DNA of 64,000 nucleotides from Ophiosphaerella korrae (Eukaryota > Ascomycota > Dothideomycetes > Pleosporales > Phaeosphaeriaceae), in contig JALNQF010000054.1 of NCBI GenBank assembly GCA_028456385.1, forward strand, positions 124,001-188,000, given 5' to 3'. The notes below the pieces were generated by a model. It searched no databases, had not been told where the DNA came from, and saw only the letters and a list, made by a program, of their open reading frames with translations. Position numbers and translations under genes: made by a program. Positions 1 through 64,000 of the stretch are shown here, one piece after another. Numbering within the stretch: the stretch's first letter is position 1; every line of letters starts with the position of its first letter.

Positions 1-1
1 A

Positions 2-3000
2 GCTCGCCACAAAGAGACCGAGGAGCGCATCCGATACATCACGACCTTCCGCAAGAATCACGAGCAGCTACAGCGAACCATTGTCAATGTTCTAGGCTCG
101 CAGTCGTCCATGTCCGATACCTCGGTGAAGGAAGCAGTCATCGTCGAGGAGATTGGTGATGTGGACGCAGTCAAGGAAGTCAAGGAGGCTTACGACGTCC
201 TCAAAGATGTCGATGTCCTCGATGTCTCGCCTGAAGGCACTCGTCTTTTCGAACAGGCCGAGCAGAAGTACAATGAGCGCACTTCTCGTGTGGAAAACTC
301 GATCATTGCTAGGCTCAGGGATCGTCTCGGTACCGCTAAGACCGCTAGTGAGATGTTCCGCGTCTTCTCCAAGTTCAATCCACTGTTTGTGCGACCGAAG
401 ATTCGGGGTGCTATCTCAGAGTATCAGTCCCAGCTGATTGAGAATGTCAAGCAGGACATTTCGGCGCTGCATGAGCGCTTCAAGCGGCAATATGGAAACT
501 CAGAGGCGCATGCTATGGCGCAGCTTCGCGATTTTCCTCCCGTATCTGGTGCCGTTATCTGGGCTCGCCAGATCGAAACGCAACTTGAGAACTACATGGG
601 CAAAGTCGAAGATATTCTGGGCAAGGACTGGGCGCTTCATTCGGAGGGTCAGAAGTTGCAGGCTGAGAGCAGCATGTTCAAGAAGAAGCTTGATACACGC
701 CCTATCTTTGAATCATGGCTGCAAGAGGTTGCGCGCAGGAAACTCTCGATATCGGGACGTCTCTTCCTCGTCAGCAAGAACCGTGCTGCAGGCAACATTC
801 TGGAACTCAATGTCAACTTCGATGGCCAGGTTATTGCTCTCTTCAAGGAGGTCCGGAACTTGACATGGCGCGGCTACCAGGTTCCTCACGGTATCAACAA
901 CATTTCGAAGGAGGCCAAGCGTGTCTATCCCTATGCCGTCAGCCTCATGGAGAGTGTGCGCACTTATACCCAGACTGTGCGTTCAATCTCTGAGATGGCT
1001 GGAGTAGCGCTTCTGCTCAACAACTACGTCAACGATGTCCAGGCCCTTGTTGGCAAGGGTGTGCCTCTCAAGTGGGAATCCTTCGTACACGCCTATGACT
1101 TGCATGTCCGCCAATCTGGGTTTCCAGCCGGAGCGGGCAGTGTTCGAAGTGAGAGCAAGCATGTCCAGTTTGTTCGCGACTTCGCCTCCACCACATCCCT
1201 CTTGCAAACTAAGGTTGCTGGGCTCGTAGCCATCAATGGGACGATTGAGAAGGCACTGAAGGAGCTGGAGACTTGCCCATACAACAAGGATGCTTTCCAA
1301 CGTAACCTGGAGACCATTCAGAAGCAAATCGATCAGCTCAACCTGGAGAACTACGCCAACCTTACATCATGGGTCGTTGAGATGAATGCACGGATCGAGG
1401 CAATCTTGCTCGTGCGTCTCAAACGAGCTATTTCTTTGTGGATAGAAGTTTTCAACAACATTGATGACGAGGATGAGACGCGTCGACCCGTTAGCCAACC
1501 TGCCCCAACTGAGCTGTCTGAGGTAAAACCGACACTTTCTCGTTTGACACTAGAGATTACCATGCGCAATCAGGTCATCTACCTTAGCCCACCGGTTGAA
1601 TACGCACGAGCGAGTTGGCTTGAACAGCTGCAGCAATGGCTTGCTATCATCTGCACGCTCCAGAGAATCAAAGCATCGCGATACGAAATACGACTAGAAG
1701 CCAACGATGACGCTTCGCTGAACCAATTCTCTGACCTACCAAGCCGTTGCACAGACTCGTTAGTGGAAGTGTACGGAGCGGTTGAAGGCAAGCTCAGAGA
1801 CATTGCGTCTTATGTTGATGAGTGGTTGCAATTTCAGTCGCTATGGGATCTGCAGTCTGACTATGTCTACGAGATTCTGGGTGAAGATTTGTCCAGATGG
1901 CTTCAATTGCTTCAAGAGATTCGAAAGACTCGTGCTACATTCGACAACTCTGATATCAGTCGCCGCTTCGGTTATGTCACTGTTGACTACGACCAGGTTC
2001 AAGTTAAGGTCAATGCCAGGTACGACCAGTGGCAGCAGGAGATTCTCACCAAGTTTGCTAGCGGGCTTGGTCAGCGTATGAATGATGTCTACGTTCAAAT
2101 TGAGAAAGCGCGCAAGGATCTTGAGTTACAAACCCTCGAGGCTTCGTCTACTGCACAAGCTGTATCGTTCATCACTACCGTTCAGCAGTGCAAGAGGAAA
2201 GTCATGGAATGGGAGCCAGAGATGGACACATTCCGACAAGGGCAGGCGACATTGGCACGTCAGCGCTATCAATTCCCATCGGACTGGCTGCAAATGGAAC
2301 AGATCGATCATGAGTGGGAGACACTCAACGAAGTCTTGAATCGCAAGACGAAGATTGCCAACGACCAAGCTGACGCGCTGCGAGCTAAGATTGCTGCCGA
2401 GGACAAGGTGGTCAATCAAAAGATTTCTGACATCACCGCAGAATGGGCGGAAGACAAACCTGTCGCCGGCAACCTGCCACCAGCTGAGGCGTCGGCCATT
2501 CTTGCCAAGTTTGACCAGAAGCTCAACCAACTACAGACTGAATCTGGAAATATCTCGAAGGCTAAGGAAGCCCTCGGATTGCCTCCATCGCCTGAGAACG
2601 CGCTTGAGACACTCCTGGAAGAAGTGCAGGACCTCAAATCGGTCTGGTCTGCGCTTGGCACAATCTGGGCTAGCATTAATGATCTTCGTGAGGTCCTGTG
2701 GAATAGCATTCAGCCTCGTAGGCTCCGCCAAAACATTGATAACCTCATCAAGATGAGCAAAGACATGCCGAGTCGTATGCGACAATACCAGGCGTTCGAG
2801 TACGTCCAGAGCACGCTCAAACAGCTCCTCAAGGAAAATGCAATTCTGTCAGACTTGCGATCTGACGCTGTTCGCGAGCGACATTGGACTAGGATATTCA
2901 AGCAACTCCGACCCCACAAGCGATACTCCCCCATTGCCATGACTCTCGGCGACGTATGGGATCTCAAGCTCGGTCCGAGTGAGAAGATCATTCGGGATGT

Positions 3001-6000
3001 CATCACTCAAGCACAAGGTGAGATGGCTCTCGAAGAGTTCCTCAAGCAGGTCCGCGAAACCTGGCAGAATTACGCCCTCGAACAAGTCAATTACCAGAAC
3101 AAGTGCCGACTTATTCGTGGCTGGGACGATCTTTTCGCCAAATGCAGCGAGAATCTCAATTCGCTGCAAGCTATGCGCCACTCACCATACTACAAGGAGT
3201 TCGAAGAAGAAGCCTCGTCGTGGGAAGACAAATTGAATCGCGTCCATGTTCTGTTCGACGTATGGATCGACGTACAACGCCAATGGGTATACCTCGAAGG
3301 TGTATTCACCGGCAATGCAGACATCAAGCACCTTCTGCCAATGGAATCCTCCCGCTTCCAAAACATCAACTCTGAGTTCTTGTCCGTTATGAAAAAAGTC
3401 TCTCGTCAGCCCTTCGTTCTCGAAGTGCTCAACATCTCTGGTGTCCAAAAGTCCCTCGAGCGTCTCGCCGAGCTGCTCAACAAGATCCAGAAAGCGCTCG
3501 GAGAGTATCTGGAACGCGAACGTGTGTCATTCCCACGTTTCTACTTCGTGGGTGACGAAGACCTACTGGAAATCATCGGCAATAGCAATGATGTCCTGCG
3601 TATCGCTAAGCATCTTAGGAAGATGTTTGCGGGCATTTCTGGCCTGATCACAGATGAGGATGGCGTTATCCGCGGCATTACGTCGAAGGAGGGCGAGAGA
3701 GTTATGCTGAGGAAAGAGATCAATCTTGTCAAGACGCCGAGAATCAACGAGTGGCTTGGTGCGCTCGAGGCAAATATGAAGTCCACGCTCGCTGAGTTGG
3801 CCTACGAAGCGCACGAGGAGTTTGCAGAGCTGCTGTCGAGTGATGCGATCGATTCAGACGCGTTCAATAGCTATCTCTTCAAGTATCCTGCTCAAATTGT
3901 CGTGCTTGGTACCCAGATGGCTTGGACGGCTGTTGTAGAGAAGGCCTTGGTTGATGAAGGTGTTGCATTACCTCAACTCTACGAAAAGCAAGTCAACCTA
4001 CTACGATTCCTTGCCACCGCCGTCCTCGGCGATCTCGAACCCATTCAGCGCAGGAAATACGAGGATCTCATCACAGAGTTTGTGCACCAGCGAGATGTCA
4101 TTCACAAGCTGCAAAAGGTTGGGGCGCGCTCGCCAACACACCACATGTGGCTCCTTTGCATGCGTTACGTCTATGAGCCGGGCAATGATCTATTGGTGCG
4201 ACTTAAGATCAAGATGGCGAATGCTACGCTCGACTACGGTTTCGAGTACCTAGGTGTTGCAGATCGCCTTGTGCGGACACCACTTACTGATCGCTGTTTC
4301 CTCACTCTCACACAAGCACTTTGCCAACGACTCGGTGGCTCGCCCTATGGACCTGCTGGTACCGGAAAGACAGAGTCTGTCAAGGCTCTTGGTGTACAAC
4401 TTGGTCGCTTCACACTAGTCTTCTGCTGTGACGACACTTTCGATTTCCAAGCCATGGGCCGTATTTTCCTCGGTATCTGCCAAGTCGGCGCCTGGGGTTG
4501 TTTCGACGAGTTCAATCGTCTCGAGGAACGTATTCTCTCCGCCGTCTCGCAGCAAATCCAAAACATCCAGCTCGGCTTGCGAAAAGTTGTGGAGGACGAA
4601 AAGGCGCAGATCGAGCTAATTGGCCGCCAACTCAGGGTTAATGGTAACACAGGTGTTTTCATCACGATGAATCCTGGGTATGCTGGACGTTCGAATTTAC
4701 CTGACAACTTGAAGAAGCTGTTCCGTAGCATCGCTATGTCGAAGCCTGACAAGGAGCTTATTGCTGAAGTCATGCTTTACTCTCAGGGCTTTACGCAAGC
4801 CAAGGAGCTTTCTAAGCAGGTCGTGCCTTTCTTTGATAAGTGCGCGGCTGGACTATCCAAGCAGGCTCATTACGACTTTGGACTACGTGCGCTGAAGAGT
4901 GTGCTCGTCAGCTCTGGTGGACTCAAGCGCGCGCGCATCGCTGTGCAAGAGGAATCGCAAACCGCAGATGTAGCGCAGATGGAGCCTCAAATTATCATCC
5001 AGAGTCTGCGAGAAACCATGGCGCCGAAGCTTATTCGTGCAGACGTCGATACAATGAAGATGATCCAGGAAGAATCGTTCCCTGGCGTCGAGTACGTTCC
5101 TGCACCATTGGATAAGTTGACCGAGGCCATTCGTAAGTGTGCTGCTGAGTCGAAGTTGGTCGTCAGCGATGCTTGGATGACGAAGATTCTTCAGCTCTAC
5201 CAGATTCAGAATCTGCACCATGGTGTTATGATGGTTGGATCGTCTGGCTCTGGCAAGTCTGCTGCGTGGCGAACACTGCTCTCTGCGCTACAAGCTGTCG
5301 AAGGCGTGGAAGGTGTATGCCACGTCATTGATCCCAAAGTCATGAACAAGGAACAGCTATACGGAACACTGGACAGCACGACGCGCGAGTGGACGGACGG
5401 GCTGTTCACCAGTATTCTTCGCAAGATTGTGGATAATTTGCGTGGTGAGGATAGCAAGAGGCATTGGATCGTGTTCGACGGCGACGTCGATCCTGAGTGG
5501 GTTGAGAACTTGAACTCTGTTCTCGACGACAATAAGCTCCTCACTCTGCCCAACGGTGAGCGTCTCAACCTGCCATCAAACGTCCGTATCATGTTCGAAG
5601 TCGAGACCCTCAAATATGCCACTCTGGCCACCGTGTCTCGCTGCGGTATGGTCTGGTTCAGTGATGATACCGTCGAAGTCGACATGATGATCAAGAACTA
5701 CATTGAACATCTCAAGAGCGTGGCATTCGAAGATATCGAGGATGACTCTGTCGCGCCGGGCCAGATGTCGCAGAAGACTCTTGCAACGCAGAGTCTTGTC
5801 GCTGATTTCCTGCATATCAAACTTACGCAGGATCGCTTTATCGAGAAGGCACTTAGCATGGCGAGGAAATTCAAGCATATAATGGAGTACACCGATATTC
5901 GCGCGCTGAACACTCTGTTCTCACTGCTAAATAAAGCTTGTCGCAATGTTCTGGAATACAATGTCCAGCACCAGGACTTCCCGCTGGAGGACGATAAAAT

Positions 6001-9000
6001 GGAGACATATCTTGCGAAAAAGCTCCTTGTTGCTATTGTTTGGGCACTGGTTGGTGACTGCCCTCTTTCCGATCGTAAACAGTTCGGCGACCTTATTGCC
6101 GGTCTCACGGATGTGGAGTTACCAACGCTGAATGAGAGCACGTCGCTCATTGACTATGATGTCAAGCCCGACAAGCCAGATTGGGACATGTGGCAGAACC
6201 AGGTTCCCAACGTCGAAGTCAACACTCATTCCATTGTCCAGACTGACGTCGTCATTCCTACACTCGACACCGTACGCCACGAAGATGTACTTTATTCTTG
6301 GCTCGCGGAGCACAAGCCGCTCTTACTGTGCGGTCCCCCTGGATCCGGAAAGACCATGACCCTCTTCAGCGCGCTTCGTAAACTACCAAATATGCAAGTT
6401 GTCGGCCTCAATTTCTCTAGTGCGACGACACCGGATCTGCTCATCAAGACTTTCGAGCAGTACTGCGAGTACAAGAAGACGCTGAATGGCGTACAATTGA
6501 CGCCGACGCAGGTCGGCCGATGGCTCATCATCTTCTGCGACGAAATCAACTTGCCCGCCCCCGACAAGTACGGCACGCAGCGCGCCATTTCGTTCCTGCG
6601 CCAGCTTGTTGAGCACAACGGGTTCTGGCGGACCTCGGACAAGACGTGGGTTTCGCTCGATCGCATCCAATTCGTTGGCGCATGTAATCCTCCAACTGAT
6701 GCTGGGCGTACGCCCATGGGTCTTCGTTTCCTACGCCATGCGCCGCTTATCATGGTCGATTATCCCGGCGAGCAGTCACTACACCAGATTTACGGCACGT
6801 TTACAAGCGCGGTGCTTAAGATTATTCCGACGTTGCGTGGGTACTCGGATGCGTTGACGAAGGCTATGGTGCAGTTGTATGCCGAGTCGCAGAGGCGGTT
6901 TACTCCAGATATACAACCCCACTATGTGTACTCGCCGCGTGAGTTGACGCGGTGGGTGCGTGGTATATACGAGGCTCTACGTCCGTTGGAGACGCTACCA
7001 GTCGAGGGCCTCGTACGTATCTGGGCCCACGAAGCGCTCCGCTTATTCCAGGATCGTCTTATTGCGGAGGACGAGCGACAATGGACCGAGGACTGCGTCC
7101 ACAGAATTGCCCTCGAACACTTTCCCACTATCGACGAAGGCAAAGCGCTTGGCGGCCCAATCCTCTTCTCCAACTGGCTTTCAAAGAACTATATCCCCGT
7201 CGAGCGCGAACAGCTTCGCGAATTCGTTAAGGCGCGTCTCAAGACGTTCTGTGAGGAAGAGGTGGATGTACCGCTTATCCTGTTCAACGACGTGCTCGAA
7301 CATGTACTACGCATCGATCGTGTGTTCCGCCAACCACAAGGCCATCTCATCCTCATCGGTGTCAGCGGCTCCGGAAAAACGACACTTTCCCGCTTCGTCG
7401 CGTGGATGAACGGTCTCAGCGTGTACCAGATCAAGGTACACGGCAAATACTCCGGTGAGGATTTCGACGAGGACTTGCGTAACGTGCTTCGGCGGTGTGG
7501 CTGCAAGGGCGAGAAAATATGCTTCATCATGGACGAGGCGAATGTCCTGGATTCGGGCTTCCTGGAGCGCATGAATACGCTGCTTGCTAATGCGGAGGTG
7601 CCAGGTCTGTTCGAGGGAGACGAGTATGCGGCATTGATGACGGCGATTAAAGAGGGGGCACAGCGACAAGGGACGATCCTCGACTCTCAGGAGGAACTGT
7701 ACAAGTGGTTTACGGACCAGATTGTCAAGAATCTGCATGTTGTATTCACGATGAACCCACCCGAGGAAGGGCTGTCGAGCAAAGCGGCGACGAGTCCGGC
7801 CTTGTTCAATCGTTGCGTGCTCAACTGGTTTGGAGACTGGTCGGATCAGGCGCTGTACCAAGTCGGCACCGAGCTGACCCAATCTGTTGATCTGGACCGC
7901 CCGAATTACATCGCACCTGATAGCATTCCTGTCGCATATCGGGGCCTCAATCTTCCCCCGTCACATCGCGAGAGCGTGGTCAATGCCATGGTTGCGGTGC
8001 ACCACTCGCTCAAAACCAAAAACGATAAGCTCCAGCGGACGCAGAACCGCAAGATGTTCCTTACGCCGCGCCACTTTCTTGACTTTGTAGCGCAGTATGT
8101 CAAGCTGTATAATGAAAAGCGCGAGGATTTGGAAGAGCAGCAGAGGCATTTGAATGTGGGGCTTGAGAAACTGCGGGAGACAACGGAGAAGGTGCAAGAG
8201 TTGCGGTCGAGTTTAGCGGAGAAGGATACACAATTGACGAAGAAGGAGGTGGAGGCAAAGGAGAAGCTGAGTCGAATGGTGGCGGACCAGACGGAGGCAG
8301 AAGCGAAGAAGAAGTCATCTATCAAGATTTCCGCACAATTGGAGAAAGACAAGGAAATGATCCAAGAACGACAACAGGTTGTGGAACATGATTTGGCTGC
8401 TGCAGAACCAGCGGTCGTGGAGGCGATGAAGAGTGTGCAGAACATCAAGCGTCAACACCTTACCGAGGTGCGGTCCATGCAGAACCCCCCCGCGGGTGTC
8501 AAGCTGGCGTTGGAAGCTGTCTGTACTTTGCTCGGCCACAAGCCCGATTCATGGAAGAGCATTGTGTCTATTGTAAGGCGCGATGACTTCATCGCGAGCA
8601 TTGTGCAGTTCGACAACGCGAGGCAGATGACGGCGGCACATCGCAGGAAGATGCAGAACGAGTATCTATCCAAGGACGACTTTACGGTCGAGAAGGTCAA
8701 TCGTGCTTCCAAGGCATGTGGTCCTCTTGTCCAATGGGTCTCTGCCCAAGTAACCTACTCCGACATTCTCGATCGCGTTGGTCCCCTACGCAACGAGGTC
8801 GCAGAATTACAAGCAGAGCTTCAGAAGACGGAGGAAGATGCTCACCAGACGCAGGTGCTGGTTAAGAAACTCGAGGACAGCATTGAGAAGTACACGATTG
8901 AGTACCGAGCACTCGTCAGTGAAATGGAGGCTATCAAGGCGGAGATGGCGAATGTCAAGTTCAAGGTCGAGCGCAGTGAGCGCCTGCAGAGAAGCTTGTC

Positions 9001-11631
9001 TTCCGAACAACAGCGCTGGGAACAGAGCAGCAAGTCCTTCGATTCTCAGATCGATACCATCGTCGGCGATGTCATGGTTGCTGCTGCATTCATTGCGTAT
9101 GCTGGGTACTACGATCAACAGTACAGGAAGGCTTTGACCGAGGACTGGTATGAACACCTCAAGTACTCGGGCATCAGCTACAAGACGACAAACCCCTTTA
9201 CCGAGTATCTTTCGACAGCCGACGATCGCCTCACTTGGCAACACAATGGCCTTCCGGTCGACGACTTGTGTACTGAAAACGCCATTATTCTCCAACGCTT
9301 CAATCGTTATCCTCTCATTATCGACCCATCTGGCAGGACGACAGAGTTCTTGCAGAACGAGTGCAAGGATCGTCGTCTCACTGTCACAAGCTTTTTGGAC
9401 GATTCGTTTACCAAGCAGCTCGAGAGCTCTCTGCGTTTCGGCAACCCGATTTTGATACAGGATGCGGAGCATTTGGATCCCATCCTCAACCATGTTCTCA
9501 ACAAGGAATATCAAAAGACTGGAGGCCGTGTTCTTATCCAGCTTGGTAAACAGGAAATTGATTTCTCGCCTTCGTTCCGCTTGTATCTTTCAACGCGCGA
9601 CCCCTCAGCCAATTTCGCACCGGATATCTGCAGTCGAACTACTTTTGTCAATTTCACGGTTACACAGAGCAGCCTGCAGACTCAGACGCTGAATGAGGTG
9701 CTCAAGTCTGAACGCCCGGATGTTGATGAACGGCGATCGAATCTTATCAAGATGCAGGGTGAATTCGCTGTGCATTTACGACAACTTGAGAAGCGACTTC
9801 TGCAAGCGCTCAATGAGTCACGTGGCAACATCCTCGATGACGACCGCGTTATTGAAACTCTCGAGACGTTGAAGAAGGAGGCTGGAGAGATTTCAGACAA
9901 GGTATCCGAAACAGCGGGAGTCATGACAGAAGTCGAAAACATCACCAAGGAGTACACAGTGGTTGCTCGTTCATGCTCGGCTATCTTCGCCGTCTTGGAA
10001 CAACTTCATCACCTCAATCACTTTTACCAATTCTCGCTTCAGTACTTTACTCAGATCTTTGAGACGGTGCTGCGCAAGGTGAGGAATTCGGCGATTGCCG
10101 GGCATGCTGCGCGCATCGACCAGATTACCACGGAGCTCTTTGTGGATGCGTATCGCAGGACGTCGTTGTCGTTGTTACAGAAGGATCGCGTCACGTTTGC
10201 TATGCTTCTTGTGCAGGCTGCGCCTTACAAGATGGACAAGACACTCATTGACAAACTACTCGATATCGATTTGGATGCTATCGATGTATCTACCCAACCT
10301 GAACGCAAGGATGAGGCGATGCAGCGAGTCTCGAAGCTGCCGTTGTTCAAGGAGCAACTTGAGAAGGTCGAATCTAGCGCTTGGAATGCGTTCCTCACTG
10401 AAGAGCTGGGCGATCAACATGTACCCCAGGTCTGGCCGGACAACCTCAACAATCTCGACAAGCACCTGCGTGCTCTCATCCTCGTCAAGTTATTCCGCGT
10501 GGACCGATTCGTTCCTGCTGTTGAGCGCTTTGTTACCGAAGTGTTTGGCAAGGGTATACTTGACATCAGCGGCGATCTCGGAGACATTGTCAATCAAGTC
10601 ACTGCCGTTACACCCGTGGCGCTCAGCTCTAGCCCTGGCTTCGACGCTAGTTACAAGGTCGACAACCTCGTTGAACGCGAACGCGTCACGTGCTCCAATA
10701 TCGCCATGGGCTCGAACGAAGCTGCAGCAACAGCGGACAAGGCCATTGCTAACGCCGCCACAACTGGAAACTGGGTTCTCATCAAGAACGTTCATCTCGC
10801 TCCTCAGTGGCTACAGTCACTGGAGAAGAGGCTCGAGTCACTCAAGCCCAACCCTGACTTCCGCCTTTTCTTGTCCATGGAGACGAGCCCCAAGATCCCG
10901 GTTAACCTGCTCCGCGCCTCGCGTGTCCTTTCGTACGAGCAACCAGCTGGTATCCGCGCCAACATGAAAGACTCCTTATCCTCGCTCGCCCAAAAGGGAG
11001 CCAAGTCCCCCGTCGAAAAGGCGCGCGTATACCTCGTTCTCTCCTTCTTGCACGCCGTGATCCAAGAGCGCCTACGCTACGCGCCTACACTCGGCTGGAA
11101 AGGATTCTGGGAATTCAATGACAGCGATGTAAGCTTTTTTCCCACGCTTGTATTATATAATATGCTAATATATTCTAGTACGAATGCTGCAGCTTCATCA
11201 TCGACACGTGGATCGATTCCGTCGCCCAAGGTCGCTCCAACATCGCCCCCGCCAAAATTCCATGGGACATGCTGCGCATACTCATGACTGAGATGTACGG
11301 CGGCAAAATCGACGACGAGGGCGACTGGAATGCGCTCGCAGCCATCATCGCTGACTGCATGACTCCCGCCGCCTTCGAAGATCATTTCAAAATCGTCAAG
11401 GACACCGAGCACAGTATAGGCTTGGAGCTGCCAAGCGCCACCAGCTGGAGGGACTTCATGACCTGGGTCAACGACCTTCCAGAGCGCGAGCCCCCGACGT
11501 ATCTGGGCTTGCCGGCGAATGCGGAGAAGCTGCTGCTTGTTGGGCAGGCGAGGGAGATGATTGGCAATTTGAAGCGGGTCGTGGAGATGTTGGATGAGGG
11601 CGAGCAGATTATGGCCGAGGCGGAGACTTAG
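2..11631 (+). CDS. dyn1: Cytoplasmic dynein 1 heavy chain, 5' end outside window
   Basis: Minus-end-directed microtubule motor that moves nuclei, endosomes and vesicles and positions the spindle. The frame is already open at base 2, so the N-terminus lies upstream. The window encodes about 3,859 residues; fungal homologues have roughly 4,300-4,370, so some 450-500 residues are missing. Exon 1 runs to 11128, a 50-bp intron spans 11129-11178 (GTAAGC donor, GCTAAT branch point, TAG acceptor), and exon 2 ends with TAG at 11629-11631. Visible parts: tail and linker, AAA1 Walker [10 protein letters not shown] at 4349-4375 with Walker B-like CFDEFNRL near 4500, AAA2 GSSGSGKS near 5237, AAA3 GPPGSGKT near 6332, AAA4 GVSGSGKTT near 7358, the antiparallel coiled-coil stalk with microtubule-binding tip at about 8110-9060, then AAA5, AAA6 and a short fungal-type C-terminus. 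No internal stop. The identification is secure; only the 5' exons are unseen. Confidence 0.98.
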
Positions 11632-12745
11632 TTTGCCCAAGTACTCTCTACAAGCTTTTTTTCTTTCATTTGTAGCTCGTACACGTAGGGTGGCGTATAC
11701 GGTTTTTGTTTCGCATTTACGCGGCTTGGGGCGGAGATTTGAAGGCGTTGGTTTCATGTAGTTACCTATATACCCGTGTTTGGTGTTGGTAGGCGGAGTA
11801 GTTTATGCATAGTCTTTTTTTCCTCTGAGGAATGGTGCGCTGTGTGTATGTGATGTGTTGATTTGGGTAGATGCAGAGTGGCGTACTTGGCTGCATCGAA
11901 TGGGTGTGGATGCCGGTCAAAATTGGCACGATCGCCTTCGTGTGATACTGGAAGTTGAAAAACTTAGGGCTTGATACGCCTTCGCTACCTTGAAGTTCCT
12001 AGGTCAAGCACGCAAGGGGCTCAACTAGTGTTGCGAAGACTGAAACTTGGGAAAACATCTATTTTTCGTTACCATAAAACCACCCAGCTCCTGTCACCCA
12101 TTTAACCTTAGACAAGGGTCCCGAAGATATTACAGGAATATCCGGCAAAACACGCTTCCGGAGCATGAGAGACGTCCTTGACGCGGCCCTACTTTGCCTT
12201 CAGTCGGACACCACGCCCAAGCACGTCACTAGAGTCAACCTACACCAGCTTACAAGTGGTCCCGGGTTAGACAATTCCGTGCCGTAGTTAAGGACCCTTA
12301 TATAGCCAGTACCAACAACAAACCCATGCCGCGCATCAAGAAGCAGCACATACACTCCTTCGACTTTTCCGTGAGGGTTATGAAGAATGTTGAAGGAAGT
12401 GGCTGTACTAGATAGTTAGTGTTATTTACATGGCTTGTGCTTCCGTCCTATATACTCGGTCTACTTTAAGGTACTTATAACTATGGGCCTGGCAGGCCGC
12501 CCGCTGGATAGCGAGTTATGTAGAGATCTCACAATTACCCATGTTTATGTGGGCGTTGTTGTAGGCTAGCTTATCAGGAGCAATGCCTCACTGGGTCCAG
12601 TACTTCTAGCACTGAACCATATCTTCTAGCTTTCTACTCTCTATAAGAAACAATACACAACGAGAACAAAATAAAACCTTGCCCAATAACTCGCCTCTAA
12701 TCCGAATTCGCTTTAAATGAAATCCGAATCTGCATTACCCAATAC
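11632..12745. other. Gene-free stretch 3' of dynein
   Basis: This stretch holds the dynein 3' untranslated region and then unassigned sequence up to the CHAT relic. I see no coding signal, no RNA gene and no clear repeat. It marks the step from an intact housekeeping gene to decayed accessory DNA. Confidence 0.5.
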
Positions 12746-14964
12746 TTAGATGCCAAAGTGAATGTACGGAGCCCAGTATAGCGGGCTCTGCATATCCTTA
12801 CGACCCTTATCGCAAAGCTCCCCATCGCCAAGCTCTTCATCGCTAAGCTCTGCATCCCTCACCTCTTCGATCGACTCGGCTTGCCCGTCTCGCAGCGCCT
12901 TAACCGCCCGATGGAGGCCCCAACATACCGCCATGTCTGTCATCCCTTCGTCTCGGAGCGTCTCATACACTACCCGAGCCACGCCCACACAGTGGCTGTC
13001 GGATATTTCCCAGAGCGTTCCGATAACGTGTCGGAATCCCACAAGTTGAAATGCGCTCGTTAGATGGATTGCCTCGTCAGCAAGATTGTTCACCTTGTTG
13101 GTGCTAGTAGAGCAGGCTGACAGATAGCCGAGGAATGGGGAGCTCTTTTGGATGTTGAAGTCACGAAAGTTTCCTACGGTTAGTGGGTTTTCCTTCCAGC
13201 AGCAGACAGCTTCGTGAAGGGTCTAAGGGGTCCGAGCATCCATGGCTTGCAAGTGGAAAATTTCGCAGGCTTGCAAGCGTGCTAAAACTTCTTCCTTACG
13301 TCGTAGTGGCATAACCGCTTTAAGCTGTAGCGACGGGCAGAGCTTGGCCAACATTTCCACGTCTTGAGCGGCGAAAGGGAGGGCTGAGTGTTTTAGAGTC
13401 TGTTGCATAGCAACTAGGAGAGCCTGGCCTGAAGCAGATTCGGCGGCTCTACGAGCGCTATATTGACGCCCGTATACCAGCGCTTTTACGGATGAGCCAT
13501 ACGATGACATGACCCTATCGAGCACAGTCTTAGTTGACCCTTTGGCATGAAATCCAGCAGCGTGGATTGGAAAATGGCTGGGTACTCCTGTAGGAATCCA
13601 CCATACACGAAGTAAGCAGCTATTTTTTAGGGTGGGTATTGGTATCCTAGTGCGTCGAGGGCAGGGCCCGCAGCAACATCCCACAGCCATTGCAATATTG
13701 GCGGGGATCCAACTAATAGCTGCTGAGACTTTTCTTTCAGCTCTTCTTCTCTTAGGCTAGTTGCGTATTTCTATAATAATTATATTAAATTCTTGCTCTG
13801 TTTTAAGCCGCCAATCAGCTTAGGATTTCCACAAAGGTGCTGCACCGCCTATTAGAGCTACCGCACAAGAAGGTAAGTCTAACTCATTCCAAAGAGATTC
13901 AAACTTCGCCGCTAATTGGGGATGCTGCTCTTTAAGCTTAGAAATATCTGTGCGCATTTCCAATACGAGACCGGCAATAACACAGCGGCCCAGCTCTAGG
14001 AGCTGTAAGGCATGCTGCACGTTCTTCCCCGCTTTTAGAGAGATACCTGGAGCTATAGAAGCTAAGCCTCCAAACTGCGCAAGAATATGCTGCTTGTCAT
14101 TATTGTCTAATAGCCGCGGGGCTAGTGGTTGGGAGAAGCTCCACAGCGCCTTGCAGGAAACTACATGATTCATCCCAGTTTTGTTGGGAGGCAAGAATAT
14201 CAGCGGCACCCTGAGCCAGGCGAATGCGCATAGAGGGCGGAGAACCGCGACAACTCCAACCTTTCTTGAAACAGGGCAGGGCACGGTTGAGATCGCCTAT
14301 TGGCCCGGTCTGCTTGAACCGCCTGCCGAGCCTGATTCAAAGGTTGTTCAAGTAGCTAGCTTGCTCAGGGTGGTCCTGAGGAGCAACTCTACGACATGTC
14401 GGCAACATCTACAGCATGGTTGATATCTTCCATTGACTCAGTTCGCTCAAACCGCGTGTCGAGCAAGTTTCCAAGGTTGTTCAAGTGACCAGCTCACTCG
14501 GGGTGGTCCTGAGGAGCACCATGTCAGCAACATCCACGGCACGGTTGATATCGTCCATTGACTTAGTCCGCTCAAATCGCCTGCCGAGAAAGTTCCCAAG
14601 GTTGTTCCAGTACATGGCTCGATTAGGGTGGCCCCGGGGAGTAGCATTGAACTGCCATGTCGGCAGCATCCACGGCACGGTTGATATCGCCCATTGACCC
14701 AGTCCGCTGAAATCGTGTACCGAGCATAGAACTCAAGATCCCTAGCCTACCCCCTAGATGAACAGATTCTTGTGGCGTTATATCCACTACTTGCTCCATG
14801 ATGTTAAGCTTGCAAAATTGGGTCGACAACAATGCCTGTCTAGCGAGAACAGAAACAGGATATTTAACACGATACACGGAATCGCTTAGCGTAGCTCCTT
14901 CGCGCGAAGCAGCTTCCGAACGAATGGAAGCACGGGTAGTAGACAAGCTGGTACGTTTCTGCAA
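12746..14964 (-). pseudogene. CHAT-TPR protein relic (caspase-like protease family)
   Basis: Decayed gene of the fungal TPR-CHAT family. CHAT is a caspase/separase-related cysteine protease fold; fungal and bacterial members are linked to regulated cell death. Reading from high to low coordinates: degenerate TPR units with RFxRTGSMDDINRAVD-like segments at about 14300-14960, a linker around 13820-14250 with LLELGR and LEMRTDISKLK, the CHAT start around 13690-13720 with QWLWDVAAGPALDALG, RVWWIPTG near 13600, the catalytic-type His in a frameshifted SHGCSDP near 13220, the Cys in YLSACST near 13105, and the C-terminal GFRHVIGTLW ... PYIHFGI ending at 12746. The same TPR landmark recurs at 14431, 14556 and 14692, spacings of 125 and 136 bp where intact 42-residue units would give 126, so indels occurred. 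There are further frameshifts near 13230 and 13250, an apparent deletion near 13750 and several stops. Clearly dead. Confidence 0.85.
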
Positions 14965-16447
14965 GACGTTCCAAAAGGTTAGATTAGATTATCAATGCAA
15001 CCCATACGCAGACGCTAATAACGGAAGGACCTTTGTCGGAACGTCACAGATGGCCCGTCCGTATATATATTCTCCAGTTCTTTGACAGAGAGTATCACTC
15101 GAATTTTGATTTCACTCTTCGCTCTAATATCCCTGTTAGCTCCTGCAATAATTTGCAACTTCCTAGCCAGCAAGGCGGTTCGCACGATTGTGGTCGTAAT
15201 TTCTGATATTCTTTTCATTGCTGTGCTCTCTGCCCTGACCAAAGTGAGAACCATAGAAATACTTGTTGCCGGAACAATGCCAGTAACCCCTGTCTTCTGT
15301 AGGTGTTGATATTATATAAGACTTCAATACTAATACTGCTATACATAGGTATGCCACAGTTCTAGTCGTGTTCATAGCTAGCGCAAACTCAAACCAGACC
15401 TAACCGGAGTATATGGACCGACCAGGGGGTATCATGGGTTTTTTTCGATAGACTGCATGCTCCTAACTGTATTAAGTCTCGGTAAATACTAAATAGAATT
15501 GCTAAAACCTTTACGGAGGAGGGGAGCCTCGCCGCTTTACGCATCAGGAATGATAGAATGAAATAAGACAAGGATGTCAACGGAATTGAGAAGCTCTAAT
15601 GGATATACAAGGGAGTGTCTTATCGTTGAGGACGGCAACGGCTAGGGGATGCGGATGCTGGTGTAGCACTGTCGGGCGCACTAGAGCTATTCGTTCTACG
15701 ACTACCAAGCCAACAAATCTCTTCACCGGTAAACAACTTGCGTTGGAGAGAAGGTGACCAATCAGCTCCGGAGTAGCGGACCTCTATTTATTTCACGCTT
15801 TTGCTTTTTGCTATTGAGACGTTCCCAATAAGTGGCATTTCTGGGACGTAAATTAGTGAAGAACCTCTCTACTCTTTGCTGCTGCAAGCAGGGAGGACGG
15901 CCCGCCCTCTCTGGCTATAACATTGTGCGAGAGACGTTGAGCCTTTAAGCATATGTGACAAAGAGGATTGGAGCTGGGCCCTCAACCTCGCACTCAACAT
16001 GCTCGACGCTATCATTAACGAGATTATGCACGATTACTTGCTCATCTTCACGAGCCGTCTGGGATCCGGTTTCTCATAGAACGAAGCGAGTAAAGTGAGC
16101 GCTTAGTATGGTGGAGCGCGTACCGGACCTGCTGCGGTATGCGCAGGGAGGGGTAGCGAAGGCGGTACGAAGTATATGGGGGGTGTTTGGCAGGACAGGC
16201 ACGAGGGCGCTCAAGGAGGGGGATTGGGGAGTTTGTTGGCAGGAAAGGGGTTTTGTTCAAACAGCGTTTTGGGTTTAGGCCCTTAGGGCACTATATGTAC
16301 TTGCTCAGTGGCTGGCGTCGAGCGCTGTACTGGTAGACCGTGCTGTTGTGTATCTCATGGCGAGCGAGCAACTAGTAGAGAGTGCGTCTCCTGCCTGGCT
16401 GTACGTTTTTCCCTATAACCAACACTAAGTAGTTCTATTGCAATGCG
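14965..16447. other. Gene-free accessory stretch
   Basis: No supported gene. The short open frames here match no family I recognise and lack plausible starts or splice sites. A GC-rich patch at about 15885-15915 (GGGAGGACGGCCCGCCC) resembles one near 19283-19307 and could be the remnant of a shared repeat; the match is short. Confidence 0.4.
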
Positions 16448-16933
16448 TCAATGGTACTGAATCAGATCCCACAAATTGCCATATAGATCCTTCCACACTG
16501 CCACTGTCCCGTATGCCTCTATCTTCGGTGGTCGTACCCACTCTATGCCTGCGTCTGAAAACCGCTTGAAATCTCTTTCAAAATTATCCGTCGCAAGGAA
16601 CAAAAAAACTCGTCCTCCAGTTTGGTTTCCTATAAATGCCGCTTGCTCTGCGTTGCTGGGACGGGCAAGGAGGATAGTCAAACTCTGCGAGGAGGCCAAC
16701 GTAGACCTAGACGTTGGTTCCTCCTCTAACGTCTTATCGGGAGAGCCTGTCTGTTCTTCGGCTATAGTACCGCTCGAGAGAGGTTGGGGAGGCGGAGGTC
16801 GGATGGTAACCCACCTCTTCTGCTGCTCGGGAATAAATGTATCTTCTACTACTTCGAATCCTAGGTGGGAGTAGAAGGCGATAGCTTCGTCGTAGTCACG
16901 CACGAGAAGGGAAACGTGGGCCAAGTATGGCAT
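16448..16933 (-). CDS. VOC-superfamily (glyoxalase/bleomycin-resistance fold) protein
   Basis: 161-residue single-domain protein of the vicinal oxygen chelate superfamily, whose members include glyoxalase I, extradiol dioxygenases and antibiotic-binding proteins. The first beta-alpha-beta unit reads HVSLLVRDYDEAIAFYSHLG; the C-terminal unit ends in WKDLYGNLWDLIQ. His6 fits the first metal position. The last position, usually Glu in ...NxxEL..., is Asp here (NLWDLIQ). A 45-residue Pro/Ser/Glu-rich insertion lies between the two halves, as in some fungal homologues. I chose the ATG at 16933 because it directly precedes the conserved first strand. The frame stays open to 17065 and would add about 44 residues rich in Ser and poor in acidic residues, a conceivable mitochondrial presequence. 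Substrate unknown. The frame is intact, unlike its neighbours. Confidence 0.8.
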   Translation of the reverse strand: MPYLAHVSLLVRDYDEAIAFYSHLGFEVVEDTFIPEQQKRWVTIRPPPPQPLSSGTIAEEQTGSPDKTLEEEPTSRSTLASSQSLTILLARPSNAEQAAFIGNQTGGRVFLFLATDNFERDFKRFSDAGIEWVRPPKIEAYGTVAVWKDLYGNLWDLIQYH

Positions 16934-17065
16934 GGCAATGAGTTTCAGAGCGGAGATCTGTGAGTAGGTATGACCCCGGAAAGAGTTCTGAGCGCAGTTA
17001 TATGTATTCCACCGCAGCGATATTGATAGCACCGACTGCTGCATGGCCGACAGACTCATACCCAC

Positions 17066-17885
17066 TCTTCGGCAACACTACCCCTCTCTAGGATGGCTGT
17101 GCGCGCAAGCTCTAGGCTCAGGCACCCAATTCTAGCCCACCCAATCAAGACACGTCCCCTCCCTTATTTTTCAAGCTCTGATTGGCTCGTATACGTCGTG
17201 TTGGTAAGTGCTCACCCCACTACGCTCGACTTACTAAAATGTGTTTGTAAGTTAGGTATTCCAAGAGTCAGCAAGTACGGGTAGCAGTTTATGGTTGGTG
17301 TTCCCTCTAGCTAAATAAACATTGGTATCGGCGCTTCCAATCACTCCGCCCTTATTTATTCTTAGTATCTTGAACGAAACCCAAGTGCCACGAAGCCTCG
17401 CCCTCCTCTAATTCCGCCGTTGATTCACACCATAGGCGGTAGCAATTTTCCTATACGATAAATATTCTCCTGGCCCCAGGGATTCAATTGCTTCAATCGT
17501 ATCTTCGATAGCTCCCATATTGGTGGAGTTATACCGTGTCAAACTGGGTTGGTCTTTTGGTGTTTTGGCTTGTCCCGGGCATGGGCACGATACAACGCAT
17601 AGCTAAGAATAGCAAAAATTGCAAGGGGATGCCAGAATGAGGGAAATGGACGATTTTGGGCTTAACTGTTTCGGGGGTAATGGGCTTGGAGATTCGAGAG
17701 GTTGAAGCATTGTCAGAAAACATAGACCTGAGTATTGTTAAAAAGATGTTGGGGCAGCGTTATGGACTCAAAGAGCGATTTTGTTATAACTATATAAATG
17801 GAAAACACGTTTCCGCAAACTTACTCACATTCCGTACTGTTTTTGGTTACCTCAACATTTTCTCTAAGGTGCTTCTGCTTCAGAA
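17066..17885. other. Intergenic stretch between VOC gene and ankyrin gene
   Basis: Apart from the transposase fragment near 17.4-17.5 kb this stretch shows no supported gene. It contains the divergent upstream regions of the VOC gene (minus) and the ankyrin gene (plus). An open frame at 17656-17904 overlaps the ankyrin start but has no recognisable content. Confidence 0.4.
17405..17519 (-). mobile_element. Relic of a pogo/Fot1-like transposase N-terminus
   Basis: Minus-strand translation gives MGAIEDTIEAIESLG followed by YRKIATAYGVNQRR and a stop. This matches the first helix-turn-helix of pogo/Fot1-type DDE transposases (DTIEAA..., YxxIAxxYGVxRxTLxRR). Only about 36 codons survive; downstream of the stop the reading dissolves. 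No terminal inverted repeats were found around it. It is a fragment, not an active element. Confidence 0.5.
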
Positions 17886-19184
17886 ATGCCTCTACTTTAT
17901 TTAGCAAATGAATTACTCTGCTGCATATCAGAAAAGATAGAATTAGAGAGAGATATTAACGCCTTTGCACAAACTAACCGCCGCCTTTACAGTCTACTAA
18001 ATACCTATCTCTACCGTCACAACATACGACAGTCTGGAAGCTCAGCGTTAGAATGGGCTGCCTTTTACGGCCAGGAGGCAACAGCTCAAAAGCTGCTAGG
18101 AGAAATAGCCGATGACCAAGTTACAAGTGACTGCTATGAGAGACCGCTGGGGGTGGCGGTGGAGTATGGGTATAAAGGGATAGTAAAGCTGCTGCTCGAC
18201 AAGTATGCCAACGTTAATGCGCAGAGTGGGCACTACGGCAATGCACTCTGCGTAGCTTCAGCAGGAGGTTACGAGCAAATTGTAAGGCTACTGCTCGACA
18301 ATGGCGCCGACGTCAACGCACAGGATACAAAGTACGGCAACGCACTCTGTGCGACTTTATATGCACGGCATGACCAAATAGCGAAGCTGCTGCTTGACAA
18401 GGGCGCCGACATCAACCCGCAGTATGGTAGATACGGCAACGGCAACGCACTCTACGCGGCTTCACATCAAGGCCGAGAGCAGATGGTGAGGATGCTGCTC
18501 AAAAAGGGCGCCGACGTCAATGCACTGTGTGGATGGCATGGCAACGCTCTCGGCGCAGCTTCATATAAAGGCCACGAGCAGATAGCGAGGCTGCTGCTCA
18601 GCAATGGCGCCGACGTCAACGGGCAGGGTGGACAGGACGGGACCGCACTCTGCGCAGCTTCAATTAGAGGCAACGAGCAGATTGTAAAGCTACTGCTCGA
18701 CAATGGCGCCAGCGTTAACGCGCACTGTGAGTACTACGGGACCCCACTCTGCGCAGCTTCAATTGGAGGCAACGAGAAGATTGTAAGGTTACTGCTCGAC
18801 AATGGCGCCAGCGTTAACGCTCAGAGTGGGCACTACGGTAACGCACTCTGCGTAGCTTCAGCAGGAGGTTACGAGCAAATTGTAAGGCTACTGCTCGACA
18901 ATGGCGCCGACGTCAACGCGCAGGTTGGGCGTTACGGTAACGCACTCCAGGCGGCCTCATATTACGGCTACGAGCGGACTGTAAGGCTACTGCTCGACAA
19001 GGGCGCCGACGTCAACGCGTAGGGTGGATAGTATGGTAGTGCGCTCATAGCAGCTTCATATCGAAACTTTAAGTCGATTGTAAGGCTGCTGCTCGATAAT
19101 GGCGCCAATATCAACGCGCTGAATGGAAGCTACGGGAGCGCGCTCCATGCGGCTTCATCTAGACACCACAAGGGCACAACCTAG
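17886..19184 (+). pseudogene. F-box-like/ankyrin-repeat protein truncated by in-frame TAG codons
   Basis: The intact frame (17886-19022) encodes 378 residues: an F-box-like start (LANELLCCISEKIE ... NRRLYSLLNTYLYRHN, residues 5-45), then a tandem array of about ten 33-34-residue ankyrin repeats with the pattern YGNAL..AS..G.E.IVRLLLDNGADVNAQ. Such proteins are usually substrate adaptors or STAND-associated recognition modules. The first stop, TAG at 19020-19022, falls where neighbouring repeats have CAG (NAQ). Three codons later TAG at 19029-19031 again replaces CAG. Beyond them the same frame continues through more than one further ankyrin unit to a TAG at 19182-19184. Both CAG-to-TAG changes are CpA-to-TpA transitions, as expected from RIP. 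A truncated but stable ankyrin protein could still be made, so pseudogene is my preferred but not the only reading. Confidence 0.75.
18223..18921 (+). repeat. Near-identical ankyrin units within the array
   Basis: The unit starting near 18223 and the unit starting near 18823 are about 100 bp long and differ at only about three bases, while most other units in the array differ much more from each other. This points to a recent internal duplication or gene conversion six units apart. Confidence 0.75.
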
Positions 19185-19913
19185 CATATTTAGCATAGTA
19201 TATCTCTTGGAAGTTAATAATGCATGCTTATGTGTGACATGTAACAGTAACTACAGTGATATGTAGCACGATCTTGCCACCGCGAGTAGGGAGGCTGGCC
19301 GACCCGCCCCAGCTCTAACCTTGCGCGAGTCTGCTTTCCAAGGCCAAAGATAGAAGGAGAGAGTAATTTAGTTAATTGGCAATTCATTTGTTGTAGCTAT
19401 AGCGTTGTTGTGACAGTGTAGTGCAGGCGCTTAGTTAACTAAAGTGCGAAAATACGGCTCAGCTCGTAGTGCTAACTAGCTATCTCTACATTAAAGATTC
19501 AAGAGGCAGCGTGTTTTACAAGAGATTAATGAATACAAGTAACGTCTGTCCCTATGTGCCGGGACGCACGGTGTAACGGGACACTTTGCACTTCGGACCT
19601 CCACTATTTCTTTTTCAGGGGTATATAGACCTGTAAATTATATATAAGGCACTACCATCACTTTTCTATAAGTGTACTAGTCTCCGATAATAACTACTGT
19701 AATGCTAACTATGTTATCAATTACACTATGAGGACCAAAAATCAACCCTTCGTCAACACCCCCCTGTCTTTTCGCGACCACAAGGGTCTCTGTACACCTC
19801 GGAGGGTTAAATATAGGGTTTAAATAAGAAACATCCTATTTCTAAGCTCTAAAGGCTTCTTTAACCTAGTAATAATGTGGACCGAGAGTTTCGCCCGTCA
19901 AAATTGAAGACGG
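19185..19913. other. Gene-free accessory stretch with repeat fragments
   Basis: No gene seen. A segment at about 19557-19590 (GTGCCGGGACGCACGG followed by TGTAACGGGACA) recurs in inverted orientation at about 24778-24812, with only a few differences. It may be the end of a dispersed element. Confidence 0.4.
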
Positions 19914-22760
19914 TCAAATGCGTTCTAGTGCAGGTCTTTGCGCCAAGACAACAAGCCTGCTTTGAAGCACCTGGCACTCTGAATGATTAGGTCCAATCAC
20001 ATTCTTATAGCCCTGCAGCGCCCGCTGGTACATCTCCTCCGCCTCATCAAGCCGTCCTAGGCCCACATAGAGAAGGCCCAAGTTGTTGACCGTGCCGAGT
20101 GTTGATGTGGACTCCGGTCCCCATGCCTTCTCTTTGCCCCGTAACGCCCGCTGGTACATTTTCTCTGCTTTTTGTCGATCTTCGTCTTGAAAAAAAAAAT
20201 AGTCCAGACTGTAATATATCCACTCTTGTATCATGCCCATAGCTGTCTCTTCTTCTTTAGCGAAGTTCAACTTTGTTAACCACCCACTGGCACATATAGC
20301 ATGACCTAGCAATCGCTTTCGCTTTCTCTAGAACCCCGCCTTTGATTCAGACGGAACATTCAATGCTACTATGCCCACTACAATGCAGCCAAGAACATGC
20401 CGCTCCTTGTCATCTACCAGCCGGCCGCACCATCGATGCAGCACCGCATGCATTGAATGGCTGTTACTGCCTTCTCTTGCATCCGCGGACGAGTAGCGCG
20501 ACAAAAGACCTATCGCCTCAGCGTACGCCAGCTCGTCCTCTACAACTTCAAGTAGCCACCTTGGAATGTCCATTTCTTCAAATAATCGTGATCCAGCGGC
20601 AACTAGCTCGTACCAAAGCTCGCCGTAATCCAAGAACCCCCACAGCTTAAGCAGCCACACCGCTTCCCTGCTCGGCTTCTGCACCTGCTCGTATGATATC
20701 GTCCACGTTGCCAACACATTGCGGTCACCGTACTCCTCAAGCGGGGACTGTCCTTGCCTTTGCATTAGCCGCTCCCAAGTACTGTCATAGTGCTCTATAT
20801 AGGCTGATGCAGACATGTTGGTCTCTTGCATGTATGAGCCAGCCTGAGTAAGAGCTAAAGGAAGCCCGCCGAGTCGGTCAAGTATGATGTCAGCGTCTAT
20901 TGAACGGAAATTAATTTTTACTTTTCTCATACAAGGGAGGCAACTGTTAATTCACCCTTAATCTCCCTTCTAGTATTGTTCTCTAGTATCGCTCTCGCCT
21001 GCTCTGTGTTGACCGTCCCTACTTTGACACCGGATCTGTGTCTCTGCGGCCTTGCCAGCCGGCTTATAATAAGAATAGATCCATGGTATATATCAGGGAG
21101 ATACGCCTCCATATCTTATGCCTGTGGGTCGTCTGCGTTGTGGAAGTCGCGGTCCACATTGTCAAAGATCAAGAGCCAATATCGGTTCGTTGGGAGAGAC
21201 AGCCATTGGAGACATTCGCGCACTGCCACATCAACATTAATGGCGGAATGCTTCAGCAGCTCTACACCATCCGCCGTCATCTCGGTACGTGGCAGCCTTC
21301 GCACCATATCCGCGAACGACTGTTTCAGACTTGCCTTTGATGACCCGTCCAGCCAGAGGACGCTGCTGAAACGGGAATAATGTTGCCGCGCGAACTCGAC
21401 CGCCAGCTGTGTCTTGCCTATGCCACCGAGGCCATAGAGAACAACGAGCTTCTGTCGACTAGTTGCGATTGCGTTATCTATAAGAAGCTGCTCTAGCTCC
21501 TGCATTTCTGCATCGCGTCGGACGAACTTGCCCATGATCGGCATGTCTTGAAAACGGAAGTTGATCTTGTGCTTGCCGTGGTCTGCCACAACAGTTAACC
21601 TCTATTTGTTATCGTCTAGGTATGGCTAGGACGCATAGTTACATTGAGATCGCGCCCATACTAGCCCAGGAGATTCATTGACTATGCCCTTAACTACTTC
21701 TGCCACCGTCTCAAAGTCTTCCTCCGTTGCCTTTCCAAATTTATTCATGTTGAAGTGGGCCCTCGAAAGCGAGTGCTTGCTCGTCGCGTCTGACAGGTCG
21801 AGACAGCCAGAGCTCTCGCTGACCACAAACCTCTGTATATGTAGCTAGCCTCGCAGGTCGTATAACACTCGCTTACACTTGCCGTCCGACTCTGCCCCCC
21901 TACGATCATCCCTACGTCGCTGGCCTTGAGCTCGTAGAAGCATGCAATCTGCGTCTTGCTCATCTGGCCCCTCATCTTCTTTAAGAAGCCATCCACCACA
22001 TCTTTTAGGTATGCGTTCTCCGGCTGCAGCACCTCGAGCGCAGTGGACTGCGCCTGATCCTCATGGTACTCGCGCCGCGCCGCCTCTAGCATCTCCATCT
22101 GGTTCATTCCGCCCGCGCCTCAAAACGGCGTACCAAAGAAGACTAGGCCGGTAGTCGATAGGGATACTCCAGGCCACGCGTCCTGGTACTATTCGGCTTC
22201 TAGTAGTGCCTGCGAAACTTAGCTACCAGCACGTTGCTGTCTAGTTCGCTTCACATCCTCACCTTAAGCACGACTAGCCCGCCGAAGCAGTGCGCTACAA
22301 ACAGTAATGGGCGGAACTCAACATCCTGGTAAGGTTAGCGGATGCACGACGCTTGTTAGATACGGTCAACACCTTTCTCTTCCGCTTCAAAGTTCTCAGT
22401 AGCCGTTCGGCCACCGTGGATACGTTCTGCTGCATCGCCTCTTTACCAAACCACTGCGACTCATATCCATATCGCATGATGCGCGCGTTCGGCGCCACTG
22501 CCCGCAGCATGCTTTCCTCCTCGAGCCAGTTGACCCACCGCGGGCTCTCCCTGGTGCCCACATTCCTGCACCAGCTGTCGTCGGGATGGGCGCCGAGGCC
22601 GTGGACTGCGACAATGCTAGGTAGCTCACTGTGAGTCTAAGCAAGTAGACATAGGATCTGAACGCACTCGATAATCTGGGCACCTTCTGCCCCTGCTGGT
22701 GCCTCGCGGAGCACCTTCAGCCTAATGTCGTCTTCGGTCACTAGCCGGCCTTAGCCCCGC
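19914..22760 (-). pseudogene. NLR-like gene relic: SesB-like hydrolase, NB-ARC, TPR
   Basis: Remains of a fungal NOD-like receptor, a class of STAND ATPases acting in heterokaryon incompatibility and other non-self responses. In coding order: an N-terminal alpha/beta-hydrolase (SesB/DUF676-like) with IVAVHGLGAHP near 22590, RIMRYGYESQWFG near 22460 and the nucleophile-elbow region AHCFGGLVVLK near 22270; a helical stretch at 21745-22107 (MSKTQIACFYELKASDVGMIV); the nucleotide-binding domain with Walker A GLGGIGKTQ, kinase-2 LLIFDNVD, GSILIISR and LGGLPLALTQAGSYM between 21589 and 20850; and a C-terminal TPR array with MYQRALRGKEKAWGPES near 20150. Lesions: frameshifts between the hydrolase pieces, an in-frame TAA at about 21113-21115, a frame change near 20930, and TAG at 20328-20330 where the family has Trp. 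The last is a CpA-to-TpA change on the opposite strand. Non-functional. Confidence 0.85.
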
Positions 22761-23086
22761 GTTAGCCTTGGCGTGCAGGGCCATCGTGCTACCTACCATA
22801 GTTCGCTTTCGGCGTGCAACTTAGATGTGATGCGTAAGGGTGACAAGAGAGTGGCGTAGAGTTGCGCAGGCAATCGATGAGTATATATTAAGCTGAGATA
22901 GCCTGCGCTCTATCGACTTGGCCGGCCTGCAGCGAGGCTGGCGCTGAGCAGGCTGGCGCCAGCTGAGGGCGAGCCCCTCGCGAGGTCTCAGGCATAAACA
23001 CGATCCTGACAACGAAGATATATTGTCTTCACAATCGGTTCAACGTGCCGAATCGACCTATATAGACATACTTCTTACAGCTAAAC

Positions 23087-24000
23087 ATGCCTCCTTTCTC
23101 AAAAGAAGTCGAGCTCGCGCACGACTACGAGCCTAGAGCTAAAGCACTAACGACAGCGTCCTTACCAGGCTACCCTTTAGTCAAGTGGAATGACTCCCCT
23201 CGCATAAAACAATTCCTTGAGGCAATGCACCGTGTCTTTGGATTATGACGACTTCCTCTAGCGCCAACATCAACCCTTTGCACCGTGAGATCGTCGTCAC
23301 CGATGAACCACGACTAGATCTGGTCTAGATCCATAACCGCATCTTCGTTAAACCTTTACCAAAGTATCTGCTGTCGCAAGCATTCTGGAAAACGTTTCTG
23401 GAAGAGGGCTCAGACCAAGCGGGCTACAGCCCGAGCAACCTCTGCAAGGCTGCAACTGGGTTCCTGCGGACGTGCCGCTGCTTGATCCAGCACGAATCCG
23501 ACTTCTACATCGCCCAACAAGACCACCTCCGCCTTATAGCTAAGGACATAGACTGGTCATCGTTTTGCCATTTTGTTTCAGAACTCAGTCATATCAACGA
23601 CGAGGCTGTGTCGAAGCGATACTGCTACGGCGAACTAAGGCTAACGCGACTTAACTTCTACGCGCCGCTGCTTCTCCATAAGTTCCACTTCGAGCAGGTG
23701 CATGAACAGTACGGAGACTTCTTTGGACGGCTATATAGGCCTATACTCTTCGTATTCGCTGTGGTTTCAACGATCTTGAACTCTATGCAGGTTGCACTTG
23801 CGGCTGACCAGCTAGAGGCCTCTCATTGGGAGGCAGCGTGGCACGTGTCGCGATACTTCAGCATAGTCAGTCTCGTAGCAGCGGCTATTATCTTTTCATG
23901 GTTCATATTCCTGTGGTTATGGATATTCTTAGATGAATGGGTATATGCTATAAGACAAAAGCTAGCAAAGAAACGAGAAGCCCAGAGTACGCTATGTTAG
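23087..24000 (+). pseudogene. DUF6601-like two-TM membrane protein, frameshifted and with one stop
   Basis: Recognised as a fungal family of about 300 residues, sometimes mislabelled subtilisin-like; I believe it is Pfam DUF6601, function unknown. The start ATG at 23087 gives MPPFSKEVELAHDYEP; the frame is lost near 23245. The second frame then carries INPLHREIVVTDEPRLDLV, a TAG at 23326-23328, IHNRIFVKPLPKYLLS, and an uninterrupted C-terminal half from 23482 to 24000. The TAG replaces the Trp expected in LVWIHNRIF, i.e. TGG to TAG, a RIP-type transition. Two hydrophobic segments near the C-terminus (PILFVFAVVSTILNSMQ and FSIVSLVAAAIIFSWFIFLW) are likely membrane spans, followed by a basic tail. 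One frameshift plus one stop make it dead, but damage is light, so loss looks recent. Confidence 0.75.
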
Positions 24001-25814
24001 ATAGGCAGATTTAGTATAGATAAAGTGGTTACAAACCTAGGCAGTAGTATTGCCTTACTAAAACCTCCGCTAATATAGCCGCATCACTAGGGCCCTCTAT
24101 GGTTCTGAGGCTGACTCGCTCTCCGCAATGGTTACCTTGCTAACATGTACCACTGCGGACACTATAAGGTCTGGCACTGTACCTATTTGCACACCACCTT
24201 CGCCTTCGGCTCTATCGCATCTGCCGCTGATGCCGCACTCATGCGCTTCCAGCCTCATTTTCCTTTAGCTTTAGTCTTTTTAGAAGTTTACATCTGCTTA
24301 TAGATGTTTCTTTAAAGCCTCTATCTTGCGCTACAGCTATCCTTAGCGATAGACCTTGTGTATAAAGTAGGTCTAGCGTCGAATATGTAACGATACTATA
24401 CAGCGACACCTAACACCTCCAAAACCTAGTGCCCTGTCAGACTCATTTTGACAGTCTTACCGTCCGCGCGAAGAAACTGCCGGGACACACTCCTTACCCT
24501 CAATTGGCCTTTTGAGGCTGCAGTCTTGATCTTTGCCATCTCGGCTTCCCTCCTAACCCACCGAGCTTTCTACAGTTGTAAACCGTCGCGAACAAACAGG
24601 GGGGTTCAGGAGGAAGGCCAGCCAACAGCATTTACAGAATGTGCGACGGCATATTTAACAACATGCTTTTCAGCATCGGAGACTAACGCGCTAGGAGAAC
24701 GAGAGCTGCAGAATAGATCCGTATTACGCTTTTCTATATACGAATGCGTTGGGAACAATCCGAGCGCCCGGAAGAAAACATGTCCCGTTACACTGCGCGT
24801 CCCGGCACGCGGGGATTGACATTAAGTAATAAGCTATCAAGACGTTCCGTAAGTAGAGATGATACAAAGCCTCACCGCTGGGAAGCGACCCTCGGCTTAT
24901 TTGTGCTTAATGATATGGAGCCACCCGGCTCTGCTTTCCCTCTCTTAACCACGCACTGAAGCTTGATATCGAAGAAGGCAAAGCTTACCTTATCGATGGC
25001 AATGAATGACTTCCGTACCAGCTCCAAAGAAACCTCGGTCATGGGCATAGTTGCAATGTACAGGTGAAAGATATCAATACTGGGCGAGTGTTCGCATGGA
25101 ACATAATCCATCTCCGACATACGGCCACAAAGTGTGGTGTAGCATTGGTAGATGGGAGTTGTTACGCCAAGCAGTAGCAAGGCGGTCTTTTGCCGGTTAA
25201 GGGAGTAGAGGTACATGTGGCGCAGCCCATGATAAAGCCACAAATACCTTCCTTGTTTGACGCTTAGCTTAATCTAGTAAAGCGGCTGCTAAGAGTGGCG
25301 CGGGGTAACATCGTCTGAGAGTGTTTGGGCAGAAGCCGAATTCGGAAACGGCTGTGTGAGTAGCCGCGCGCTCACTGCTTAGCTCGTGCCTCACCCTGAT
25401 AACTCAAGTGTTCGCCCGCCGCTCGAGCACCAATCATCACCTACTCCCGACCACGCTAATGTTCTCTCCCTGACACAGCAACACCCCGATCACTCGATCA
25501 CACATGTGCGAGGGGGGGCTGTCTCTGCAACAATTAGACGATATCCGCAGTCTCCGTGTGATTACCTCATAACGGGCGCTAATATCATCCCAATGATTGG
25601 CCTCTATGCGAGGAGGTAGCGCTATACTAAAGTCAAAAATGGCGGGCGCTGCAGGCCCTACCAAGACTAAATCTTGGGTGGAGAATCATTATATTCAGAC
25701 ATATGGCCGCCTTCTCCATTGGCCTCACTTATCGCTCTTATTATTCATTATTCCTATTACTTTGGCTTCCACTTCTAAAACTCTAACGTCTCTTCCTTTC
25801 CGTTGGTTGCCTAA
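24001..25814. other. Gene-free accessory stretch
   Basis: No supported gene in 1.8 kb. The segment at about 24778-24812 is the inverted partner of the motif near 19557-19590. A minus-strand frame at 24872-25243 has no ATG start and no recognisable domain, so I leave it uncalled. Confidence 0.4.
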
Positions 25815-27209
25815 ATGGCGGAGGTGATAGGTGTTACTTCTGGGCTTCTCACACTGGTGGCGTTTACTTTTCAATCTAGTAAATCGCTTTACCAAGTAGT
25901 CAGAGACTTCCAAACGACTAAGAGATCGATAATCCAGCTTCGAGAAGAGCTCGAAGCCCTTAATGGGGTCTTAGAATCTCTTCAAGACGTCGTCGCCAAC
26001 GCCAACACCAACACCAATCTTTCAGCACTTAAGCTCCCTCTCCTACGATGCGGTAAGGGTTGCAAAGAATTCAAAGAGCTGATCATCAAATGTACAGCGC
26101 ATTCCGGTGGCTCTAAGACCAGTTTTCGGGATTGGGCCAAGTTGACATACATGGGGAATGATATCTCTGGATTTCAAGATGTATTGGCAGGATACAAATC
26201 CACAATCAGCATCGCACTCGGTGATGCTATCATGTAAGTACCATGTGTAATCTCTGCGGATAGGACTAATTCTCTATTGCATAGCCGAACAACCACTGTG
26301 ACCGTCGATATGCTCAATGAATATAAAGAAATGATCACGGAAACAACCGCCAATCTCGAAGAGCACCTCGAAGATATCGACTATAAGTTACGGGAAATCC
26401 CTTTACAGGACTCCGGGAATATCCAGGAGGATGTGGCTGAGCAAAAAAAAATGGAGGAGAGGGACAGCACTAAAAAATGTCTTGACATCTGCGCCGAGGT
26501 CGCCGCGCACATAGAGAAAGTTCAAACCAGAGTCTTCGAATGTGCCTCTACAACCTCAGACGCCTATCAACTGCCAGTCGATACACCTCTGGGTACTCCC
26601 TCAGCGCGAGATACCACTACCAAAACTCTTGATACATGCAAAGAGTCTCTCATCATTAATACCGCTATGCTCCAAGCACGTCTCCTAAACATCGATGATC
26701 AACTACAACAACATCTCTCCTCTAAAGCGCCTATGCCATACGAACAGATAGCCGAGCGAGAAAGATTACAGGAGGAGAAAGACAGCAAAAAACAGATGTT
26801 GGCTATCTGTGCGCAGGCTTTGCAGCAAGCAGAGAAAGCGCAAACCAATTACTATGAGGACGTTTGCTTGACTGATGATGGCTACAAAGTTATGGTCTCA
26901 ACAGTTGGAAAGCTGATTTCAGCTAAGCGCGTTACAGTCGGGGGCACATCAACGCTGTGGACCGGGCAGATGTCTAATGCTACTATACGGCAGCTCTCAC
27001 GGGATCGCACTCTTGCTCGCAGGACTCCAACGGGCGAACCTTCAAAAAGCGAAGCTCCTAGCAGAGAAACTGTTGAATTCCAAGGGCAGTTTGAAGGCCG
27101 GTACGGAACGGGACACAGGCTTAGCGGCAAAAGCTCGACGAGCGCAGGAGCGGAAGAACAGTCCACCCAAGAGACCTTTCGGAGCGTCAGTGCCAGAAAC
27201 TCTCCTTAA
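25815..27209 (+). CDS. HeLo-like/PigL_N N-terminal-domain protein
   Basis: Two-exon gene, 447 residues. Exon 1 is 25815-26233, intron 26234-26284 (51 bp, GTAAGT donor, GACTAAT branch point, TAG acceptor), exon 2 26285-27209. Exon 1 encodes the all-helical N-terminal domain that fungal STAND/NLR proteins often carry (Pfam PigL_N, also called Helo_like_N): MAEVIGVTSGLLTLVAFTFQ, SIIQLREELEALNGVLESLQ, then the conserved cysteine region LRCGKGCKEFKELI. After the intron, IRTTTVTVDMLNEYKEMI is also typical. Exon 2 holds two related helical copies, ending EERDSTKKCLDICAEVAAHIEKVQT and EEKDSKKQMLAICAQALQQAEKAQT (residues about 195-245 and 315-345; runs quoted in part). The tail is Ser/Thr-rich, with no NB-ARC or repeats, so this is a stand-alone N-domain protein. 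In HET-S and HET-S-like systems related domains form membrane-damaging oligomers; whether this one does is unknown. Confidence 0.8.
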
Positions 27210-29297
27210 CCTATCATTATGTGCAATTATTTGTTTCATCTTATATTGTTTCGCTACGTGTTAGTTTATTAAATATCACTGCACTACACGTCCTAGGTCG
27301 CCTATTTGCATCAAACCTAGCTTTTAGGTTAGCGAACATATATGAACATGAAAAGCTAAGTTATACCGAAGTATTGCATCTGAAAGCGCGGCGGTGCAAT
27401 ACTACTATTGCGTATTTAAGGCTTTTCTAAGGAGAAGTGGGTCCAAGCTGGGGTCGTAGGTGGTTGGGGCTGCATTGCCCAGCCTAGAATGTGGCGCGGG
27501 CAGGCTGACAGCTGCCACAAGAATAATCTGACGAGGAATGAATTCAGGTGAAGGAGAGTCTGGTCAAAAGGTGGAGTAAATAGACGCCCCCAAAGGTGGA
27601 ATGGCCGGCAAAAGGCCTCCCAAACAGGCAATACGCCTGGGCCTGCATGTCTAAGCATGTCTCCAGAATGGCTGCTGGTTTCCATACTTACTAATTCGGT
27701 GAGAGAAGGACATGCTGTGTCCACCAGACAAGCCGAAGCAAGAAGGATGAGGCTCCTATGGATTTCCAGCTGCCTAAAGAACTATCCGTCAGGGGCAAGT
27801 TCAAATCCCATGGAGGTTGCAACTCCACACCACTACACCAGAATTGCTCCAGCCTTCTCAGTCACATCATGACAGGAGTATTCGCTCTGCGGCGCTAGGA
27901 GTTGCAGCGCAATCATGGAGGAAAAGCACCCCAAACGTTGGGGTGCGGACGCCCGCCGTGCTTTCCATCTACAGTAACATTAGGCGAGAACCTCTAGAAT
28001 ATCTTAGCGGCGTTAGGCAGAAGCATCGCTGAGCGTCTCCTCGTTGGCGCTAGAAATTGCAGTGCTGTGGGCGAATTTCTTGCTGACGCTAAATACGCCA
28101 TAAAACGCCGATCTCTCTTAGCAAGGAGTAGAGTTTTGAGAGAGAAATCGTGAAGCCGTTGAAGGCCAATATACCCAGTTTTTTTGAGTCAAAATAGCTC
28201 TTATACAGTTCTCTCAATAAATGCCTTAATCATTACTTTTTTAGAGATAAATTAACGGCCTAGATTAGCGCATAGTATCTCGCCTCGCATGACTGACGTT
28301 ATCTACGGCCGTTAACTAGCATATCAACGCGTTAGTGTTAAGAGTCACAATGTACCTACTCGAAAATATATAAACCGCGTTGTATGTTAGCAACTGGAGC
28401 ACGATCTATTAAGATACCTACCTTAGGTACCTTAGGCCTCGTGTATACTACTGCCCACCCCTGGGTTTGGGTACGCGTTGACGCTAAAGTCATAGTGCAA
28501 GGTTACCAATAATGCTAGCTAACTGACCAACATGTGTAGGGCTTATCTGTTTGCATTAGCCGAATTAGCTTGTAAAGGGCAACGAATTGGGTACGGGGTA
28601 GGCTTAGTATAGAAAAAAAAAACCCCCCAGGAAGAATAGCAGTCCTATGCATAATATCATAACACATAAGATGGAGCAGCAAGTAGATACTCAAGCTACC
28701 TAGAACCTGTTTTCCCAGTGGCTGTGAGCACCGCAGGAGGAATTCAATACCCCTACCCCAATACTCTTGAAATCCTAAATTTGCTGTATACGTTCAACGT
28801 TGATGTAACGTGCGTGATCGCTCCTTCCATTCGGCCTGTAGAGAGGCAGGACCATGCGTGGACAAGCTGCCACGCGTGAACTCGCGCGACGTATTCGCCA
28901 CGCTACGGAATCATCCAGTCGTCCAGCTAGCCTTACACTCTCCAGGTTTTCCACGGTATTTGTGCTCCACCGTGGTGTTGCTTGGATAATTATGGAAGCC
29001 GTACCTACGCTGGCTATGATATGCCGTGCCTGCTGTGAGCAACAAGGCAGTTGTATCACAAGCAGCCCGGCACCACACACCACTGAGCTCACGCGTAAGT
29101 TAGCCCCGACGAGGGATAATCGAGATACTAGAACATGTTTGTCATCCTTCTATATAAGACGTGACGCAAGCTAATAGCGGCATTAGCTGCATATGATTAA
29201 AATTACTAGAGAGCCAATACTTCTACGCTTGCGTCCAATCCTATTCTGGACCATTACTAATCCTCCCTCCCTCCCTCCCTCCCTCCCCCACCTCCAC
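27210..29297. other. Gene-free stretch, 2.1 kb
   Basis: No supported gene. It contains a small perfect palindrome CACCCCAA-acg-TTGGGGTG at about 27938-27956, two similar short segments GGCGCTAGRARTTGCAG near 27890 and 28040, and an A-run followed by a C-run near 28611-28629. A plus-strand frame at 28854-29174 has no recognisable content. The (CCCT)n tract lies at its 3' end. Confidence 0.4.
29261..29289. repeat. (CCCT)n microsatellite
   Basis: About six consecutive TCCC units immediately downstream of the 3' end of the minus-strand hypothetical gene ending at 29298. Confidence 0.9.
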
Positions 29298-30917
29298 CTA
29301 CCCATCCTCCTGCGCCTCACTCAACCTCTTCAACTTCCTCCACCCCTTCGCCCTCTGCTCCTCCATGGCCCTCCTTTCCCTCACAACCCCCTCAAACCGC
29401 GGCCTCCACTCCTCCTCCCAGCGCTCGGCCTGCTCCTCCTCCGCCGCCAAAAACGCCTGATACGCCGCGTCCTGCTCGTCTCGGAACGTCTTGCGCCGCG
29501 CCTCGCGATCTCGCGCGTACGCCGTTTGCTCCGCCTGCACTTCGGCGACGCGCGCCGCGACGTGCGTCATGCGCTTGGTGAGGGACTCGGTTTTGTCGAG
29601 GGTGCGGCGCAGGTTGGCGAAGGTGGGGGCGTCGTCGTCGTCGTCGTCATCGTCGTCGGATTCGGTACGGGGGCGCTTGGGTGTGGGGGGTGGGGGCGAG
29701 TCGTCGTCGCGGGGCCGCTTTGCGCAGGCGGGTGGGAGGCCGGGAGGTTGGGCGGACCCCAGGCCCATGCGGACGGCGATGTACTCGAGGGCGGAGCGCA
29801 GGCGGGCGGGGTATTGTCTGTTTTCGCCGAGGAAGATGGCGGGGGCAAAGCCGGCCTGCATGTAGTACCACTTGACGAGGAGGGTGAGGCGGTATCTGGC
29901 GTTCTGGTCGAGGAGCTCGGTAGCAAGACGGGTGCTTGCTTCTTTTGGGTAGACTTTGTTGAAGGGGTGGAGGATGCGCTCTTTGCCGATATCCTTTGAG
30001 GAGATGGGGCGCGCGACGAGCGTGCTTAGGGGCGGGTACTCGACGTAGAAGTGCACGCCGTGGTTGTTGCCTTTGCGCCGGATATACGCGAAGATGCCAC
30101 CATCCCACTCCACCTCGCGGCCCAGGAAGAGCTTTTGGGGAAGCGCGTCGTCGAATCTGTTGTTATCGTAGAATTGGATTGAGGGGCCCACCCCCGGGAG
30201 GTTTTGAAGAAGGTATGAGGCGTCGTGGTCTGCTAGGAAGTCACATACTTTCTGGTAGTCGGTTCTGTTGTCTTCAGTCCCGCCGGCTGGTAGCAGGGGG
30301 GAAGAGCGAGCGAGATCGCTGACTGACTCGAAGGCTTCATGGTTGTGAAACGAGCGCAAGCGATGTGAATTCCTGAGTTCTTCTGTCTCTGACTCGTCGA
30401 TTATTGAAGGCGTATTCGTCACTGATACACTACGCTCTTTGTCTTTCTCGGCTCTTTTCCCGGAATCAATCTTCCTCACGGCATCAAAGAGGCGCTTCGA
30501 GTAGTCCTTGTAGTCTCCATTGATCTCTTTCAGGTTGCCGCTGAGCAGGTAGAACCATTTGATGATGATGCTGAATTTTCGTTTGGAGGCTTTGTCCAGA
30601 TTGGCGTTGTACTTGAAGGGCGACAGCAGTGTGCTTTGCATCACGTCGTCCTGTGTAAGGGCTCTCTCGAACTGACTGCTGCCATGGCGTTTCATTGAGA
30701 CATACTTGATCTCTCGCGGCTTATCGCCGAGCTGGACTAGAAAAGCTAGAATATCGTTCTCGTCGTCGATTTCTCCCACGACAATGCCTGTCTGGGGTTC
30801 GCCCGCTTTGTTGTTGAAGGTGGCCCAGTTCACGGATTCAAGGGGCAGTTGGGAGTCCAACAGGGGTAGACCACGGTAGGTTTCTTGTATGTGTTTTCTT
30901 ACTATGTCTATAGACAT
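29298..30917 (-). CDS. Hypothetical protein with two related domains, acidic run and C-terminal coiled coil
   Basis: Single-exon gene, 539 residues; family not recognised. The sequence shows an internal duplication. Copy 1 (about residues 25-150) ends with KRKFSIIIKWFYLLSGNL ... YSKRLFDAV; copy 2 (about 255-390) ends with RYRLTLLVKWYYMQAGFAP ... YPARLRSAL. Both have the same order: a beta-rich part, then an L-V/I-K-W-F/Y-Y helix. Between them lies a Ser/Glu-rich linker. After copy 2 come a basic KRPRDDD / PKRPR pair that looks like a bipartite nuclear localisation signal, nine consecutive Asp encoded by GTC/GAC repeats near 29633-29660, and a highly charged Arg/Glu coiled coil to the end. A nuclear scaffold or chromatin role is only a guess. 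The long plus-strand frames over its 3' part are shadows caused by the biased composition. Confidence 0.75.
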   Translation of the reverse strand: MSIDIVRKHIQETYRGLPLLDSQLPLESVNWATFNNKAGEPQTGIVVGEIDDENDILAFLVQLGDKPREIKYVSMKRHGSSQFERALTQDDVMQSTLLSPFKYNANLDKASKRKFSIIIKWFYLLSGNLKEINGDYKDYSKRLFDAVRKIDSGKRAEKDKERSVSVTNTPSIIDESETEELRNSHRLRSFHNHEAFESVSDLARSSPLLPAGGTEDNRTDYQKVCDFLADHDASYLLQNLPGVGPSIQFYDNNRFDDALPQKLFLGREVEWDGGIFAYIRRKGNNHGVHFYVEYPPLSTLVARPISSKDIGKERILHPFNKVYPKEASTRLATELLDQNARYRLTLLVKWYYMQAGFAPAIFLGENRQYPARLRSALEYIAVRMGLGSAQPPGLPPACAKRPRDDDSPPPPTPKRPRTESDDDDDDDDDAPTFANLRRTLDKTESLTKRMTHVAARVAEVQAEQTAYARDREARRKTFRDEQDAAYQAFLAAEEEQAERWEEEWRPRFEGVVRERRAMEEQRAKGWRKLKRLSEAQEDG

Positions 30918-32155
30918 GATGGATTTGAGTGCACGCTGATAGATGTAGGCTAGCGGGGCATGTGGCTTGGGTTGAGGTTCCAGAAATAAACGTGGAAAGA
31001 TCTAAGTCGCTCGAGGGTCTGGGTGTAGATGGTGCAACGGGGGGTTGATTAGCAGTGGCAGAAGAGATATTAAATTTTAAACAGGGTAGCGTCAGGCACA
31101 ATAAAATGAGCAATAGGTGGGGGTTACAATAGGATTGAAATAGGATTGACAATGGGCGGGTGGCGCTAGGCGAGGTGCAGAGTCACTGCGGTCAAGGCTG
31201 AGTGAAGGCCGGGGGAGGGCTTGGCAAGGGAACTTGTGCCGACGCGAGGACGCGACGTGTCACGCTAGCAATCGACGTCAAAGCCTCAAAAGTGGTGCAA
31301 ACGACAGAGCCATTGTGATGATCCGAGAAAGGTCAGAAAGTTCCATGCTATGGCCGATCATACGGATGGTACTCATTTCCGAGCCTAACTTTGTGCCAAT
31401 GGCTGATCAACTACGCGGGCGACAGGTCCGAACTAAGCGTGGAGAGACTCGTATGCGAGTCATTACAGGCTGTAATACTGCAGTTTGCCAGCTCAATCTA
31501 TTACAGGCACGATCGGGCTCAAGTATGATCACTTTTCAATCCTGATACCTGCTGGGTGAATACGAGTTCCTAAACATATCGCTTGCAGGCCTGGCTGGAG
31601 CGAGGTGGAGCTACCGATGAGCCACTGGACAGCCAGGTCGCGGAACATTACACAGTTACTCCACAACTCGGGCTGCAAGCCACAACGCCTTTTCCAGAGG
31701 ACATGCTAGGCGACGGATCTGCGAGGAAATCTGGGGTTGCACGTGGTGCCAAGCTCGCAGGCATTTTGCCATGCAAGGTTCGGGCGCTAACGGCCGCTCG
31801 CAGCCAGTTTATTTCCTTGCACGGGTCGCTGCGAGAAGGCTCGATCGCGGGAAAGTATGTCCGTTTATCCTCGAGCAAACATGTCGCGAAGCTGCCAGGC
31901 TCATTCGCCCATGAGGCACGGATACAACTGCACCACGCCCGCTCTAGGAATGGTCGCAGCAGCTTGCGCAGGGTCTAACTCTAGCCTTGGCGCATCCTTC
32001 TCCTGAGTTGCGCTTTGCCTTGCCCGTGGTGCATTTTCGACCCTCCGAGCAATGGCTCCTTAATCAACACAACTAACCGCATTTTCCTCAACTTTTCCTC
32101 TCACCCTCGTTCTTCCGTGCACCCCACAGATGCTGTACACGAACCGGTAGCGACA
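30918..32155. other. Intergenic region between divergent genes
   Basis: Shared upstream region of the minus-strand hypothetical and the plus-strand glycosyltransferase. An open frame at 31583-31978 (131 codons) has no recognisable domain and no splice context; I do not call it. Confidence 0.4.
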
Positions 32156-33565
32156 ATGCTCGCCCGTACACTTCCGCGCCCGGGGCGGCTCCTACTTGTC
32201 GTCCTGGTAGTCTACGGCTTTATGTGGATCAAGGGATGGCCACGATATTACGACGATGAAGAACTCCCCCCGAGCATGCGACCGCAGACCGGCACTGCCC
32301 TCGGCCCCCACCGCGTAGGCCCCGACCATCTTGTTGTCGGCATCATGACCACAGCCACCGATGTCTACCCCAAGCTTGCACCGTCGCTCGCATATCTATC
32401 CGATGAGGACAGGGACAGCACGTTAGTGTTTGGCGACCTACAGATGGAGGTGGGCGACTGGCCCGTCTTCGACGTGCTGTACAAATACACAACAGACTTT
32501 ATTGGCAAAACAAAGCAACTGGGCAGATACCGGCAGCTCGTTGAATTCGCACGTCACAGCGTACCATTCACCAAAATAATAAGACCCAACCCGGAGGAAG
32601 AAGCAAAAGAATTGGCCACTTTGGACAAGTTCAAGATATTACAGGCCATGGCCAGCGCCTGGGAGTATCGACCAGACCGTAGCTGGTATGCCTTTGTGGG
32701 AGACGACACCTTTGTCGACAGGATTAATACCTTAGATTGGTTGGCACAATATAATCCCAAGACGAAGTGGTTCTTCGGCAACCCCGCCGTGTCCGGAGTG
32801 CCAGATCCATTCTCCGCAGGAGGAAGCTCATTCATCCTCTCAGCCGCCGCCATGAAGGAGCTTTTCAAAGAGCGCAAAAACGTCCTTAAGGACTGGCAAG
32901 ACCAAATCGCCTCGCACGACTCCGCCTTCGACCTCGTCTTCAGCATCCTCCAAGCCGAACTCAACCTCAGCCTAACCGGCGCCTGGCCTGGCATTTCCGG
33001 CGCAGACCCTTCATCCGTCCCATTCTCGCCAGCCGTGTGGTGCGAGCGCGTCCTCATGCTGCACCACGTGCCTGCCGACGTAATGAGCAGCCTCTACCTC
33101 CTCCAAAAGAACCGCACTGAAGACCACATCCGCCGCCCTCTCCTCTTCGCCACCCTCTGGGAGCGCTTCATGGCCCCCGAAAACCTCAAAGACAACCGCA
33201 CAGACTGGGACAACCTCGCCTCCGACCCCTCCAACGCCCGCTGGAACATCCTGTTCGAGAGCGACGACCCCAACGATGGTCACGCGCCCAACGGCGAGGC
33301 CGACCCCGAGGCCTGTGAAGCGTCGTGCGATGCTAGCGAGTATTGCATGGCTTGGTCGTATTCGTCCGTACCTGTCAAGAATTGGAACGAGAATGGTGCG
33401 ACCAAATGCCATTTGAGCAGTAGTTTGCGCTTTGGTGTTTATGCCCCACCCATGGAGGCGCCAGCTGGGGAGGTGGCGAAACTTAGGACGTGGAGGAGTG
33501 GGTGGCGGAAGGAGCGGTTTATGGGCTGGGCGAAGAATCAGCGGTGTAAGAATCCCGCGCATTAA
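32156..33565 (+). CDS. GT31-like type II membrane glycosyltransferase with C-terminal PAN-like module
   Basis: 469 residues from the ATG at 32156. That start directly precedes a short basic stretch and a signal anchor (residues 11-23, LLLVVLVVYGFMW), the layout of a Golgi type II enzyme; the open frame extends 47 codons upstream without such logic. The lumenal domain resembles the Fringe/beta-1,3-galactosyltransferase family: HLVVGIMTTATDVYPKL at the start, DKFKILQAMASAW, and SWYAFVGDDTFVD, in which DDT is the likely DxD metal-nucleotide-sugar motif, then FFGNPAV ... AGGSSFILS. The last 80 residues have paired cysteines (EACEASCDASEYCMAWSY ... TKCHLSSSLRFG), as in PAN/Apple modules appended to fungal GT31 proteins. 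Probably adds hexose to secreted or cell-wall glycans; the acceptor is unknown. No intron. Confidence 0.85.
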   Translation: MLARTLPRPGRLLLVVLVVYGFMWIKGWPRYYDDEELPPSMRPQTGTALGPHRVGPDHLVVGIMTTATDVYPKLAPSLAYLSDEDRDSTLVFGDLQMEVGDWPVFDVLYKYTTDFIGKTKQLGRYRQLVEFARHSVPFTKIIRPNPEEEAKELATLDKFKILQAMASAWEYRPDRSWYAFVGDDTFVDRINTLDWLAQYNPKTKWFFGNPAVSGVPDPFSAGGSSFILSAAAMKELFKERKNVLKDWQDQIASHDSAFDLVFSILQAELNLSLTGAWPGISGADPSSVPFSPAVWCERVLMLHHVPADVMSSLYLLQKNRTEDHIRRPLLFATLWERFMAPENLKDNRTDWDNLASDPSNARWNILFESDDPNDGHAPNGEADPEACEASCDASEYCMAWSYSSVPVKNWNENGATKCHLSSSLRFGVYAPPMEAPAGEVAKLRTWRSGWRKERFMGWAKNQRCKNPAH

Positions 33566-33578
33566 TACAGTTCAAGCT

Positions 33579-33611
33579 TTTTTTTTGGGAGTGAGATTTT
33601 TTTTTTTTTGC
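33579..33611. repeat. Poly-T tracts in the 3' region of the glycosyltransferase
   Basis: Two T runs separated by a short GGGAGTGAGA spacer, within 50 bp of the glycosyltransferase stop codon. Probably part of its 3' untranslated region. Confidence 0.7.
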
Positions 33612-34586
33612 CGTGGTGTTGTTGTGCGATCGGAGTAGTTGGGAGGAGAGAAGCCCAATGTTGAGGAATCGCTGGGTGTGTGGAGTGAGTGAGTTGTTAT
33701 TTGGTGCAATAGCTTGCTTCGTTGCAATGGGCTTGTGGGAGGGATGATGGAAGTGTCGTGCATAGTAATTCTGGTACGCAAGTGATGTCGAGTAGTTTGG
33801 TATAGGTATTACCTCGACATGACGTGGGAATGGGAGAGATGAAGATTGCTAACAAAGACGGGTAGATGGTTATGACGTCGTTCTATCAACCGGTTGATAT
33901 ATTGAGCGAGAGGAATTTTTACCGCCGAATCGGACGACCAAGTTTGTCACTGAGCTTTTGGATGAGCAACGCCCAATATCTGGTTTCGATTAGGCCGCTT
34001 GGATTGGGATTTCGCGCATTGGTAGGGGCTTAACGTGGTGAAGATGGGGTAGCCCCAGAGATTCTCTCACAGGCCAGACGTGGAGTTGGGTAGAACTGTC
34101 GCTGGGGATGAGGCATACAATGCGAGTAAATAATTCTGCAGTTCTAAATAAAAGCGCCGTGCGTCTAGAGCGAGGGTCCTTGGGCAGGTCAGAGATATAG
34201 TTTAGTAGCTACCAAGCCATGTAATTTAGATGTCAAGTAATGAAATTACGAAGACCTATGAACATTGACCTGATACCACCCGTCTTCACTCTCCATCACA
34301 ACCTCCTCCAGTCTATACTAAGTAGCTTTTCGGAAATATATACCTCACAGTGTGCCCGCCCCCAAGAGAAGGCGTGAAATTGTGCGTGGTAGATCATGTG
34401 GAAGATTTAAAAGTTAATTTACTAATAATTCTAACTAGTTACCTGGGGTCAATCCTGAGTGGTTCACACCTCACCAGTCAGTTTGACTTAACTTAGCGGT
34501 TTTCATTGGCCGCCCAAATCTCTGAGGTCGTGAAAGTAACAACACACGAAATTTCAAACGCGCTATATACAATTTCTGACTTCTCT
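33612..34586. other. Intergenic region
   Basis: No coding signal seen in this stretch of about 1 kb between the glycosyltransferase and the hypothetical gene at 34663. Confidence 0.4.
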
Positions 34587-34593
34587 TATATAA
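34587..34593 (+). promoter_or_regulatory. TATA box candidate
   Basis: TATATAA lies 70 bp upstream of the ATG at 34663, a sensible core-promoter distance for an ascomycete gene. Confidence 0.5.
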
Positions 34594-34662
34594 GCTTCAC
34601 TTCCTCCGTCGGTAACGTACATCGTACTTCATCGCTTCAAAGCATCACACCCTCTTCCAGAA

Positions 34663-35202
34663 ATGGACTCAGTCACCCAGCAGTATCCGCGCAAGATCCA
34701 AGATCTTCGATTAGCTGATGCCACGCAGCTCGTGGCTACTATCTCACCGACACTGAAAGCAATGAGCCTCGATTCTCCGCTACAACTGAGCAGTGCGGCC
34801 TCCGTTAGCGTTAAGAGTGATCAAGGCTCTACCACCCTTCCCATTACCCCACGATCAAAAAAATACGCAAAGAAGGAAACTGCAGCTGGTCTGAAATACG
34901 TTCAATGGGTTTGGGAGGATGTTAGCAGCATTGACGTGGCCCACATACCCGGTACAGCAGCTTATTACATGAGCCAAGCTTTCAAAGCAAAGGAGGCCGC
35001 TGGGAAGGTTCAAATTCCAGGCAAAAACCTCAGCTCTGCTGAAGGCACTCATATCAATGAAAGCGATGCCGTGTCAATCGCCAGCGAGCAGGAAGGACCT
35101 TCCAAGTCTCTCGTTCTGATCTTTGGCAAAAGGAACGTGCGGCGTGAAGGTGTGAATACTCAGGCCAATATACGGCTACAGCGCCAGAATAAAAGGGCGT
35201 GA
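34663..35202 (+). CDS. Small hypothetical protein
   Basis: 179 codons, single exon, not recognised. The N-terminal half is Ser/Thr/Leu-rich. The middle has a basic patch PRSKKYAKKETAAG followed by a hydrophobic core (YVQWVWEDVSSIDVAHIPG, AAYYMSQAF). The C-terminus is basic (FGKRNVRREGVN, RLQRQNKRA). A TATA candidate at a plausible distance and a full-length frame support it being real. No signal peptide or membrane segment. Probably a lineage-specific gene. Confidence 0.55.
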   Translation: MDSVTQQYPRKIQDLRLADATQLVATISPTLKAMSLDSPLQLSSAASVSVKSDQGSTTLPITPRSKKYAKKETAAGLKYVQWVWEDVSSIDVAHIPGTAAYYMSQAFKAKEAAGKVQIPGKNLSSAEGTHINESDAVSIASEQEGPSKSLVLIFGKRNVRREGVNTQANIRLQRQNKRA

Positions 35203-35778
35203 GTAGAGTCCCCAACTTGGGGCCAAGGGTTTTGCTAAGATGATAATAGAAGGGTTTGGCGCAAGATTCGCTGCGAGGAACCCATGTTTGACTGGGATTG
35301 ATCGCGAGTACCTACGTAGACTTGCGATGCGGAGACGTATCTTGAAGTAGCTGGCACCTCGTAAAGCACAGATTCATCTAGAACCTTGGTTACCTCTAAC
35401 AAGATAAGAGGTAGGAAATTATGAGAGATCTGCTGTAGTTTCAATAAAGTAAAGCAGCAAACCTTTTTCCCCTCTTGCCGCAATTGTTGAATTAGGCAAT
35501 GTAAAACGGCATAAACATTCGCTGGAAATTCATTCTTTCGACAATATAAATGCTTTAGGTGCGCTATCGCCTGTTGTTTCCCAAAGTTTGATTCACCAAC
35601 CTTTTATCACGCACCGGCAGTATGCCCTAGCCTACTTCTCAACACTATCCTTCTCGGATAACATAAAAGGGCTCAGCGCCACCGGCGTTGGAAAGCACCT
35701 TGTGGTGCAACCCTCAACGCCTGCCCAATCCTCTACACTCACCGCCAGCATACTACTTTCTACATTCGCACTCACAGC
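35203..35778. other. Intergenic region
   Basis: No coding signal beyond an alternative frame at 35588-36034 that overlaps the next gene and reads low-complexity Ser/Thr/Gln; I treat that as a shadow. Confidence 0.4.
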
Positions 35779-36336
35779 ATGCAAGCACCAAGCGCGACAT
35801 CAGAAAATCTACGCATCTCAGCTGTCAGCGACACGGAATCAACAATCCGGAAGTCTCGCGACGATTTCACGACCAATGTCCCGGTCGGCGGAAACGAAAC
35901 ATGCTGCGCAGTCGATCGTTCCGCAGCCCTTGACGTCTACAACGAAGCGCTGCAAAAAACCACACTCTCCACCAGCGAAAAACACCTCGCTCAACTTGTG
36001 TCCGAATCCAATCTCAAGGTCAAAGTCATTCTAAATCAGTTACGTGCTAAGCCAGATGACCTAGTCTTCTCAACTACTGGCCAACTCCTCCGACCCCTTG
36101 AGCCACAATATGCATACCCACGCATAGATTATAATGAAGATGAGTTTGGGTATCGGGCGCAGTGGAGACTCAGAGCGTGGAGGAAAGATGGCTGGCCGAA
36201 AGCTTACCCAGCAAATGCGATCAAGGCTGAGTTATATGGGAGAGAGAAACTGGTCGGAGAGGGCAGAATGAGTAATAGGGAGATGTTTCAGAGAATGGAG
36301 CACGAGGGGGAGTGGAGGGAAGAGCCGAAGTCGTAA
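35779..36336 (+). CDS. Hypothetical protein with Trp/Tyr-rich C-terminus
   Basis: 185 codons, single exon, family not recognised. The N-terminal 60 residues are polar and probably disordered. Residues 60-185 are more conserved in character: LDVYNEALQKTTLSTSEKHLAQ, then DEFGYRAQWRLRAWRKDGWPKAYP and MSNREMFQRMEHEGEW. The aromatic-rich second half and uninterrupted frame argue for a real protein. No targeting signal or transmembrane segment seen. Confidence 0.5.
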   Translation: MQAPSATSENLRISAVSDTESTIRKSRDDFTTNVPVGGNETCCAVDRSAALDVYNEALQKTTLSTSEKHLAQLVSESNLKVKVILNQLRAKPDDLVFSTTGQLLRPLEPQYAYPRIDYNEDEFGYRAQWRLRAWRKDGWPKAYPANAIKAELYGREKLVGEGRMSNREMFQRMEHEGEWREEPKS

Positions 36337-37324
36337 CCTATCTTTTTTCCACACATTTTTGGCGCGGAGAATTGGCAGAATGAAGAATGAGAGTACCCAG
36401 GGAGGATAAGGATAGAATGCCTTTAGCTGCTATAAACACAATGAATTTGCTTACAGGTGTGGGTCTCTGCTACACTAGGATAAGCAAAAGATGTGTTGGA
36501 AGTAGCAACAGCTCAACTGTGGAGCCAGGTCTAGGTACACCATCGCATAAATGGTTTGCAGTGGGAATATCTCACCGAATATGAAGGGTTCATTCTTAAT
36601 TCCGATGTCCGATTATCTTGAATTTAGAGTCATCACTTACCAGTAAACCGAGTTGTTGTGGTGCGTGCTATCAACAAGCAAGGTTCAAATATGCAAGCAA
36701 AGCAAACATTACTACTTATTCTAAGGTAATATGCCTTGTAGATCTTACCCAGTAAACTAGATGAATTATTCATGAAGCTAAAGCTATGGAGACCATTCGT
36801 TCATACCGTTGAATTACCTATATGGTAGTAGAGGACCACGGTGCTAGGACAGCCAAAACGACGGTTGGGGTGCAGGTATGTTACAAAAATGAGCGCCGAA
36901 GGATCATGAGGGATAGGGTTAAGAGAAAAGACGCCGGACATGATAGATTTGCCATCGCAATAACCTAGAGATTGGACGGAGAACATAACATTGAAGGACA
37001 CTCGAAGCACACCTAGAGGTCAATTATTTTTGCAGTCACCGACTAGAACTCAGGGTATTGTCGTAGCAGATGCTATAAAATAATCATTGTATACATGAAT
37101 ACATAGTGCCAATACCATGGCCATCAAGTAGTATATATCATTGTATGATATGACAGCATAACAGTTATTCACATAGGGCATTGTGCCCTAGACGTATATC
37201 TATTGGGACTATGATATTCCCAGCAGTGTGCCTCCTATCCACTTATCCAGGTCTATAGCAATAACCCAAGACTCCTGCTATCTGCCTTTGTTGAACTTAA
37301 CCCGATTGTGCTTCTTTGCGAACC
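36337..37324. other. Intergenic region, AT-rich
   Basis: No gene seen. Composition drops toward AT-rich between 36600 and 37200, with several TATA-like runs. Confidence 0.4.
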
Positions 37325-38233
37325 ATGGACTCTTCGGGTTCAGCTAACCTAACTAATTATCGGAACCCATTTGTTTGTCCTGATCGAACCAAACATTGGG
37401 GACCTTACCTCGATCATTGGCCTATACATGTGATTGAAATCGAACGGAGCTCTGCCTCACATCGGCCACCCTGTATGCCCGACGATCCAATTCCAGAAAG
37501 CAGGTACCGTATACCGGCTGAGCATCAACCACAAGGAAATTCTTGGTGTAACGACGAACAACATCTTCGTGAACATTTCGAACGATATCGGCAGCATTGC
37601 AGTGGTAGTATCCCTGATTTTCCTTCAGATTCAAAGAATGCTTATGGGTGCGTGATCTGCTTCGATGTCGATAGGCCAACTATGCTAGTGAAGATGAGGT
37701 TCCGTCCCGAACTCCTTGCTCGGGCCACCCGTCAATCTTACGACACTGCTACGAAGACATACCAAGGCCAGTGGTTACCTGCCGGACCGCATCAATCCTC
37801 TGATAGTTCGCCTGAGGCCTCTGATGGATCATCGCAAACCTCCACTGATCCGTCTGAATCTGATGGAACATCGACAACCTCTGCCGGGACATCTCAAACA
37901 CCTCAAGTCCTTCCTGACACTTTCCCTTGCGCCGAAAATGGCTACAAGTTTCAAGTCGACAGCCCATCTGGCCGTACAGCTGCTGAGTTGAATGCTTTGT
38001 TCAGACCGCCTCCACGAATGCCCGTAGCTCCATGGGACCGCATCGGTAGAGAGAAAATGCCTCTGAGCTATTCTCAGATTGGTACTAGACCTCCTCCAGG
38101 CCTGGCAGATCGATTAGTTCGAGAGGCAGAAGAGCTACATCAGCTCGATATGGAGCAGCGAGAGGCTGAGATGAGTGACTACGAATCAGAAGAGGAGTCG
38201 GAAGAGCGAGTTGAGGATGATATGGAGAGTTGA
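37325..38233 (+). CDS. Hypothetical protein with Ser/Thr linker and acidic tail
   Basis: 302 codons from the ATG at 37325, single exon, not recognised. Residues 1-150 look folded (NPFVCPDRTKHWGPYLDHWP, EHFERYRQHCSGSIPDFP, YGCVICFDVDRPTMLVKMRF). Residues 155-200 are a Ser/Thr/Asp-rich repeat-like linker. Residues 225-270 are Pro-rich (RPPPRMPVAPWDRIG, SQIGTRPPPGL). The end is acidic (SDYESEEESEERVEDD). Past the TGA at 38231-38233 the frame continues with a similar acidic stretch (ADYEPEEES, then TAA, SEEE, TAG, KIDEEHRLQNARFLNLEQSW), so the protein was probably longer and lost its C-terminus by point mutations. Confidence 0.5.
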   Translation: MDSSGSANLTNYRNPFVCPDRTKHWGPYLDHWPIHVIEIERSSASHRPPCMPDDPIPESRYRIPAEHQPQGNSWCNDEQHLREHFERYRQHCSGSIPDFPSDSKNAYGCVICFDVDRPTMLVKMRFRPELLARATRQSYDTATKTYQGQWLPAGPHQSSDSSPEASDGSSQTSTDPSESDGTSTTSAGTSQTPQVLPDTFPCAENGYKFQVDSPSGRTAAELNALFRPPPRMPVAPWDRIGREKMPLSYSQIGTRPPPGLADRLVREAEELHQLDMEQREAEMSDYESEEESEERVEDDMES

Positions 38234-38669
38234 GAAGTCAAGCTGGCTGACTACGAACCAGAGGAGGAATCTTAATCGGAGGAGGAGTAGAAAATAGACG
38301 AGGAACATCGATTGCAAAATGCTCGATTTCTCAATCTCGAACAAAGCTGGATAGAATCTGTTTGAATTCGGAGGATCATTCGTAGTTATCTAGATAGGGA
38401 GTATGCATACGATGTAGAGCATCGACTCTCCGCCTCCTTAGCTTCATACTGAACGCCCCCTCACTACTTCATAAGACACAAATTGTAAAAAGATAAATCG
38501 CAGGCGGTGGGACCCAAGTCAATTTCATATTTCATCCTACTTGTTTACTAGATTTTTTTTGTAATAATATTGCATGCTCTCCTAAAAATATATCTCTTTG
38601 GAATAAATCCAGAATAATAGCAACATTAATAGATATACGCTTGATTATGAATATTTCTATTTTATTAGG
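38234..38669. other. Intergenic region with the decayed 3' extension of the preceding gene
   Basis: The first 130 bp read as an acidic continuation of the upstream gene interrupted by stops; the rest is AT-rich and shows no gene. Confidence 0.45.
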
Positions 38670-39563
38670 ATGATACGAACCTTGGAATCCGCTACGCTTC
38701 CGTTATTTTCATTGGGCGAGTTAACCGAGACCATGTCAGGTCAAGACCGTACTGAGCGTACTGAGGTTCGGGGACGACTTTTGGGGGAGGGGGTTGGTGT
38801 ATCCTAAGGTGCCGCTCATTTCACCATTCGCGCCTTAGATTCTGACATCACAGGAGAAAACGTGATTTCCACTGTCAAAGAGACTGCAGTGAGAAGCATT
38901 CATATTAGGGAGCGGGCAATTTACCTCGTATATAGGAATTGTATTAGGCTACGGGTACTTCAAAAACACTTACGGTATCATCAAGAGCAACTGGCATTAT
39001 TTACTCTTTCTCCGAATCTTGACGCAGCTGAGGATGGCGAGGAAAAGGATCAATTATCTGAAGATATTCGGTCCGTTCGTGAGAGTGACTCTCCTACCGA
39101 GAGCAATGATACAGACTCAGGGGAGGGTGATAGCCGTTCGCTGCCAAAGGTGGATGAGCGGGCAACCGATGATGTGCCAGTAGAATCGGAAGATATCAAG
39201 GGGGTGGAGGATGCCAAGTTACCCGCACTTGAGAAACAGCTCTTGGAGCAACAGCAAGCGCAGATCAAACTGCCTATTGGTAAGAAGAAAGCTGTCGAAA
39301 AAGCTGAAGCTCGGGTTGTTGAAGCAAAGGTGAAGGGAAATAAGGATAGAATTGAACAGCTTGAGAAACTGATTCTCGCTCAGACGTATGAACCGTTGAA
39401 GCGAGAAGTCGCCATAGAAGTGGCCCACCGGGCCAACTAGGACAGGGCTGATACTCTGGCTGCCTTCGGGAAGGTGGTCGCTGAGAACCTTAAGAAGACT
39501 GCTGAAAACGAGACTGGGAGGTTAGAGTCTAGCGACGCTCTTAAACCCGCAATCAAAGTTTAA
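38670..39563 (+). pseudogene. Hypothetical coiled-coil protein with one in-frame TAG
   Basis: The main frame from about 38854 has no ATG near its start. A two-exon model fits: exon 1 38670-38796 (MIRTLESATLPLFSLGEL), intron 38797-38853 (57 bp, GTGTAT donor, CTGAC branch point, CACAG acceptor), then exon 2. The protein is highly charged: SPTESNDTDSGEGDSRS linker, then a probable coiled coil (LEKQLLEQQQAQIK, KAVEKAEARVVEAKVKG, RIEQLEKLILAQ). The frame stops at TAG 39438-39440, then continues open for 40 codons (DRADTLAAFGKVVAENLKK) to a TAA at 39561-39563. CAG to TAG would explain the stop, again a CpA-to-TpA change. No family recognised. The weak donor keeps the model tentative. Confidence 0.4.
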
Positions 39564-42078
39564 GAATGCTATTGGCCGTGAGTTCAGCTTCCCCTTGTAT
39601 ATCTGTAGAACCTGGAAGGTATATTATATATACTATGCGAGCCCTTCCCAGTATATTTGATACTAACCTTTTCCTAGATGATGGAAGAATTGATCAAGCA
39701 GATCCCCACTCACACTGATATAATCGGTCTGGATGGTAATGGAGGGCATTGCGACCTTGTTGATACAGACAGCGAGATTATCTTGCCCGAGGTATGGGAG
39801 ATGATGGTTTAGCCCGACTGGGCTATCAGAATGCGCATGTGGCCAATTTTCGAGCACCAATAGCTGACACTGCTGTAGTCGCCAGATAGCCTCGACGAGG
39901 TATTGTTTACTTCAGGCGATTGTAGCAGACCTTCCATGCCTCGGGCAATTATTTTGAACTTTCCACGTCTCATTCAAATTCAAGTGGTCTGTTATTTCGT
40001 ACTTTCAAATTTCCTGCTCTTGTTGGTTCAGGCTTAGCTTCAGGCTTAGCATGAATTGCAGAGACAAGTATATATACCAACCTTAGAAAAAATATCTTCC
40101 TATCTCCTCAAGGTAGTCGATACATTGGTTTAAATTATCATTATTCACTCTCTTAGGCCAGTAACTAACACCTATTCAATCTTTCTAATGTTCTTTATCA
40201 TACCCTAAGTCTTCGTCTCCAACCACAGGGGCATCTTGGCCTTAATATGGAGGTTTTATATGTATCCATTTCGGGGAGCATATCATTGGGTACGAGTTTG
40301 GTGCTGGAGGGAAGTTGGCAGTGGGGATGAATGCACAGCCTGAAATTTGGCGTGGTAAGTCTGAGATGCAGCAGCGGAAGGCAAATTGGCAGGTGGCTAG
40401 ATTAAATATACTTGTTTTGGGAAGTGGATTATTAATTCCATGAAACGAGCAGGGAAAAGAGACAACTCGCTTCAACTATAGAGTTATGCACTCCTATGTG
40501 AGAGCTGAAGGGGGCAGTCCTGAAGTACTGATAACACAACTGGACGCCTGGACGTAGACACTTCTAATATCCCACTATTATGCGCCATAGCTCTCTCCCT
40601 CTTAACGGATCTCCCGGCATGTGCGCTCCTTCGCTCAAGTGTCGTTCCAAGTCTAGCGAACTAGCGAAACAATCTTCTTTGCTTATACTTTTTCCTAGAC
40701 CTAAGCAATCTCAATAGAACTCTAAACCCGCCATTGGACAGGGGTGTCTAGCTGAAGGAGTAATTGACATTGTTAACAAAATGATCGCAATTATGATTAA
40801 TACTGACCGTATCACAGATTGATATTGCAAGGGAAAAAAAAATCTCCAGTTTTCACAAAACTTTTCAGCCTCAACTATAGTGCCTTCCAAAATCGCGATA
40901 AACAGATTTTGGAGGCCCAAAGCGTATCCCTGTCTCCCAACACCCTGCCTCTCAACGCAGCCTACAATATAGACCTTACACTAGTATGATTTATGTTTTC
41001 AGATTAGACAACATTTCCACACCCGTCGCATAGTAGAACGAATTTGGATATACTCACGAATCGGATATAAAAGCTTCTTACTGCTCCTTGAACTACACGC
41101 CCTTTTTCTCCGCAAATGAATAAAGAACTCTCACCCCACTTCTCCTAGTTACCTCTCCACTTCTTCCTATTCATGCTAGGCGCTCGCCTCACCTTTACCG
41201 ATTTCGATATATGATTATGGCTTCTCAACCTCGAACATTGTTGGGGTTTCGATAAACATGTCTTCATCCTACAATCATTCATTAAGCGCAGGCCAGCTAC
41301 ACGGTCCTTTCGTCACCCTCATTCTTCTCCATGAAATCATAGACTCGAGTACGCTGACTGGTCCGAGAACGAGTGTTCTGACCTAAGCCAAGCCGTAAGC
41401 CATGTATCATGAGGAACCGGTAAATCCGCACGGAGCCTGAGGCCTTTATTCCGGATCCGTTGGCTGGGCACATGTGGTCTTAGCGTAAATGTGGTCAGAC
41501 TCATAGGATAAGATGAAGATCGACGAATATGGTATAGGTCTTACTACTAGGTGAACAGTGATCCTTCACGCCATCTGATTTGATTATTTTGACACGCGTT
41601 AAACGAGGTGGGTGCACAGACGAATTCAGTCAGTACACATAACTCCGCGCATGCAGCTCGGATGCCTATCGCATCCTTTGCAGGGGCAGTTTGTGGATAT
41701 GCCGCAACGGAAATAGAGGCCGGACAAGGGATTTAGCGCGAACCGCCTACGTTTCCGGTTTCGCTTAGGCACCGGGCGAAAAATGTGTGGCGGTGAGGCA
41801 TGTGTTGGTGGGGACGGTGTTGTATGTGACGAGGGTTACGATTTGCTGGAATAACTGGGGCAGTTAGATGCTAGTAATTGTGCAATCATTGGCAAGGCGA
41901 AGAAATGTTATCAAGTAGATGACTGGTTCAAAAGTTGATGAGCGAATTTCGCATGTGAATCTCTCCCACAGAGCGAGCAAGTCTTGTCATTCGATGCTTT
42001 ATCTGAAATGATGAAACTGCTACACGAGTTCATCTTATTTGCGTCAAGGCTTTACCTGAGCGCTGCCTATCCAATCAT
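39564..42078. other. Gene-free stretch, 2.5 kb
   Basis: No supported gene on either strand. A 12-bp unit TTCAGGCTTAGC is directly duplicated near 40030-40053. The region just before the sugar transporter stop is its 3' flank. Confidence 0.4.
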
Positions 42079-43910
42079 CTAAACAGAACGTTCAACAGTC
42101 GTAGCGCCAATCTTCTCGCTCACCACTTCGCTTTCGGTGTGGTTGACCTGCTTCTGGACAGCACGGACAGTTTCTTCGGCAAGAGCCTTGTCTTCGAACA
42201 CTGTTGGAGTATTAGAATGTGTTTCCAGTCTCGGATTGCGGTTAACTTACAGAACGCTAGTTCCTCGAGGGTACGGTTATGCGTCTCGGGGTAGAAAAAG
42301 AAGACGAAGAGGACCTCGAAGACGAGCCAGCCGCAGTAAATAGCTAGATATTTCCAATCGATAGCTGTCAGAGCGAGAGGGTTGACGTTGATGTTGAAGA
42401 AGCCTGCCAATTTTCCGAAAATCTGCTGGATACCAATACCCATGGTACGCTGGGCGTAGGGGAAGAGTTCGACAAGATAGGTATATGTAAGAGAGTTGTT
42501 GCCGATGTTGTAGCAAGGTGAATAGGCGAAGTAAAAGAATAAAGAAGCAATCTGGGCTGACTGATTCTTGGTCTTGGTGTTGGTGGCTACCCGTAGGCTG
42601 TGGAAACAAATGGTCATGGCCATGAACACGAGCGACATGGATCCCGCTGAGAGCATGAACATTTTTCTTCGGGGAAATCTGGTTACTACAAGCGCAATGA
42701 TGACACCGTTGATGAGGCCCCAGCATTGATTGGCAATGTTGATTCTGGTTTTTGCGAATGAACTCGTATAGCCCATCAAAGTGAAAAGAATGTTCTGGTA
42801 GTATGAGAGCAGCGTATTGCCGCTCATCTGCGTGAAAATGCCGAGGAAGCAGGTGATGAACACACGGCGGCGCATACCGGCGGACCGGAACATATCAAGC
42901 CACGATTGTTTGGAATTCTCCATTTCGATTTTGATGGTTGAGCGGATTTGCGCCATTTCCGCTTGAACAAGGACAGAGTTCGCATCACCCTCAGCGTGGT
43001 ACTTCGTGAGGATGGCAAAAGCTTCATCATCGCGGTCTCTGCTGACCAACCAACGAGGGCTTTCAGGTAGGAAGCTATTCTGTATAAGCTGAGGTTATAT
43101 TTCAAGGCTAATTTACTCACAAAACGGTGCAGATTTGCAGGAGGGAAGGGCAAATTTGCAAAAGAGATGGCACCCGCCAACTCCAGTCACCCACAATATC
43201 GGTTGTACGGGTTGCGATGGCCGCAGCCATGATGGCGCCGATGAAATAGGAAGCGTTGAATAACGACGTCAAGAACGGACGCTCCTTGGGATAACCAAGC
43301 TCACCAATCAGGGAGGAGCCGGAGATGATGGCGAAAACGATTCCAACACCAAGCAACATACGAGCGATGATGTACATGCCAACTGCGTGTGTTATTAGAA
43401 TCAATGTTTCATTTCAAACCACAACTCTTGACATACGGTGCTGGGCAAAACCCTGAAGAAGAGCGCCAATAACCATGATTACAGAGCCAGTCATGACAGA
43501 CCACCGCCTTCCAAATCTCTGGTTGAACCATGGTGCGACGGGAACAGCCAGGATAGAACCGAGCTGGTAGCAGGATGAAATAAACCCAAGTATGCTAGGT
43601 CTGATATCAGCCTTTTTGGTCGTAGGATTAATGTAACCTTGTCCAAAATCTATCCTATTTAGTATTCCGTACCAGTATTTTAGGATTGGAAACACTTACA
43701 TTTGTTGAAAGGTCCGGAGAATTGAAGGGTGTTGATAAGTTGAGAATCGAAACCAGAAGTGATCTCTACGCCCATACAGCAGAGGAAGAGGTAAAAGTAC
43801 ATGACCCTCAGATTCGGCTTCTTATACCATGGCACCTTGTCCTGCTCTACCATTCGCGTCACAATCGGGTCGGACGCATGCCCGGTGTTTAGTGCTTTGA
43901 GGAGACCCAT
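42079..43910 (-). CDS. MFS sugar transporter
   Basis: Proton-coupled sugar permease of the fungal lactose/hexose transporter group in the plasma membrane. Five exons rebuild an uninterrupted 543-residue protein: 43910-43700, 43649-43437, 43382-43121, 43074-42251 and 42200-42079, with introns of 50, 54, 46 and 50 bp; phases agree at every junction. Landmarks: GFDSQLINTLQFSGPFN in the first membrane region, the loop 2-3 signature RFGRRWSV, IARMLLGVGI ... IGELGYPKERP, PESPRWLVSRDRDDEAF before the central loop, QMSGNTLLSYYQ in TM7, and PETHNRTLEELA after TM12. The C-terminal tail is short and hydrophilic (FEDKALAEETVRAVQKQVNH). I chose the ATG at 43910; an open extension of 15 codons exists upstream. 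Length and motifs are normal. It is the only clearly intact gene in the 42-58 kb block. Confidence 0.93.
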
Positions 43911-45456
43911 GATGGCGGTGTTCGTTGGTCTCGATGGTTGCCGTAACATTTGCAAAGCAATGGTGGTGAACCCCCCTTATACTCAAACATTCATGGGCCT
44001 GATCCGCCATCCCGGCTTTTTTCCCCAGACAATCTGAGGTGGGGGCTGGCTAAGGCGGAGTGGGCGACCGCAATACCGAATCAATACCTGATATTAGTTA
44101 GGCGTCTACGTACAAATGCCGTGCATTGCTTGGCACCGGCTAAATAGACATTGGGATCCTCCAATTACCAGATCGCCGACATCCCTAACCACAAACCGAT
44201 ACCTAACAAAAACGCCATTCCTGCCGAGCTGTCAATCTTGGGGCCCTCTTTATCCATCCGCTATTCTTGTTGTAATAGCGTTGCAGCCTGGGCTTTCGCA
44301 AAACTTTCGGTGCGCTGTAACTCTGACCATTTCTGCTCGTAGGTATGCAATGACTGGGGCTGCACAGGAGTACCGAGCCCAGGGCCAGGGTTTCGATAAT
44401 TTATTTGTGTTGGTTTTAGATGTTGCTGCAGGTGTACCATTTCGAATCGGATAGATGGGTTCGTACAGGCCCTATCCTTGAACCGTTGGGGTACTTGAGC
44501 CGCTCAGCCGATCCTGACCATCTGGTGGGTGCTCTGTAACATCCCACAACGCTTGTTCGCTCAGCAATGTTCGGTACAGGATCTTGCCGATTTGGCGTGT
44601 TGTGTTGCGGCAGATGTCTAGTCATGAGATTCGTAGCGTATGAAAGCGGGGTTCAATGACACGTAAATTTACCACGCCGCGAACATGCATCCAATGCTTT
44701 CGGGTCGTCAGCACCGAAATCTCTCATGATTTGTCCGTGCCGCAACGAAATGAGATCGGAGCTTTGTTCTCTGGCAAATAATTCGTGCCGCCAATGCGCC
44801 TAATGAAAGCGGCAATACACACCGAACAGATGGGGCTCTGGAGCAATGACCGGATAGGTCAATATTTTCCTCGGTCAACCCGGTGTGGTTGCATATATAT
44901 TAACCGGGAGGCTGATGACACATGATTCGAGAAGCATTCTCGAAGGTATGCTTGGAAGATCTTGCTGCGCCTACGCATAAGCGCCGAGATGACCCAAGAC
45001 AATGGAAGAGATATGCTAGTTCGAAATTCTTGTCTTGACGCGGGAGGCAGTCGATTTGGGGCTGTTTTTCATTCTTTCAGGAAATCAGGTGACCAGAAAG
45101 CCCTTGCCAACAGAGTGCAATGCGCAGGGATTGGAGACAGATAGTTTGTGTAGGCCATGGCGCTCCTTGTCATTGGCCTTGCATAGAGTGGTACGCGTAT
45201 TTCGCGTCCGTTTACTTTGGATGGTGGAGCACGGGTATCTATCACGTGCCTATTTCCGGTCAGTTGGCTTCCGCGCGAACCCCCACGAAGATTGACACTC
45301 CCACCAATAAATAACTGTTTACTGCTGTTATTCCAGGCCTACCCCTTAGTTTTGTACAAAATCACATCCTTCCCCCTTTCATTTATGCCTAGGTGTAATC
45401 GTGATGTTCGGCTCTGATGACGTCGAGCCTACCTAGGTACCTGCCAGTCCTTGATG
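43911..45456. other. Gene-free stretch between two MFS genes
   Basis: Upstream region of the sugar transporter and 3' flank of the dead efflux pump. Short frames only; no domain recognised. Confidence 0.4.
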
Positions 45457-47746
45457 TTAGGGTACCGTTATTTGCCTTTTGCGCCACAAGAGTCCCACAG
45501 TAAGTAGTTGTACGGCTGTAAAAGCAACGAGAGTTCGAGTCTGAATTGCGTATCCATGGGCCAAAACTCGCTTTACCTCATGCTGCAGTTCATGTTTTAA
45601 GCCCTTGATTACGCTGGTATCCTGCAATACTTTTCTTAATGTCTCTGGGCTTAAAACATTTGCGAGCGCAGATTTCAAGTAGCTGTTCATGTAAGCTGAA
45701 GTAATAGCGACTCCGATCGCGCCTCCGAGGAAACGCAGCTGGACGATAGCTGCGGTTGCGACCGCTAGATATGTATGTCAGACTGGGTGTGTTATCTACG
45801 CTTCATTTACTTACCAATATCTCTCGGCCTTACAATGAATAGAGTACGAAGGACTAAAGTGGAAAAAGTGATGCCCACGCCAGCGCCGGTGAGGGCTTTA
45901 TAGCCTAAACCAGCAGATGGAAATTCAATCTCGGTCAGTGCCGACAGTAGAATGACGCCTACTAGATGGCAAGTAGGCATCTACGATCAGAGGGCAGACC
46001 AGCGGAACCCTAGATCTTGAAGTTGTAAGATTGAGGATGGCTGAGCACACAGGGGACACGACGGTGTAACGAAGCAGATAAATGCCTGCACCTAAGGGAC
46101 TCTTACCATCCAATGCTTGGGAGCGCTGTGGCAAATTGACAATGAGCGCATCGAATGGCATGCCGACCATGAAAATCATCCTAGAAGATTAGCGTGTCTA
46201 CACAAGAATCAATGACAGAGACGTGTATAGAAGCATCCGTATCCACACCATGCTGGAAAGGAAGTTCCAAGGGAAAACTGGTTCTGGTCTATTATATTTC
46301 GTCGCAAGCCGCCCCTACAAAAGAAATCTGACCCAGCCGCAGCCCGAGAGAACGAGAAGTGTAATTGTCTGACCCGCGCTCCACCCAAATCGAACACTTG
46401 CTTCGAGTAAGCCTGTAATTAACAACATTAATGCAGCAAGCAGAAGTGAGGCCGAGAAAATCAAGCTGGCCTAGATATTTCCAGCTCAACAGCTCGAAGA
46501 CGAGTATTTTTTCTTGATCCTGAAGTTTTCATGATACCAATAGCAAGTGCACCGAGTGTTATACTGAAATGAATGGTCAGCAATAAACTTTGTCCTTCTA
46601 GGGTAACCTACATAAACAGAAAAGTCCATCGTCAGGAACCATTATCGTTAACCAGCCCGCCAACAATAAGCCCTAGGGCATTAGCCACGGAGACAACTGC
46701 CACAGATCCACCGCTGTAAACTGCATATTTGGCTGGCGGCACCATCTCAAACGGCATAACCACTGCTAAAGAGTAGGTGCCCGCAGCACCAATACCTTGA
46801 AAGACGCGGTTTGTCACTCTAAACGGAGAATCAGGGACTTGTCCACGGAAACAAGTATCTTCATAACGTGGTTTACAAGCGAGCTGGTCACCCCAAAATA
46901 CAGCAAAAAGCTAGAAAAATATCTCTACAACGGCTTAATAATATTCTCTAAAAACTTAGGTATAAAGTCTAATATACTTATCCTACTGCTTATTTTAATA
47001 TTAAGGCGTACAATCTTCTAGTTATGAACAATTAAGATATTTAGAAATAGCTCTGTTTTAAGACCCTATACTCTATATCCTAATAACTACAAGACTATAT
47101 ACTCTAGCATTCTCCTAAGTACTAGAATAAACATACGAAAGTGTATATGTAAAGTTTTTGGATAATATTATCACGCCATTGTTGAAATATTTTTCTAGCT
47201 TTTTACTGTATTTTGAGGTGGCCAGCTCGCTTGTAAACCGCGTTAAATACGGCTGGGTCATCGTCTGTGAGGCACCACAGCCCCCTGATAAAAGGACAAA
47301 CATAATCATAGTCACAACAAAAATCACTTTACGGCCAATGAAGTCGCTTAACTTGGACCAGATAATCATGAAGCCTGCTGAATCTGTGAATATGCGTCCA
47401 GTCCCTGTAGGTGGGTATACTTGGCTGTGTACGTTATCAAATATCCAGTCACAATCCAGCTAGCCTGGGTAAAACCATGGTGGATGTTACTGATGGCGGC
47501 GAAACTAGTGCCTACGATTGATACTTCGATGTTCACGAGGAAGATTGCTAGCATGATTCTGTTGCTGTCAGCCTAACATCAAAACCAAGATTCAACATAC
47601 ACTGCAGTTGTAAACCATAACCGACATCCTGAAAGGCAATGTGGTTGCGATAAACTTCTAGAAGTATTTTCTTCCGGGTATACGTTTCGTTCCTGATTCA
47701 CTCCTTGATCGGATGTTTCAGAAGTACTTCGTTCGAGATTCGACAT
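45457..47746 (-). pseudogene. DHA2-type MFS multidrug/toxin efflux transporter, inactivated
   Basis: 14-TM drug:proton antiporter family. Coding order: start ATG 47746 (MSNLERSTSETSDQG), VNIEVSIVGTSFAAISN ... WIVTGYLITYT, WSKLSDFIGRKVIFVV ... GASQTMTQ, RVFQGIGAAGTYSLAVVMP, GSVAVVSVANALGLIVGGL, LGQLDFLGL, MVGMPFDALIVNLPQR ... KSPLGAGI, and the C-terminal NSYLKSALANVLSPETLRKVL ending at 45457. Several introns with good sites remain, e.g. GTAGGT ... TTTCAG around 46560-46610. Lesions: TGA at 46632-46634 and TAG at 46315-46317, both where the family has Trp, and an unclear donor near 47410. The TAG is a RIP-type change; the TGA is a G-to-A in CpC context. A 378-bp TIR element sits inside one intron, so the element alone need not have killed the gene. 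Confidence 0.85.
46866..47243. mobile_element. 378-bp TIR element (MITE, Tc1/mariner-like TA target) in an MFS intron
   Basis: Long imperfect terminal inverted repeats of about 90 bp: the left end reads ACGTGGTTTACAAGCGAGCT, and the reverse complement of the right end ACGCGGTTTACAAGCGAGCT. The similarity continues through CAAAATACAG and AAAAAGCTAGAAAAATAT to about 46955 and 47160. A TA dinucleotide flanks both ends (46864-46865 and 47244-47245), the hallmark of Tc1/mariner-type insertion. The interior of about 200 bp is AT-rich and non-coding. Removing the element and one TA restores a 52-bp intron with GTATTTATG donor and CCGTTTAG acceptor, joining ...ASQTMTQ to VTNRVFQGIG in frame. So it landed just after the 5' splice site. 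Confidence 0.85.
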
Positions 47747-48049
47747 TGTATGTGTGAGCAAGTTTAGCGGATGGTACCGAGAGATGACCATGGCTCACGC
47801 CCACTATAAATATGACCAACAAATCTGGCACTTCGGGGAACAACGAATTTTATTTTCAATAAATTGCCGACCCAGTGCAGAGGTTGCATTATTGCGTACA
47901 GACTAGTCGTCCCAATGAGCTTCAGAGCGCTGCTTATATTGACATCACTATTAACGGGGCCACAAATCATGGAATTTCAGGTTTGTTATCGAGTCCACTG
48001 ATATCTTCAATCCTGGTACTTGTAGCACAATACTCCGCCATTGATAGCC

Positions 48050-49030
48050 ATTACAGAGCTGATTGGTATAGTGGATTCTAGTCTACCTATTTTAATCTCA
48101 TCAGTCAGTCGTGCTGTAGTATGCAGTTTTTGGCTCGGCGGGCTAGCGTAGGCTAGCTTTCGGGCCTTAAGATCTAAGCTCTGCCATTTCCATCAGAGCC
48201 GATCTATCTGACCATGATGCAAGAAGAATATTGGATCTATCAAAATCAGTATGCTTCCGTGAGTGCACGTAAAAGTCTGACCATTTGGTGCTGTGAAACG
48301 GGAAAAGTCACCGTGCACGGTAATTGGGATAACTGAATGTGGGCCTTCTTCGAGCTTCAAGAGGAATTCGTAGTAGCTGAATTTCTCTAATACTGCAGCT
48401 ACGGCACTCTCATTCAGCATTTTTGCTCCAAAGCGGTCGTGAAGTTTTCCGGTTAGAAAGCCTCATGATAAACAATGCGGATTCCATTCCCTGTTGTAGT
48501 ATTGAACTTGCAATTTCGCGAGGGGTCCATCTTCTACATGGCGGCTGTGGCCTACAGTAATGGGTAGATTAATGTTTCCACTGCCTCCAACCTTCTATGA
48601 CATCCCATACCGGAGACTGATTTAGATTTTTCCAATCGAGTGACCAGTTCCAGTAGCTAATACATAATTAATAAAGCCAACAGTTCAGGTGATACTACTT
48701 ACGGCAGATGCCCCTCATAATTACACCGATGCTTTAGTGTTTGCTCGTAGATATGTATAAAATATCGATGCCATAGCAGGAATGAGGCTGCTTTATGCGC
48801 TTGAAAGGTCAGCAGACCCTTCAAAGGGGAAGTTATCATAACCTACGTACAATGATCACCAAATTTGTGATGTATGTAAGCAAATTCGTCGTGGAGGATT
48901 CCATTGCAGACGACAGAGGGAATGGAAGATAAACACTTGACCGCACGAAAATATTCAAGGCGCTCTAAGCTGCTCAAAGTTCGCTACTCGCGACGCACTG
49001 CGGGTTGCCAATATATTGTGGCATACTAGG
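48050..49030 (-). pseudogene. Short-type tyrosinase (copper oxidase), inactivated
   Basis: Tyrosinase copper-binding domain family; close relatives sit in fungal secondary-metabolite and RiPP (ustiloxin-like) clusters and oxidise phenolic residues. In coding order: AVRRE-stop-RTLSSLERLEYFRAVKCL near 48990-48940, LHDEFAYIHHKFGDH, AHKAASFLLWHRYFIHIYEQTLKHRCNYEGHLP near 48800-48710 (copper site A histidines), an intron near 48660-48710, YWNWSLDWKNLNQSPVWD, NINLPITVGHSRHV, KLHDRFGAK, then IDPIFFLHHGQIDRL (copper site B) at 48200-48240 and the typical end ISSVMAINGGVLCYKYQD. Lesions: TAG at 48984-48986 (Trp position, RIP-type), a frameshift near 48580, TGA for Arg near 48463, and TGA at 48193-48195 for Trp. 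The copper-ligand histidines that can be seen are still present. Confidence 0.85.
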
Positions 49031-50093
49031 ATGCACGTAGGAGTAGGAGGCAGGTGGCGACCCGCAGTCGGCGAGAGATGAGATGATTTGAAGTATATAG
49101 GTTGAGTAGATACATGACGAGTTGGTGTCGGTGGCTATCTACTCCATCCAATCCTTTATCGGTGCCTACACAGAGCCGCATTGCTGACCTAAGCCTCCCC
49201 GATCACGTGCGGTTCTACTACACCACAGTATACTTGGGTAAAAGTGTCCTATGTTGATATGAAATTGCTATTCAGTATATATCCAAGCTTTAGACGCGCA
49301 ATATCTAACAGTATTACGCGTATAGACACGTTACTTACCCTGCCAAACATCGCTGGCCCGAGCTTCAGTCCTCACCATCCTTCCCAGATAGCTTCCTATT
49401 CACCACTACTAGCACATATACACACTCATCTTATATTCCTTACTTCACTGTGCTATAAGCCATCTGGTTTCCCAGGTTATACGCGGAATTAACATAGAAT
49501 TTAGCGCGGATAGAATGGCACATCGTGCTAGCCTTTGTCAGCGGGAATTCAGCTGATCAAACTTTCTCTTGTGTAATAATTCATTTAACGAAAAAATTTG
49601 AGTTCACAGTTTATTGCCCTCCTATTTATTGTCCCAGTACATAGTTCTCTCCTTGGGCTAACCGTAGGTTTGGAGTGTTGAAAGGCACTTCGAAGAGGAC
49701 GTGGCTGGAATACCTATATGCGCCCGAAACCTCCATGCATTACTCGTTATGTGTGAGCCACCCTCATCAACATCTTGATGATAATTTTGTATAATCCGAA
49801 TTGCCGGTCTGAGCTCACATACGTGGAAGACATGTGCCTGTATCGAGAGGCACATCATTCCTATGCTTGATCTTATTAACATCCCTCCACTGCAAGAAAA
49901 AAATACGAGGGATTAACGATGGGCGAGAGACGCAACAGCGTGATTGTGGAACGACATGAGCTTATATTGACCTGTTCTCTATCTCTGAATCACCTACAGC
50001 CGTGCCTAAGATGGTTCCTGGCACCCTAGGTCTTTTCGATACTCCAAACCAATTGATTATCTCTAATGTCTATCAGTGGCTTTGGCCATCGGC
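49031..50093. other. Gene-free stretch
   Basis: No supported coding sequence in this 1.1 kb; it may include the upstream region of the dead tyrosinase. Confidence 0.4.
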
Positions 50094-50629
50094 TTATAGG
50101 CTTTGCTCGACGGAGCTAATTCTGGGCGTCGAGCTCATAGCAGCCGACAGGACTGCAGCGCACGTGCAAGCCTTCGTGATGGATAGAGTACCCTCCTGAG
50201 CACCGTGGTATACTGCACTCTGCTCCGCTTCGGATTCAGCCATGTACCTCTCCATTGGATCAAACTCAGGCACGTGCTCGTTCACATGCATGACTTGTTG
50301 GGTGTGCCACAAACATAGTTGAGATACATGAACGTCCTCCCGCATGATACTATTAATGGCGTCTATCGCCTTGTCAACGCTATAAGCGGAGGCGCTGACT
50401 GTACGAGTAGGGTGAAAAATGCTGCCTTGAGACTTGTCGCCGTCCACAGGCTTAGTCATCCTTAGTATCATTAGCTCCGGATGAACAGCGATGAGGCTGA
50501 TTGAAACACGTACTCATCCTTCATTGGATTAGTTCTAGTATCTTGGATTGGAAGTTCCAGTTTCTCTTTCGCAACTCTCGCTTCCATAGAATCTCGAGAG
50601 TTAGAGCCAGTCTGAGTGGACGCCATCAT
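50094..50629 (-). CDS. Small two-exon hypothetical protein
   Basis: Exon 1 50629-50514 and exon 2 50460-50094, joined over a 53-bp intron with GTACGT donor, GCTAAT branch point and AAG acceptor, give 160 residues; the phase is consistent (GA plus G). The protein is hydrophilic: MMASTQTGSNSRDSMEARVA at the start, then SAYSVDKAIDAINSIMRED, CLWHTQQVMHVNEHVPEFDP, ERYMAESEAEQSAVYHG and an Ala/Ser-rich end. No family recognised; no signal peptide or membrane span. It lies between the dead tyrosinase and the Clr5 gene. A clean splice model and a balanced sequence support it, but no homology was available. Confidence 0.5.
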
Positions 50630-51534
50630 AGATGAATCGATTGATGGTAAGATATTGAAGGACGAGTGAAGCGTCAGGGAATGGGTGCTAGAATGGGCGA
50701 AAATATATGGAAAGGTGAATGAACAGTCAGGGCTCAGGTGCTGAGGAACTTAGATGGCTTTATATTCCAACATATTTGGGTAGTGTGGTGGCTTGAAATC
50801 TTCTTCGACGCAGCAGCCACAAAGACCTGATAGGAAAGCACTTCTTCATCAGATTGCATGAGGACGATCCTGCTTTTTCGAGCAGGCTATATTGAGTCTC
50901 GCCCCGATGTACCAGGGCTACCCCCTATGATGAATGCGACGTAGACGTAACTAGGTCTTCCGAAGCCTCAAAACTAGCTCTTGCGATTGGAAACTTTTCT
51001 TTGCGAACAGGGATGCGCGGCCACGCTTTCCGGCTATGAAAGATAGCCATGTTCGAATAATTTAACATTTCCCACTAGGTCAACAAAATTAGTCTTACTT
51101 ATTGGGTACTCTGCTTTTGCAAGCTAGGTTCTAATATGCATAGTCAGACGAGGCGTTGAGGTGTCTTAGCTGCAGGCATGCCCTTGTGCATTAGCTCCGC
51201 CGTGCATATTTTCAAGAGAGGTCATTGGGTAGTCAACTTTTGCAAAGCGTGGAGTCAGCTCCCGCATGAAGAACCGCGTCACCTCGGGGGAGGCCGCTCG
51301 CGCACAGGCACGTGGTGTGACCTCCTCGGCAGTCTCATTGGACAGTCGTCTTTTGTAGCTTGGCAAGAAGTAAGCATAGAAACACACCGCAAACCAGGGC
51401 ATAAGTATTCATCACTAACACTTTCCCACTATATAATGCTGAGGTCAACCAAGAGAATCCCCACCGCTACTTAAGTTCAACACCCTCGCCCTGCTTGCTC
51501 CACTAGCTACCGTGCATAAAGGCTATCCTTCGCC
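50630..51534. other. Intergenic region between divergent genes
   Basis: Shared upstream region of the small minus-strand gene and the plus-strand Clr5 gene. No supported frame. Confidence 0.4.
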
Positions 51535-54239
51535 ATGGAGCTACACGACCAAATGGACATTGACGGATCCGTAAATGCGCGGATACCTTTCAACCAAAAA
51601 TGGGAGATTCACAAGCCGCTCCTCAAACGACTGTACTTGGAGGAGAAATTCAAGCTGCCCAAAATCAAGGACATTATGCGCGATCAATATAAGTTTGATG
51701 CAGAGTTCGTCGCCCTCCCGATCATTCAATACAGGCATCCACTAACACTGGGAAGAGTGCATCAATACAAGTACCGTTTCGACAAATGGGGCTGGAAAAA
51801 GAGTATGAGCTCTGAAACGAAGAACCGTATTATCGGCAAATCTCAGCAACGACTTAATGCCGGGCAAGGGACGGTTGTCAGGTACCAGACTCGAGTGGTT
51901 GATACTCAAAAACTCATACGATTCGAGAAAGCCCAGAGGAAGAAACAAGAATCCGCCATCTTGTTTGCTCCAAATGCAGGTAGATCCAGACATGCCTTCA
52001 CTTTCAATGGGATTGCCGGTAACACGATGCGAGTAAAGTCAAAACAGGCCTTTTTAAAATGCTAATGAGGTAGGCAGGACCTTCATGAATTGGAATTTGC
52101 CATACAGCGCCCTATTACGCCACTTTCCGCATCTCATGGATCACTCGTCTCCTTCGGCAATGTCCGTTTCTACTCCAAGCGATGTGTCTCTAGCGTCACC
52201 CGCGGCAGATACCGCCCTTTCCCCAGGGCTTGCTCAAGCCGTCAGCTTGAGGACGGCTCGACGGAATGCTGCCTTATTCATTGCTGGAGACTTCGAGGGA
52301 CTTTTACGAGCATTCAGTGGTGAAGATACGAAGTGCGTGTGGCTCATGGTTTAGAGAAAGCTACTAATTAAAGTACAGAGTATTTTCCACGTGGATGTAT
52401 GAGTTCTGGTACTTCGGCTTCATTACTGCAAAACATTGGGGTCGTGGCCCTAAACATTGGACTGTAGACAACCTCTGGCAAGATTTCCAGAATGCGACTT
52501 CTCCAGGCTTGCTCGCGCCTAGTCCACCAGCACACCTATCTACTTTAAATTTCCAATCACCAAACTCAGAACGTCATACCGTCATGCAAGCTTCGGCGCC
52601 TCCACCTTTGTGCCGATGGTCCATCCATCTCTTGATAGATGACCACAGCAATATTGAATGGCTTGACGAAGATGTGCAGGAAGGTTCGGCTAGTGCTTTA
52701 TCCCAGACATAGCCCAAACAATGGCTTACCGAGCCTTTGGAGCAGAAGCTGCAAGATGGCCTCGATTCAAACTCATTCAGTACGGTTCAAGCATCCCAGC
52801 TTCCAGTCGATCTGGGCTATATTAGGCAAGCAGCACGCAAGTCAGAAGACGTGATTCGGAGAGAAGGTTTAGGTTTCGCCATTATGGGTCGCAATCTGGA
52901 ATTGCTCGAGCAGATGCTAAAGCCTCAGTCTCTGGATACCACAGCATTTTCGGAACGCAACATTCGAAGCATTCATCCTGCTCATCTGGCTGCTGCTTAC
53001 TTAGATGGTGGTAAGACATGCTGCGAAATCATGGTGCTCTTGTTTTCTAATGCCCACCGATTCGATCGCGAGGCGTTTGACCGAGACAGTAAAGGGCACA
53101 CTGTGTTTGATGTACTCATGCTTCGAATCTTACGTAGCCACTCGAGTACGCCACTCGAGATCGTGGATGACGCCCTAGGAGGCGCACGAGACTATGCAGG
53201 AGAAGAGGTGGATATCTGTGGTCGATGGGATGCGGAATCGGATTCATATCGCAAGCTCATTGGTGGTGGAGCAGTGAAGGTGCCACTCAGCTGGAAGCAC
53301 AAATTTTGCCACACCTCAATTCAAGCCATCTGCCATTGCATCGACGTTCTCTGGCCTCCAGCAACAAGCGGCTTGTTTCTTAGGCGCTGCTTCAATTGTG
53401 CATTGACACTGAAGCTGCAACCCCTGCACGCGATGGTCTTGACTGCCGTACATTTGTTGAGACATGGTATGGATGGAGAGGATCTGTTTGGCATGATCTG
53501 CTGTCTCTTTCAGCTCAATGCTTCCTACTGGGATCTAAGCTTCTCCAAATCCCACGTTTCTACTCATTTATTACAAGATGGTACGGATCAAAATGGCTGC
53601 GCTCATGAAGAACTATCTCCCTTTGAGCTTGCAGTGCGAGTCAATGACACTGCACAGCAGTGTGGCTCACCAGAAGCTCAGAAGGGCTGGGCGGCTTTTG
53701 TCCTCATTCTACAACAAATCGAGGAGCAGTACCGATGGGTATCTGAGGGACATCCTCCAGCAGGGTACGAGGAAGAACATAGAGACATATTGGAAGCATA
53801 CATAGAGTTCGACGGCATCTCTGACGATAAGCCTGAACTTGATGAATCTCTATTGGAGCAAGAGATCTTTCGCGACGGCGATCTAGGATTTCCGGCCGAT
53901 TGTGACCATATCCATGGTGGAGGTCATCGCGCATTTGGGCGAAATGCCCACTTAGGTCATGTCTGGGCCGCGTGCCAGGCGGAACTGCTCACATATCGTA
54001 GACAGCAAGAAAGCCATCCCTGGTTGTCACAACATATCACCATCGATGCTATCCTTGAATGCCTTCGAACTGGAGATCCTGAGGTGCTTCCACATGTCAA
54101 GAATGAGATGTTAAAGCCGTATTGCACTTGTGGCAGGTATGATGGATATACCGATGTTTCACGGCGGGAGGAGGCATGCACCTCATACTTCAGCAATCTC
54201 GATGATTGGCACAGGACTTCATTTATCGTTAATGGGTGA
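51535..54239 (+). pseudogene. Clr5-domain protein with long C-terminal region, one in-frame TAG
   Basis: Four exons: 51535-51704, 51756-52018, 52074-52332 and 52379-54239. Introns are 51, 55 and 46 bp with ACTAAC, GCTAAT and CTACTAAT branch points; phases agree and the sum would encode 850 residues if the TAG is ignored. Residues about 18-75 form the Clr5 domain (KWEIHKPLLKRLYLEEKF ... VHQYKYRFDKWGWKK), a small DNA-binding-like domain at the N-terminus of many fungal proteins. A Ser/Pro linker follows (SPSAMSVSTPSDVSLASP), then a helical region with ankyrin-like units (GLGFAIMGRNLELLEQML, IHPAHLAAAYLDGGKTCCEI) and a Cys/His-containing end. The frame is broken only by TAG at 52710-52712; both sides are in one frame, and CAG to TAG (SQTQPKQW) would explain it. 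An unusually short 39-nt intron ending at this TAG is the alternative reading. Confidence 0.75.
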
Positions 54240-56180
54240 AATTGGGCTTTGGTCTTATTTCAAATTCGGGCACGGCAACAATATGACGGTGATGCAAAGC
54301 AGGAACTGGGCGTATTATCTGCTTTAAGTTTGATTTTGAGAAGTAGCCCTCGAACATAGCTGGCTGAATGCATAATAAAAAAAGTCTATCCGGTTGTTAC
54401 GATTCGACTAGGCAACTTCTGAGATCGTTCTTCTCATGGCAATGGATTATAAGGGCTACAAGAGTTGAGCTCGAGTAGTTTGATCCTTGATAGTATACTC
54501 CGGAACATGCTACGTGTTACCAGTCTAATAGTGGCACAATAGATGTTCTAAAGCCGCTATCGTTAAGCTCTATTGCTCTATGTCATTTGTTAGGTAACCT
54601 TAGTAGTAGCAACTCTGGCTATTACAGTTTAGACTGATACAACGGATCATGACCTGTTCTAGAAATAATATCAACTTTATTGTTTATTATTATGGAGTGG
54701 TGAGATAGAAGTATATGAGAGAGAAGTTTTTGTATCGCGAGGTCTTTACGGAGCAGGGTATATGGAAATGCTTGAGTATAGGCCTTGTAAGGGGACCCGT
54801 TAAAAGGGGAGCCCTTTGGAATGGATAGCTGGGATGCACTAGAGTAGCTACCCGGGCTTACATTTATCATTTGTAAAAATAGCAATCGATTCACCCTTCA
54901 TTAACGTGTGATCCTCGAGTCTAAATCATTTATACTATGTAACTAAACAGCTTTATCGAAACCCTGTATCTAGCGCGTGAGGCATTAAGACTTCCGAAAG
55001 TCTGAAATTGAAAAGAGCGCCACTAGTGACTGAAGATATTTGTAGGTTGAGAATAGCATTCTTGTCAAGGCTATTTTGTTGGCTTTTTCTTAAGGAAAGT
55101 ATAAACGAGCTTAGGGGCCTAATCTGGGCCGCTTGATGCCAGAAACTGGGCCATGTGTCAAGAGCTGGGCCACTAAACAAGGGACTGGCCCAAATCTGGG
55201 ACATCGATCGTCCCATATTTAAGCCTGCTCAGGCTTTCATAGCCAAACGCTTAGGTTACTTAGTCACTGCTCGGTTTTAAATATTTGTATGCCCAGGTTC
55301 GAGAGCGGAAATAGGCTTTGGTGAGGTCAGTTTTCCCTATAAAGAACATTGCTTATCTCTGATCTTAAATTCCTTCCGATACCAAGATAGTTTAGTTCAA
55401 ATCTTCCTACATTGAGTATTTGAAGTTAAAGATAAGGAATAACCATAGCTAAAGTACAGTAGTTTGCTATAGTTTCTACTTGGCAGTTGGAAACTTCGAT
55501 TCAATGTCATAATGGTTACTTCATCAACGCAATCATACCACCTAATCGCGGATTGCCCCCCACGCGTGCAGCTGGTCAAAGGAATTTCCAAGTCTATAGG
55601 AGAGAAAAGGCTCCACATAGATATATTACGCTTTCAAAACCGCCTTAGACACACGTATCTTTTTCGCGAGAGGCGCGGTACTGAACATAATGACCGTCTA
55701 GTATGAATTCGGGCGCCGCCCTGAATCAAGGCTGATAATGATTTACTGCTTCATTGCAAGGCCCCTAAAGTCAGCTAATACCACTCTATGAGTTTAATAC
55801 TTGTTTAATTGTTATAAGTGTTACTAGAGTTCACAAAGATAATTATGAGATAAAAGAATGCCCTTGTAACTTGAGGGTATAGGCGACAAAGTAAAGGTAG
55901 CATTTTGGGCGGAAGGGGTCAATGATACTTATAAACAGCACATATCGTTACTGATCTGTATAAATATATAGTTATGTTAAATATATATACAGAAATGGAG
56001 TTGGTGAAACTGTAAATACGCTCCACTTGTGTCCCGGCACGCTAGGTGCCTTGCTATGCAAGGAAGGACCTTACTACTTCTAATCATTTAACCCTACAAG
56101 GGCTTGACTTAATTTCGTGATCACAAGATTGAATACTGCAAGTAGTCGCAGATTCTTTCCGAATCCAGATGGCCTAGTGG
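54240..56180. other. Gene-free stretch with clustered GGCCCAG motifs
   Basis: No supported gene in 1.9 kb. Between about 55125 and 55200 the heptamer CTGGGCC/GGCCCAG occurs three times in one orientation, plus related CTGGCCC and CTGGGAC copies. Such short subterminal repeats can mark the end of an old DNA transposon, but no partner end was found. TGTCCCGGCACGC near 56031 resembles the motif near 19.56 and 24.79 kb. Confidence 0.35.
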
Positions 56181-57761
56181 TTATGATAGTAGCGATTCGT
56201 TTAAACCTGGACGAGCGCGTTTACCATAACCAAATGCCAAGTTGCTCTCTTTGGTAGTGACGAACAGGTTGCGGGCATTTTCAGCTGCGTTGCTGGTGCG
56301 TAATTTGTAGTGCCGAAAGCCGTCAAACTTATCACCGTCAGGATGCAATCCCGAGTCTTTGTATATGGCATCGGCGGGGGCTTCGGCCATCACGCTCGGG
56401 GGAAGGTACTGGCCGTTAGAGAGAGTTATATCCTTGATCACTCGGCGACCCAAGGTGGCTGAAACGTGTTAGCATAGGTAATTTTGAGTTGAACTTAGAA
56501 TCGCATACCAAGTTCTGGAGGGTAACAACGAAGTACTTCTCTCATGTACGAGTCAAGTTTCACCATTTGCTGTAGGACTCGCGTCGATAGCTCTCTATCA
56601 TTTTCGGCTAGAACGCTGCGAATCTCCTCGCACAATGAAGGAATATATTTAGGTGTGGCTACCAGAGTAAAAAATATTTTGGTAGCAGTCATAGTGGTCG
56701 TATGAATTGCGGCGAAAGTGAGTTGTAGCTGATGCCTCGCGAGCGTAGGGATATCGAGAGTACCGTCACTAGTAGTTTCACGGGCCGTTATCCACTGCAT
56801 CATATTGTCCGGCTTTTGCTAATTAGGGTCGTTCTTTTCAGCGTTAAGTCTCTGCTGAATTACAGGCTGAAAGAACTTTGCCCCTTTTAACTCTCTTTTA
56901 CGTAGTCGTTGGAATTCTGGAAGGTGAGGCGCTAAGATAGGCCGGAGCCACGGGCACACGGCTCGGACCGCACCGGTTGATGCCATGATATCCAAAGTGT
57001 AATTAATTGCATGTTCGAGGAACTCTGGGTGGCGGCAAAGCTCTGATCCGACAAAGACGCGCCCAGGTGCTTGAGCTACAACGTTAGCAAGAGCCTCATA
57101 GATGACGACTCTAGTCCAGTCTTTGCGGCGAGGGAAATAGTGATTGATAGAGATATCAACCTCCTTATAGATAGCGGAGTTTAAATGTCCTTTGCTTAGG
57201 TTCTTACCAAGCATGATGAATCAGCTTGCATGCTTGACGCACCTAAAGCGGGAGTAAGGTCCAACTTGGTAGAGTGGGTCATACTCGCGACATATGACTC
57301 AATTCTAGTGTACTTGGTTTCCAAGGACCAATATGAGGTTTGCATCGTCCGAGGAGGATGATTATGTAGTCACCCCCTGGCCTTCTACCCGAATTTAGGA
57401 AAATTCCCGACGATGTCCTTAATCATGTTCAAGCCCTTGATAATGCCTGGAGCACAGCCCTCTATAAATAGCCGATACTATGCGGTAAACGGAGCCTTTG
57501 AACTACTTATGGTCAGTTATGGTCTATAGGCTGGTAGAGAATGTGAACCTTTTTATAGCCATCTCGGTACATCTGCGCTGCCGTCCCAAGGAACAATTTG
57601 CGCCGCTCCCCGCCACTAAAGGAGCCGCCAAACACCGGCAATTTCGCTAATTTCAACCCGTAGTTGATTGTTGCAAGTAAGAATAGCAATGCAATAAACA
57701 AAGCAGCGAATGTAACTGTTTGTAGAGTATGCGCCGACCCTGCAATCGATTGGGGGTCCAT
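56181..57761 (-). pseudogene. Cytochrome P450 relic with internal inversion and lost haem cysteine
   Basis: Haem monooxygenase remains, similar in layout to fungal P450s of terpenoid-type pathways. In coding order: ATG 57761, an N-terminal membrane anchor (VTFAALFIALLFLLATINYG) and MYRDGYKK; then FKGSVYRIVSA near 57500; a piece read on the plus strand at about 57338-57475; then TKYTRIESYVASMTHSTKLDLTPAL near 57260-57330; WTRVVIYEALANVVAQAPGRVFVG; I-helix-like LTFAAIHTTTMTA; K-helix ExxR in MREVLRCYPPE near 56540; an intact 50-bp intron 56459-56508; ATLGRRVIKDITLSNGQYLP; and the haem region NLAFGYGKRARPG. The haem ligand Cys of FGYGxHxCPG is Arg here (codon at 56211-56213) and the following helix is missing. 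TAG at 56819-56821 interrupts NDPN-QKPDNMMQW. Clearly non-functional. Confidence 0.88.
57338..57475 (+). other. Inverted segment of the P450 gene
   Basis: While the P450 is encoded on the minus strand, this stretch of about 140 bp reads as P450 only on the plus strand: SEEDDYVVTP, then after a 1-nt frame change PGLLPEFRKIPDDVLNHVQALDNAW. These are exactly the residues expected between FKGSVYRIVSA (minus, ending near 57481) and TKYTRIESY (minus, starting near 57329). The piece is therefore in the right place but flipped. Confidence 0.8.
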
Positions 57762-58666
57762 GATTGCAATGAACAGAAATGGGTTGATATGGAGAGTACT
57801 GCCGTTGGGAGCTGAAGTTGTCTTTATAGTCAAAAACGCCTGCGCTATAACCACTCAAGGAGTTTTTACATGGACTGACAAGCGTCCGCATCCTAGAATT
57901 GTAGCTCGTGGCGCGATAAACGATCTAGGGGGATCGGACCATCGCATTCCTCAACGATGAGATTTGTTCTGTTCCTGCACCTACCTATCTAGGTACTAGT
58001 CCTGCTCATTTTCACGTGGCGAAGGGCTTGGACTAGCACAGCAACTGAACGTCTTGAATGAAAATTCTGGCCCAATGTTGATCTGTTTTGACAAACAATA
58101 GGCGACGCTGTGATGAGTAGTAGCTGTAGGCACAAATGCAAAGTGTATGGAGTGGGCGGCCATTCGGAATCCAGAAATCCGCTCTCCGAGTATTCCCATG
58201 CTATGCAGGTAATGTAGATAGACTCATCGCTTCAAAGTCATGGAGCGTCGTCGGCCAGTGCTAAGAAGGTAGCAATTTTCCTAATTATCAACCGTAATCT
58301 ATATTCGATGTACTTAGCACTTTTATACAGTCGTAAAAATGGACTTACTGTATATTCCATTTTCATTGGTGTAATATTCTACCTTTTCCATTCCTAACAC
58401 CAGAAATAATGAGAAGAGATAGGATACCACGGCGAGGTACAATTTAGGCATGTAGAACGAAAGAAGTTTATTCAGCTAGGCTTGCACTCCATCAACCAAA
58501 TATCAGGAAATTACACACTTGATCTCTAACAACTAAATTTTCCATTTAAATTTACTCCATTATGATCGGCCAATGAGACAAGATTACTCATCTCCTAGTT
58601 ATGGAGCTTCAAATACACACACTTATCTCCACGAATTCTAAATAGGGCCAGATCATTGATTTACCA
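57762..58666. other. Intergenic region between P450 relic and deaminase-like gene
   Basis: No supported gene. It holds the upstream region of the dead P450 and the 3' flank of the deaminase-like gene. Confidence 0.4.
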
Positions 58667-60605
58667 TCAGCGAGGAGACTTGCCGCTCTGGTCGGGTATG
58701 ACAAAGATGTCATGGTCATAATCTTGCTTCCCCAGCACAACATCGAACAATGGAAGTAGTTGTTGGCAATTTTTACACGGAACCCTGAGTACACTTAATT
58801 TAGATGCTTGACCGAGACTCGAACTATCGAAAAGATCCTTGAATGCAGCTGAGTTTCCAATCTGTGGGACTGCGAGGGAAATGCCCCGCAGTTTGCTCAT
58901 GTTCGCATTGGCGTAGTAACGAGGTCTTAAGCTCAGTCATCAGCATTCGCATTTAAAAGGACAGTGTGTATATTGGATAGAGAGAGTGGAAGTACATACA
59001 TGAGAGATGCTACACAATACGTTTCAGCACATCTTCCGAACGGTGTTCCCGGCTTACTCCCAGGTTGCTCGAACCTCGCCCATACATTATCTAGTTTAAT
59101 CTTTAAATCAGCTTGCATTACCGTGAGAAATGGAGCAAGCGCAGCCCTGAGACTATCTTCAGGGAGCTTTGGGCTCTGCTCTGAGTTATATGCTTTGTCA
59201 ACGAGCTTGAAAACACGTGGTTGAAGATATTTCACAAGCACGTCGGTGAAGGCATTCAAGTCATAGCTACCGGCAGCTCGTTGATGCAAAAGCTGAACCA
59301 CTGACTCTCGAATTGGACGCCAGAGTTTGGGATAGCCTTTGATCTTGTCCAATGGGATAGTGACAAACATCGGTATTTGACTTGGATTCCCGGCAACTTG
59401 AAGAATTGCTGCTTGCTGAATGGGTGTGAGCATGAGTTTTGTTGCAGCATTGCTTTCGTCCATCAATGTAAGCTCACGCAAAGACGTCCATAAATTTTCT
59501 ACCAGCGAGTCTTCATCTTTAGGCGAGATTAGAGGAAGTGTTGTACCTGACCAATCGGTTAATTGGTCTCGGAGGATGAAGTCGTGTTTGTATCTATCCG
59601 ACGTTCTGAGGGCATTGAATGCTTCTGCTTGTGTTGGAAAACTGGCCGAGCAAACGCGGGCTGGAGTACTGCCGTAGAAGTATCGAATCGGCTCGTTGGC
59701 TTCCGCATACATGACGCAACTCGTGACTGGAACGTCTCCTGCGGTATCTATAATGATACCATTGTCCCCACGAGCTACAACAAATGCCAGATAAAGACAT
59801 CGAGAGTAGAGCAAACCTAGTGGCAGGTAATAATTCTGCCATGTAGGATTGTTGGAAGTGGGAATCGCAACAGAGAAGATGTATCCTAATGCTGTGGCGC
59901 CGTCGAGAATCTTGAATTCGAGTTTCTCGGGAACGCCGTCCCCAAATTTCACTGGCGTGAGAATAGGAACTATACCCGCCTCTAATTCAGTTTTGATTCG
60001 TATAGCACTACGCCAGTTATTTTGAAATCTTTCAGGATTATTAGCTTATGATCGAGGTGTTTTGCTCAAGCTGTAGCGGGCCCATGTTGCTTATTAATGA
60101 TACCTTTACGCACCATAAATGAAGGTGGTTTACTAACAACACAAAATCTCAGATAGTAATTTTCTGTCTACTCGTTTCCAAACAAGTAGCAGAAGTAGAA
60201 GATTTGTTTAATTAAAATTCGTTCACTTACGGGAGGGGAAAGAAGTCTTCCAATAACCTTTTCACATGTGAAGCGTACTCCGCTCGAATGCCAGTATTTG
60301 GCCCGACGTCTGCACGAAGCTTCTCAACCCAGTCATAAAACTGAAAGTAATTATGTTAGTGACAATGTGATATAAAATTGATGCATTAAAGATATCAAGG
60401 CGTATCTGTGCAACTCACGCATAGCAGTGCTCAACTGGGCACAGGTGCCTCGACTAGTTGTGGATGATAATGTACTTACCCTGGCACAATCTGCATATGT
60501 ATCATCAGAACCATCATTTTTCAGGGTCTTCACCATGAAAGAGGCATCTAACTTGGCGGTTCCTGCAAAAGCTGAGAAGAGGGTTGGGCTCCAGTCGAGA
60601 ACCAT
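58667..60605 (-). CDS. Hypothetical protein with deaminase-like CAE ... PCxxC C-terminus
   Basis: Four-exon model with consistent phases, 507 residues: 60605-60480, 60340-60231, 60028-59000, 58925-58667. Introns: 60341-60479 (139 bp), 60029-60230 (202 bp, long for this genome, so a missed small exon is possible) and 58926-58999 (74 bp). The N-terminal 350 residues are helical and unrecognised (FYDWVEKLRADVGPNTGIRA, LWTSLRELTLMDESNAATKL, LDKIKGYPKLWRPIRESVVQ). The C-terminus carries PGTPFGRCAETYCVASL (Cys412-Ala-Glu414) and, 57 residues on, LRVPCKNCQQLL (Cys472, Cys475). A C/H-A-E plus P-C-x-x-C pair is the zinc-binding and proton-shuttle signature of the cytidine deaminase-like superfamily; C-A-E variants are known in several microbial nucleotide/nucleic-acid deaminase families. 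Substrate unknown. No signal peptide. The intact frame amid dead neighbours suggests selection. Confidence 0.65.
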
Positions 60606-61586
60606 CGTGGAAAGTCAGAGGTCTTTGGCAGAATCTTTTGCGCTGGTTCTAATGCGATATTTTTGACGAGGAAAAAATCCAGTCAGTTGACATTTACTAA
60701 ACATTGGGGCTCTGAGGGGACGAGTTCACTTAACGAGCGAATTTAACGGCAGGGTTCGCTGCGTGCCTTTGATGCAGGCGTAAAATGTCCAACCTAGTAA
60801 AATCCACCTTGCTCCTGCGTCTTAATCTCTAGCTCATCTCTCATTCTTGTCTTCTAATCCTGTCTAGGCGTCTCATTACTGTTGAAATTTTCGAGTGGCC
60901 GAGAGTCCGTAGGTAGCTCGTATAGTAGCGCCAATATTTGCGAGTGTGCGGCTGGGATGACTAGCACAGCAACTAGGTACAGATAGGGTTGCGTCTAGTG
61001 TGTCTTTGGAAGAGTGCTTGATACACCAGCGGGGAATGCTGTGTATGGGCTGGCTGAGAGTCTGTTCAGGATTTTGCCTCGCCTCCCTAGGTATTTTAGG
61101 TACGGTACGTGCAGTCCACCAGGGTCTTACTTTTGCATGAGTAGCTTCACTTGGCGAATATTCATTTGTTCATAGCGGTGATGACCAGGGTGAAGCAGCA
61201 TGCATAGGCATTTCACACGCAAAGAGTTGCATGAGGTCTCAGTAGTCGGCACGCTGGGCTAGGTGCGGCGGTGTGCGGTTGTGTGCGGTTGTGTGCGGTT
61301 GTGTGGCGACCAGTGTCGGCCGCCCACTTTCGCTCACGGGACGGCGCGCACTGTGGAGGCGGAACCCAGCTAGCTGCGAGGTACGCCATTTTTGCCAAGC
61401 CCTCCGCTAAGCCCAGCGACCACCATTGTCCGAATACGAAAGCGCCAGCCACAGGAAGACGTTTTCGTAACTTGTTTCCTTCCCCATTTTGAAGTTAGCA
61501 TTCCGCATCCTGTTCTGAGCCCACGAGATATTCCAACATCAAGCTTCCTATTCAACTTCTCGAGCCAAATCGCCCAAGACACAATT
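60606..61586. other. Intergenic region between divergent genes
   Basis: Upstream region shared by the minus-strand deaminase-like gene and the plus-strand small gene at 61587. It contains a 10-bp minisatellite at 61271-61305. No supported coding sequence. Confidence 0.45.
61271..61305. repeat. 10-bp minisatellite (GTGTGCGGTT)n
   Basis: Three full tandem copies of GTGTGCGGTT plus a partial fourth. Confidence 0.9.
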
Positions 61587-62091
61587 ATGCCCGTAAGTGC
61601 TCCTCTGAGACGGTAATCTTCGGCTTTCTCTTTCGTATCGCCTAACACTAGCGAAGGACCTTCCATCCCGACCAGGCGAATCGAGCCGACCCCGCCTTGC
61701 GCCCGAGCTTGAACCATCCCCAAAGCCAAAACCACCGCCACAAACAGAGCCAGTCTTCGAAAACCTACAAGATCCGTATTTCGAGAACTCAAACTGGACC
61801 AACACCAAAGATGAGTTGGACCTCGATACCTACTTTCATCCATTACGACCGAACCTTGCAAACGACTTTGGTATCCAGGGCTTGCGCCCAGTCATCAGAG
61901 AACCAGAGGTTGACGACTTTCTGCTGGTGGATGACAAAAACACCTTCTACACGTGGAATCCCAATGATGGCCGGCTCTTCAAAATAACGAAACGGGGAAT
62001 CGAAAAGATGACACCCAGCCAAGCCGCAGACTTGATGATGAATGGAATTCAACAGGACGACCTCATGCAGATGGCTAACCCAAAGTCCTGA
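61587..62091 (+). CDS. Small conserved-looking protein with a 6-nt coding first exon
   Basis: The model joins ATGCCC (61587-61592) over a 64-bp intron (61593-61656, GTAAGT donor, CCTAACAC branch point, GAAG acceptor) to exon 2 61657-62091, giving 146 residues. The N-terminal third is Pro-rich (RPGESSRPRLAPELEPSPKP, KPPPQTEP). The rest looks folded: DPYFENSNWTNTKDELDLD, DDFLLVDDKNTFYTWNPNDG, LFKITKRGIEKMTPSQAADL. Starting at an internal Met of exon 2 would drop the Pro-rich region, and the downstream frame lacks an early ATG, so the split ATG exon is preferred. Function not recognised; no signal peptide or transmembrane span. Confidence 0.65.
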
Positions 62092-63253
62092 GATTCCTCC
62101 TCCTGATTTTACTAGATCACAATCTTGTATACATTAAGTTATTTCATGCCACTACCTAATATCTCCAGGCATGCATATTTCCCCCGTATTGTAGCGTGGC
62201 TCCGTCTCTGAATTTCATCGCCGAAAATTTCCTTTCCTCCATCCCATATTGAACTGTGAAGGTTGAAAATCTTCTTAATCCAGTACCATTACTAGCTGCA
62301 TAATAAAGATGATAAACTGAATTATCACTAAACTGGAAAAACTAAATTACCTGCTCGTTACTTACAAGTCACCAAAAAAGAGATTCTTCACAATCGGGTG
62401 GAAGCTTGATTGCCGTTTCTTTTGTGTTCAGTCTAAGCATCTTGGGTTGGCTTGGAAGACGGCTATGGATTGGGTGTGCCTGTAAAATCTGCCCGCGGCC
62501 GCCCGTATTTTCCAGCGTCCGCAACAATCATTCGATCTACAGATTGATTACTCAATTAAGCACTAAACGATCACCCTAAGGACCGTGACCAGCCTAATCA
62601 AGTAATCAATCTGTAGATCGATTGATTGCTGCGGACTCTAGTACTTTCGTTCATCTTGGGCGCTATCCTTATTTTGTTGAAGCATATTATTGAAATCCTG
62701 TCAACTGGATGTACTAGTCTACAAGCGTGTATATTGGGGCCTGGATTGAGGTAAGAACTCAGCGCTGTAATGCATATGCGCAATGTGCTCAGCATGCAAT
62801 AGACAAAGCTAACTCCTGGCTGCAGTTTTCAGCTACGCCGTACTTGTTACATATTTACTAAGTCATGCTGCTTGAAGTGAAACACTGGCAGGGACGAAGT
62901 AGGATTTCGCGGCCCAATGAACTTTATCATATTCACTTTAGCCGCCATCTGTACACATGGCTTGCTGGCATTGCGGTTCAGCTGGTTGATCTCAGTCGTG
63001 GCGTCGCAATACTGCACCACTCCTGGAGAATACAGCTCTTTTATGGTCTCACTCGCAGGGTAGCAGCGAGGTGAGCGAATTGGCTGCGGGGCTGGTACCT
63101 CCATAGCATATGGTCCATGTGATCAGCGTTACATGAGACCAAGCTTCAGCAGCAACCTCTGCGGAGCAAGCTGAAAGAGCAGCCAGCCACGGACGAAGTG
63201 TCTAGAGAATGAACCGATCAGCCTCCAAAAGTAACTCAGAGCAGCTCGTATGA
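62092..63253. other. Intergenic region
   Basis: No supported gene. Its main content is the 120-bp palindromic element at 62517-62636. Confidence 0.45.
62517..62636. mobile_element. 120-bp palindromic element (fold-back MITE candidate)
   Basis: Two inverted arms of about 42 bp flank a 36-bp centre. The left arm contains GTCCGCAACAATCATTCGAT and CTACAGATTGATTACT; the reverse complement of the right arm contains GTCCGCAGCAATCAATCGAT and CTACAGATTGATTACT, about 36 of 42 positions identical. No coding capacity. No clear target-site duplication. Confidence 0.7.
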
Positions 63254-63260
63254 TATATAA
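63254..63260 (+). promoter_or_regulatory. TATA box candidate
   Basis: TATATAA lies 114 bp upstream of the ATG at 63374. Confidence 0.45.
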
Positions 63261-63373
63261 AGCCTCAAGATGTACCCAAGTTTCTCCATCACAGAACTCC
63301 GCAAGATTCAGCATCTACACCTAAGAACGGCTCTCCTAACTTCCATTCTATTCAAGAATCAATTCTCTTCAAA

Positions 63374-64000
63374 ATGGTCAACAAATACATCATCAAAATC
63401 GTCAACAATTCGGGTTCTCCCAAGAACTACGCCCTCTTCTCCGGCCAACCTGAGGTCACCGGACAAGTCAGTGGTAATATCTGGTCCAACGTTTTTGCCA
63501 CTGCTGGAACTCCCCCTGGAGAAACCGCAGAATGGGACATCTATAAAAATTACGTCGCTCTCAGCGCAACCTCCAGCGGTTCCCCAAAATCTGGTGTCAC
63601 AACGAAGGTCAGCGGCCACAAGTCTGTGGAGTTGGGAGTGCAAAACACGGACGGTACTCACACTCCAGGCTCTTCCATCAAATACATTATAATGAAGGGT
63701 GGCTCTACGACAGACCCGGTTCTCATGCCAACTTTTCAGACTACTGAACTCACTCCCCATGGCGTGGACAATGCGTTTGAGATTCAGACTGATTCGACCT
63801 TCACCTTAGATGATGTTAAAAAAGGTAAGTCTTGAGGACAACTGCTGCAAATGCAGCTTAGCAAATCTCGGTGTCCCAGGAGCTGACTCATTTCACAGGA
63901 AACTGGCTTGTCGGTGTTGGTAGCTCTGTAAATGGTGAGGACGGGCCTGCTGCCATGTTTGCTCCCATTCCAGGCTCCAGCTACCAGGTCAAGCCTATCA
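63374..64000 (+). CDS. Conserved fungal hypothetical protein, 3' end outside window
   Basis: Exon 1 63374-63824, intron 63825-63898 (74 bp, GTAAGT donor, GAGCTGACTC branch region, CACAG acceptor), exon 2 from 63899 past the window end; the G/GA junction keeps the frame (DDVKKG-NWLVGVGSS). The protein begins MVNKYIIKIVNNSGSPKNYA and is rich in Gly, Ser and Thr, with alternating polar/hydrophobic stretches suggesting an all-beta fold. It has no signal peptide despite the extracellular-like composition. I recall similar uncharacterised proteins in other filamentous ascomycetes, but no function is known to me. The start context (TCTTCAAAATGG) is good. Confidence 0.8.

Follow-up and report, generated by a model that had tools for sequence, protein, structure and literature searches.

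Gene structure and genomic setting

The window, by which we mean the whole stretch of 64,000 nucleotides that was analysed, carries on its minus strand, from position 60605 to 58667, a gene whose four exons splice into an intact protein of 507 residues (Table 1). A sequence-only reading made earlier had described this frame as intact, and the four exons, the last of which holds the stop codon, indeed yield exactly 507 amino acids. The same reading had proposed that removal of a 74-bp last intron unites a CAE motif with a short exon carrying PCKNC. Both the intron and its consequence are borne out by our GT-AG model, in which the motifs fall at C412-A-E414 and P471-C-K-N-C475, with 57 residues from E414 to P471 and 60 from C412 to C472, and in which P0001, a 511-residue hypothetical protein from Phaeosphaeriaceae sp. 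PMI808, aligns across the last junction without a gap. By eye, all three introns contain a plausible branch point. Use of a second possible acceptor in intron 3, 6 nt upstream, would give a protein of 509 residues; judged from sequence, the 507-residue form is to be preferred, since only in that form is the last junction free of gaps against P0001. The two proteins are 73% identical over their full length, which implies purifying selection. Throughout the 63.0-Mb assembly of 974 contigs, the only matches to the protein (E up to 10) were the gene's own four exons, and the gene is therefore single copy at that sensitivity.

Table 1. Exons, introns and flanking repeat of the gene, in window positions
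Feature	Position	Strand	Remarks
Exon 1 (residues 1-42)	60480..60605	-	Start codon at 60605; start and junction agree with P0001
Intron 1 (139 bp, GT-AG)	60341..60479	-	
Exon 2	60231..60340	-	No gap against P0001 at either junction
Intron 2 (202 bp, GT-AG)	60029..60230	-	
Exon 3	59000..60028	-	Conserved alpha/beta module (about residues 88-200), variable helices (206-404), GRCAET (410-415)
Intron 3 (74 bp, phase 2, GT-AG)	58926..58999	-	Position probably shared across the family
Exon 4	58667..58925	-	PCKNC (471-475) and stop codon
16-bp perfect direct repeat, left copy	58031..58046	+	Possible insertion footprint
16-bp perfect direct repeat, right copy	60959..60974	+	Brackets the gene with the left copy

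The two copies of the 16-bp repeat lie 2,928 bp apart and are the only exact occurrences of this sequence in the 63-Mb assembly. Exact direct-repeat pairs of at least 16 bp, spaced by 0.2-5 kb, number 11 in the window; ten belong to an array at 18.2-19.0 kb and the remaining one is the pair that flanks the gene. Comparable pairs arose in 40 Markov controls at 0.025 per 64 kb, with a maximum of 1. An insertion or a repair event may lie behind the repeat.

A conserved fungal family

Searching about 5.8 billion proteins, and scoring the 7,999 candidates with the most shared words, we found 14 relatives among the candidates scored (E 9e-247 to 1.4e-4). A profile search added no further relatives among the 12 matches listed, and residues 375-525 of P0003 used as query gave three matches, one of which (P0015) was new. 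The family set used below comprises the window protein and these 15 relatives (n = 16). Named sources are Phaeosphaeriaceae PMI808, Nemania, Xylaria, Xylariaceae FL0594, Xylariales PMI_506 and two Trichoderma, and the annotations, where named, read hypothetical or uncharacterized. The literature that we searched gave no description of the family, as the sequence-only reading had supposed, with an earlier mention possible in Iyer 2011 (10.1093/nar/gkr691). We conclude that the gene family is real, intact and conserved, and apparently undescribed.

Both halves of the superfamily signature, [HC]xE and a downstream PCxxC, are found throughout this set wherever the protein extends to their position, which upholds the motif pair on which the earlier reading was built. 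GRCAET is present in 16/16 members (15/15 aligned rows and P0015), and PCxxC in all six members that reach its region, namely the window protein, P0001, P0002, P0003, P0007 and P0015. The distance from first cysteine to first cysteine is 60 residues in five of these six full-length members and 68 in the other. When the window protein was shuffled 200,000 times, [HC]xE followed 20-90 residues on by PCxxC arose in 0.0365% (0.000365) of the shuffles; the motif pair is beyond chance. The ten members left comprise eight that stop before PCxxC and two Trichoderma models that pass CAE without PCxxC. The eight shortened proteins (P0004, P0005, P0006, P0008 and P0011-P0014; 8/16) terminate at the counterpart of the codon that the last, phase-2 intron of the window gene splits, and from these protein ends the position of that intron appears to be conserved across the family; such ends would fit an ORF caller that had run into a GTAAGT-type donor. 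The joined last exon is present in five relatives, P0001, P0002, P0003, P0007 and P0015. For P0009 and P0010, from Trichoderma asperellum and T. atroviride, the annotation may omit the last exon.

Of the eight cysteines in the window protein, four (C183, C412, C472 and C475) are invariant across the six full-length members, as is one of its 19 glutamates (E414 alone); none of its four histidines and none of its 28 lysines is. Mean pairwise identity in the same six proteins is 0.75 for residues 121-162, 0.56 for 405-430, 0.66 for 469-482 and 0.28 for 206-404, so that a variable, predicted helical stretch parts the conserved blocks. Conservation within the family is highest in residues 121-162, which lie in the exon 3 part of the N-terminal module and had no Pfam match in the scans made.

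Relationship to known deaminases

Of all the Pfam matches in the family, the best is to the YwqJ-like deaminases (PF14431, profile length 138), in keeping with the deaminase reading proposed earlier, yet it lies below the curated cut-off of 25.9 bits. The match is that of P0003, whose residues 380-504 align to profile positions 27-138 (E 2.3e-4, 21.8 bits) and whose C-terminal 139 residues align to positions 44-138 (E 4.4e-5, 24.1 bits); with 24.1 bits as its best score, P0003 falls outside PF14431 by Pfam's rule. Scanned as whole proteins at E up to 1, 15/16 members did not match PF14431; of six C-terminal pieces, that of P0003 was the one to match. PF14431 was also the only Pfam match of a majority consensus of the six members (E 0.15, over the PCxxC part), a value to be read beside one reversed and five shuffled controls, three of which matched unrelated families (E 0.048, 0.14 and 0.11) and three nothing. 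The sole Pfam match of the window protein, IalB at E 0.099, was below threshold, and IalB matches in a few members (E 0.039-0.14) were taken as chance. For the family sequences scanned, no match was listed to PF14441 (OTT_1508-like deaminase) or to the cytidine deaminase Pfam families. NCBIfam gave no match for the four proteins scanned, PHROGs gave two weak ones (E 0.21 and 0.24), and a PDB sequence search gave none for the window protein or A5; a PDB match for A6 (E 1.8) was weak and was set aside as irrelevant.

Direct comparison was made with YwqJ domains from Bacilli, the search for which gave 0/5, 8/44, the same eight in 80, 2/200 above the cut-off (a third match in the 200-genome set lay below it) and 2/193 genomes. 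In the 12 domains used, whose extraction required [HC]AE, a hairpin runs from about 57 to about 36 residues before GSHAE, and GSHAE is followed by a likely strand and then by C[PS]HC. Aligned to these domains with hhalign, the C-terminal alignment of the family reached a probability of 1.3% with the wrong motifs paired, and one of 30 column-permuted controls outscored it; HMM searches run both ways raised neither the YwqJ domains nor the fungal proteins over background. As direct profile comparisons with these narrow Bacilli sets failed, it is the broad Pfam model, together with the motifs and the layout in the structure models, that speaks for the proposed kinship. Among 84,980 prokaryote species, the pattern [FY]GRCAETY occurred in 13 stretches, none of them a relative by tblastn (E 1e-3), and tblastn against 72,556 plasmids yielded no relative, nor did a Bacilli YwqJ domain used as query.

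With YwqJ-like deaminases (in Bacillus YwqJ, the C-terminal domain of an LXG toxin) the fungal family has a predicted layout in common, of a CAE or HAE helix, a strand and a CxxC helix. It differs in having cysteine where 12/12 Bacilli domains have histidine (HAE), in containing introns, in scoring under the curated cut-off, and in the distance from hairpin to catalytic helix, which is about 36 residues in YwqJ and would be about 210-230 in the fungal proteins. The combination of CAE and PCxxC with three cysteine ligands is also that of cytidine and blasticidin S deaminases, from which the family is set apart by a long N-terminal region, by the lack of a listed profile match and by a spacing of 60-68 residues between the first cysteines of the two motifs, a distance of about 33 residues in those enzymes.

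Predicted structure

AlphaFold2 models of P0001 (pTM 0.73) and P0003 (pTM 0.67) are broadly alike in secondary structure. Each has a mixture of helices and strands between about 88 and 165, a mostly helical part at about 205-410 and a low-confidence C-terminus (block pLDDT about 31-74) in which a CAE helix, a strand and a PCxxC helix follow one another, and a hairpin is predicted at 181-187/195-199 in P0001 and at 176-182/192-196 in P0003. The order of the predicted elements would be that of a deaminase, provided that the hairpin belongs to it. That the N-terminus is merely a long helical partner or targeting region, as had been suggested, is not what the models indicate: residues of about 88-200 are predicted to form an alpha/beta module that includes 121-162, and only about 206-404 are variable helices. 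Foldseek and VIA-align gave no significant structure and no weighty deaminase match among the matches listed, the C-terminal models being weak.

In the models, a hairpin of the YwqJ type, adjacent to the motif helix, is absent, and some 210-230 residues separate the end of the candidate hairpin from CAE. We infer that the conserved SCVMY...RYFYGS hairpin (about 182-199) corresponds to the strand hairpin that normally stands shortly before the catalytic helix, and that the variable helical insert may separate it from the CAE helix. A hairpin so remote would account for the start of the Pfam match past the hairpin positions of the profile (at 27 or 44). In sequence likeness to the YwqJ hairpin, the hairpin window ranked fifth among separate windows, and the idea of a split domain is thus one of secondary structure and conservation only. 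On such an arrangement, the strand hairpin and helix 1 would come from the N-terminal module (about 88-200). A helical insert of 200 residues that changes fast would take the place of the short loop of YwqJ and might gate the active site or aim it, and the CAE and PCxxC helices would come from the last exon together with the end of exon 3.

The three cysteines of the motifs could instead bind zinc for structure alone, as a folding knuckle at the C-terminus of a non-enzymatic scaffold with its conserved core at 121-162. Conservation does peak there, outside the motif region, the fold search was uninformative, and all members but one are without a Pfam deaminase match; against this, a structural site has no need of E414, the sole invariant glutamate, and the GRCAET...PCxxC layout suits an active deaminase, as does the PF14431 match of P0003. 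We regard a purely structural role as unlikely.

Proposed function

Rather than a scaffold, the protein is probably a diverged, zinc-dependent and intracellular deaminase. Within the cytidine-deaminase-like superfamily it would stand closest to the YwqJ branch, as part of an undescribed fungal family; the intracellular location is suggested by a start that, by eye, is not signal-like. Cys412, Cys472 and Cys475 would be the zinc ligands of an all-cysteine site, as in cytidine deaminase, and Glu414 would act as proton shuttle, with a zinc-bound hydroxide displacing the exocyclic amino group of the substrate. That substrate may be RNA or DNA, or else a small nucleotide. The small nucleotide is considered because induction of YwqJ in B. 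subtilis is reported as having a strong effect on growth and leaving chromosome and rRNA unaffected, with small molecules as its possible target (PMC8321402).

The same suggestion for YwqJ would also fit an enzyme that deaminates free nucleosides or nucleotides in salvage or detoxification and has acquired extra domains, a reading that overlaps with the one preferred here and departs from it in substrate and role. All-cysteine ligands and the PCxxCQxL context are like those of cytidine deaminases, but the cytidine deaminase Pfam families are without a match in the sequences scanned, and the few fungi among the matches are unlike what is seen in core metabolism. Such a salvage or detoxifying enzyme seems to us rather improbable.

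A fungal precedent is OLD (PF14441; OLD-ZAO in Neurospora), which also carries a pair of deaminase motifs (PMC12754623). OLD is reported to edit RNA in antiviral defence: the motif pair of these fungal deaminases is HxE...CxxC, and the adenosines that they edit are in the mRNA of a zinc-finger gene next to their own (PMC12754623). As a special case of the deaminase reading, the present protein might be an editor of an adjacent transcript during virus infection, comparable with the OTT_1508-type OLD of Neurospora. The family has CxE, however, not HxE, and none of the sequences scanned had PF14441 listed among its matches. When the unspliced frames of the window were scanned with a loose pattern, this picked out ten C2H2-like and two CPF-like stretches, none of which, by eye, was a convincing zinc-finger array, and a pair resembling OLD-ZAO was set aside when no zinc-finger neighbour was seen (in unspliced frames, with 3.4 kb on the far side). 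We consider this special case very unlikely. The one weak PF14441 piece at another place in the genome (25.3 bits against a cut-off of 27) seems to lie in a frame of 45 codons, with a longer frame opposite, and looks spurious.

With no OLD-like zinc-finger neighbour seen in the unspliced frames scanned and no OTT_1508 match listed, our preferred reading is an intracellular, conflict-type deaminase, directed against viruses or non-self. This role is the least certain element of our proposal and draws on three features: the few, distantly related fungi among the matches found, the single copy in this genome and the likeness to a toxin domain of bacteria. Fungi are said to have received at least 13 toxin domains, and for a subset of the deaminases so acquired a part in intraspecific conflict, in defence against selfish elements or in heteroincompatibility has been proposed (PMC3482391). 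Bolder is the notion that the protein is the founder of a new family with a split catalytic domain, carried by a mobile unit of 2.9 kb that left the 16-bp repeat behind and serving in conflict with viruses or non-self; we offer this fuller account tentatively and think it doubtful as a whole.

Several eukaryotic editing enzymes are believed to owe their deaminase fold to bacterial toxin systems (PMC13327615). A further intact and conserved fungal family, unnamed in the sources consulted, with another set of zinc ligands and a possibly interrupted catalytic domain would broaden the range of these enzymes and, if it acts on nucleic acid, may supply new base-editing chemistry.

Other features of the window

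At 46864-47245 lies an element with inverted repeats of 94 nt that are 88% complementary; 66 matching pieces of the genome were listed for it (itself and both strands counted), and by eye it sits inside broken transporter-like frames at about 45.5-47.7 kb. Between 51520 and 54236, a frame with a Clr5 domain is followed by an open frame of 508 codons. The stops between the two may be introns and not damage, and an earlier tally of damaged neighbouring genes may for that reason be too high. An NB-ARC/AAA_16 fragment at 21119-21601 on the minus strand possibly belongs to a fungal gene of the NLR type or to its remnant. The array of exact repeats at 18222-19002 falls in an open frame of 384 codons, and several of its repeats are spaced by 99 bp, or 33 codons, as long as one ankyrin repeat; the array may encode a fast-changing repeat protein.
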